Assembly: GCA_022787565.1 (NCBI GenBank)
Contig: JALFVN010000017.1
Span: 1-34,273 of the forward strand
Origin: Clostridiales bacterium
GTDB lineage: Bacteria > Bacillota > Clostridia > Oscillospirales > Oscillospiraceae
Length of the DNA stretch: 34,273 nt
Direction of reading: 5' to 3'
In this document: positions 1 through 34,273 of the stretch, piece by piece
Layout of the letters: every line of letters begins with the position of its first letter
How positions within the stretch are numbered: the first letter of the stretch is position 1
Notes under the pieces: model-generated
What the model was told of the DNA's origin: nothing
The model's database searches: none
The model's input: the letters and a program-made list of their open reading frames with translations, nothing else
Made by a program: the position numbers and the translations under genes

Positions 1-1
1 C

Positions 2-157
2 ACCCTGACCGGCGGCTGCGCCAAGAACGACGGCCTGAAGGAGGCCATCGAGCATGTGCTGAAGCTGAAGGTGGTCGAGCTGAAGACCGACCCGCAGCTG
101 ATGGGCGCGCTGGGCGCTGCCGAGTATGCCCGCCAGAAGGGCCTGGCAAAGAAGTAA
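2..157 (+). CDS. Acyl-CoA dehydratase activase (BcrAD/BadFG family), C-terminal end only
   Basis: The window opens inside this gene; only the last 51 residues and the TAA stop are present. The fragment has the pattern that closes the BadF/BadG/BcrA/BcrD ATPase family: a TGGCAKNDGLKEAI segment (phosphate-2-type ATP-binding loop followed by a helix) and, near the end, DPQLMGALGAAEYA. In characterised members (HgdC, FldI) this ASKHA-fold ATPase drives one electron into a 2-hydroxyacyl-CoA dehydratase at the cost of ATP, in amino-acid fermentation. The two CDS after it run on the same strand and probably share its transcript. Whether this is a single-domain activase or the end of a larger fused protein cannot be told from the fragment. 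Confidence 0.8.
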   Translation, partial: TLTGGCAKNDGLKEAIEHVLKLKVVELKTDPQLMGALGAAEYARQKGLAKK

Positions 158-211
158 TCAGGGTATATAACAGACTCTGAACCCAAATTACGAAAGGAGC
201 ATATTCCGGAT

Positions 212-370
212 ATGTGCAAATTCTTTAAGAAACTGTTAAAGGTGCTTCTTGTCACAGTGGGCGTGCTGTTTGTGGTCTATTTCTGGAATCTGGATCAGAA
301 GCTGATGAGCTGGCTGTACATGCGCGTCAATGAGATCTTCGACCGCAAGAAGGTCGACCTGGTATTCTAA
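212..370 (+). CDS. Small single-span membrane protein, 52 residues
   Basis: This short gene starts at ATG 212 behind an AAAGGAG at 194-200 and stops 3 bases before the next start, so translational coupling is likely. The product begins with a basic cluster (MCKFFKKLLK), followed by one hydrophobic segment at about residues 10-23 (VLLVTVGVLFVVYF), then an amphipathic stretch rich in charged residues (NEIFDRKKVDLVF). It looks like a membrane anchor peptide with a short soluble tail. I do not recognise a family. Its tight position between the activase and the CdhC-like gene suggests a role linked to them, but that is only context. The ribosome-site spacing is on the long side (about 11 bases). 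Confidence 0.6.
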   Translation: MCKFFKKLLKVLLVTVGVLFVVYFWNLDQKLMSWLYMRVNEIFDRKKVDLVF

Positions 371-373
371 ATT

Positions 374-1099
374 ATGGAGCTGTACAATTCTCTGATCAAA
401 GAGAGCAATTCCCTGCTGGAAAAGGGCAGCCCCAGATCCTGGGAGTACAGGCCGGGCGACGCCTGGAAGGATATCGGCTCCAGCGAGCTGGTGCTCCAGA
501 AGGACGCGGCCTATGAGCTGGGCGCCATGGGCAAGGGCTCGGCAAACTATGTGCTGTTCACCTCTAACCCGGAGCTGGTCAGCAAGGACCAGATCCTGCT
601 TTACGGCGCTGATCTGGGTGAAATCAGGGGAGACGTGGACTTTGCCCGCATCGTGCTGCTGCGTGTGGGACTGATCGACGGCGACGACGAAGCGGTCTAC
701 CGCACCCTGAAGGACATCGAATTTGCCAAGTACCATGTATACCCCGAGGGCTATATGGTGCGCATGTCCCCGGAATCCTACCGGGAGCAGGTGCGCGTCA
801 GCAAGCAGGCCCTGAAAAAGGGCGTCAGCTTTAAGAATATTGGCGCAAACTACATCACGGCCTATAAAAAGGACCCCAATGTTCTCAACGCAACGGTGAT
901 CTTTGTCACCGCTCCGGGCTTTGACTACGGCGCCATGAAGAAGCTGGCCAAAAAGGCAAATGATGTGACCGGAACCCTGACCCATATTCTTGAGGGCCTT
1001 CCCACGGACTGCTCTGTGTGTGCGCTGAAGGACATCTGCGACGAGGTGGAGGGCATGAAAGAGCTCCACTTCGGCGTGGGCGACAAGGGCACGCACTAA
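374..1099 (+). CDS. Stand-alone CdhC/ACS beta-subunit-like protein
   Basis: The 241-residue product resembles the N-terminal part of the CO dehydrogenase/acetyl-CoA synthase beta subunit (CdhC, Pfam family CdhC). The matching stretches are AYELGAMGKGSANYVLF, ILLYGADLGEI, and YREQVRVSKQALKKGVSF followed by a helix and a strand (NATVIFVTAPG). The ending TDCSVCALKDICDEVEG gives C-x2-C-x5-C, which recalls but does not complete the four-cysteine A-cluster binding pattern of true ACS. The Cys-Gly-Cys nickel motif is not present, so acetyl-CoA synthesis is unlikely. It follows the activase and the small membrane protein with a 3-base gap. A role beside the 2-hydroxyacyl-CoA dehydratase system is possible but is inference from position. 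A hairpin terminator follows at 1149. Confidence 0.6.
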   Translation: MELYNSLIKESNSLLEKGSPRSWEYRPGDAWKDIGSSELVLQKDAAYELGAMGKGSANYVLFTSNPELVSKDQILLYGADLGEIRGDVDFARIVLLRVGLIDGDDEAVYRTLKDIEFAKYHVYPEGYMVRMSPESYREQVRVSKQALKKGVSFKNIGANYITAYKKDPNVLNATVIFVTAPGFDYGAMKKLAKKANDVTGTLTHILEGLPTDCSVCALKDICDEVEGMKELHFGVGDKGTH

Positions 1100-1148
1100 A
1101 ACATCAAATGTAAGGGGCTGTATCAAAACAGTTCTGCAAAATGAAGAA

Positions 1149-1184
1149 ACCGAGACGGCTGAAAACAGTCGCCTCGGTTTTCTG
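1149..1184 (+). terminator. Rho-independent terminator after the CdhC-like gene
   Basis: The stem pairs ACCGAG at 1149-1154 with CTCGGT at 1173-1178. An inner CG/CG and CTG/CAG continue it around an AAAA loop, with one mismatch and one G-U pair. A T-rich run follows. It lies 50 bases after the stop at 1099 and closes the plus-strand group 2-1099. Confidence 0.7.
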
Positions 1185-1235
1185 TTCTTGGTAAAATGAA
1201 GGTGTGCAACAACATTTGCTGCAAAGAGAATATGA

Positions 1236-1955
1236 TCAGGGCAGGATGTCGAACTTCTCCACATCGATCAAAACATTGCCCTGGGCCTCAAAACTGATCC
1301 CGTCTGCAGTCAGGGGCGTGTAGAGGGTCATGGTCAGCGCCTGTTCACCGTCATTGACAAAGACCTCAGCGCTGAAGCGGTCCAGCACGATCCGCAGCTT
1401 GATTTCACCGCCCCTGTCTCTGGCAAAGCAGCGCCGCTCATGCACAAAGTCCCGGTTGAAGCCGGAATGTACACGACTGATGCGGACAGTGGAGGAATCC
1501 GGCCGGTAGGAGAAAGAGGAGCAGCACCTGTTCTCCGCCGAGGAAAAAGAAATCCGGGCACTCCCACATCTTGCCGAACTCGTTGTAGCTCCGGTCGAGG
1601 ACGGTGACGTAGTGCCACCGGAAGCCATCCTCGCTCTCAAAAAGCAGCACCGCGCCGCTTTCATCCTCTGTGCGGATACCCACCACGCAGGCAAAGCTGC
1701 CGCCCGTCTTCCAGCTCAACGGCCGAACCGGAAAAACAGCCGTTGGTATCATAATCCTGATCCGTCGCCAGTGCCGCGGGGAGGTACTCCCAACGGAGCA
1801 TATCCTCGCTGACAGCGTGCCCCCAATGCATGGGCCCCATTGGGTAGAATAGGGATGGTACTGAAAAACAGATGGAATTTACCCTGATAGAAGGAAAAAC
1901 CGTTGGGGTCGTTCATCCAGCCGATCCGCGTGGAAAGGTGAAAGGCGGGACTATG
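1236..1955 (-). pseudogene. Remnant of a GH32 beta-fructosidase / sucrose-6-phosphate hydrolase gene
   Basis: Pieces of a glycoside hydrolase family 32 enzyme lie in order on the minus strand but in different frames. WMNDPNG, with the catalytic nucleophile Asp, is at 1919-1899. It is followed by QYHPYSTQWGP and then MHWGHAVSEDMLRWEYLPAA and NGCFSGSAVELEDG in shifted frames. Next comes VVGIRTEDESGAVLLFESED with KMWECPDFFFLGG (the RDP/EC region with the acid-base Glu) near 1680-1540. Last is the C-terminal beta-sandwich segment LRIVLDRFSAEVFVNDG ending at the TGA at 1236. At least three frameshifts are needed, and large internal parts are missing: about 60 residues before VVGIRTED, and roughly 200 between the WECPDFF region and the sandwich. 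A normal enzyme is about 480-500 residues, so it cannot be functional. The upstream edge is approximate because no start codon survives. Confidence 0.85.
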
Positions 1956-2051
1956 ATCATCAATGCGTATAACTATTGCGTATTTGAACTGTGACCCGGC
2001 CTGTCTTTCCGTAGCTTTAGACGGAATACGGGATACGTTATTTTTCGACAG

Positions 2052-2228
2052 TCAGGATTGTTTCGGATTTTGCTGCTTCCCCGGCAAATCGTTTTCTAAT
2101 ATCCGCTGCAGAAACCGCCTTGCCTGACGGGATGCTGCTCCGCTGAAATCCCGGCACGGTTTGCCGGAGAGGAAGAGAATGTATTCCAAACTTCTTTGAA
2201 AAAGTGCCGGGTCAGCCTTGCTTTTCAT
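2052..2228 (-). CDS. Possible small ORF or gene fragment, 58 codons
   Basis: A minus-strand frame from ATG at 2228 to TGA at 2052 encodes a protein-like sequence with a helical look (SLEYILFLSGKP, then RQARRFLQRILEND). The frame also stays open upstream of the ATG, into the leader of the SseB-domain gene. No good ribosome site precedes it. It could be the tail of a decayed regulator belonging to the GH32 locus, or chance. I do not recognise a family. Confidence 0.2.
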   Translation of the reverse strand: MKSKADPALFQRSLEYILFLSGKPCRDFSGAASRQARRFLQRILENDLPGKQQNPKQS

Positions 2229-2245
2229 GGGCTGTATGATAGAAT
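2218..2245 (+). promoter_or_regulatory. Candidate promoter for the SseB-domain gene
   Basis: TTGCTT (2218-2223), a 16-base spacer and TAGAAT (2240-2245) lie about 70 bases before the start at 2314. The match is partial (3 of 6 and 5 of 6), so this is only a candidate. Confidence 0.3.
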
Positions 2246-2313
2246 AAAAGGCAAAAGCAAAAGAGACTGTTTTTCCACGGACATGAACAAAGTGATGATA
2301 AAGGAGCGGAACG

Positions 2314-3444
2314 ATGTACTACAAAGAAACCGGATTTCGGGGCTGGTATCGCCGTTTTGTGGCTTTTCCCATGAAGGACGAATACAAACTCCCCATGATC
2401 AATTATCCCCATATTGAGAAAGCCAACTGCCTGCTGGCCTACGGCTATATCGACCGGGAAGCGGGACTGACGCTGGAGGTGCTGGCCACCGGATTTGAAC
2501 AGGAGGAGAGATGCACCTTTTTCGATCCCCCTGAGCGTGCCCGTTTTTCCCTGCCCGGGGAGAGAATGGAGAACGAGGAGTTTCTTCTGATGGACGACAG
2601 GGACAAACGGCTGAGCAGCCGTTACGGGAAGAAGCTTGCCGGTTTGCAGAAATACGCGGCCGGCGAGGAGATCGAAAAGACCAGAGAGATGCGCTTTCTG
2701 GACGACAGCCGCCATCCTTTTTTCCCCGACGATGTGCAGGTGTATCTCATGCGCCAGGGCCTGAAGCCGGAACCCTGCTGGACCAGAATCAGCGGGCTGG
2801 CCGAGAACTGGATCAAGGGCGTTTTGCTCAACGAGCCGGAGCAGGACTTCGGCTGCCATCAGGGGGAAGAGGTCGCCATCAACCTTGACCATACGGAAGA
2901 CGGGAAGGTGATCTGCTACGCCAACATGAACCCCGGCAGACTGCTGAAGCCGGAGGATCTGGCGGACGGTACCATGCTGCGCCAGGCCATCCGCACTTTT
3001 CAGGCGGAAGGAACGAAAGAGGCTTTCTTTGAAATTCTGGAGACCCTGCGGGACAGCTATGTTTGGGTCCCCTGCAACGCGGTTTTGGGCGAAGAGGACC
3101 AGAAAGCCTTTGCTGAAATGATGGACAAGGCAGGGGACGATCCGGCGGCGCTGGTCGGGATGGAGATGAAAAACCAGGAAAAGATCCGCCTGGTGCCGGA
3201 CATTCTCCAGAACGGCGATAATTTTTTCTTCCCCGCCTTTATCACGCAGGAGGATATGGGCCAGTACGGGCAATACTTCTCCAAGGTGAAAAAGCATTTT
3301 CTGGAAGTGATCGCCCTGGCCAGAAACAATAAAAAGCAGCTCAGCGGCATTGTCATCAACGCCTTTACCGAGCCCTGGATCCTTGACCGGAAGCTTTTCG
3401 ACCTGGTGGAAAAGCTGGAAAGCCGGCTGGTTCAGGAGAACTGA
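2314..3444 (+). CDS. SseB-domain protein with an extra N-terminal region
   Basis: The start at 2314 has AAAGGAG 7 bases upstream. The 376-residue product is soluble, with no signal peptide. Residues about 225-370 look like an SseB N-terminal-type domain: YVWVPCN (249-255), then LVPDILQNGDNFFFPAF and a closing helix (AFTEPWILDRKLFDLVEKLE). In this family the domain is found in stress- and secretion-linked proteins of unclear biochemistry. The first 220 residues hold a second module; its WTRISGLAENWIKGVLLNEP / GEEVAINL pattern recalls small DUF2314/DUF2185-type beta modules, though that match is inference. The gene is followed after 41 bases by the patatin-like gene on the same strand, so the two may be co-transcribed. 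The function is unknown. Confidence 0.8.
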   Translation: MYYKETGFRGWYRRFVAFPMKDEYKLPMINYPHIEKANCLLAYGYIDREAGLTLEVLATGFEQEERCTFFDPPERARFSLPGERMENEEFLLMDDRDKRLSSRYGKKLAGLQKYAAGEEIEKTREMRFLDDSRHPFFPDDVQVYLMRQGLKPEPCWTRISGLAENWIKGVLLNEPEQDFGCHQGEEVAINLDHTEDGKVICYANMNPGRLLKPEDLADGTMLRQAIRTFQAEGTKEAFFEILETLRDSYVWVPCNAVLGEEDQKAFAEMMDKAGDDPAALVGMEMKNQEKIRLVPDILQNGDNFFFPAFITQEDMGQYGQYFSKVKKHFLEVIALARNNKKQLSGIVINAFTEPWILDRKLFDLVEKLESRLVQEN

Positions 3445-3485
3445 GGCCTAAAACCGGGACAACTGTCCCATCACAGGGAGAAGCA

Positions 3486-4346
3486 ATGAAAACAGGACTG
3501 GTTTTAGAGGGCGGAGCCATGCGCGGGCTGTTTACAGCCGGCGTTCTGGACGTGCTCATGGAAAACAAAATCACTTTTGACGGCGTTATCGGCGTTTCGG
3601 CGGGGGCGGCCTTTGGCTGCAACTTCAAGTCCGGGCAGATCGGGCGGGCAGTGCGCTACAATGTGCGCTTCTGCCGCGACAGGCGTTACTGCGGGCTGGG
3701 GTCCCTTTGGAAAACCGGAGATATTTTCAACACGGATTTCTGCTACGGCGAAGTGCCGCTGAAGCTGGACCCCTTCGACTTTGACGCCTATGAAAAAAAC
3801 CCCACGGACTTCTATGTGGTCTGCACGGATGTGGAGACCGGCCAGGCCCTCTGCCATCGCTATACCGGAAGGGAAGATCACGGCTTTGACTGGATACGGG
3901 CCTCCGCCTCCATGCCTCTGGTTTCCCGGATGGTGGAGATCGAGGGCAGGAAGCTGCTGGACGGCGGCATTGCCGACTCCATTCCCGCCTCCTGCTTTGA
4001 AAGCATGGGCTATACGCGCAATGTGGTCATCCTGACCCGGCCGGAGGGCTACCGAAAAAAGAAAAATCAGGCACTGCCGCTGATCAGCCGGAAATACCGG
4101 GCATACCCCAGACTGGTGGAAGCCATGGAGCAGCGGCATCTGGTCTACAATGCGGAGCTTGACTATGTGGCTCAGGCCCAAGCGGAAGGGCGGATGTTTG
4201 TCATCCGGCCGGAAAAAGCCCTGGCTGTCCGGCGGATAGAGAAAAACCCGGAAAGGCTCCGCGCTGCATATGAAGAAGGCAGGAGAACCGCGGAAAGGCA
4301 AAGGGAAGCGCTGTCGGCATTTCTGGGGCAGCAGACCAACGCTTAA
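3486..4346 (+). CDS. Patatin-like phospholipase family protein
   Basis: The product (286 residues) has the complete patatin fold signature. It has a glycine-rich oxyanion loop LEGGAMRG (residues 8-14), the nucleophile elbow GVSAG with Ser38, and the catalytic Asp159 in LDGG. Members of this bacterial group (RssA/YjjU-like) are serine-aspartate lipid acyl hydrolases; the substrate here is unknown. No signal peptide or membrane segment is seen, so it should be cytoplasmic. Translation starts at ATG 3486 behind an AGGGAGAAG ribosome site. It sits 41 bases after the SseB-domain gene, with no terminator between them. The length is normal for the family, and all key residues are present. Confidence 0.92.
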   Translation: MKTGLVLEGGAMRGLFTAGVLDVLMENKITFDGVIGVSAGAAFGCNFKSGQIGRAVRYNVRFCRDRRYCGLGSLWKTGDIFNTDFCYGEVPLKLDPFDFDAYEKNPTDFYVVCTDVETGQALCHRYTGREDHGFDWIRASASMPLVSRMVEIEGRKLLDGGIADSIPASCFESMGYTRNVVILTRPEGYRKKKNQALPLISRKYRAYPRLVEAMEQRHLVYNAELDYVAQAQAEGRMFVIRPEKALAVRRIEKNPERLRAAYEEGRRTAERQREALSAFLGQQTNA

Positions 4347-4484
4347 GGCCACGTCGTTTTGAGAAATAGCATCTGCTTTTGCGCGAAAAACAGGATGAAG
4401 CAGCGGAGTGGCCGGATTGCGTTGACCGGCGGCTTTCCTGCCCATGTCCGCAAGCCAAATCAAGCGTGAGAGCCTGTTTTCGCC

Positions 4485-4511
4485 TATAATCAGCTTGCAG
4501 GTTGAAAGGAG
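4485..4511 (+). promoter_or_regulatory. TATAAT box and ribosome site that decide the AraC-type start
   Basis: A perfect TATAAT stands at 4485-4490 (no clear -35 box). A GAAAGGAG at 4504-4511 lies 10 bases before GTG 4522, which is in frame. The longer reading from ATG 4444 would begin upstream of this promoter and has no ribosome site. Confidence 0.5.
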
Positions 4512-4521
4512 CGGCGATGCG

Positions 4522-5496
4522 GTGAACCAGTGGTACAGAACCATCCAGAACATGGTGCTGGAGATCGACAGGTGCATCAAAAGCAACAACGATGAAGCGC
4601 TGACCCTGGCCCATCTGGCCGGGACCCTTGGCTACAGCGAGTACTATCTCTCCCGGAAATTCAGGGAGATCTCCGGGATGCAGCTGCGGGATTACCTGCG
4701 CTTCCGTCGACTGGCTTTTGCCCTGAAGGACGTGCGGGATACGGAAAGCGGTCTTCTGGATATTGCCCTGAACTACGGCTTTTCCTCCCATGAGGCATTT
4801 TCCCGGGCCTTTAAGGAGGCCTACGGCCTGACGCCCAGCGAATACCGGCAAAAGCCTGTGCCGGTGGTCCTGCGCACCGTCATCAAGCCCTTTGACTGCT
4901 ATCTTTTAGGAATCGGAGGAACAGGCATGGCAAGCGAAAACAACCAGATCAAAACCTATTTTGTCACAATCCCGGCCCATAAATTTCTGCATATCCGCAA
5001 TTACGAGAGCATCGGCTACTGGGACTTCTGGCAGAAGCAGAGCCTCATTCCCGGCCAGGATTGCGAGACCATCTGCGGACTGCTGGAGAGCATCAGGGGC
5101 AAGCTGGACGACACGGGCGGAGACGAAGCGGACAGCAGCACCGGCCAGCTGATGGCCTTCATCAACGAGCCAACGGGGAGAATTTGCAGCTGGGGCATCC
5201 CTCTGGCGGAGGCCTACGGCGTCCGTCTACCGCTGGATTACGCGGGGGAGATACCGCCCCAGATGCTTCTGATGGATGTACCGGAAGGGGAGTACATCGT
5301 TTTTGAGCACGGCCCCTTCGACTTTGAGACGGAAAACGCCGCCGTGGAGGCCAAAATCGAACAGGCTATGAAGGAATTTGACTATCCGGCCAGCGGCTAC
5401 GTTCTGGATACCGCCCCGGGCAGAGTGTTCTATTTTTACCATGACTGCCGGCACTTCTGGAAATATGTCCGGCCGGTAAAGAAGGTAAATGCGTAA
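4522..5496 (+). CDS. AraC-family transcriptional regulator with GyrI-like effector domain
   Basis: With a GTG start at 4522 the product has 324 residues. The N-terminal part (about 1-105) is an AraC/XylS double helix-turn-helix domain: the first helix pair is ALTLAHLAGTLGYSEYYLSRKF, and the second has IALNYGFSSHEAFSRAFKEAYGLTPSEYR, the family signature. From about residue 130 to the end lies a GyrI-like/effector-binding beta-alpha-beta module (YFVTIPAHKFLHIRNYES, then EGEYIVFEHGPF) that binds small ligands or drugs in relatives such as Rob and BmrR. It is a cytoplasmic DNA-binding sensor whose target and ligand are unknown. The gene starts 175 bases after the patatin gene and may have its own promoter. 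Its last codons lie inside a tandem duplication. An in-frame ATG at 4444 gives 350 residues but is less well supported. Confidence 0.88.
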   Translation: MNQWYRTIQNMVLEIDRCIKSNNDEALTLAHLAGTLGYSEYYLSRKFREISGMQLRDYLRFRRLAFALKDVRDTESGLLDIALNYGFSSHEAFSRAFKEAYGLTPSEYRQKPVPVVLRTVIKPFDCYLLGIGGTGMASENNQIKTYFVTIPAHKFLHIRNYESIGYWDFWQKQSLIPGQDCETICGLLESIRGKLDDTGGDEADSSTGQLMAFINEPTGRICSWGIPLAEAYGVRLPLDYAGEIPPQMLLMDVPEGEYIVFEHGPFDFETENAAVEAKIEQAMKEFDYPASGYVLDTAPGRVFYFYHDCRHFWKYVRPVKKVNA

Positions 5497-5837
5497 AGAT
5501 TCCCCGATCCACCTGTCATACTGAACCCCGCAGGGGGTGAAGAATCCCGTAAACAGAACACCGAAGCCTCAGAATACGGGATCCTTCGCTCCGCTCAGGA
5601 TGACAGCGTTGATTTATGGCTTTCTTCCCATTGCCCGGGATGACAGAATATACGCAGCGAAGGTAAATGCGTAAAGACTCCCCCAATCCACCTGTCATTC
5701 TGAACCCCGCAGGGGGTGAAGAATCCCGTAAACAGAACACCGAAGCCTCAGAATACGGGATCCTTCGCTCCGCTCAGGATGACAGCGTTGATTTATGGCT
5801 TTCTTCGCATTGCCCGGGATGACAGAATATACGCAGC
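5481..5837. repeat. Tandem duplication of about 178 bp with palindromic core
   Basis: Two near-identical units lie head to tail, 5481-5658 and 5659-5837 (178 and 179 bases). They differ by a few substitutions and one inserted base. Each unit begins with the last 16 bases of the AraC-type gene (KVNA and stop), so the second copy carries a duplicate gene end. Each unit contains a palindromic element running from CTGTCAT (5513; 5692) to ATGACAG (ending 5606; 5785). The inner inverted pair is GAATCCCGTA / TACGGGATCC. This is the same family as the element at 20445-20536. No protein-coding signal is seen in either copy. Confidence 0.9.
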
Positions 5838-5854
5838 GACGGGAAAAAGGCATT

Positions 5855-5895
5855 AAAAAGGCGCATCCTGCTCATTTGAGCAGGATGCGCTTTTT
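5855..5895. terminator. Bidirectional terminator between the AraC-type gene and the PerR operon
   Basis: A perfect 14-base stem (GCGCATCCTGCTCA, 5861-5874, with its complement 5877-5890) is flanked by an A run on the left and a T run on the right. It can end transcription from both sides. It ends 13 bases before the stop of the minus-strand gene at 5904. Confidence 0.9.
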
Positions 5896-5903
5896 GGGTT
5901 CGC

Positions 5904-8021
5904 TTAATAATTTTCTTTTCTCTCTTCAAAGTAGCTCTGGGGATGGGCGCAGACGGGGCAGAGCTGGGGGGCCTTGGTGCCCACCACGATGTGGCCGCAG
6001 TTGCGGCACTCCCAGACCTTGACCTCGCTCTTTTCAAAGACAGAGGCGGTCTCCACATTCTTCAGCAGCGCCCGGTAGCGCTCCTCGTGGTGCTTCTCGA
6101 TGGCGCCCACCATGCGGAATTTAGCGGCCAGAGCGGGGAAGCCCTCCTCCTCGGCGGTCTTGGCAAAGCCGTCGTACATGTCGGTCCACTCGTAGTTCTC
6201 GCCCTCGGCGGCGTGGAGCAGATTTTCAGCGGTGCCGCCGATGCCGCCCAGCTCCTCAAACCAGAGCTTGGCGTGGGCCTGCTCATTCTCCGCCGTCTTC
6301 AAAAACAGCCCGGCGATCTGTTCAAAGCCCTGCTTTTTGGCAACGGAGGCAAAGAAGCTATATTTGTTCCGGGCCTGAGACTCGCCGGAAAAGGCCTCCT
6401 GCAGGTTCTTCTCCGTCTTTGTTCCGGCGTATTTGCTGCCGCCCTCCTCTTTCACCGGGGCGCTGAGCGGCTCCAGCATCTCCTTGCCCGCGCCGCAGCG
6501 GGGGCAGACGGCCTCTTCGCCGGGCTTGACTTCAAACTCCGCGCCGCAGAGCAGGCAACGGTATTTTACGCTCTCCCCGGACACGGGGGCTGGGGCCGCA
6601 GGGGCGGCAGCGGGCAGGGTAAAGGGTCTGGGCTCGCCCACATGGCGGATGCCGGTGTATCTGGCAATGTCGCTGTCGGTGGTGACCAGATTGTCCAGGG
6701 TCAGACCGTGGACGGAGCTGTGCCCCGTGACCCGGGCAAAGGTCTTCAGCTCGTTCAGGGACACGTTCAGGAAGTTTGCCACACGCTGGGCGGCGGCGTC
6801 CACCTTCAGCCGGGCCCGCAGCTCCGGGTCCTGGGTGGCCACGCCCACAGGGCACTTGCCGCTGCCACAGATACGGTACTGCTGGCAGGCGGCGGCGATC
6901 AGAGCCGCGCTGGCGATGGCCACGGCGTCAGCCCCCATGGCCAGAGCCTTGGCAAAGTCCGCGGAGACCCGCAGGCCGCCGGTGATGACCAGAGCGATGT
7001 CAGAGCCAACGGCGTCCAGATATTTTCTGGCCCGGCTCAGGGCGTAGAGGGTGGGAACGGTAGTGGCCTCCCGGAGAAACAGGGGACTGGAGCCGGTAGC
7101 GCCGCCACGGCCGTCGATGGTGATAAAGTCGGGCTGGGCGAAAACGCAGTATTCCAGATCCTGCTCAATGTTGCCGGCGGCGATCTTGATGCCGATGGGC
7201 CGTCCCTCAGACCGGCGGCGGAGCATGTCCACCATGTCCCGCAGGTCCTCTTTGGCGTTCAGCTCCGGGAACTTGCTGGGGCTCTGCACATCCTGGCCCT
7301 GCTTCTTGCCCCGGATGGCGGCGATCTCCGCCGTGACCTTCTCGCCGGGCAGGTGACCGCCCATGCCGGGCTTGGTGCCCTGGCCGATCTTGATCTCGAT
7401 GGCGTCGGAGGAGCGGAGGTTTTCGTCGGTGACGCTGTATTTATTGGGGATATACTCAAAAATGTACTTGTAGGCCGCCTCTTTCTCCTCGGGGAGAATG
7501 CCGCCCTCGCCGCTGCACATGGCGGTTCTGGCCATGGCGGAGCCTTTGGACAGCGCCACCTTCACCTCCCGGGACAGTGCGCCGAAGGACATGTGGGAGA
7601 TGTACACCGGGCTTTGCAGCACCATGGGCTTTCTGGCGTGCTTGCCGATGACGGTGGTGGTGTCCACCGGGTCATCGTCGTTCAGGGGAGGGGGATTGAG
7701 CTGGGAGCCCAGGAGCAGCACATCGTCCCAGCCGGGGACCTTCATCTGGGTGCCCATGGCCCCGCCGATGGTTTTGCCGGAAACGGCCATCTCGTGGATC
7801 TCGGCCATGTAGCGGCTGGCGCTGTCGTGACGGGCGGTGGCGGGATCATAATCCAGACTGCCGCCGTAGCTTTTGGCCGGGGCCGGGGCCTCTCCCTCCA
7901 CCGGGACCAGGTTGGACACCGGCATCCGGCACACCGGGCAGGCGTCCAGCTGGGAGAGGGGCTTGCCCTCTTTTTCCTCGTCGTAAATGGCGCCGCAGAT
8001 AATACATTTATAAACTGCCAT
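5904..8021 (-). CDS. Rubredoxin / FMN glutamate synthase / rubredoxin / rubrerythrin fusion protein
   Basis: This 705-residue protein joins four redox modules. First is a rubredoxin-like zinc/iron site (C6-x2-C9, C28-x2-C31). Residues about 60-480 form a glutamate synthase FMN domain, with [25 protein letters not shown] and the [3Fe-4S] motif C379-x5-C385-x4-C390 followed by PVGVATQ. A second rubredoxin-like site follows (C489, C492, C506, C509). Residues 529-705 are a complete rubrerythrin: a ferritin-like four-helix diiron domain with ENEQAH and EKHHEERY, then rubredoxin C672, C675, C688, C691. No glutamine amidotransferase domain is present. The rubrerythrin part should reduce peroxide; the FMN/Fe-S part may feed electrons to it or make glutamate from ammonia (inference). 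Start ATG 8021 has GGAGG 8 bases upstream. The PerR-like gene lies 15 bases upstream on the same strand, pointing to peroxide control. Related glutamate synthase-like and rubrerythrin proteins are normally separate. Confidence 0.93.
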
Positions 8022-8036
8022 AATTTTTACCTCCGA

Positions 8037-8432
8037 TCAATTTTCTTTCATTTTGCTGCTGCAATCGGGGCAGAGCCCCTCGAAAACGGTTCTGTGCCGG
8101 CTGATCTGAAAGCCGGTCTCCTCTGCCACCAGAGCGTCGTATTCATCGTGATAGCTGATGGGCGCGTCGAACACCCGGCCGCAGCCGGTGCAGAACAGGT
8201 GGTAGTGCCTGTCCGGCCGGGAGTCAAAGCGGTCTGCCGCCGGTACCTTCACGTTGCTGATCTGCCCGGAGGCTGACAGCAGGCCCAGGTTGCGGTATAC
8301 CGTGCCCCGGCTGATATGGCTGTCCTCCGCGCGCACATCCAGATAGATCTGGTCGGCGCTGGGGTGGTCGTGACGCTTTTCTACCGCCTCAAGGATCAGC
8401 TGCCGCTGTTTGGAACTGCGTTGGTTTTTCAT
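8037..8432 (-). CDS. perR: PerR-type peroxide-sensing Fur-family repressor
   Basis: The 131-residue protein aligns without gaps with Bacillus PerR over the metal sites at an offset of 14-15 residues. The regulatory Fe/Mn ligands are H23, D70, H76, H78 and D89. The structural zinc cysteines are C81-x2-C84 and C121-x2-C124. An Asp at position 89 (D104 in PerR) rather than Glu is the feature that separates PerR from Fur. The N-terminal winged helix includes HPSADQIY and ISRGTVYRNL. It is expected to repress peroxide-defence genes until iron-catalysed histidine oxidation releases it. It is the first gene of an operon with the fused oxidoreductase 15 bases downstream. The ATG at 8432 is preceded by AGGTGG; longer frames upstream include the promoter and are not used. 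PerR is assigned from residues, not a search. Confidence 0.88.
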   Translation of the reverse strand: MKNQRSSKQRQLILEAVEKRHDHPSADQIYLDVRAEDSHISRGTVYRNLGLLSASGQISNVKVPAADRFDSRPDRHYHLFCTGCGRVFDAPISYHDEYDALVAEETGFQISRHRTVFEGLCPDCSSKMKEN

Positions 8433-8462
8433 AGTAACCACCTGATAATAAGACTTGTTACT

Positions 8463-8491
8463 AATATAGAATGAAAATTCTCCCATGTCAA
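8463..8491 (-). promoter_or_regulatory. Promoter of the PerR operon with operator-like inverted repeat in the spacer
   Basis: On the minus strand a perfect TTGACA (8491-8486), a 17-base spacer and TATATT (8468-8463) precede perR, giving a leader of about 25 bases. The spacer contains an inverted repeat AGAAT-4-ATTCT (8468-8481). It resembles half of the AT-rich Per/Fur box and is placed where a repressor would block RNA polymerase. Autoregulation by PerR is the likely reading. Confidence 0.75.
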
Positions 8492-8970
8492 GTGAAAAAC
8501 ATTGAACACACGGCAAAAAAGCGTGCGATGCTGCCGGAAGGAGGCAGGGAAAACAGAGGAAAAATACATGCAGATTCCTGACAGACAAAACAGACCGGCG
8601 ACGCAGGGCAGGGGAAAACGATGTGGGTTCGCGTGCGGGGAAGAGGATTTGTGAATAAACGCTGCGCCCTTCCTTTGGCGTGCAATTGCACAGGCGCTGT
8701 GTGAAGAGCCTGCAGGATGGCGGCTGCTTCAAAGCCGCAGGCGGGCCTGTTCGGGAGAAAAATGGGAGACACTTTTTTACACTTTTTTAACCTTTGACCT
8801 TTCCAGTGCTGTATAATCGTTGTATAATCATTTCTGCTGAATAAACCGCAAAGCGGTCTGTTCACGCGGCGCACCGCGCCATTGGAAAGCACAGGATTTT
8901 TCAGGATTTGCTGGGATAAGCTTGCGCCGGACCAATGCCGGCCGGCCTTGAAAGCTACGGCCTTCAAGGC
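8492..8970. other. Gene-free spacer of about 480 bases with paired direct repeats
   Basis: No reading frame in this stretch looks like a protein. It contains two tandem pairs: ACACTTTTTT twice (8769-8778 and 8779-8788), and an 11-base TGTATAATCRT-like unit twice (8810-8820 and 8821-8831, with TATAAT at 8812-8817 and 8823-8828). Near the right end is an 8-base inverted repeat (GCCTTGAA / TTCAAGGC, 8945-8970) just before the -35 box of the next promoter. These may be regulator sites or a small RNA region; neither is shown. Confidence 0.4.
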
Positions 8971-8999
8971 TTGCAGCTTTGTACATTAAGCATTATAAT
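8971..8999 (+). promoter_or_regulatory. Promoter of the response regulator-kinase-HtrA operon
   Basis: TTGCAG (8971-8976), a 17-base spacer and a perfect TATAAT (8994-8999) lie about 50 bases before the start at 9053. An AGGAGG ribosome site stands at 9039-9045, 8 bases before the ATG. Confidence 0.75.
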
Positions 9000-9052
9000 T
9001 GAGTACAAAGCTTACGGTCAGGTTTTTCATCATAACATAGGAGGAGAAGTAC

Positions 9053-9736
9053 ATGAGTAAACGTGCTCTTATTGTTGAGGACGACAGCAATATCGCCGAG
9101 CTTCTGCGCCTGTATCTGGGCAAGGACGGCTTTGAGGTGATGATTGCCTCAGACGGCGGAAAGGCGGAAAGCAGCTTTGACCTTTTCGCGCCGGACGTGG
9201 TGCTGCTGGATATCATGCTGCCTGTAAAGGACGGCTGGCAGGTCTGCCGGGACATACGGAAGAAATCCTCCACACCCATAATAATGCTCACGGCAAAAGG
9301 GGAGACTAATGATAAGGTCAACGGCCTTGAAATGGGCGCGGACGACTATGTTACCAAGCCCTTTGAGATCAAGGAGCTTCTGGCCCGTGTCCACGCGGTC
9401 ATGCGCCGCAAGGACGGGGACGCGCCGGTGGAAAAAAAGCTCAGCTTCGACAAGCTGGTGATCAATCTTGATTCTTATGAGCTGATCGTGGACGGGAAGA
9501 AGATCGACACGCCGCCCAAGGAGATGGAGCTGCTGTTCCATCTGGCCTCCTCGCCCAACCGGGTATTCACCCGCAACCAGCTTCTTGACGAGGTCTGGGG
9601 CTTTGACTATTTCGGCGACTCCCGTACCGTGGACGTACATATCAAGCGTCTGCGGGAAAAGCTGGAGGGCGTTTCGGAAAAATGGTGTCTCAAGACCGTG
9701 TGGGGTGTGGGATATAAGTTCGAGGTCGTGGAATAA
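9053..9736 (+). CDS. OmpR/PhoB-family response regulator
   Basis: The 227-residue protein has a receiver domain (1-120) with the acidic pocket E9-D10-D11, phospho-acceptor D53, switch T80 and conserved K102. The C-terminal winged-helix DNA-binding domain (about 130-225) contains the family pattern RVFTRNQLLDEVWGFDYFGD and VDVHIKRLREKLE. It should be phosphorylated by the kinase encoded 3 bases downstream and bind direct-repeat sites. Possible autoregulatory repeats lie 8769-8831. The operon continues through the kinase into an HtrA protease. This is reminiscent of CssRS, which controls htrA genes in Bacillus, but the exact subfamily is not decided by sequence alone. Confidence 0.95.
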   Translation: MSKRALIVEDDSNIAELLRLYLGKDGFEVMIASDGGKAESSFDLFAPDVVLLDIMLPVKDGWQVCRDIRKKSSTPIIMLTAKGETNDKVNGLEMGADDYVTKPFEIKELLARVHAVMRRKDGDAPVEKKLSFDKLVINLDSYELIVDGKKIDTPPKEMELLFHLASSPNRVFTRNQLLDEVWGFDYFGDSRTVDVHIKRLREKLEGVSEKWCLKTVWGVGYKFEVVE

Positions 9737-9739
9737 ACC

Positions 9740-11167
9740 GTGAAGAGTATCTATCTTCGCAACTTCGTTGCGACTGCCGTCATGGTGGCAATATGCTTTC
9801 TCATCATCGCAGTGGCCTTTGTCGGCATCGGGCGCAGCTATATTATCGACGAGTACCGGGACAACATGGAAAACAGCGCGGGGGAGGTCTCCCGTATTGC
9901 CTCCGCCATTGCCCAGAGCGAAAGTCTCAACAGCTGGGCGCTGGGGATGAGCCTCAGTTCCATCTCCCACAGCACGGGGAACCACATCTTCATTACCGAC
10001 AGCCAGGGCACGGTCGTGGCCTGCTCCGACCGCACCATGATCTGCGAGCACATGGGAAAACAGCTTTCGGAGATCGTAATGGCTCCGTTGAAAAGCAACG
10101 GCCATTTGGATCAGATTTCCAGTCTTGACGGCATGTATGCCAAGGAACGTTTTGTCGTCGCCACAGGGATCACGGATGCACGGGGAAATGTTATCGGCTA
10201 TGCCTTTGTCACCAACGTAATCGACAATATTCTGGGCGCCTGGACCACCTTCCTGGGAATAGCGGCCATTGTGGCGATGGGCGTTTTTGCCGCCGCGCTG
10301 CTGATGAGCCTTGTATATTCCAAGCGCATGGCCCGTCCTCTGGACGAAATGGCGGCTGCTTCCCGGAAGTTTGCCCGAGGGGATTTCTCCGTCCGCGTTA
10401 AGCAGCAGGAGGATCCTACCGACGAGATGGGCGCGCTGATCGAATCGTTCAATAAAATGGCCGATTCGCTGGAGAGCGCCGAGGCACGAAGGAGCGAGTT
10501 TATCGCCAACATCTCCCATGAGCTGCGCACGCCCATGACCACCATTGCCGGCTTTGCCGACGGTATTCTGGATGGGACCATCCCCAAGGAGGACGAAGAA
10601 AAATATCTCCGCTCCATCCGGGACGAGACCAGGCGGCTTTCCCGTCTGGTGCGGGATATGCTGGACGTATCCCAGATGAAGGCCGGCGCGGCAGACCCGG
10701 CCCGGCGCACGGTGTTTGACCTGACAGAGCTTATTTTGCAGACCATGCTGTCTTTTGAATCCCGGGCCACAAAGAAAAATCTGGATGTGGATCCCCAATT
10801 CCCGGATAATCACATCATGGTCCGGGCGGATAAGGATGCCATCACCCAGGTGATCTACAATCTGACAGACAATGCCGTGAAATTTGCAGCTCCCGGCAGC
10901 TGCATCACCGTCCGGCTGTATAAGGACGGCGGAAAGGCCTATATTTCCATCAAAGATTACGGTGAGACCATCCCGCCGGAGGATCTGCCCTTTATCTTTG
11001 ACCGTTTTCACAAATCCGACCGCTCCCGCAGCCTTGACAAGGACGGCGTGGGTCTGGGCCTGTATCTGGTGAAGTCCATTATCAACAGCCACGACGAGGA
11101 TATTGCCGTAAAAAGTGAGGACGGCATGACGGAGTTTGTATTCACTCTGCCCCTGGCGGAGAAATAA
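9740..11167 (+). CDS. Membrane sensor histidine kinase
   Basis: The 475-residue kinase starts at GTG 9740, 3 bases after the regulator stop, so coupling is likely. Order of parts: transmembrane helix about 9-31; an extracytoplasmic sensor of about 130 residues (32-162) with a PAS/Cache-like look (HIFITDSQGTVVACSD); transmembrane helix about 168-193; HAMP linker about 194-245; HisKA domain with phospho-accepting His260 in FIANISHELRTPM; and an HATPase domain with N-box NLTDNAVKFA, D-box IKDYGETIP, FDRFHKSDRSRS and G-box GVGLGLYLVKSI. All motifs are intact. It senses an outside signal, probably envelope stress given the HtrA gene that follows, and phosphorylates the regulator. Confidence 0.95.
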   Translation: MKSIYLRNFVATAVMVAICFLIIAVAFVGIGRSYIIDEYRDNMENSAGEVSRIASAIAQSESLNSWALGMSLSSISHSTGNHIFITDSQGTVVACSDRTMICEHMGKQLSEIVMAPLKSNGHLDQISSLDGMYAKERFVVATGITDARGNVIGYAFVTNVIDNILGAWTTFLGIAAIVAMGVFAAALLMSLVYSKRMARPLDEMAAASRKFARGDFSVRVKQQEDPTDEMGALIESFNKMADSLESAEARRSEFIANISHELRTPMTTIAGFADGILDGTIPKEDEEKYLRSIRDETRRLSRLVRDMLDVSQMKAGAADPARRTVFDLTELILQTMLSFESRATKKNLDVDPQFPDNHIMVRADKDAITQVIYNLTDNAVKFAAPGSCITVRLYKDGGKAYISIKDYGETIPPEDLPFIFDRFHKSDRSRSLDKDGVGLGLYLVKSIINSHDEDIAVKSEDGMTEFVFTLPLAEK

Positions 11168-11187
11168 AAAGAGCAAGAGGATAGAAT

Positions 11188-12471
11188 ATGAGCAATTATG
11201 ATTGGTATAACGACGAGAGCTGGTACGCCCCCCTGGCTCCGGTGGAGGAAAAGCCCTGTACCAAGCCTGCAAAGAAAAAGAAAAAAATCAGAATCCGGGT
11301 GATCGGCGCGGTATGCCTTGCCCTGCTGCTCCTGATCGGCACATCCATTGCCTTCCGGGAACCGGAGAGCAAGGAGACCGGTACCCCGGCGCTCCCCTCC
11401 GTGGGCGAGAGCGACGATATGCCTGAAAACTGGCAGGATTTCTTCGACACCTATTATGAGTCGGTGCAGACCGACGTGGCGGAGATCAACATCCCCCGGG
11501 CAGAGCTGCCCATCAACTTCTCGCTGGAGCTGCAGAGCGCGCCGGAAAATGAGCTGAGCCTGCAGGCGCTTTATCAGAATTGTTCTCCCTCCATCGTTGC
11601 CATCTCCGGCTATGTGGACGGCAAGACCGGTTACAGCTGGGGCACCGGCGTGGTGCTGTCTCAGGATGGGCTGATCCTGACCAACACCCATGTGATCGAG
11701 GACTGCGACCGGGCCACCGTCACCCTCTATGACGACAGCGTTTACGAGGCGAAGCTGGTGGGTGCGGACGCCATCAGCGATGTGGCCGTGCTGAAGATCG
11801 AGGCCGGCGGACTGCCTGCCGCCAGCTTCGGCGACAGCGGCAGCCTTTTGGTAGGCGACAGGGTGGCCGCCATCGGCAATCCCCTGGGCGAGACCTTCCG
11901 CATGACTCTGACGGACGGGATTATCTCCGCCATCGAGCGGGGCATCAACTACAACGGGCACAGCATGACCCTGCTGCAGACCAACACCGCCCTGAACGAG
12001 GGCAACTCCGGCGGCCCGCTGTTCAATATGTACGGCCAGGTGGTGGGCGTTACCAATATGAAGATGATGTCCTCCTACTCCAGCATTGAGGGCATCGGCT
12101 TTGCCATTCCCTCCTCAACGGTAAAGAACGTGGTCAACGCCCTTGTCACCCAGGGTGAGGTACGGGGACGGCCCTCTGTGGGCATCACCATCGGCGGTAT
12201 TCCCGATAACGCCTCCGAATACTACAGCATCCCGGGCGGCCTGTATGTCTCCGACGTGACCAGGGGATCTGACGCGGAAGCGAAGGGCATCCAGGTGGGC
12301 GATATCATTACCGCTGTCAACGGCCAGCCGGTCAGTTCTGTGGATGAAGTGGGCGCCATGAAAAATCAGCTTAACGTGGGCGATACCATGACCTTTACCA
12401 TCTGGCGCGACGGCGAGATCTTCGACGTGGATGTGGTGCTGATGGATACCAACGATATCTACGGCAATTAA
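11188..12471 (+). CDS. htrA: Membrane-anchored HtrA/DegP-type serine protease with PDZ domain
   Basis: The 427-residue protein has a cytoplasmic N-terminal tail with a lysine run (about 29-38), one membrane helix (about 39-56) and a linker. A trypsin-like S1C protease domain follows (about 125-310), and a PDZ domain near the C-terminus (about 325-425; SDVTRGSDAEAKGIQVGDIITAVNG in two halves). The catalytic triad is complete: H168 in LTNTHVIED, D198 in AISDVAVLK and S274 in NEGNSGGPL. The protease acts outside the membrane in quality control of secreted proteins. It begins 20 bases after the kinase stop, so it is the third gene of the operon, and a terminator follows at 12501. Coupling of a sensor system to its own HtrA is a common stress-response layout. 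Confidence 0.94.
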   Translation: MSNYDWYNDESWYAPLAPVEEKPCTKPAKKKKKIRIRVIGAVCLALLLLIGTSIAFREPESKETGTPALPSVGESDDMPENWQDFFDTYYESVQTDVAEINIPRAELPINFSLELQSAPENELSLQALYQNCSPSIVAISGYVDGKTGYSWGTGVVLSQDGLILTNTHVIEDCDRATVTLYDDSVYEAKLVGADAISDVAVLKIEAGGLPAASFGDSGSLLVGDRVAAIGNPLGETFRMTLTDGIISAIERGINYNGHSMTLLQTNTALNEGNSGGPLFNMYGQVVGVTNMKMMSSYSSIEGIGFAIPSSTVKNVVNALVTQGEVRGRPSVGITIGGIPDNASEYYSIPGGLYVSDVTRGSDAEAKGIQVGDIITAVNGQPVSSVDEVGAMKNQLNVGDTMTFTIWRDGEIFDVDVVLMDTNDIYGN

Positions 12472-12494
12472 GCCTGAAATCAACTGAAAAACCA

Positions 12495-12528
12495 AAAAAA
12501 TCCAAGCTCTTTCGAGCTTGGATTTTTT
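12495..12528. terminator. Bidirectional terminator after htrA
   Basis: The stem TCCAAGCTC (12501-12509) pairs with GAGCTTGGA (12514-12522) and has an A run before and a T run after it. It ends the plus-strand operon and could also end prmA transcripts. The AT-rich stretch 12529-12636 beyond it shows no gene. Confidence 0.9.
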
Positions 12529-12636
12529 ATATTTTTGTACTTAAAAACATGGATTATTAAAAAATATTTAGATTTTAAGATTCTTAAAATACCTGTTTTC
12601 GACTTGCTTTGACATGCTGTCCCGGATATAATCTGA

Positions 12637-13563
12637 TCAGGAAGCCAAACGGCAGACAAAGCAGTGCCACTCCTCTTCACAGAGATGATCGGTCACCGCA
12701 AGACCGTTTTTTTCCAATGCGGCACGGACCTCGTCCTGCCGCCCTTCAATGATCCCGGAGGTGATGAAAACACCGCCCTCCGCCATAAAGCCCCGTACCC
12801 AGGCGGACAGGGGGATGATGACATCTGAAACGATATTGGCCAGCACCACATCATAGCCGCTGCCCAGCTCCCGGCGGAGTCCGGCGTCGCCGATGATATC
12901 GCCTGCATAGACCTTGAAGCGCTCCGGCCCTATGCCGTTGAGCGCGGCGTTGGACAGGGCAACATCCGGGGCCTTGGGGTCAATGTCACAGCCCACACAG
13001 CTGTCCGCGCCCAGCACCAGACCGCCGATGCCCAGTATGCCGCTGCCGCAGCCCAGATCCAGAAGCTTCTTCCCCGGGGCGGCAAAGCGTTCCAGGGAAC
13101 GCAGGCACATTTTGGTGGTGGCGTGGCTGCCGGTGCCGAAGATCAGCCCCGGGTCCAGCCGCAGAGGAAGCCTGCCGTCATCCGGCGTATTCTCCCATTC
13201 CGGGACTACGACCAGCTTTTCTCCCACCTCAATGGGCTTGTAGTATTCCCGCCAGTTGTTTTCCCAATCGCTGTCGGCTACATAAGATATCCCGACGTCC
13301 TCATAAGCCGCACGGATGCGGTGCAGAATATCCCAGCCGCTTTCATCGTCAGACAGATAGCATTTTATCCGGCTGACGCCCTTGAACTTATCCTCCAGCT
13401 CCTGGTCCACATAGTCCCAGTACTGGTGGTTGTTCTCCAGAAAGTCCCGGAAGTCAGACTCGTTTTCTATCACAAAGCCCCCGGCCCCCATGGCGGCCAT
13501 GGCCTCGCAGCGTTCGTCGATCAGCTCCTCCGGGGTGTTGACACAGACTTCGATCCAGCGCAT
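12637..13563 (-). CDS. prmA: Ribosomal protein L11 methyltransferase PrmA
   Basis: The 308-residue product fits PrmA, which tri-methylates ribosomal protein L11 using S-adenosylmethionine. The N-terminal substrate-recognition part runs to about residue 110. The methyltransferase domain follows, with FGTGSHATT (142-150), the SAM-binding LDLGCGSGIL (168-177), the acidic GCDIDP loop and the ANIVSDVI motif where PrmA has its NPPY-like site. Length is normal for the family (about 300-315). The start at 13563 (MRWIEV) is chosen because GGAGG lies upstream at optimal spacing; a frame 13 codons longer begins upstream of that site. The gene has its own consensus promoter and stands alone on this strand, convergent with the htrA operon. 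Confidence 0.93.
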   Translation of the reverse strand: MRWIEVCVNTPEELIDERCEAMAAMGAGGFVIENESDFRDFLENNHQYWDYVDQELEDKFKGVSRIKCYLSDDESGWDILHRIRAAYEDVGISYVADSDWENNWREYYKPIEVGEKLVVVPEWENTPDDGRLPLRLDPGLIFGTGSHATTKMCLRSLERFAAPGKKLLDLGCGSGILGIGGLVLGADSCVGCDIDPKAPDVALSNAALNGIGPERFKVYAGDIIGDAGLRRELGSGYDVVLANIVSDVIIPLSAWVRGFMAEGGVFITSGIIEGRQDEVRAALEKNGLAVTDHLCEEEWHCFVCRLAS

Positions 13564-13604
13564 AGCTTTCTCCTCCCGTGTATTTTTGCTGTTGTAACGC
13601 AATC

Positions 13605-13633
13605 AGTATAAACCACAGGGGAGATCTTGTCAA
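13605..13633 (-). promoter_or_regulatory. Promoter of prmA
   Basis: On the minus strand, TTGACA (13633-13628), a 17-base spacer and TATACT (13610-13605) stand about 42 bases upstream of the prmA start. This is a near-perfect housekeeping promoter. Confidence 0.8.
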
Positions 13634-13697
13634 AGAGAAAGAGAATGTTTCAAAATCAAATCTTAAAATTTACAAAGAAATATAAAAAAGTTACAAA

Positions 13698-13727
13698 TTG
13701 CCATTGATTTTTTACAAATTATATGAT
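13698..13727 (+). promoter_or_regulatory. Candidate promoter of the surface-protein gene in an AT-rich spacer
   Basis: TTGCCA (13698-13703), an 18-base spacer and TATGAT (13722-13727) lie about 100 bases before the start at 13828. The surrounding stretch (13645-13790) is strikingly AT-rich against its GC-rich surroundings, so other -10-like sequences occur. An AGGAGG at 13815-13820 is the ribosome site. Confidence 0.45.
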
Positions 13728-13827
13728 AGTTTAATCATGAGCAATAAAAGAAATTTTTATCATACATTTCACCATTTGGGAGCGAACAGCAAATGGAGAA
13801 AACGTTCATTGATCAGGAGGTAATGAA

Positions 13828-16704
13828 ATGAAAAAGACGCTGTCAGCACTTCTCGCCGTACTGATGATCGTGTCTGTGTTTGCCTCGGGCACCACGGCCT
13901 ACGCAGACAGGGGATTCACCATGGAGGACGCGGAGAGAGTTTACAACAAAACGACCAATTTCGACCATATTGATATCCGTGTGGCCGGAAAGCTTACCAT
14001 AGACGGCGTGGAGACGCCCATCACCGTCTCTCACCCCAGAGTGACGGTTTACGTGCAGAATAGCGAAGGAAACGATGAGGCTATAGACAACTGGGAATTT
14101 GAAAACAACATCCGTTATGAGTGGCGTCAGACCGGACTCAGTGTGCCCAAGGACGCCAAAGTGGTCCTGACCTGCGATGTCACCATCAACGGCGAGCTGA
14201 GGAATGACCTGCAGTTCACTTTCCAGGGCAAGGATGACTTCGTCAAAGCCATTTACATCTGCGACGGGCATCAGGGCCTGGACTTTGAGGTGGATGAAGA
14301 GCAGGTCATGGAAGAGTATTTTTACCATGTCAGCTATCAGTGGACCGGCCTGCCCGACGGTCTGGCCACCCTTCCCACTGACGGCAATGACTATTCGGAA
14401 AATGATCTGGTCCTCGTAAACACCGGCTTTGTCAGCGGCGACACCCGCACCGATGGGGAGGGCAATATCTACACCTTCTCCGGCTGGACCGAATATGAGC
14501 CGGAGGGCAGCAGCCGGATAGCGCTCAACGGCGCAGCAAGCTTTGCCATCGCAGCCGACACCGTCATTTACGGCTCTTGGACGAAATATACGCCGCCCAC
14601 CACAGAGCCGGGCACCATCACCATCACCAAGAGCTTTGCGGGCCTGCCGGAAAATCTGCGCCCCGCCTCTGTCAGCTTCACCGTCACCGGCCCCAATGAT
14701 TTCAGCGAAACCGTGACGCTCAGCGCGGATAATCAGTGGAGCAGCACCATAAGCGGTCTCAGCGAGGGGACTTATACCATCACCGAAGGCGCGGCCGATG
14801 TGGACGGCTATGTCTGCGCCAGCAACTTCACCGACGGCAAGGCCACGGTGACCCTGGTCAAGAGCGCCCTTGATACGGAGACCAACAAATACACCATCAG
14901 TTCCGAGACTGTGGCTTTTGCCAATACCTACACCAAGCTGGGCAGCCTGAAAGTTGTCAAGGCTTTCGGCCTGGACAGCGAGCTGAACAAGAGCAGCGAG
15001 AACATCGGCAGCTTCAGCTTCACGATTACCGGCCCCAATGATTTCAACCGGACTGTAACGCTGCCCACGGCGGAGGGCGCATGGGAGATCAGCATCGACG
15101 GCCTGACCGCCGGTGAGTACACCGTCACCGAGGACGCCGCCTCCGCAGCCCGGGAGAGCTATAACCTGACCATCAACGGCACAGAGGCAGAGGACGATGC
15201 GGTCAAGGCCACCGTTGCCAACGGCAGCAGCGCTGAGGCCCAGATCACCAATACCTACAGCAAGAAGATGGGCGAGGATATCCACCATGCCGCAAGCTTC
15301 AAGGTCGTCAAGACCGACGAGCAGGGCACGGTCCTGCCCGGCGCAGAGTTCACCCTCTACGATAAGGAAAACGGTGTGGTAAACACCCGGACCACCGACA
15401 GCAAGGGCGAAGCCGTATTCAGCGGCTTCAGCAAAGAGGCTGAGTACACCCTGAAGGAGACCAAGGCCCCCGAGGGCTATGTGGCTTCCGAGCAGACCTG
15501 GACCGTCACCGTAAAGCTCAAAGACGGCGATCCCACCATTCAGATCAGCCAGGACGGCAGCTTCTGGAACAAGGTGTTCAACTGGGTCGTCAGCACCGAT
15601 CCTGACGGCGTGGACGGCGTTCTGACCGTTGTCAACAAGCAGAAGACCGGCTCTCTCACCGTCACCAAGACCGTGGAGAACAACAAGAAGCTGGGCCCCG
15701 AGGCCGAGGAATATACCTTCAGCCTGACCATCGACGGCCAGACCCAGAGCTTCAAGCTGAAGGACGGGGAGAGCAAGACCTTTGAAAACCTGCCCTACGG
15801 CACCGCCTATACCCTGCTGGAAGAGATCGGCGACGACGCCTCCTGGAACGTGGTGTCCCCCAAGGACGGCCTTGTTGAAGGCACCATCAGCCAGGACAGC
15901 ACCAAGGTAGAATTTGTCAACCGCTATGAGTACGCGGACAAGGGCGAAGTGGTGGTATTCTCTGCCGTAAAGCAGAATTCCAAGGACGGCAAGGCCCTTG
16001 CCGGTGCGGAATTTACCGTCTATTCCGATAAGGACCTGAAAAACCGCGTGGCCACTGCCACTACCGACGCCAATGGAAAGCTGGCTTTCGGCTTCAAGAG
16101 CGAGGGCAGCTTCTACCTGAAGGAGACTAAGGCCCCCAGCGGATACGTCCTCTCCGACAAGGTCGTTGAGCTCACCGTTTCCACCAAGAGCTATGCCGTG
16201 GAAAAGGTGAAAAATGAGGACAAAACCATCACCATGACCATCGTCCCCGTGCTGGAGCTGAAGGTCAAGGGGGCAGAGCTGCTCAGCGGCTCCACCAGCA
16301 TGTTCGTGCTGAAAAACGACCCGGAGACCTATATTGACATCACCGTGAACAAGGTCTGGGTCAACGATAAGGAATCGGGCAAGCGCCCCGAAACCATCAC
16401 TGTCACCCTCTACAAGGACGGCGAAAAGTATGACAGCAAGACCCTCAGTGCCAAGACCAACTGGAGCTGCACCTGGAAGGATCTGCCCAGCCAGTACAAG
16501 TGGACCGTGGATGAAAACAGCGTCCCCGCAGGCTACAACAAGAAGATCAGCCTGAAGGATACTACCTTCACCATTACCAACACCTATGGCTCCATCGTCC
16601 AGACCGGCGATAGCAGCGCCCCCATCCTGTGGGCCCTGCTGGCCATGACCACAGCCGCCGGCGCGGTGCTGACCGTGAAGAAGCTCCGCAAGAGTAAGAG
16701 CTGA
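13828..16704 (+). CDS. Secreted, wall-anchored surface protein with Cna-B/SpaA repeats
   Basis: The 958-residue protein has a signal peptide (MKKTLSALLAVLMIVSVFAS, cleavage near residue 26). A unique N-terminal region follows (about 27-165), then a SHIRT-like module (about 165-260, ending VIYGSWTKY). Next come five or six transthyretin-like Cna-B/SpaA domains (about 265-915) with repeating NTYTK and VNKQKTG linkers. At least two, KVVKTDEQG ... LKETKAPEGY and the later VKQNSKDG ... LKETKAPSGY, have the Lys/Glu residues that form intramolecular isopeptide bonds in pilins. The C-terminus is a sortase-type signal: QTGD (925-928), a hydrophobic helix and the basic tail KKLRKSKS. The motif reads IVQTGD, not LPxTG. 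It is probably an adhesin or pilin-like protein. No sortase gene lies in the window. An AGGAGG site precedes ATG 13828, and a terminator follows. Confidence 0.9.
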   Translation: MKKTLSALLAVLMIVSVFASGTTAYADRGFTMEDAERVYNKTTNFDHIDIRVAGKLTIDGVETPITVSHPRVTVYVQNSEGNDEAIDNWEFENNIRYEWRQTGLSVPKDAKVVLTCDVTINGELRNDLQFTFQGKDDFVKAIYICDGHQGLDFEVDEEQVMEEYFYHVSYQWTGLPDGLATLPTDGNDYSENDLVLVNTGFVSGDTRTDGEGNIYTFSGWTEYEPEGSSRIALNGAASFAIAADTVIYGSWTKYTPPTTEPGTITITKSFAGLPENLRPASVSFTVTGPNDFSETVTLSADNQWSSTISGLSEGTYTITEGAADVDGYVCASNFTDGKATVTLVKSALDTETNKYTISSETVAFANTYTKLGSLKVVKAFGLDSELNKSSENIGSFSFTITGPNDFNRTVTLPTAEGAWEISIDGLTAGEYTVTEDAASAARESYNLTINGTEAEDDAVKATVANGSSAEAQITNTYSKKMGEDIHHAASFKVVKTDEQGTVLPGAEFTLYDKENGVVNTRTTDSKGEAVFSGFSKEAEYTLKETKAPEGYVASEQTWTVTVKLKDGDPTIQISQDGSFWNKVFNWVVSTDPDGVDGVLTVVNKQKTGSLTVTKTVENNKKLGPEAEEYTFSLTIDGQTQSFKLKDGESKTFENLPYGTAYTLLEEIGDDASWNVVSPKDGLVEGTISQDSTKVEFVNRYEYADKGEVVVFSAVKQNSKDGKALAGAEFTVYSDKDLKNRVATATTDANGKLAFGFKSEGSFYLKETKAPSGYVLSDKVVELTVSTKSYAVEKVKNEDKTITMTIVPVLELKVKGAELLSGSTSMFVLKNDPETYIDITVNKVWVNDKESGKRPETITVTLYKDGEKYDSKTLSAKTNWSCTWKDLPSQYKWTVDENSVPAGYNKKISLKDTTFTITNTYGSIVQTGDSSAPILWALLAMTTAAGAVLTVKKLRKSKS

Positions 16705-16728
16705 TAAACGGGCAAAGGAATAAATAAA

Positions 16729-16764
16729 AGGAAGCACATCGTGAAAAGATGTGCTTCCTCTTTC
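16729..16764. terminator. Terminator between the surface-protein gene and the acetyltransferase gene
   Basis: GGAAGCACATC (16730-16740) pairs with GATGTGCTTCC (16748-16758) around a 7-base loop, followed by a T-rich run. The convergent acetyltransferase gene stops at 16764, so the hairpin may serve both. Confidence 0.9.
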
Positions 16765-17282
16765 TATTTGTCCAGCCGGTAGGAGTTGATGGTGACGAGA
16801 TCGGGTTTCAGACGGGAAAGGGGCCTTTCGCTGCTGCCGGTAAAGCGGAAACCGCATTTTTCAATTACCCGGTTGCTGCCGGTGTTTTCCCGGACCGCCT
16901 CAACGATAATGGCGCTGTAGCCGCAGGCAAACAGCTCCCGGATCACCGCCTGAAAAGCCTCCGTCATATAGCCCTGATTCCAATACTGCCTGCCGGAACA
17001 ATAGCCGATCACCGGGGTGCCGTCCCGGAAGTCCACCACGTCGATCGTGCCCATCGGGGCCTTGTCCGCCTTGCGCTCAATGCCGTAGCGGAAGCAGTCC
17101 GCCTTCTCATATTCCCCGAGCCAGAAGCCCATGATAGTCCGGGTCTGATCCGGGCTTTGATGGGGGTTCCAGGTCAGATATCTGGTCACCTCCGGGTCGC
17201 TGGCCCATCCGTCGAAAATGGCCTGTACGTCGTCAGACCGCAGCGCTCTCAGGCGCAGCCTCTCTGTTTCAAGTTCTCTCAT
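16764..17282 (-). CDS. GNAT-family N-acetyltransferase (RimJ/RimL-like)
   Basis: The 172-residue product begins MRELETERLRLRAL, typical for the RimJ/RimL-type GNAT group (acetyltransferase_3). The acetyl-CoA pyrophosphate loop is represented by YWNQGYMTEAF (about 99-109), followed by VRENTGSNRVIEKCGFRF, the conserved motif B region. These enzymes move an acetyl group from acetyl-CoA to an amine, often a protein N-terminus or small molecule; the substrate cannot be read here. The start has AAGGAGG 7 bases upstream. It is a single-gene unit, convergent with the surface-protein gene; the next minus-strand gene lies about 100 bases upstream beyond its own terminator. Confidence 0.88.
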   Translation of the reverse strand: MRELETERLRLRALRSDDVQAIFDGWASDPEVTRYLTWNPHQSPDQTRTIMGFWLGEYEKADCFRYGIERKADKAPMGTIDVVDFRDGTPVIGYCSGRQYWNQGYMTEAFQAVIRELFACGYSAIIVEAVRENTGSNRVIEKCGFRFTGSSERPLSRLKPDLVTINSYRLDK

Positions 17283-17335
17283 CGCATTTCCTCCTTCCGA
17301 TAAGCAGAGTATACGGAAAAATGCCGGAAAAGTCC

Positions 17336-17375
17336 ATAAAAAATCCGCAGCCGGCAGGGGAGCAGGGCTGCGGAT
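17336..17375 (-). terminator. Terminator of the zinc-ribbon gene
   Basis: ATCCGCAGCC (17343-17352) pairs with GGCTGCGGAT (17366-17375). On the minus strand it is followed by a run of Ts (17342-17336). It starts 6 bases after the stop at 17381. Confidence 0.85.
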
Positions 17376-17380
17376 CCTTT

Positions 17381-17629
17381 TCAGGCAACGTATTTTTCAA
17401 ACCAGGAGCTGATGGTGTTCTCATCCAGACCAAGTCCGCCGGCCATAAAGGCCACGGCCTCGTTGAAATTCATTCCGTTAAGGCGTTCATAGTTGGTCAC
17501 CACTCTGTCGTGTACGGTGGGGACGTCTACGCTGCGGCCTTCCATGTAGCCGCATTCATAGCACATCATCATATCGTACTTTCTGTGGTTGTCTTTGGTC
17601 ATTTCGTGTCCGCAACGAGGGCATTTCAT
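17381..17629 (-). CDS. Small zinc-ribbon protein of unknown function, 82 residues
   Basis: The protein starts MKCPRCGHEM and carries a second CYECGY pair about 20 residues later (C3-x2-C6 and C-x2-C), a typical zinc ribbon. The C-terminal half (about 45-82) is an acidic helical region, FNEAVAFMAGGLGLDENTIS, that looks like a small helical hairpin. I do not recognise a named family. The start is set at ATG 17629 because GGAGG lies 8 bases upstream; a longer frame (10 more codons) would place the start over that site. A promoter is seen at 17714-17742 and a terminator right after the gene, so it is transcribed alone. Confidence 0.75.
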   Translation of the reverse strand: MKCPRCGHEMTKDNHRKYDMMMCYECGYMEGRSVDVPTVHDRVVTNYERLNGMNFNEAVAFMAGGLGLDENTISSWFEKYVA

Positions 17630-17713
17630 TTTGTATTCCTCCGGTTTCTGTTCAGTCAAGATATCTTTTGCTCTTATTCATTTGCATCTGTTAGTTATTT
17701 AACTTACGAATAG

Positions 17714-17742
17714 AATATAACACGATACCCGGGAAAATACAA
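17714..17742 (-). promoter_or_regulatory. Promoter of the zinc-ribbon gene
   Basis: Minus-strand TTGTAT (17742-17737), a 17-base spacer and TATATT (17719-17714) give a leader of about 80 bases before ATG 17629. Confidence 0.6.
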
Positions 17743-17850
17743 TTCGCAAATCGACAAAAAAATAGCAATCTTTCGGGCGCAGAAACTTGTTTTTTGTACA
17801 TCACATACAAAACAGACCGGGAGGTATTTGTACAATAATCTATGCAGCCC

Positions 17851-17879
17851 TTGCAAAAGACAGTCTCAGGTTGTAAAAT
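17851..17879 (+). promoter_or_regulatory. Candidate promoter of the pseudouridine synthase gene
   Basis: TTGCAA (17851-17856), a 17-base spacer and TAAAAT (17874-17879) precede the TTAAGGAG ribosome site (17883-17890). The leader would be very short (about 14 bases). An inverted repeat TTTTGTA-7-TACAAAA occurs upstream, near 17793-17813. Confidence 0.5.
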
Positions 17880-17899
17880 TCCCTTAAGGAGTGGTGAAC

Positions 17900-18544
17900 A
17901 TGGAGCCGCAGATCTTATATAAGGACAGAGCCCTTGCCGTGGTGGTAAAACCCGCCGGTGTACTGTCAGAGTCGCCCGGAATGCCGGAGCTGCTCCGCGA
18001 CAGTCTGGGCGGGACATTTTACTGTGTCCACCGCCTGGATGCGGCGGTAGGCGGCGTCATGGTCTATGCCCGGACAGGGCAGGCCGCCGCAAAGCTCTCT
18101 GACGCCATGGCGCGCAAGCGCTTCACGAAAGAATACCTTGCCGTCGTACAGGGCCGGCCCGAACAGGACAGGGCTGTGCTCTGCGACCTGCTCTTTCACG
18201 ACAAAAGCGTAAACAAGACCTATGTGGTCGACAGGATGCGCAGGGGAGTAAAGGAAGCAGAACTGGAATATACTGTGATGTGCAGCAAGGGGGAACTCTC
18301 CCTTCTGCGTATCCGGCTTCACACCGGCCGTTCTCACCAGATCCGTGTGCAGTTTGCCTCCCGCGCCCTGCCCCTGCTGGGCGATGCGCGCTATGGCAGC
18401 CGTTTCAGGGACGGCGGTATTGCCCTTTGGTCTGAGCGGCTTTGTTTTCCTCATCCCTTTACGGGAAAGACCATGGACTTTAGCGCTGCTCCCCCGAAGA
18501 ACTTCCCCTGGACGGAATTTTCTGCCAGTATTTTTGCGGAATAA
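17900..18544 (+). CDS. RluA-family pseudouridine synthase, short form
   Basis: The 214-residue enzyme has the family signature around the catalytic aspartate: VHRLDAAVGGVMVYA with D47. The downstream motifs are RFTKEYLAVVQG and LHTGRSHQIRVQFA, which form the active-site cleft. These enzymes isomerise uridine to pseudouridine in rRNA or tRNA. The protein has no N-terminal S4 domain and is short, like RluA/TruC-type members, so the exact RNA target cannot be named. The usual HRLDRxTSG is altered to HRLDAAVGG, but the essential Asp is kept. The start is ATG 17900, 8 bases after AAGGAG; a GTG three codons earlier overlaps the ribosome site. A terminator follows at 18561. Confidence 0.9.
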   Translation: MEPQILYKDRALAVVVKPAGVLSESPGMPELLRDSLGGTFYCVHRLDAAVGGVMVYARTGQAAAKLSDAMARKRFTKEYLAVVQGRPEQDRAVLCDLLFHDKSVNKTYVVDRMRRGVKEAELEYTVMCSKGELSLLRIRLHTGRSHQIRVQFASRALPLLGDARYGSRFRDGGIALWSERLCFPHPFTGKTMDFSAAPPKNFPWTEFSASIFAE

Positions 18545-18560
18545 CAACAGAAAAGCAGGT

Positions 18561-18590
18561 AACAAGACGGGCTGTGCTCGTCTTGTTTTA
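18561..18590 (+). terminator. Terminator of the pseudouridine synthase gene
   Basis: AACAAGACG (18561-18569) pairs with CGTCTTGTT (18579-18587) with a short T run after it. It is 16 bases past the stop. Confidence 0.75.
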
Positions 18591-18631
18591 CGAAAAAAGC
18601 CTTCGCCGCTTGTACAGGGGAAAAAACTGTG

Positions 18632-18659
18632 TTATCATGCTGTACAATGATAATATAAT
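18632..18659 (+). promoter_or_regulatory. Candidate promoter with a 7-base inverted repeat before the Na/Pi transporter
   Basis: TTATCAT (18632-18638) and ATGATAA (18647-18653) are exact inverted copies 8 bases apart. A perfect TATAAT follows directly (18654-18659), and the left arm overlaps a possible -35 box (TTATCA, 16-base spacer). This is the layout of an operator. The predicted transcript start leaves only about 12 bases before the ATG at 18678, so promoter assignment is uncertain. Confidence 0.45.
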
Positions 18660-18677
18660 GGCGAGGAATCGGGTTTT

Positions 18678-20432
18678 ATGAACATTTCCAACATTATCTC
18701 TCTCTTGGGAGGCGTTGCTCTGTTCCTGTTCGGCATGACCCTGATGGGCGAGGGCCTGAAAAAGGTTGCCGGAAACAAGATGGAGCTTGTGCTTTACCGC
18801 CTTTCCGGTACCCCATTGCGGGGGGTTTTCCTTGGTACAGCCGTTACTGCCATTATACAGTCTTCATCGGCCACTTCCGTTATGGTGGTTGGCTTTGTCA
18901 ACTCCGGCATGATGAAAATGGAGCAGGCTGTGGCCGTTATCGAGGGCGCGCTGATCGGCACCAGCGTTACCGGCTGGATCATCTGCCTTTCCAGCGTGGA
19001 GGGCAGCGGCTGGGTCTCCCTTCTCTCCACTTCCACGCTTACCGCCATCGTGGCAGTGATCGGCATCATTCTGCGCATGTTTTCCAAAAAACAGCTGCAT
19101 TGGCATGTGGGGGACATCCTTTTGGGTTTCGCAGTGCTGATGTTCGGCATGCAGAGCATGAGCGGCGCAGTCTCCCCGCTGAGACAGAGCCCGGAATTTA
19201 TCAGTCTGCTCACGACCTTTTCCAACCCGATTCTGGGCATTATTGTGGGTATGGCCTTTACCGCGGTGCTGCAGAGCGCTTCTGCCGCCGTGGGTATTTT
19301 GCAGGCCCTGTCCATGACGGGCGCCGTCACCTTTGCCACCGCATATCCCCTGATTCTGGGTATCGCCATCGGCGCAGCAGTACCTGTGCTGCTGTCGGCT
19401 CTGGGCGCTAAAACCCAGGGCAGACGTACAGCCCTTTTGTATCTGGTCATCGAGATTGCCGCGGTGGCGGTCTGTTCTGTCCTGTATTACGGCGTCTCCG
19501 CCTTTGTTGATCTTGGGCTGTCCGGTATGATCATGAGTCCGGTGAGCATAGCGCTGGTCAACTCCGTGTTCCGCGCCCTCAGCGTGGCCATCCTCCTGCC
19601 CTTCAACCGGCTGCTGCTGGCTTTCGTGGAAAAGATCATCAGGGTCAGCGAGGAGGAACGGAGCGCAAATGCCTCTCTCGACAGGCTGGATGAGCGCTTC
19701 CTGGCCCATCCGCCCCTGGCAATTGAACAGAGCCGCCTGACCGTCAGCGATATGGCCGACGCCTCTAAAGTGAACTTCTTCTCCGCGCTGAACCTGCTGG
19801 CCCATTACAGCGAGGAGGGCTTCCGCCGGGTAGAACGGGGCGAGGATAAGGTGGACGAATATGAGGATAGGATCGGTACATATCTGATCCGCATCAACGC
19901 CAACGAGCTGGACACCGTGCAGAACGAAAACGTGTCCAAGTATCTGCATACCCTCAGTGATTTTGAACGAATCAGCGACCACGCCATGAACATTGCCGAG
20001 GCTGCCCGGGAGATCGCCGAGAAAAAGCTGGACTTCTCACCGGCAGCCCGCCGGGAGCTGTCTGTGCTCTCTACCGCCGTCAGCGATATGGTGAGCCTGT
20101 CCTTTGAATGCTTTAAGAAGAACAACGTGGAGGATGCCTTCCGGGTGGAGCCTTTCGAGGAGCGGATCGATATTCTCTGCGACGAAATGAAGCTGCGCCA
20201 TGTGGACCGGCTGCAAAACGGCATATGCTCTCTGTCTCAGGGCTTCGTGTTCAACGACCTGGTGACGAATCTGGAGCGCGTGGCGGATCACTGCTCCAAT
20301 ATCGCCATTGCCATGATCGAGCTGCAGGCCGATACCTACGACACCCACAGCTATGTGATCAACCTGAAAGAGCTGCATTCCCACCGCTTTGACGAGTATT
20401 ACGAGGAGTACAGCAAAAAATACGAGATATAA
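18678..20432 (+). CDS. Na/Pi-cotransporter family protein with PhoU-like C-terminal domain
   Basis: The 584-residue protein has the inverted-repeat transport core of the Na/Pi cotransporter II family. The two diagnostic QSS motifs are QSSSATSV (61-68) and QSASAAVG (199-206). About eight to nine membrane helices lie between residues 5 and 320. From about 345 to 560 follows a helical PhoU-like domain with repeated segments (LSDFERISDHAMNIAEAA and NLERVADHCSNIAIAM), which binds metal ions in PhoU relatives. Such proteins (YjbB/NptA-like) move phosphate with sodium; the cytoplasmic PhoU domain probably regulates this. The gene is alone on its strand, with a weak GAGGA ribosome site and an operator-like inverted repeat upstream. 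A palindromic repeat and a terminator hairpin follow. Confidence 0.93.
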   Translation: MNISNIISLLGGVALFLFGMTLMGEGLKKVAGNKMELVLYRLSGTPLRGVFLGTAVTAIIQSSSATSVMVVGFVNSGMMKMEQAVAVIEGALIGTSVTGWIICLSSVEGSGWVSLLSTSTLTAIVAVIGIILRMFSKKQLHWHVGDILLGFAVLMFGMQSMSGAVSPLRQSPEFISLLTTFSNPILGIIVGMAFTAVLQSASAAVGILQALSMTGAVTFATAYPLILGIAIGAAVPVLLSALGAKTQGRRTALLYLVIEIAAVAVCSVLYYGVSAFVDLGLSGMIMSPVSIALVNSVFRALSVAILLPFNRLLLAFVEKIIRVSEEERSANASLDRLDERFLAHPPLAIEQSRLTVSDMADASKVNFFSALNLLAHYSEEGFRRVERGEDKVDEYEDRIGTYLIRINANELDTVQNENVSKYLHTLSDFERISDHAMNIAEAAREIAEKKLDFSPAARRELSVLSTAVSDMVSLSFECFKKNNVEDAFRVEPFEERIDILCDEMKLRHVDRLQNGICSLSQGFVFNDLVTNLERVADHCSNIAIAMIELQADTYDTHSYVINLKELHSHRFDEYYEEYSKKYEI

Positions 20433-20444
20433 TACCAGCTTCCC

Positions 20445-20536
20445 CTGTCATCCTGAGCGCAGCGAAGGATCCCGTTTGGCTACGCGGCCTGTTCTTTTTG
20501 CGGGATTCTTCACCGCTTCACAGCTCGGAATGACAG
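20445..20536. repeat. Palindromic intergenic element, same family as at 5513-5785
   Basis: The element runs from CTGTCAT (20445) to ATGACAG (20536), with inner GGATCCCG / CGGGATTC arms. It can fold into a long imperfect hairpin. It shares outer ends and arm order with the two units at 5513-5606 and 5692-5785, while the centre differs. It looks like a dispersed REP/MITE-like intergenic repeat without coding capacity. Confidence 0.75.
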
Positions 20537-20549
20537 AGAAATCAAAAGT

Positions 20550-20575
20550 GATCCCCCGGGCTCGCCCGGGGGATC
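20550..20575 (-). terminator. Strong hairpin between the Na/Pi transporter and dus genes
   Basis: GATCCCCCGGGC (20550-20561) pairs perfectly with GCCCGGGGGATC (20564-20575). On the minus strand it is followed by ACTTTTG, so it most likely terminates the tRNA dihydrouridine synthase gene. The plus side has no T run. Confidence 0.7.
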
Positions 20576-20613
20576 GTTAAACAGAATATTGGTTTACATA
20601 ACATTATACAGAC

Positions 20614-21570
20614 TTATCCGCCGAAGCCGGTGTCGGGGTCAAAGGGACAGGCACTGAAGAGGAGGGAAACAGCGGAACGGTATTCCTCCAGACTGCGGGA
20701 CTTGTTCAGGGCCTTGAATTCCCTGGCACTGTCGGGGAACATCCAGATCATGTAATACCATAGCTCCTTCATTCGGGCCATGGCATAGTGGGGGCTGAGC
20801 CCGGAGGAGAGGGCGTCGTCCAGCAGCCGGTCGTGAAATTCCCGCAGCTCATCCCGCCCAAGGGCAGGGCCGCCTTTCAGCACCCGAAACAGGGCGGGGT
20901 TGGCCGCCGCGCCCCGGCCCAGCATGACCCGGGAAAGCCCCGGAACCTCCGATGTCAGGGAATGAAACTGCTGCTGATTGAAGACGTTTCCGTTATAGCA
21001 GACAGGAAAAGGACAGCTTTCAAAGGCGCGGACGAAGGCTTCCCGGTCCGGCCGGCTCTTATACATTCCCGCCCGGTCCCGGGCGTGGATGATCAGCTCA
21101 GAGAGCGGGTAGCGTTTGTAGATCTCCAGAATGGCGGGGAATTCACCGGTGCTGTTCATGCCCATTCTGGTCTTGACCGAGACCTTTACCGGAGCCGCTT
21201 CAAAAACGCGGCTGAGAAACGCGTCCAGAGAAGTGAGATCCGACAGCATACCGGCCCCCTTGTGCTTGGACACTACGGTGCCGGAGGGACAGCCGGCGTT
21301 TAAATTGACCTCTTCATAGCCCAGCTCTTTCAGCTGCGCGGCAACGGAGAGAAAAGCTTCCGCACTGTTGGCAAGAATCTGGGGCACAAGGGCAATGCCC
21401 CGGTTGCTGTCGGGCAGAACGTCACGCAGATGCTTCAAACGGAAATTGCCCTGACTGTCCGGGGCGATAAAGGGCGCGTAATATCTGTCTGCGCCGGGGA
21501 ACATCTCACGGTGTATCCTGCGGTATGAGGCGCCGGTCACGCCCTCCATGGGCGCAAAGCAGAGTTTCAT
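20614..21570 (-). CDS. tRNA-dihydrouridine synthase
   Basis: The 318-residue protein is a complete Dus flavoenzyme. It starts MKLCFAPMEGVTGASYRRI (FMN-binding barrel start) and carries the catalytic cysteine C94 in NLNAGCPSGTVVSKHKGAG. Further along are VKTRMG, IIHARDRAGMY and the phosphate-binding GRGAAANP motif. Using NADPH and FMN it reduces specific uridines in tRNA D-loops. The C-terminal helical domain (about 240-318) is present and the length is usual. Which subfamily (DusA/B/C type) is not settled. It is a single gene on the minus strand, divergent from the coiled-coil membrane protein gene and followed by a strong hairpin. Confidence 0.92.
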   Translation of the reverse strand: MKLCFAPMEGVTGASYRRIHREMFPGADRYYAPFIAPDSQGNFRLKHLRDVLPDSNRGIALVPQILANSAEAFLSVAAQLKELGYEEVNLNAGCPSGTVVSKHKGAGMLSDLTSLDAFLSRVFEAAPVKVSVKTRMGMNSTGEFPAILEIYKRYPLSELIIHARDRAGMYKSRPDREAFVRAFESCPFPVCYNGNVFNQQQFHSLTSEVPGLSRVMLGRGAAANPALFRVLKGGPALGRDELREFHDRLLDDALSSGLSPHYAMARMKELWYYMIWMFPDSAREFKALNKSRSLEEYRSAVSLLFSACPFDPDTGFGG

Positions 21571-21642
21571 GGGCTATCCCGCCTTTCTCCGATACTATAC
21601 AATAAATTCCCCTTAAAGGAAAGAAAAAACTGCTTCAGATAC

Positions 21643-21671
21643 TTGGATTATTCATATTTAGGCTTTATAAT
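21643..21671 (+). promoter_or_regulatory. Promoter of the coiled-coil membrane protein gene
   Basis: TTGGAT (21643-21648), exactly 17 bases, then perfect TATAAT (21666-21671). Transcription would start near 21679, which leaves room for the GGAGG at 21692-21696 and supports the TTG start at 21705. Confidence 0.75.
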
Positions 21672-21704
21672 TTATAACGATCAATCATCATGGAGGAATG
21701 GACC

Positions 21705-23498
21705 TTGAAGCATCCTGCCCTGGTCAGTGTTCTGGCTGTGGCCCTTGCCGTTGTCAGCCTGCTCACGCTTCTTTCCGGCGCGATCTGTACAGGAAAAGCG
21801 GTAAAGGATAACAATGAAAATATCAGGCAGCTTGAAATTTTGTCGGATAAAACGGAGAAGGCCTCTTTACTCCTGCGGAAAGCGGAGGAGGACAGAGGGG
21901 CGTTTGAGAGCACGGACGCCAGCCTGACCGGGGTCCGGACCCAGTACGGCACGGAGCTGTCTGAGTACCGCAAGACGCTTTCCGAGCACACTGCCACAAG
22001 AGCGGGACTTGTTATGGGAAGAAGCGCCCTGGGCACCGCCTATGGGGCAATAAACAGCGGCAGAGAGCAGCTGGAACAGGGACGTGCCGCCTATGAAGAG
22101 GGCGCGGCGGCCTTTGACCAGGTCTACCAGCAGTATCTGACGGGCAAGGAAGGTCTTGAGAAAGGCTGGGAGGCCTATAACGAGGCGGTAAAGCAGCTGG
22201 AGGCCAATTCCGCGGAGTTGGAAGAAAAGCGGAAGCAGGTGGAGACCATGCTGGCTGCCATCAGTGCCACAAAGGAGACCATTGCCGGGCTGAAGGAGCT
22301 TATCTCCGGCCTGGAGGAGCAGATGCCCGCGGATCAGGAGGCCCTGGAAGCAAAGCTGAAGGAGCTGGAGGACCTGATCAATGAACTGTCGCCCAAGCTC
22401 AGCGAATATGAAAAGCAAATGCTGCTGTATAATACAGCCTGCGCACTGGTGGATGATGCCGATAAGCTGATGGCCCGGCTCATCGAAGAGGGATACAGCG
22501 AAGAGGAAGTCAGGGCAAAGGCCGACGAGCTTTGTATAGGGGCATTCGGCATGAGCTATGATGAGCTGAAGCTCTGGCTGGAAAATAACGAGCCCGTTCT
22601 GGACGAGGAAAACCAGGAAATCGAGGAGAGCCGGGTCCAGATCGAGCTGACCCAGGAGCAGTACGAAGCGCTGCTTAAGCTGATAAGCGAAAACAAGGAT
22701 CAGCTCCGTAAGGCCAGGGAGGCTCTGGAAGCAGCGGAGAACCGGCTTGCCGAACAGGAAGCGCAGCTTCAGGCGGCCCTGGAGGCTATGGATGAGCCGG
22801 CAAGACAGCTTGCCCAACTGAAGGCTCAGCTGGAAGAGGGACAGAGGCAGCTGGAAGCAGGGGAACCTGCCATTCTGGAAGGAAAGGCCCAGCTGGACGA
22901 GGCCAGGGCCGGATTGGAAGCGGCAGAGGACGCACTGGAACAGGGGAAAAGGCAGTTGGATGTGGCCTGGGCCCAGATGAGCGCAAAGGAAAAGGAACTG
23001 AAGGAGCAGTCAGAGGAGCTGAAAGCGGAAAAACAACGGCTCGAGGGCGTGTATGCGGATATCGGCGCCATGGAGGAGACGGTGGACAGCTTCGAGAGTC
23101 TGGAAAGCCGCTGCGCCTCCGCCAGGGCCGCGCTGATGGCCTATGACGGGATCGCCCGCCGGGTGGGCGAGGGCGGCGAGCTGATCGCCTCAGCCCAGGC
23201 GGAATGGGAGGAAATGCAGAAAAGCGGGACCAGAGAATACCGGGGCCGACTTGCAATGAGTATTCTGATGATTCTCTGCGGCGTTTTCGGTATCCTGCCG
23301 GCGCTGATTGCTTTTGAGAGGATCAGGTGCCGCAGCCTGTGGCTGTTTGCCCTGGGCTCAGCACTGCTGGCTGCGGGCAGCGAGCTTTGCAGCCTGCTTC
23401 TGGGCAGGGGACTGCTGTACACGGCCATCTTTGTGGTGATCTTCGGAATCATTCTTCTTCCGCTGACAATAGAACGCAAAAAAATTAAACAGAGCTGA
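21705..23498 (+). CDS. Large coiled-coil membrane protein with four membrane helices
   Basis: With the TTG start at 21705 the product has 597 residues. It begins with a membrane helix (about 4-27, MKHPALVSVLAVALAVVSLL). A very long helical, heptad-like region follows (about 35-505), rich in Glu, Gln, Ala, Lys and Leu, with QLEEGQRQLEAG and GLEKGWEAY-like repeats. It ends with three membrane helices (about 516-537, 545-566, 570-589) and a basic tail. The long coil probably lies outside the cell between the first and second helices, as in YhgE/Pip-type or FtsX-like permease proteins that carry LxxG-rich coils, but no such domain is clear. The function is unknown. The start is chosen because GGAGG lies 8 bases before TTG; an ATG five codons earlier contains that site inside the gene. 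Its terminator hairpin overlaps the stop codon. Confidence 0.82.
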   Translation: MKHPALVSVLAVALAVVSLLTLLSGAICTGKAVKDNNENIRQLEILSDKTEKASLLLRKAEEDRGAFESTDASLTGVRTQYGTELSEYRKTLSEHTATRAGLVMGRSALGTAYGAINSGREQLEQGRAAYEEGAAAFDQVYQQYLTGKEGLEKGWEAYNEAVKQLEANSAELEEKRKQVETMLAAISATKETIAGLKELISGLEEQMPADQEALEAKLKELEDLINELSPKLSEYEKQMLLYNTACALVDDADKLMARLIEEGYSEEEVRAKADELCIGAFGMSYDELKLWLENNEPVLDEENQEIEESRVQIELTQEQYEALLKLISENKDQLRKAREALEAAENRLAEQEAQLQAALEAMDEPARQLAQLKAQLEEGQRQLEAGEPAILEGKAQLDEARAGLEAAEDALEQGKRQLDVAWAQMSAKEKELKEQSEELKAEKQRLEGVYADIGAMEETVDSFESLESRCASARAALMAYDGIARRVGEGGELIASAQAEWEEMQKSGTREYRGRLAMSILMILCGVFGILPALIAFERIRCRSLWLFALGSALLAAGSELCSLLLGRGLLYTAIFVVIFGIILLPLTIERKKIKQS

Positions 23499-23517
23499 GA
23501 AATCAGCTCTGTTTTTT
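23481..23517. terminator. Bidirectional terminator overlapping the stop codon
   Basis: AACAGAGCTGA (23488-23498) pairs perfectly with TCAGCTCTGTT (23503-23513) around a GAAA loop, with a T run to the right and an A-rich run to the left. The left arm includes the TGA of the coiled-coil protein gene. It also lies just past the galE stop at 23530 on the other strand. Confidence 0.92.
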
Positions 23518-23529
23518 CGTTTCAAATCT

Positions 23530-24546
23530 TTATTCGCCGTAGCCCATGGGGTTTTTGCTCTGCCAGGCCCAGGTGTCGCGGCACATGTCCTCCAGACCGT
23601 ATTCCGCCTTCCAGCCCAGAAGCTCCGCGCTCTTGTCCGGGCTTGCGTACACGGTGGCCAGGTCGCCGGGACGGCGGGGCGCGATCTTATAGGGCACCTT
23701 TTTGCCGGTGACCTTTTCAAAGGCGTGGACCATGTCCAGAACGCTGTAGCCGTTGCCGGTGCCCAGATTGAAGACACTTTCGCCCTTGTGCTGCCGCATG
23801 TAGTTGATGGCGGCCACATGTCCCCGGGCCAGGTCAACCACATGGATGTAGTCCCGCACGCCGGTGCCGTCGGGGGTGTCGTAATCGTCGCCGAAAACAT
23901 TCAGGTATTCCCGGCGGCCGATGGCCACCTGAGAAATGAAGGGCATCAGGTTGTTGGGAATGCCTCTGGGGTCCTCGCCGATCAGGCCGCTGGCATGGGC
24001 GCCGATGGGGTTGAAATAGCGCAGAAGAACAATGGCCCAGTCATTGTCGGACTTGGCGGTGTCCCGCAGGATCTGCTCGGACATGTATTTGGTCCAGCCA
24101 TAAGGGTTGGTGCACATGCCGGTGCGTGAGACCTCCCGGAGAGGCATCTCGTTGTCCCCGGAATAGACGGTGGCGGAGGAGGAGAACACGATGTTCTTTA
24201 CCCCATGATCCCGCATCACCTCGCAGAGGGTAACCGTGGAGAACAGGTTGTTGTCATAATATTCAAGGGGCATGGCCACAGACTCACCCACGGCCTTCAA
24301 GCCGGCAAAGTGGATGACGCAGTCGATCCGGTGCTTGTCAAAGATGGCGTTCATAGCCTCCCGGTCACGCACGTCCTTCACATAAAAATCCACATGCTTT
24401 CCTGTGATCTGCTCCACCCGCTCAATGGCTTTGGGGCTGGAGTTGACCAGATTGTCCACCACCACAACACCCATGTCCTGCTGCAAAAGCTCAACACAGG
24501 TGTGGCTGCCAATGTATCCGGCGCCGCCGGTAACCAGTACGTTCAT
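23530..24546 (-). CDS. galE: UDP-glucose 4-epimerase
   Basis: The 338-residue enzyme is a typical GalE of the short-chain dehydrogenase superfamily. The NAD-binding GGAGYIGSHT is at residues 7-16, and the active-site FSSSATVYSG follows at 121-130. The catalytic pair is Y149-x3-K153 in NPYGWTKY. The substrate-loop motifs are RYFNPIGAH and GVRDYIHVVDLA. It interconverts UDP-glucose and UDP-galactose for sugar catabolism and cell-surface polysaccharides. The start at 24546 lies 12 bases after the stop of the nucleotidyltransferase gene, so both should be one transcript: one makes or loads a nucleotide sugar, and the other epimerises it. Length and motifs are complete. Confidence 0.96.
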   Translation of the reverse strand: MNVLVTGGAGYIGSHTCVELLQQDMGVVVVDNLVNSSPKAIERVEQITGKHVDFYVKDVRDREAMNAIFDKHRIDCVIHFAGLKAVGESVAMPLEYYDNNLFSTVTLCEVMRDHGVKNIVFSSSATVYSGDNEMPLREVSRTGMCTNPYGWTKYMSEQILRDTAKSDNDWAIVLLRYFNPIGAHASGLIGEDPRGIPNNLMPFISQVAIGRREYLNVFGDDYDTPDGTGVRDYIHVVDLARGHVAAINYMRQHKGESVFNLGTGNGYSVLDMVHAFEKVTGKKVPYKIAPRRPGDLATVYASPDKSAELLGWKAEYGLEDMCRDTWAWQSKNPMGYGE

Positions 24547-24558
24547 CAGTTTTCCTCC

Positions 24559-25467
24559 TCAGTCCAGCAGCGCTTCCGGGTACACACCCTGACGGCGAAG
24601 CTCTGCAAGATAATTGACCACGCTGCCCATATCTTCCTTGTAGGTGATGCCGTGCCAGGTCTCATGGCAGTTGAGGATACGGACGCTGCCCTTGCCCTCC
24701 TTGATAATGGAATTTGCCACGAAGGGCAGGAAGTATTCACATTTCAGGGGATTAACAGGCAGATTTTCGTCCAGCCAGGCGGGGAAGCGGTCGTTCAGCT
24801 CCTGCAGCATGGCCTTGCCGAAGCCCCAGCAGTTCATGGACACGGGCACACTGCCGGAGACAGGAACGAAGTTCACCCCATCCTCGGTGAACGCGGCGTC
24901 GTCGCCCCGCTTTTCAATGTGGGTGCGCTCCACCACGTCGGTCAGATAACCGTTTTCCACGCTGCAGATGCCCCGGGCCACGGAGCCGTTTTCCGTCACG
25001 GTCTTACGCAGCTCATAGGCCACCATGGCGTGCTCGTTTTCTGCGCGGTCCTCCTTGAGAAAATCAAACAGGGTGGAATAGGCAGTGGGGCCATAGAAAT
25101 CATCCGCGTTGATGACGGCAAAAGGCCCGTCCACCACACCGGCGCAGCACATCACCGCGTGGCCGGTACCCCAGGGCTTGACCCGGCCCTCGGGAACAGA
25201 ATAGCCCTCCGGCAGCCTGTCCAGCTGCTGAAAGACGTATTTTACGTCAAAATACTTTTCCATACGCCGGCCGACAGCATTTTTGAAATCTTCTTCGATC
25301 TCGTGCTTGATGATGAAAACCACCTTGCGGAAACCGGCGCGGTATGCGTCGTAAAGGGAGAAGTCGATAATTGCGTGTCCATGGTCGTCCACTGCGGTGA
25401 TCTGCTTGAGTCCGCCAAAGCGGCTGCCCATGCCCGCGGCGAGAATGACCAGAGTTGGCTCCTGCAT
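24559..25467 (-). CDS. Sugar nucleotidyltransferase (NTP_transferase family)
   Basis: The 302-residue product begins with the nucleotidyltransferase signature LVILAAGMGSRFGGLKQI, a variant of the GxGxRxxPLTK loop that binds the nucleotide triphosphate. It continues with GTGHAVMCCAGVVDGPFAVINADDFYG, whose Asp-Asp pair holds the metal. Members couple a sugar 1-phosphate to UTP, dTTP, GTP or CTP; the substrate here is not evident. The start is ATG 25467, where GGAGG lies 10 bases upstream; longer frames begin in the promoter. galE follows after 12 bases, so the likely product is a UDP-sugar or related precursor for surface polysaccharide. The family assignment is firm; the substrate is inference. 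Confidence 0.88.
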   Translation of the reverse strand: MQEPTLVILAAGMGSRFGGLKQITAVDDHGHAIIDFSLYDAYRAGFRKVVFIIKHEIEEDFKNAVGRRMEKYFDVKYVFQQLDRLPEGYSVPEGRVKPWGTGHAVMCCAGVVDGPFAVINADDFYGPTAYSTLFDFLKEDRAENEHAMVAYELRKTVTENGSVARGICSVENGYLTDVVERTHIEKRGDDAAFTEDGVNFVPVSGSVPVSMNCWGFGKAMLQELNDRFPAWLDENLPVNPLKCEYFLPFVANSIIKEGKGSVRILNCHETWHGITYKEDMGSVVNYLAELRRQGVYPEALLD

Positions 25468-25500
25468 AACAAAACGCCTCCAAATTCTGAAATCGCCAAT

Positions 25501-25509
25501 ATTATACCA
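25501..25509 (-). promoter_or_regulatory. Extended -10 promoter of the nucleotidyltransferase-galE operon
   Basis: On the minus strand TGG directly precedes TATAAT (25509-25501), an extended -10 element, about 34 bases upstream of the start at 25467. A weak TGTACA lies near the -35 position. Confidence 0.6.
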
Positions 25510-25544
25510 AGATTTCCCGGCTTTGTACAGGGAAAATCCAACGG

Positions 25545-25579
25545 AAAAAAGTAAGCCCTGTCGGAAGACGGGACTTACT
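25545..25579 (-). terminator. Terminator of the recJ-relA-dtd-MBL operon
   Basis: AGTAAG (25550-25555) pairs with CTTACT (25574-25579), with an inner CC/GG and GTC/GAC, and a T run follows on the minus strand (25550-25545). It lies 10 bases past the stop of the MBL gene at 25590. Confidence 0.75.
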
Positions 25580-25589
25580 TTGCCGTTAG

Positions 25590-26201
25590 TTACATCATCA
25601 TTGCCTGGCGGCAATAGTAGTTGAAGCAACGCTCCTGCTCAAGGGTGCTGCATTCCATATGTCCCGGGTAAACCTCGTAGTCTCCGGGAAGGGCGCAGAG
25701 GCGCTTGAGGGACAAAAGCTCCTGCTCCATGTCGCCGCCCGGAAAATCCACCCGGCCGCAGCTGCCCTTGAACAGGGTGTCGCCGGTGAACAGCGCCTCG
25801 CCGCAGCGGATGGTGACGCCGCCGGGGGTGTGGCCCGGGGTCTCCATGATCTCAAACTTCATTCCGGCCAGCTCCAGCACATCGCCCTCGGAAAGGTGCC
25901 GCCCGTTTTCCGGCAGGGAGAAGGTCATGGGATTAAAGCTGCCCTTGGGAGTACAGTCCTTTTCATGAATGTAGATGGGGGCGCCGGTCTCGCCGGATAC
26001 AGCCAGGGCCGCGCCGGTGTGGTCAAAATGGCCGTGAGTCAGCAGAATGGCCCGGCATTTGAGCTTGTTGTCCTCCAGATAGTCCAGAATGGTGCTGCTC
26101 TCGTCACCCGGGTCGATGACTACGCATTCCAGCGTGTTTTCATTGCTTACGATATAGCAGTTGGCCTGTATGGGACCCACAGGGAGAGTTTTAATCAGCA
26201 T
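25590..26201 (-). CDS. Metallo-beta-lactamase-fold hydrolase (glyoxalase II-like, YcbL type)
   Basis: The 203-residue protein has the full MBL-fold metal set: THGHFDH with H56, H58, D60 and H61, then H124 in TPGHTPGG, D141 in FTGDTLF and H181 near the end (VYPGHM). The short length without the glyoxalase II C-terminal helical domain matches the YcbL-type group, whose members hydrolyse thioesters such as S-lactoylglutathione or related compounds. The real substrate here is unknown. The start is ATG 26201, 8 bases after AAAGGAG; an in-frame TTG two codons earlier is too close to that site. It lies 2 bases after the dtd stop, last in the operon, in the familiar Clostridia order relA-dtd-MBL. Confidence 0.92.
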   Translation of the reverse strand: MLIKTLPVGPIQANCYIVSNENTLECVVIDPGDESSTILDYLEDNKLKCRAILLTHGHFDHTGAALAVSGETGAPIYIHEKDCTPKGSFNPMTFSLPENGRHLSEGDVLELAGMKFEIMETPGHTPGGVTIRCGEALFTGDTLFKGSCGRVDFPGGDMEQELLSLKRLCALPGDYEVYPGHMECSTLEQERCFNYYCRQAMMM

Positions 26202-26203
26202 GT

Positions 26204-26647
26204 TCAAAGCTCCTTTGTATCAAGTAATATGGTAACAGGGCCGTCGTTCTGGGAACGGACCTGCATATCCGCGCCGAATTCGCCGGTGCCCACGGTAAAG
26301 CCCCGGTCACGGCACTGGCTGATTACCAGCTCGTAAAGGGGAATGGCCTTTTCCGGCCTTGCCGCCCGGGAAAAGCCGGGGCGTCGGGAGCGGCAGTCAG
26401 CATAGAGGGTGAACTGACTGACGATGAGAAGCTCCGCGCCGGCGTCGGCTGGGTTTACATTCATTTTGCCGTTTTCATCCTCAAATACCCGCAGGCCGCA
26501 GATCTTATCGGCAATTTTCATGGCCTCCGCCTCAGTGTCCTCCTCATGGACGCCCAGAAGCACCAGAAAACCCTTGCCGATGCTGCTTTTCATTGCCCCG
26601 CCGATCTCCACAGAGGCGGATTTAACTCTGGTAACTACTGCTCTCAT
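26204..26647 (-). CDS. dtd: D-aminoacyl-tRNA deacylase
   Basis: The 147-residue enzyme has the DTD fold signatures: start MRAVVTRVKSASVEI, the active-site motif SQFTLYADCRSRRPGF, and the cross-subunit NDGPVTILLDT motif near the C-terminus (the Gly-Pro motif that rejects L-amino acids). It removes D-amino acids, and glycine wrongly loaded on tRNAs, from tRNA and so guards translation. The length is standard. It lies 7 bases after relA and 2 bases before the MBL gene, in a tight operon on the minus strand. Confidence 0.96.
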   Translation of the reverse strand: MRAVVTRVKSASVEIGGAMKSSIGKGFLVLLGVHEEDTEAEAMKIADKICGLRVFEDENGKMNVNPADAGAELLIVSQFTLYADCRSRRPGFSRAARPEKAIPLYELVISQCRDRGFTVGTGEFGADMQVRSQNDGPVTILLDTKEL

Positions 26648-26654
26648 GCTTTTC

Positions 26655-28898
26655 TCACTTTCCGTTTCTGGTGACCTCGGTCACACCGGGGATAGAGGCC
26701 AGCCTGTTCATAATATATTTCAGCTCACCGGCATTTTTCACTTCCAGCGTTACATTGGTAAGGGCAATGCCCGCGCCGTTGTCTCTGGCGGAAAGAGTGC
26801 GGACCTTGGCGTTCAGGGCGTTGAGCACCGTGGCAATGTCCATGACCAGCCCGGAGCGGTCCTTGGAGATGATGATAATGGTGGTCACATAGCTGTCGGT
26901 GATCTGGCTTGCCCAGGAGACGCTGATCCAGCGCCCCTCGTCGGCCGGCTCCCGGCTGCGCCGCTGATAGTTTTCGCAGTCCTTGCGGTGGATGGAGACG
27001 CCCTGCCCCCGGGTGATAAAGCCGATAATATCGTCCCCGGGCACCGGCGTACAGCAGCGGGAGAATTTCACCAGACAGTTGTCCAGCCCGGCCACCAGAA
27101 TGCCGTGGACAGCCTTGCCTTCCTTTTTGGCGGCCTGCTGCTCCCGGCGCTCTGCGGCCTCGGATACCTTGTCCAGGGCGGTTTTCCGGTCCGGCTTTGC
27201 GCTGCGGGCCAACTCGTCCTTCAGGCGGTTTGCCGCTCTTGTGGCGGTAAGTCCGCCATAGCCGATAGCGGCATACATGTCCTCCGGCGCGCCGTAGGAC
27301 AGGCGCTTGAGGATGGGGGACATGATATCCTCGTCCAGTACGTCCTCCAGAGTAAGCCCGTTGTGCTTCAGCTCGTCCTCCAGCATCTCCCGGCCCCGGA
27401 TAATGTTTTCCTCCCGGCGCTCTTTTTTGTACCACTGCTTGATCTTGGTACGGGCAGAGCCGCTCTTGGCCACGTTGAGCCAGTCCCGGCTGGGGCCGGG
27501 GGCGGATTTGGAGGTGCGGATCTCCACAATGTCGCCGTTTTGCAGCACATAGTCAAAGTTGACGATGCGCCCGTTGACGCTGGCGCCCACCATGTGGTTG
27601 CCCACATCGGAATGGATGCTGTAGGCAAAGTCGATGGGGGTGGCCCCGGCGGGCAGATTGATCACGTCGCCCTTGGGGGAAAACACGAACACCTCGTCGG
27701 CGAACATGTCGATCTTCAGATTGTGGAAAAAGTCCTGCGCGTCAGATTCCTGCTGGCTCTCCAGCAGGCGGCGGACCCAGGCAAACTTGTCCTCGTCGCC
27801 CATGCGGACGGAGTTTCCCCCGTCGTGCATCTTGTACTTCCAATGGGCGGCGATGCCATACTCGGCGGTGTGGTGCATGTCCCAGGTGCGGATCTGCACC
27901 TCAAAGGGGATGCCCTCGGAGCCGATGACGGTGGTGTGTACGCTCTGGTACATGTTTGGCTTGGGCGTGGAGATGTAGTCCTTGAAGCGGCCCGGCACGG
28001 GCTTGAACATGTCGTGGATCACGCCCAGAACATTATAGCAGTCGGGAATGGTGTCAACGATGACGCGGAAGGCGCACAAATCAAAAATGCCGTTGATGTC
28101 CAGCTTCTGAGCGTACATCTTGCGGTAGATGCTGTATACATGCTTGATCCGGCAGAAAATGGTACAGCTGATGCCCTCCTCGTCCATGCGTTTTTGTATT
28201 TTGTCCTTCATGGAGGACATGAATGCCTCCAACTGGGGCATTTTCTTTTCCAGCGTCTCGGTGATCTCCTTGTAGCCGGTAGGGTCCAGATACTGGAGCG
28301 AAAGGTCTTCCAGCTCCCACTTGGCCCTTTGCATGCCCAGACGGTGAGCGATGGGGGCGTAGATCTCCATGGTCTCAAGGGATTTGCTGCGCTGCTTGGC
28401 GGCGGTCTGGTAGGCCATGGTGCGCATATTGTGGAGCCGGTCTGCGATTTTGATCAGGATGACGCGGATGTCCTTGGCCATAGCCATGAGCATCTTGCGC
28501 AGGTTTTCCATCTGCTCGTCTTCCTTGCTGGTATACTGCACCCGGGTCAGTTTGGTGACGCCCTCCACGATATCGGCCACCGCCGTGCCGAACTGCCGGG
28601 CGATGTCCGCGTGGGTCAGGCTCGTGTCCTCGATTACGTCATGGAGCAGGGCGGCAATGATGGAGTCCTCGTCCAGACCCATGTCCACAGTGATGTCCGC
28701 TGCGGCAATACAGTGGGTCACATAGGGGGAGCCGTCCTTCCTGAGCTGCCCCTCATGGGCGTTGCGCGCCATCTCATAGGCAGAGCGGATGCGCGCAAGA
28801 GACATGCCGTGTCCATTGGCTTCAATCTTTTTTTCCAGTTCTTCATACATTGCGTCCGGGTCAAGGGGGGTATGCTGTTCTTTTTTCATTTCGTCCAT
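26655..28898 (-). CDS. relA: Bifunctional (p)ppGpp synthetase/hydrolase RelA/SpoT (Rel)
   Basis: The 747-residue protein has all Rel domains in order. An HD hydrolase domain (about 46-160) keeps its metal site (H62 and HDVIED with H86-D87), so hydrolysis is expected. The synthetase domain (about 240-350) has RFKDYISTPKPNMYQSVHT. A TGS domain follows (about 400-465), then helical and zinc-finger-like regions (LVKFSRCCTPVPGDDIIGF with Cys pair), and an ACT domain ends the protein (about 670-747). It makes and breaks the alarmone ppGpp in response to amino-acid starvation through the ribosome. It lies 33 bases after recJ and 7 before dtd. The ribosome site AAAGGAG is 12 bases from ATG 28898, a little far. 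Length matches Gram-positive Rel (about 735). Confidence 0.96.
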   Translation of the reverse strand: MDEMKKEQHTPLDPDAMYEELEKKIEANGHGMSLARIRSAYEMARNAHEGQLRKDGSPYVTHCIAAADITVDMGLDEDSIIAALLHDVIEDTSLTHADIARQFGTAVADIVEGVTKLTRVQYTSKEDEQMENLRKMLMAMAKDIRVILIKIADRLHNMRTMAYQTAAKQRSKSLETMEIYAPIAHRLGMQRAKWELEDLSLQYLDPTGYKEITETLEKKMPQLEAFMSSMKDKIQKRMDEEGISCTIFCRIKHVYSIYRKMYAQKLDINGIFDLCAFRVIVDTIPDCYNVLGVIHDMFKPVPGRFKDYISTPKPNMYQSVHTTVIGSEGIPFEVQIRTWDMHHTAEYGIAAHWKYKMHDGGNSVRMGDEDKFAWVRRLLESQQESDAQDFFHNLKIDMFADEVFVFSPKGDVINLPAGATPIDFAYSIHSDVGNHMVGASVNGRIVNFDYVLQNGDIVEIRTSKSAPGPSRDWLNVAKSGSARTKIKQWYKKERREENIIRGREMLEDELKHNGLTLEDVLDEDIMSPILKRLSYGAPEDMYAAIGYGGLTATRAANRLKDELARSAKPDRKTALDKVSEAAERREQQAAKKEGKAVHGILVAGLDNCLVKFSRCCTPVPGDDIIGFITRGQGVSIHRKDCENYQRRSREPADEGRWISVSWASQITDSYVTTIIIISKDRSGLVMDIATVLNALNAKVRTLSARDNGAGIALTNVTLEVKNAGELKYIMNRLASIPGVTEVTRNGK

Positions 28899-28931
28899 GT
28901 GCGATCACTGCTCCTTTGCCCAAAACTCTGG

Positions 28932-30941
28932 TCAACACGTTCTCAAAAGGCGGATGATCTCTGTCCTCTCCAGATCTGCCTTTCCTTCTATATGAGCCTC
29001 TCTGGCCCCATAAACGCTGCCGCCCGGGGAAGAGAGGAGCCCTGTCTCCCAAAATACAGCCAGACACAGGCAGAAGCGCTCCGGCTCCATGCCCTGCGGG
29101 CATTGGGCCAGCACCGCTTCGGCAGAGCCGCCTACGGCAAAGCCCGGCTGCTGGATCATGCGCCATACGCGGACAAAATCGACCCGGTCAGGACAGAATT
29201 CGGCCGCGGCCCAGAGCATGTCGCGCCGGTTTTCCAGTATGCCCCGGCAAAGCTCCCTGCCGTCGTGACGGCGGGCAGCGCAGACTACCAGCTGCACGGA
29301 GGTACGGCCGCGAAATTCATTGATCTGAGGGGAAAAGGCCAGATCCACAAGATTACCCTCCCGCAGGCCCAGCTCTTTGGCCGTGTGGGAAAAGAAAATG
29401 GCCTCAAAGGACTCCGAGCGGAGCCTGATCCGCATGCGCAGATGCCTGCCGCTTCCCACCTCCGACAGAGACTCTATCCTGACACCGCACAGGCACATCA
29501 GGGGTCTGGGATTCGCGTTGCCGTAAGGCTCCAGACGGTCAAGGGAGCGGACATTTTCAATGCTCAGCAGAGTGGGATCGTTGATCAGCAGGTCACACTG
29601 GACCTCCGGCAGGGCGGCGGGCTTGTTGGCCCGGTAGTAGCGGGCAAGAGCCGCGCGGAAATCGTTCAGCTTGTCCGGATTGATGTTCAGCCCGGCGGCC
29701 AGCGCGTGGCCGCCGAAGCCCAATAGATGCTCGGAACAGGCGCTCAGCGCTTCAAACAGGTTAAAGCCGCCGTAGCTGCGGCAGGAACCCTTGCCTATGT
29801 CTCCGTTGAGACAGATCATGATCGCGGGCAGGGAGTACTGTTCGGCAAGCCGGGAGGCGGCGATGCCGATAACGCCCTGATGCCATTTGTCGCTGGCCAG
29901 GACGATGGGCGCGTCCGGAACGGAGCCGGATAGCTGGGCATTTGCCTCCCGCCAGATCGCTGTTTCGATGTCCTGACGCTGGCGGTTCAGCTCGCAGAGC
30001 TCCGCCGCAAGCTGGGCGGCTGCGCAGGGGTCCACGGTCATCAGCAGCTTGGCGGCCGTTTCGGCCTGCCCCAGCCGGCCCGCCGCGTTCAGCCTGGGGG
30101 CCAGACTGAAGCCGATGGTGGAGGCAGTGAGCTTCCTGGGGTCAATGGAGGACTCCCGCATCATGGCGGCAATGCCGGGGCGGGGAGATGTGCCCAGCTT
30201 TTTCAGCCCCCGGCGCACAAGGCAGCGGTTTTCGCCCACCAGGGGCATAACGTCTGCCACAGTGCCCACAGCCACAAGATCCGCGTACTGCTCCAGCACC
30301 CTTTCGCTGTCGCCCTCACAGGCGCAGGCAAGCTTTAATGCCACGCCGACGCCCGCCAGATTTTTGTTAGGGTAATTGTCGCCATTTTGCTTGCAGTCTA
30401 TTACAGCCACTGCATTGGGAAGCTGTCCGTGGCCGCATTCGTGATGGTCGGTGATGATGACTTCCAGACCGATCTGCGCGGCGTGCTCCACCTCGGAAAG
30501 GGCGGTGATGCCGCAGTCAACGGTGATGAGGAGACTGGCTCCCTGACTGCGCAGGCTGTCCACGGCGGCGTTATTCAGTCCGTAGCCCTCCTCGTTCCTG
30601 TCCGGTATGTAGGGCAGACAGCGGAGCCCTTTGGCGCGCAGATAATCCGTCAGAAGGCAGGTGGAGGTGATGCCGTCCACATCGTAGTCTCCGTAGACGG
30701 CCACGGTTTCGCCTGCGCTGATGGCCTGCTTTATCCGTTTTACGGCCCGGTCCATGCCGGTCATCAGCATGGGGTCGTGCAGCACCTCACTGCCGCCGAA
30801 GAGAAGCTCCTCTGCCGCTTTTCGGCTGCGGATGCCGCGCTGGGCCAGCACGGCGGCCAGCAGGGGAAGGCAGCCGCCTTCAATCAGCTCTTCCGGCAGC
30901 TCCGGCTTGACGTATGAAATTTTCCATTCCTTCTGATTCAT
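28932..30941 (-). CDS. recJ: Single-stranded-DNA exonuclease RecJ
   Basis: The 669-residue protein carries the DHH-phosphoesterase motifs: VYGDYDVDGITS (D85, D87), TVDCGI (D142) and the DHH triplet D165-H166-H167 in ITDHHE. It also has GVGVALKL and the DHHA1 signature GFGGHALAAGL near residue 400. RecJ degrades 5' single-stranded DNA in recombination repair and mismatch repair. An OB-like domain (about 430-540) follows. A C-terminal extension of roughly 110 residues makes it longer than the E. coli protein (577) but shorter than some Firmicutes forms. It is the first gene of a four-gene minus-strand operon. The ribosome site before ATG 30941 is weak (GGATGAATC). Confidence 0.95.
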   Translation of the reverse strand: MNQKEWKISYVKPELPEELIEGGCLPLLAAVLAQRGIRSRKAAEELLFGGSEVLHDPMLMTGMDRAVKRIKQAISAGETVAVYGDYDVDGITSTCLLTDYLRAKGLRCLPYIPDRNEEGYGLNNAAVDSLRSQGASLLITVDCGITALSEVEHAAQIGLEVIITDHHECGHGQLPNAVAVIDCKQNGDNYPNKNLAGVGVALKLACACEGDSERVLEQYADLVAVGTVADVMPLVGENRCLVRRGLKKLGTSPRPGIAAMMRESSIDPRKLTASTIGFSLAPRLNAAGRLGQAETAAKLLMTVDPCAAAQLAAELCELNRQRQDIETAIWREANAQLSGSVPDAPIVLASDKWHQGVIGIAASRLAEQYSLPAIMICLNGDIGKGSCRSYGGFNLFEALSACSEHLLGFGGHALAAGLNINPDKLNDFRAALARYYRANKPAALPEVQCDLLINDPTLLSIENVRSLDRLEPYGNANPRPLMCLCGVRIESLSEVGSGRHLRMRIRLRSESFEAIFFSHTAKELGLREGNLVDLAFSPQINEFRGRTSVQLVVCAARRHDGRELCRGILENRRDMLWAAAEFCPDRVDFVRVWRMIQQPGFAVGGSAEAVLAQCPQGMEPERFCLCLAVFWETGLLSSPGGSVYGAREAHIEGKADLERTEIIRLLRTC

Positions 30942-30974
30942 GATTCATCCATCAAAAATAAAAATTATTTTAAT

Positions 30975-31003
30975 ATTTTATCAAAAATTAACGCTGAATT
31001 CAA
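30975..31003 (-). promoter_or_regulatory. Promoter of the recJ operon
   Basis: Minus-strand TTGAAT (31003-30998), a 17-base spacer and TAAAAT (30980-30975) lie about 34 bases before the recJ start, in a locally AT-rich stretch (30945-31010). Confidence 0.6.
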
Positions 31004-31031
31004 TAGGAAAACACGAAAAAGATCGGCGGAC

Positions 31032-31069
31032 AAAAAACGCGCTCCCTGCCAGACCGACGAGGGAGCGCG
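31032..31069 (-). terminator. Terminator retained after the histidine kinase remnant
   Basis: CGCGCTCCCT (31038-31047) pairs with AGGGAGCGCG (31060-31069); on the minus strand a run of six Ts follows (31037-31032). It lies 8 bases past the stop at 31077 and presumably served the intact kinase gene. Confidence 0.88.
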
Positions 31070-31076
31070 ATGAAAT

Positions 31077-31250
31077 TCAAGTGGGAAATGACACGGTGAT
31101 CAGCAGGGAATGACCGTCCCCGGTTTGCGCCTGGATCTTGCCGTTGTGAGCCTGGACGATGGCCTTGGCCACGGAGAGACCGATGCCATAGCCGCCGGTC
31201 TGGGCGCTGCGGGAGGGGTCGGTGCGGTAAAACCGTTCAAAGAGGTGAGA
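31077..31250 (-). pseudogene. C-terminal remnant of a sensor histidine kinase
   Basis: Only the last ~56 residues of an HATPase domain survive: [13 protein letters not shown] (F-box), [21 protein letters not shown] split over the G2 box, and the end strand LLITVSFPT. The N-box, H-box, HAMP and membrane parts are missing. The minus frame stays open to about 31337 and gives an 86-codon reading, but its first 30 codons lie over the opposite-strand beta-helix homology and are not kinase-like. The cut is therefore near 31250. It ends at its original terminator. It cannot act as a kinase. The neighbouring truncated gene on the other strand starts at the same point, so one deletion explains both. 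Confidence 0.88.
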
Positions 31251-31941
31251 GAGCAGCAGCGCCCTCATTACCTTAAACGGCAGCTCCGCCTCCTGCGATT
31301 CCGATGCGGTTTCCATCTCCGAAAGCACGGTTACCATCAGGGACGAGGGTACCTATATCCTCTCCGGCACGCTGAATGAGGGCATGATTATAGTTGACAC
31401 CGAAAAGACCGATAAGATCCAGTTGATTCTGGACGGCGTCAGCGTTTACAGCGAGACCTCTGCGGCCCTCAATGTCCGTCAGGCAGACAAGGCGTTTATC
31501 ACTCTGGCCGACGGAACAGAGAACAGCCTGACAAACGGCGGCAGCCTTTATGTCAATGCCTCCGGCGACGGGCTGAACGCCAACGGAAACCTGACCATCT
31601 CCGGCGGATACACCGTGGTCTGCGGTCCCACCCAGGGAGATACCGCCACCCTGGACTACGAGAGCAGCGGCGTGATCACCGGCGGCACCTTTATCGGCAC
31701 CGGGGCCGCAGGAATGGCCCAGACCTTCAGTGACTCCGAACAGGGCGTGATCGCCGTGAGCGCGGGCAGCTGTGCCGCCGGAACGGCCATTACGCTGACG
31801 GACGCAAAGGGAAATACCATCATCAGTTATTCTCCGGGGGTTTCCTTTTCAGTGGTGATTCTGAGCAGCCCGGAGATCATCAAGGGCCAGCCTTACACCA
31901 TCACCGTGGGCTCCGCCAGCGGAAGCTTTGAAGCCGCATAA
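31249..31941 (+). pseudogene. Remnant of a DUF4353/Cthe_2159-type carbohydrate-binding beta-helix protein
   Basis: The plus frame is open from 31249 to the TAA at 31941. It shows [49 protein letters not shown] and ITLADGTENSLTNGG. The C-terminal parts are VNASGDGLNANGNLTISGG, GGTFIGTGAAGMAQTFS and the end strands TLTDAKGNTIISYSP and VVILSSPEI. This matches the DUF4353 family, secreted right-handed beta-helix proteins; Cthe_2159 binds pectic polymers. The signal peptide and first part are missing. About 200 or more residues of the central repeats also appear deleted between NSLTNGG and LYVNASGDG (near 31540). No ribosome site precedes the first ATG (31384), so an active 185-residue product is unlikely. 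Confidence 0.82.
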
Positions 31942-31945
31942 TGAT

Positions 31946-31986
31946 ACGCAGGTACACCGAATAGGTCGATGTACCTGCGTTTTCTT
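31946..31986. terminator. Terminator between the beta-helix remnant and the LOG-family gene
   Basis: ACGCAGGTACA (31946-31956) pairs with TGTACCTGCGT (31970-31980), followed by a T-rich run. It starts 5 bases past the stop at 31941 and ends at the stop of the convergent minus-strand gene. Confidence 0.88.
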
Positions 31987-32571
31987 TTATCGTGCATTAT
32001 AGTCAGACAATCTTTTGATGCTTCCGGAAAGGGGCTTGTCATGCAGCACATGGTCAAGAGCCTGCTCCGGTGTATCGCACAGGGCGAAGAGAGAAAGACA
32101 GCCCTGGCTCATAAAGCCCTGCTCCGCCGTCTGCCGGAGCATGAGGGCCATGGTATTATAATATCCGGCGGTGTTCAGCACGGCGATGGGCTTGCCGTGG
32201 CGGCCAAGCTGTTTTAAGGTCAGGGTCTCGAAAAACTCCTCATAGGTGCCGATGCCGCCGGGCAGCACGATGAAAGCCTGGGCCGCGTCCTCCATGGCGG
32301 CCTTGCGCTGCCCCATGGTCTCGGTGAAAATAAACGCCGTGCAGTGGGGATAGAGGATCCCCGGCTCGTCAAAAAAGCGGGGAGCGATGCCGGTGATTTT
32401 GCCCTTTTCCCGGGAAACACCCCGGGCGCAGGCTCCCATCAGGCCGTTCTGACCGCCGCCGAAGATCAGGCGGTGTCCGCCTTTTCCTATCAGCTCGCCC
32501 AGTTTCTCCGCCGCGTCAAAATATTCCCGTGCCAGCCTGTCGCCGGACGCGCCGTAAACACAAATATCCAT
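31987..32571 (-). CDS. LOG-family protein (TIGR00730 Rossmann fold nucleotide hydrolase)
   Basis: The 194-residue protein has the family signature PGGIGTYEE (104-112) with its upstream basic pair R89-K90 (METMGQRKAAM-like TMGQRK). The nucleotide-binding start is CVYGAS and GLIFGGG-like LIFGGGQNGLMG (36-46). LOG-family enzymes cleave the base from nucleoside 5'-monophosphates; plant and some bacterial members release cytokinins, while the bacterial role is usually nucleotide housekeeping. The start at 32571 has a GAGGAAAAC just upstream. It is a lone minus-strand gene, divergent from the DUF389 gene. The length is normal and the motifs are complete. Confidence 0.92.
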   Translation of the reverse strand: MDICVYGASGDRLAREYFDAAEKLGELIGKGGHRLIFGGGQNGLMGACARGVSREKGKITGIAPRFFDEPGILYPHCTAFIFTETMGQRKAAMEDAAQAFIVLPGGIGTYEEFFETLTLKQLGRHGKPIAVLNTAGYYNTMALMLRQTAEQGFMSQGCLSLFALCDTPEQALDHVLHDKPLSGSIKRLSDYNAR

Positions 32572-32657
32572 TTCCCGTTTTCCTCATACAGAATTTTTTT
32601 CACATTATAGTTTACCCCGCCCCAACTGTCAACCGGGACCCGGCGTTCATGATTTCT

Positions 32658-32686
32658 TTGACTATAAAAGGCAGAAGTGTTATGAT
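32658..32686 (+). promoter_or_regulatory. Promoter of the DUF389 gene
   Basis: TTGACT (32658-32663), a 17-base spacer and TATGAT (32681-32686). The expected transcript start near 32693 sits just before AGGAGGG (32694-32700), which fixes the translation start at ATG 32709; ATGs at 32682-32685 fall inside the -10 box. Confidence 0.75.
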
Positions 32687-32708
32687 GAAAAACAGGAGGG
32701 ATGCGCCC

Positions 32709-34055
32709 ATGGGAGAAGAGAAAAAGACAGGCAGAGCCAAAAAATATTTCCAGGAGCTGCTGGATATCCGGGACGACATGATGAGCTGTGAGGAAATCGA
32801 CGCCATGATGCTGGAAAATACCGCCATCCACGGTGCCAACATGTGGATTCTGATGCTGGCCATTTTCATTGCCTCCATCGGGCTGAACGTGAACTCCACC
32901 GCCGTCATTATCGGCGCCATGCTCATTTCACCGCTGATGAGCGGAATACTTACTATGGGCTATTCCCTTGCGGTGAAGGATCTGGCCCTGATGCGCCGGT
33001 CTCTGGCAAGCTTCGGCACCCAGGTGGCCATCAGCCTGATTGCCTCCACCGTCTATTTTCTGCTGACGCCGCTGCAGGAGCCCACGGCAGAGATGATCGC
33101 CCGCACAAGCCCCACCATCTGGGACGTGCTGATCGCACTCTTCGGCGGCATTGCCGGAATGATCGGAAACACCCGGCAGAAGAAAGGAAATGTGATCCCC
33201 GGCGTGGCCATCGCCACGGCGCTGATGCCCCCGCTCTGTACCGCGGGCTACGGGCTTGCCACCCTGCAGCCCCGTTTTCTGCTGGGCGCATTTTATCTTT
33301 TTGCCATCAATACGCTGTTTATCGCCCTCTCTGCCGCGCTGGTGACGGTGCTGCTGAAGGTACCGGCCCACAGGCAGATCAGTCCCCTGCGACAGAAAAA
33401 GATCAACCGCATTATTCTGAGTATCACCATCATCACCGTGATCCCCAGTATTCTGATCGGCGGCATGACGGTGTATAATTCCGTCATGGACAGCAATATC
33501 GACAGGTATCTGAAAAGCCAGTTCGTCTTTTCCGACACCCAGCTGGTCCAGAGCAGCGCGGACAAGCTGGAAAAGAAAATTTCCGTATCTCTTGTGGGGC
33601 AGCCGGTGTCCCAGGAGGCCATTGAGCTGCTCCGGAAGGAGCTGACAAACTACGGGCTGGAGGGCTACACCCTCCATGTGACCCAGAATTCCGTCAGCAC
33701 CGAGCTGGAAAACTCTGACCGGGTGACCATCGCCCTGCAGGAGAACACCATATCCGCCCTTCAGAAGAAGCTGGAGGAAAAGGAACGGGAGCTGGACGAA
33801 GTGAACCGGAAGCTGGATGATTACGAGAGCAGCCCGGACCCGGCGGATAAGCTCCAGACCCTCTGCGAAACCGCGCCGCAGATCTTTACCAAGCTGAAAG
33901 AATGCAGCGTGGGCTATATGAGCGACAGTGCGGGGGAATATATTCTTCTTACCGCCGCAGTCAACGGGTCCATGAGCGACGCGGAGATCGAGACCCTGGA
34001 AAACTGGCTCCGGACCGAAACCGGCCTTGACCGGGTGAAGATATATTTTGGCTGA
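32709..34055 (+). CDS. DUF389-family membrane protein
   Basis: With the start at 32709 the product has 448 residues. Residues about 40-265 form six or so membrane helices with the DUF389 core: STAVIIGAMLISPLMSGIL, a second GNVIPGVAIATALMPPLCTAGYG motif (repeat of the same helix pair), and IALFGGIAGMIG between them. The C-terminal part (about 290-448) is soluble; it contains a coiled coil (about 345-395, LQKKLEEKERELDEVNRKL) and a small alpha-beta end domain (VKIYFG). The family is widespread and uncharacterised. The start is fixed by the promoter and AGGAGGG 8-9 bases upstream; a reading 60 codons longer runs over the divergent gene and is rejected. Confidence 0.92.
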   Translation: MGEEKKTGRAKKYFQELLDIRDDMMSCEEIDAMMLENTAIHGANMWILMLAIFIASIGLNVNSTAVIIGAMLISPLMSGILTMGYSLAVKDLALMRRSLASFGTQVAISLIASTVYFLLTPLQEPTAEMIARTSPTIWDVLIALFGGIAGMIGNTRQKKGNVIPGVAIATALMPPLCTAGYGLATLQPRFLLGAFYLFAINTLFIALSAALVTVLLKVPAHRQISPLRQKKINRIILSITIITVIPSILIGGMTVYNSVMDSNIDRYLKSQFVFSDTQLVQSSADKLEKKISVSLVGQPVSQEAIELLRKELTNYGLEGYTLHVTQNSVSTELENSDRVTIALQENTISALQKKLEEKERELDEVNRKLDDYESSPDPADKLQTLCETAPQIFTKLKECSVGYMSDSAGEYILLTAAVNGSMSDAEIETLENWLRTETGLDRVKIYFG

Positions 34056-34125
34056 CTGAAACCGGGATAACCGCCCGCAAGCCTTTATCCTGAGGGGCAA
34101 CCCACTTCCCGGCAATGAAAAAAGT

Positions 34126-34165
34126 CTGCCGCAAAGGGCATGCAAGATAGGGAGGCGGCAGGTTT
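34126..34165 (+). terminator. Possible terminator after the DUF389 gene
   Basis: CTGCCGC (34126-34132) and GCGGCAG (34155-34161) form a 7-base stem with a long loop, followed by GTTTTG. It is the only hairpin on this side of the gene and is weak. Confidence 0.4.
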
Positions 34166-34195
34166 TGAGCGGGCCTTTTCCGCCCATGCTTCATG

Positions 34196-34230
34196 AAAAA
34201 TTGCGGAAATACACACAAGTATTCCCGCAA
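34196..34230 (-). terminator. Terminator at the right edge, minus strand
   Basis: TTGCGGAAATAC (34201-34212) pairs with GTATTCCCGCAA (34219-34230) with one mismatch; on the minus strand five Ts follow (34200-34196). It lies 4 bases past the stop of the partial gene at 34235. Confidence 0.75.
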
Positions 34231-34234
34231 TTTT

Positions 34235-34273
34235 TCATTTTACCTGAACGAAAAAATCCTCGCTCAAAACTGC
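34235..34273 (-). CDS. Last 12 codons of an unidentified minus-strand gene
   Basis: From the right edge the minus strand reads AVLSEDFFVQVK and then a stop (TGA at 34237-34235). A convincing terminator follows 4 bases later, which suggests this is a true gene end rather than chance. The fragment is too short to name. Confidence 0.35.
   Translation of the reverse strand, partial: AVLSEDFFVQVK

Follow-up and report, generated by a model that had tools for sequence, protein, structure and literature searches.

Which protein reduces rubrerythrin in C. difficile has been stated in print to be an open question (PMC11980386). In the same report CD0828 (CD630_08280) was described as a 480-aa protein consisting of a rubredoxin and a glutamate synthase (GltS)-like domain, which is encoded by the fourth gene of the rbr-perR-sor-CD0828 operon (PMC11980386). 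The survival of the CD0828 mutant in H2O2 was lower by 3–5 logs, a loss shared by mutants of rbr, sor, and bcp (PMC11980386). CD0828 was reduced fully but slowly by NADH, and by NADPH only when free FMN was added, while the electron transfer from CD0828 to rubrerythrin in vitro took about 200 s (PMC11980386). Because the transfer took this long, the authors judged CD0828 to be an unlikely donor in vivo, and they left open that it could be a new type of rubredoxin reductase (PMC11980386). In C. difficile the protein has been annotated as glutamate synthase or as glutamate-synthase-like glutamate dehydrogenase (PMC11980386, PMC8546684, PMC11841134).

We analyzed a 34,273-nt stretch of DNA from a Clostridiales bacterium, called here the window, which encodes a protein joining a rubredoxin, a GltS domain, a second rubredoxin, and a rubrerythrin. 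CD0828, compared by description and not by sequence, is similar to this fusion in its N-terminal rubredoxin, its GltS-like FMN/[3Fe-4S] domain, and its place in a peroxide regulon (PMC11980386, PMC8546684, PMC11841134), while it differs in its length and in not being joined to rubrerythrin, which has its own gene in the operon (PMC11980386). Classical rubrerythrins (9fj2, and 1ryt of D. vulgaris) contain the same diiron domain and C-terminal rubredoxin, but they are about 180–190 aa long and have separate electron donors. The FMN barrel and the [3Fe-4S] motif of GltB and Fd-GltS (7mfm, 1llw, 1ea0) align with the fusion, in which, however, the glutaminase part is absent, Q978 is replaced by His, and a rubredoxin is placed at the N terminus. 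A short GltS domain with N-terminal iron–sulfur carriers is also found in type 5 CDGSH proteins, although these carriers are CDGSH and Fer4 instead of rubredoxin, and no rubrerythrin is attached (PMC3174974). A likeness in kind is offered by BOOR (acyl-CoA dehydrogenase–ETF–rubredoxin with a flavodiiron protein), where a substrate-oxidizing flavoprotein with a tethered rubredoxin feeds an oxygen-detoxifying diiron enzyme, but the flavoprotein is unrelated, O2 is reduced, and the acceptor is a separate protein (PMC13404960). Finally, in Roseburia sp. 831b (WP_075681311, L032) a reductase arm is fused to rubredoxin–rubrerythrin, with an internal ATG and Shine–Dalgarno sequence as in the fused relatives described below, and the gene is located behind one annotated as a transcriptional repressor, as the fusion is behind a perR-like gene; the arm, however, is Flavin_Reduct in place of rubredoxin–GltS.

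Anatomy and gene context of the fusion

The following features were assigned in the window.

8463..8491, minus strand: promoter-like site TTGACA-17-TATATT before perR (11 of 12 matches)
8037..8432, minus strand: perR-like gene for a regulator of the Fur family, ending 15 bp before the fusion gene; its start codon was set by eye (FUR PF01475)
5904..8021, minus strand: fusion gene, 705 aa, rubredoxin–GltS–rubredoxin–rubrerythrin, the last with its own rubredoxin (open reading frame and Pfam/NCBIfam profiles)
7878..8021, minus strand: N-terminal rubredoxin-like module, residues 1–48, C6, C9, C28, C31 (family profile against solved rubredoxins, invariant cysteines)
6627..7856, minus strand: GltS-type FMN/[3Fe-4S] domain, residues 56–465 (PF01645; aligned with 7mfm, 1llw, 2vdc, 1ea0)
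6852..6887, minus strand: C379-x5-C385-x4-C390, the [3Fe-4S] motif (aligned with cysteines of solved GltS)
6564..6635, minus strand: Pro/Ala-rich hinge between GltS and the second rubredoxin (sequence)
6567..6578, minus strand: remnant of an internal start, GGGGAG followed by GTA, at the place of an ATG that is present in 46 of 52 fused frames, usually after AGGAG-type letters (junction comparison)
6456..6569, minus strand: middle rubredoxin-like module, residues 485–522 (CxxC pairs)
6015..6431, minus strand: rubrerythrin diiron four-helix domain, residues 531–669 (PF02915 and NF045767 above cut-off; 9fj2, 1ryt)
5907..6014, minus strand: C-terminal rubredoxin of the rubrerythrin, residues 670–705 (PF21349)
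5861..5890, minus strand: intrinsic terminator-like hairpin 3′ of the fusion gene (13 pairs and a T tail)

The initial annotation read the gene as a single open frame of four redox parts, and this was borne out by 705 codons running from ATG at 8021 to TAA at 5904 with no internal stops, and by matches above cut-off to Glu_synthase PF01645 (residues 125–433, 312.6 bits, cut-off 20.4) and to the rubrerythrin equivalog NF045767 (residues 531–705, 235 bits, cut-off 200). The cysteines of the proposed [3Fe-4S] motif, which align with those of solved GltS, are invariant in an alignment of 41 sequences. The rubrerythrin is also complete, as had been claimed, because its own rubredoxin matches PF21349 (residues 670–699, 57.1 bits, cut-off 26.5) with the cysteines C672, C675, C688, and C691 present, and because E547, E580, H583, E608, E611, E642, and H645, which we take to be the diiron ligands, are at least 90% conserved among 40 sequences. 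No Pfam match to a glutaminase (amidotransferase) domain was found anywhere in the 705 aa, in agreement with the absence noted before, and the Pfam and NCBIfam searches detected no NAD(P)H-binding domain in the fusion protein either.

The two further rubredoxin-like sites were supported by their cysteine pairs, but both score below the HMM cut-offs. For the N-terminal module PF00301 gave 17.6 bits (cut-off 23), while a family profile matched solved rubredoxins over its positions 1–41 with the best E value of 1.1e-5, and C6, C9, C28, and C31 are invariant in the 41 sequences; we call it a rubredoxin because of this match and the CxxC pairs. The middle module gave 21.8 bits of the required 26.5 with PF21349 and 17.4 of 23 with PF00301, and its best match, at 23.5 bits, was the zinc ribbon PF09723, itself below the cut-off of 34.4, so that zinc ribbons score similarly to rubredoxins. 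It is named a rubredoxin because of its CxxC pairs and because the sequences at this position in relatives are more rubredoxin-like than that of the window.

A stop or frameshift between residues 510 and 530, which would give separate proteins, was excluded by genes 93–94% identical in other assemblies, of which L051 carries the whole open frame and L052 is open up to its contig end. An assembly artefact was rejected on the same ground, since the fusion frame is open in other assemblies. A misbinned contig was rejected as well, because RelA is 77–85% identical to that of 10 same-genus genomes versus 45–51% to that of 6 genomes from other families.

The product of the perR-like gene belongs to the Fur family (PF01475, 77.6 bits), and its best NCBIfam match is PerR NF047406 at 87.5 bits, below the cut-off of 200. 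Together with the fusion this gene appears, from the sequence, to form a two-gene unit. The region 5700–9100 contains 5 promoter-like sites versus a mean of 1.0 in shuffles, and 1 terminator-like site versus a mean of 4.0, and it is therefore the position and stem length of the hairpin, not the number of such sites, that carry the argument. A good PerR box was not found in the window, where the best match has 5 mismatches (shuffles 5.5). Of 28 perR upstream regions, 15, that of the window not among them, contain a box with at most 3 mismatches, and the mean best match was 3.25 versus 4.69 in block shuffles. No Rfam family reached its gathering threshold in the window. The initial annotation had overlooked the adjoining PerR-like gene, as well as the CD0828 precedent and the internal start in most of the fused relatives examined.

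Distribution and history of the fusion

A search for the same domain order showed that the fusion recurs. Among the best 80 of 587 relatives in named genomes, 51 are fused (4 of these running off the contig end), 7 stop before a neighboring rubrerythrin, 3 are rubredoxin–GltS–rubredoxin without rubrerythrin, 17 are plain, and 2 are cut; because this list was ranked by the full-length query it is biased to fused genes, and the fused-to-split ratio was therefore not used. Among the 80 are genes of the strains Faecalicatena contorta ET51 (L062) and Bacterium D16-36 (L095); neither title carries a metagenome-assembly mark. Ten further fused genomes (L034, L036, L037, L146, L147, L149, L153, L154, L155, L157) are distinct from the named ones, while several others duplicate named genomes. 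The architecture is a new combination of known parts, and it is not unique to the window. It had been asked whether it is common and already characterized; while it proved not to be unique, no paper on it was found, and the literature search, mostly without subscription papers, returned among the matches listed nothing on the fusion or on its internal start.

In a class sample of 391 genomes spread evenly, rubredoxin–GltS was found at E ≤ 1e-100 in 17, including that of the window, and according to open-frame length 6 of these are fused, 10 unfused, and 1 cut by the contig end; one more match, the 18th (L050), begins only at residue 63 of the query and was left out of the rubredoxin type. A phylum sample of 398 genomes gave 14 matches, of which 9 were other short GltS types and 5 were of the rubredoxin type (that of the window, one more fused, two unfused, and one cut). 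The two fusion-richest families have the fusion in 7 of 8 and in 10 of 17 rubredoxin–GltS genes (one of the 17 is cut), and in 36 same-genus genomes, many of them incomplete, it was present in one other (G012).

Mapped on a GltS tree of 109 rows, the fused label requires 16 changes (14 without the cut rows), and at least 5 of them are forced by well-supported branches; the tree was made by a quick method with long-branch warnings, and 37 of its 104 inner branches are open. The middle rubredoxin is present in 39 of 52 fused frames and absent in 13. A Lachnospiraceae-rich clade of 12 rows (L089, L091, L092, L094–L099, L101, L104, L117) is fused without it or, in the case of 4 rows, stop-separated; outside this clade most fused rows carry the middle rubredoxin. 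Over its full length the fusion of the window shares 78% identity with its counterpart in G418, a genome from another family, and 72% with the one in the congener G012, while for RelA the order is reversed, with 48% identity to G418 versus 79% to G012. This reversal suggests that the fusion gene probably moved horizontally, although support is weak at many forks of the GltS tree.

The unfused genes allow a comparison with the C. difficile operon. The order rbr-perR-sor-rubredoxin–GltS was found in L046 and perR-rbr-rubredoxin–GltS in L047 and L048, while L136 has a weaker rbr-like gene just before rubredoxin–GltS and L043 has perR before it. Where the search used the GltS half alone, with flanks up to 1.5 kb, perR, sor, or rbr was near 5 of 16 unfused genes, none of the three was near the other 11, and a stop-separated rubrerythrin was downstream of 0 of 16. 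In the best 80 of 587 relatives 26 of 51 fused and 2 of 7 stop-separated genes have a PerR-like gene that ends upstream of them at a distance of at most 120 nt, versus 0 of 17 plain unfused ones, which argues that the PerR linkage goes with the rubrerythrin partner. The fusion itself has the attributes of the CD0828 type, namely an N-terminal rubredoxin, a GltS domain without glutaminase, and a perR-like gene at a distance of 15 bp.

A probable internal start at the junction

The most surprising part of the analysis lay outside the initial annotation. In 46 of 52 fused frames an in-frame ATG is located at the junction of GltS and the rubrerythrin unit, where a free gene would start, and 45 of the 52 have a clear Shine–Dalgarno sequence at this ATG; L034 has TTG in its place. 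The mean energy of the duplex with the 16S tail was −9.84 kcal/mol at the junction versus −10.40 at the 52 own starts, while control ATGs gave −2.79 (859 other in-frame) and −2.17 (1087 out-of-frame). Energies of −5 kcal/mol or below were reached by 45 of the 46 junction ATGs, a count in which L092, with two ATGs, is represented by its better one, and also by 17% of the 859 other in-frame ATGs. The fused sequences are related, and hence these statistics are not independent trials. The feature was repeated in a further set of fused genes, where 12 of 12 have the ATG with a site of −8.9 or better; 5 of these match earlier sequences, and the internal start is present in 7 of 7 new ones. Six other rubrerythrin fusions show an internal ATG with a Shine–Dalgarno sequence too.

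These sites could be functionless relics of a recent join of two neighboring genes, with the fusion as the only product. This explanation is consistent with the loss of the ATG in 6 of 52 fused frames, including that of the window, which indicates that it is dispensable somewhere, and with the seven stop-separated neighbors, which show that the gene pair also exists unfused. The Lys-Glu-rich linker peptide also explains part of the signal, because 24% of random synonymous recodings of the linker peptides would bind the 16S tail as strongly and other ATGs reach the −5 threshold as well. However, the recoded mean was −6.26 versus −10.11 observed, and at 44 of 46 junctions the observed energy surpassed the average of its recodings. 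The synonymous codons are also one-sided, since in 30 junctions with Lys-Glu shortly before the Met, the Lys is AAG in 29 and the Glu is GAG in 29, although these genes otherwise use the two codons of each pair about 1:1. Other codons nearby vary in 34 junctions, with TGT in 22 and TGC in 12 for the first Cys, and AAA in 13 and AAG in 6 for the preceding Lys, while Tyr varies less (TAC 21, TAT 3). Moreover, the GGAG motif, found in 41 junctions, is in one reading frame in 34 and in another in 7, and it recurs in new genes and in other rubrerythrin fusions. The linkers, measured in 46 of 52 frames, are unalike and 14–37 codons long; with regard to selection for an open linker, shuffled linkers stay open in 0.32 of cases, and the +1 and +2 frames contain a stop in 28 and 35, respectively. 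This divergence occurs among proteins of which 35 are 67–93% identical to that of the window, yet all but one of the 46 ATGs keep the site. We consider the relic explanation unlikely, and since the site stays while the linkers differ in length and letters, most fused genes examined probably make both a tethered and a free (rubredoxin–)rubrerythrin.

The gene of the window is different in this respect. In its clade the position of the ATG is occupied by GTA (the window and L051) or GTG (L052) behind the Pro/Ala-rich hinge. Because the internal start is lost, this gene should be a committed fusion yielding the fusion protein only. The genome of the window contains two further rubrerythrin copies, with 83% and 74% identity, which could supply free subunits. 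To see whether loss of the start accompanies a second rubrerythrin gene, the two groups were compared: another rubrerythrin was found at 64% identity or more in 4 of 6 genomes without the junction ATG, and at 58% or more in 8 of 14 genomes searched of the 46 with it.

Proposed peroxide reduction and possible sources of electrons

The modules can be read as a donor–acceptor pair, because they occur both apart and fused, and because the partner slot on rubredoxin–rubrerythrin is also filled by other redox modules, which are a flavin-reductase domain in Roseburia sp. 831b and a Fer4/4Fe-4S domain in L006. The short GltS domain similarly occurs with varied N-terminal carriers, including rubredoxin, CDGSH–Fer4–CDGSH (L137), and a ferredoxin-like part (L143, by cysteine pattern); L137 was assigned to the type 5 CDGSH kind by Pfam, and L138–L142 by eye. 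Since each half accepts other partners, both look like exchangeable ends of electron chains. Genes found both apart and fused usually act together. In the manner of a Rosetta stone, the fusion is evidence that electrons reach rubrerythrin from CD0828-type proteins, against the tentative conclusion of the C. difficile study (PMC11980386).

We consider it likely that the fusion is a PerR-linked peroxide-reducing protein, in which a CD0828-type reductase arm is covalently tied to an acceptor rubredoxin–rubrerythrin. In the proposed route a reductant would reduce FMN, from which electrons would pass through the [3Fe-4S] cluster and the tethered rubredoxin to the rubredoxin and diiron site of rubrerythrin, where H2O2 would be reduced to water. 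In most fused genes examined, free (rubredoxin–)rubrerythrin would also be made from the internal ribosome binding site and ATG, and fused and free subunits could share one rubrerythrin oligomer, so that several diiron sites might be supplied by a single arm; the window would yield the fusion alone, with free rubrerythrin provided by other loci of its genome. That the tethered flavin/Fe-S and rubredoxin modules feed a peroxide reductase had been suggested initially, and the PerR linkage, the CD0828 operon, the repeated fusion to or proximity of rubrerythrin, and the alternative arms all support it. The initial alternatives were a self-contained peroxidase or a glutamate synthase protected against or regulated by peroxide, and the data favor the tethered arm feeding a peroxide reductase, not the protected synthase. 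On the other hand, a donor role is argued against by the H2O2 sensitivity of the C. difficile sor and bcp mutants and by the transfer time of about 200 s (PMC11980386). The 11 of 16 unfused genes with no perR, rbr, or sor in their flanks, the 0 of 17 plain unfused genes with a PerR-like gene at most 120 nt away, the lack of a good PerR box in the window, and the equal resemblance of the middle module to zinc ribbons by HMM also count against this reading.

The role of the GltS module depends in part on its substrate site. Presumably, the 2-oxoglutarate ligands of Synechocystis GltS are E903, K966, Q969, K972, and R992, with Q978 as the sixth. The first five align with E172, K211, Q214, K217, and R237, which are invariant in 41 sequences, while the position of Q978 is occupied by H223 throughout, so that five of the six residues are kept. 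The module could still make glutamate from 2-oxoglutarate and free ammonia, with the tethered rubrerythrin protecting its oxygen-sensitive FMN/[3Fe-4S] centers. The invariant residues, the C. difficile annotation of CD0828 as glutamate synthase or a related dehydrogenase, and the fact that no GltB was found in the genome of the window are in line with this possibility. However, the glutaminase domain is missing, the sixth ligand is changed, and the genome of the window has a gene of the Glu/Leu/Phe/Val-dehydrogenase family, which is probably a glutamate dehydrogenase. Of 9 fused genomes searched for GltB, 3 (G447, G448, G311) also encode it at full length, in open frames longer than 1500 aa, and replacement of GOGAT by the fusion was rejected on this basis; G418, G295, G253, and G346 gave weak PF04898 matches alone (best 27–34 bits, frames of ~500 aa), and G000 and G012 gave no PF04898 match. 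The potentials are about −120 mV for glutamate, about 0 mV for rubredoxin, and above +200 for the diiron site of rubrerythrin, which makes rubredoxin too high in potential to drive glutamate synthesis. Hence, a glutamate synthase protected by rubrerythrin is very improbable.

The candidate reductants of the favored peroxide-reducing protein are reduced ferredoxin, NADH, and glutamate, and this is the weakest step of the route. In one form of this explanation the domain would run in reverse, with glutamate, or a similar amino acid, oxidized to 2-oxoglutarate and ammonia, and with the electrons passing via the rubredoxins to rubrerythrin. The same potentials permit such a route, most of the presumed 2-oxoglutarate site is kept, and an NAD(P)H-binding domain was not detected in the fusion. 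The slow reduction of CD0828 by NADH, and by NADPH only with free FMN (PMC11980386), is consistent with another donor, and BOOR provides a case in which a carbon substrate is coupled to O2 reduction via a fused flavoprotein–rubredoxin (PMC13404960). Against this, NADH does reduce CD0828 fully (PMC11980386), and the Gln-to-His change may alter the substrate. With five of six presumed ligands invariant and the sixth a His, glutamate as the electron source is a real possibility, although we hold this form of the explanation only tentatively. A further extension, which we regard as speculative and rather unlikely, is that a tethered glutamate-driven peroxide reductase and internally started free rubrerythrin co-assemble, so that few glutamate-oxidizing arms feed many diiron sites, and that in the clade of the window the protein has become an obligate single-chain enzyme.

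The natural fusions of CD0828-type proteins and rubrerythrin make the question of the rubrerythrin donor in gut Clostridia directly testable with one purified chain. If the conserved internal start is used, such genes have two products where databases record one, and the cells would have a simple means of adjusting the number of reductase arms per peroxidase subunit. Should glutamate prove to be the reductant, peroxide removal in anaerobes would be paid for directly with an abundant metabolite.

Dispersed repeat and other features of the window

The immediate downstream side of the fusion gene holds two copies of the repeat TGAGCGNAGCGAAGNATC, and a third copy lies elsewhere in the window, together with the following features:

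5580-5600 and 5759-5779, minus strand: TGAGCGNAGCGAAGNATC copies
20451-20471, plus strand: TGAGCGNAGCGAAGNATC copy
5943-8276, plus strand: antisense open frame of 777 aa, overlapping nearly all of the fusion gene
13828-16704, plus strand: candidate surface protein of 958 aa with SpaA, Cna_B and related domains
31384-31941, plus strand: frame with a match to the Cthe_2159 carbohydrate-binding profile, profile positions 23-76 only, of 262

A pattern search of the genome, in which at most one mismatch was allowed, located TGAGCGNAGCGAAGNATC at 47 places and the reversed pattern at none. The antisense frame most likely arises from codon composition, as a by-product. The 958-aa product is probably a surface protein, and the frame with the partial Cthe_2159 match is possibly a degraded or interrupted gene.

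Related proteins that share modules with the fusion

Six further fusions of rubredoxin (Rd) to rubrerythrin (Rbr) were observed (L004-L008 and L032; frames of 391-408 aa), and all six contain an in-frame ATG with a Shine-Dalgarno sequence where the Rd or Rbr unit begins. Pfam identification among them covered L006, which is Fer4-Rd-Rbr, and L032, which is flavin reductase-Rd-Rbr. A separate 209-aa Rd-x-Rd protein is encoded upstream of the L006 fusion.

Three Rd-GltS-Rd proteins of 509-516 aa (L105, L106 and L111), where GltS is the glutamate-synthase-like domain, have an Rd-like CxxC pair at the C terminus and lack Rbr. CDGSH motifs precede GltS in a set of short frames, each about 620-638 aa long (L137-L142). 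The Pfam domain order of L137 is CDGSH, Fer4_19, CDGSH, GltS, which is near the type 5 CDGSH architecture described in PMC3174974.

Apparent fusion paralogues in one genome

The genome containing the related locus L089 (G846) has three Rbr-containing open frames of 683-692 aa and one free Rbr; the three frames are apparently several fusion paralogues within one genome.
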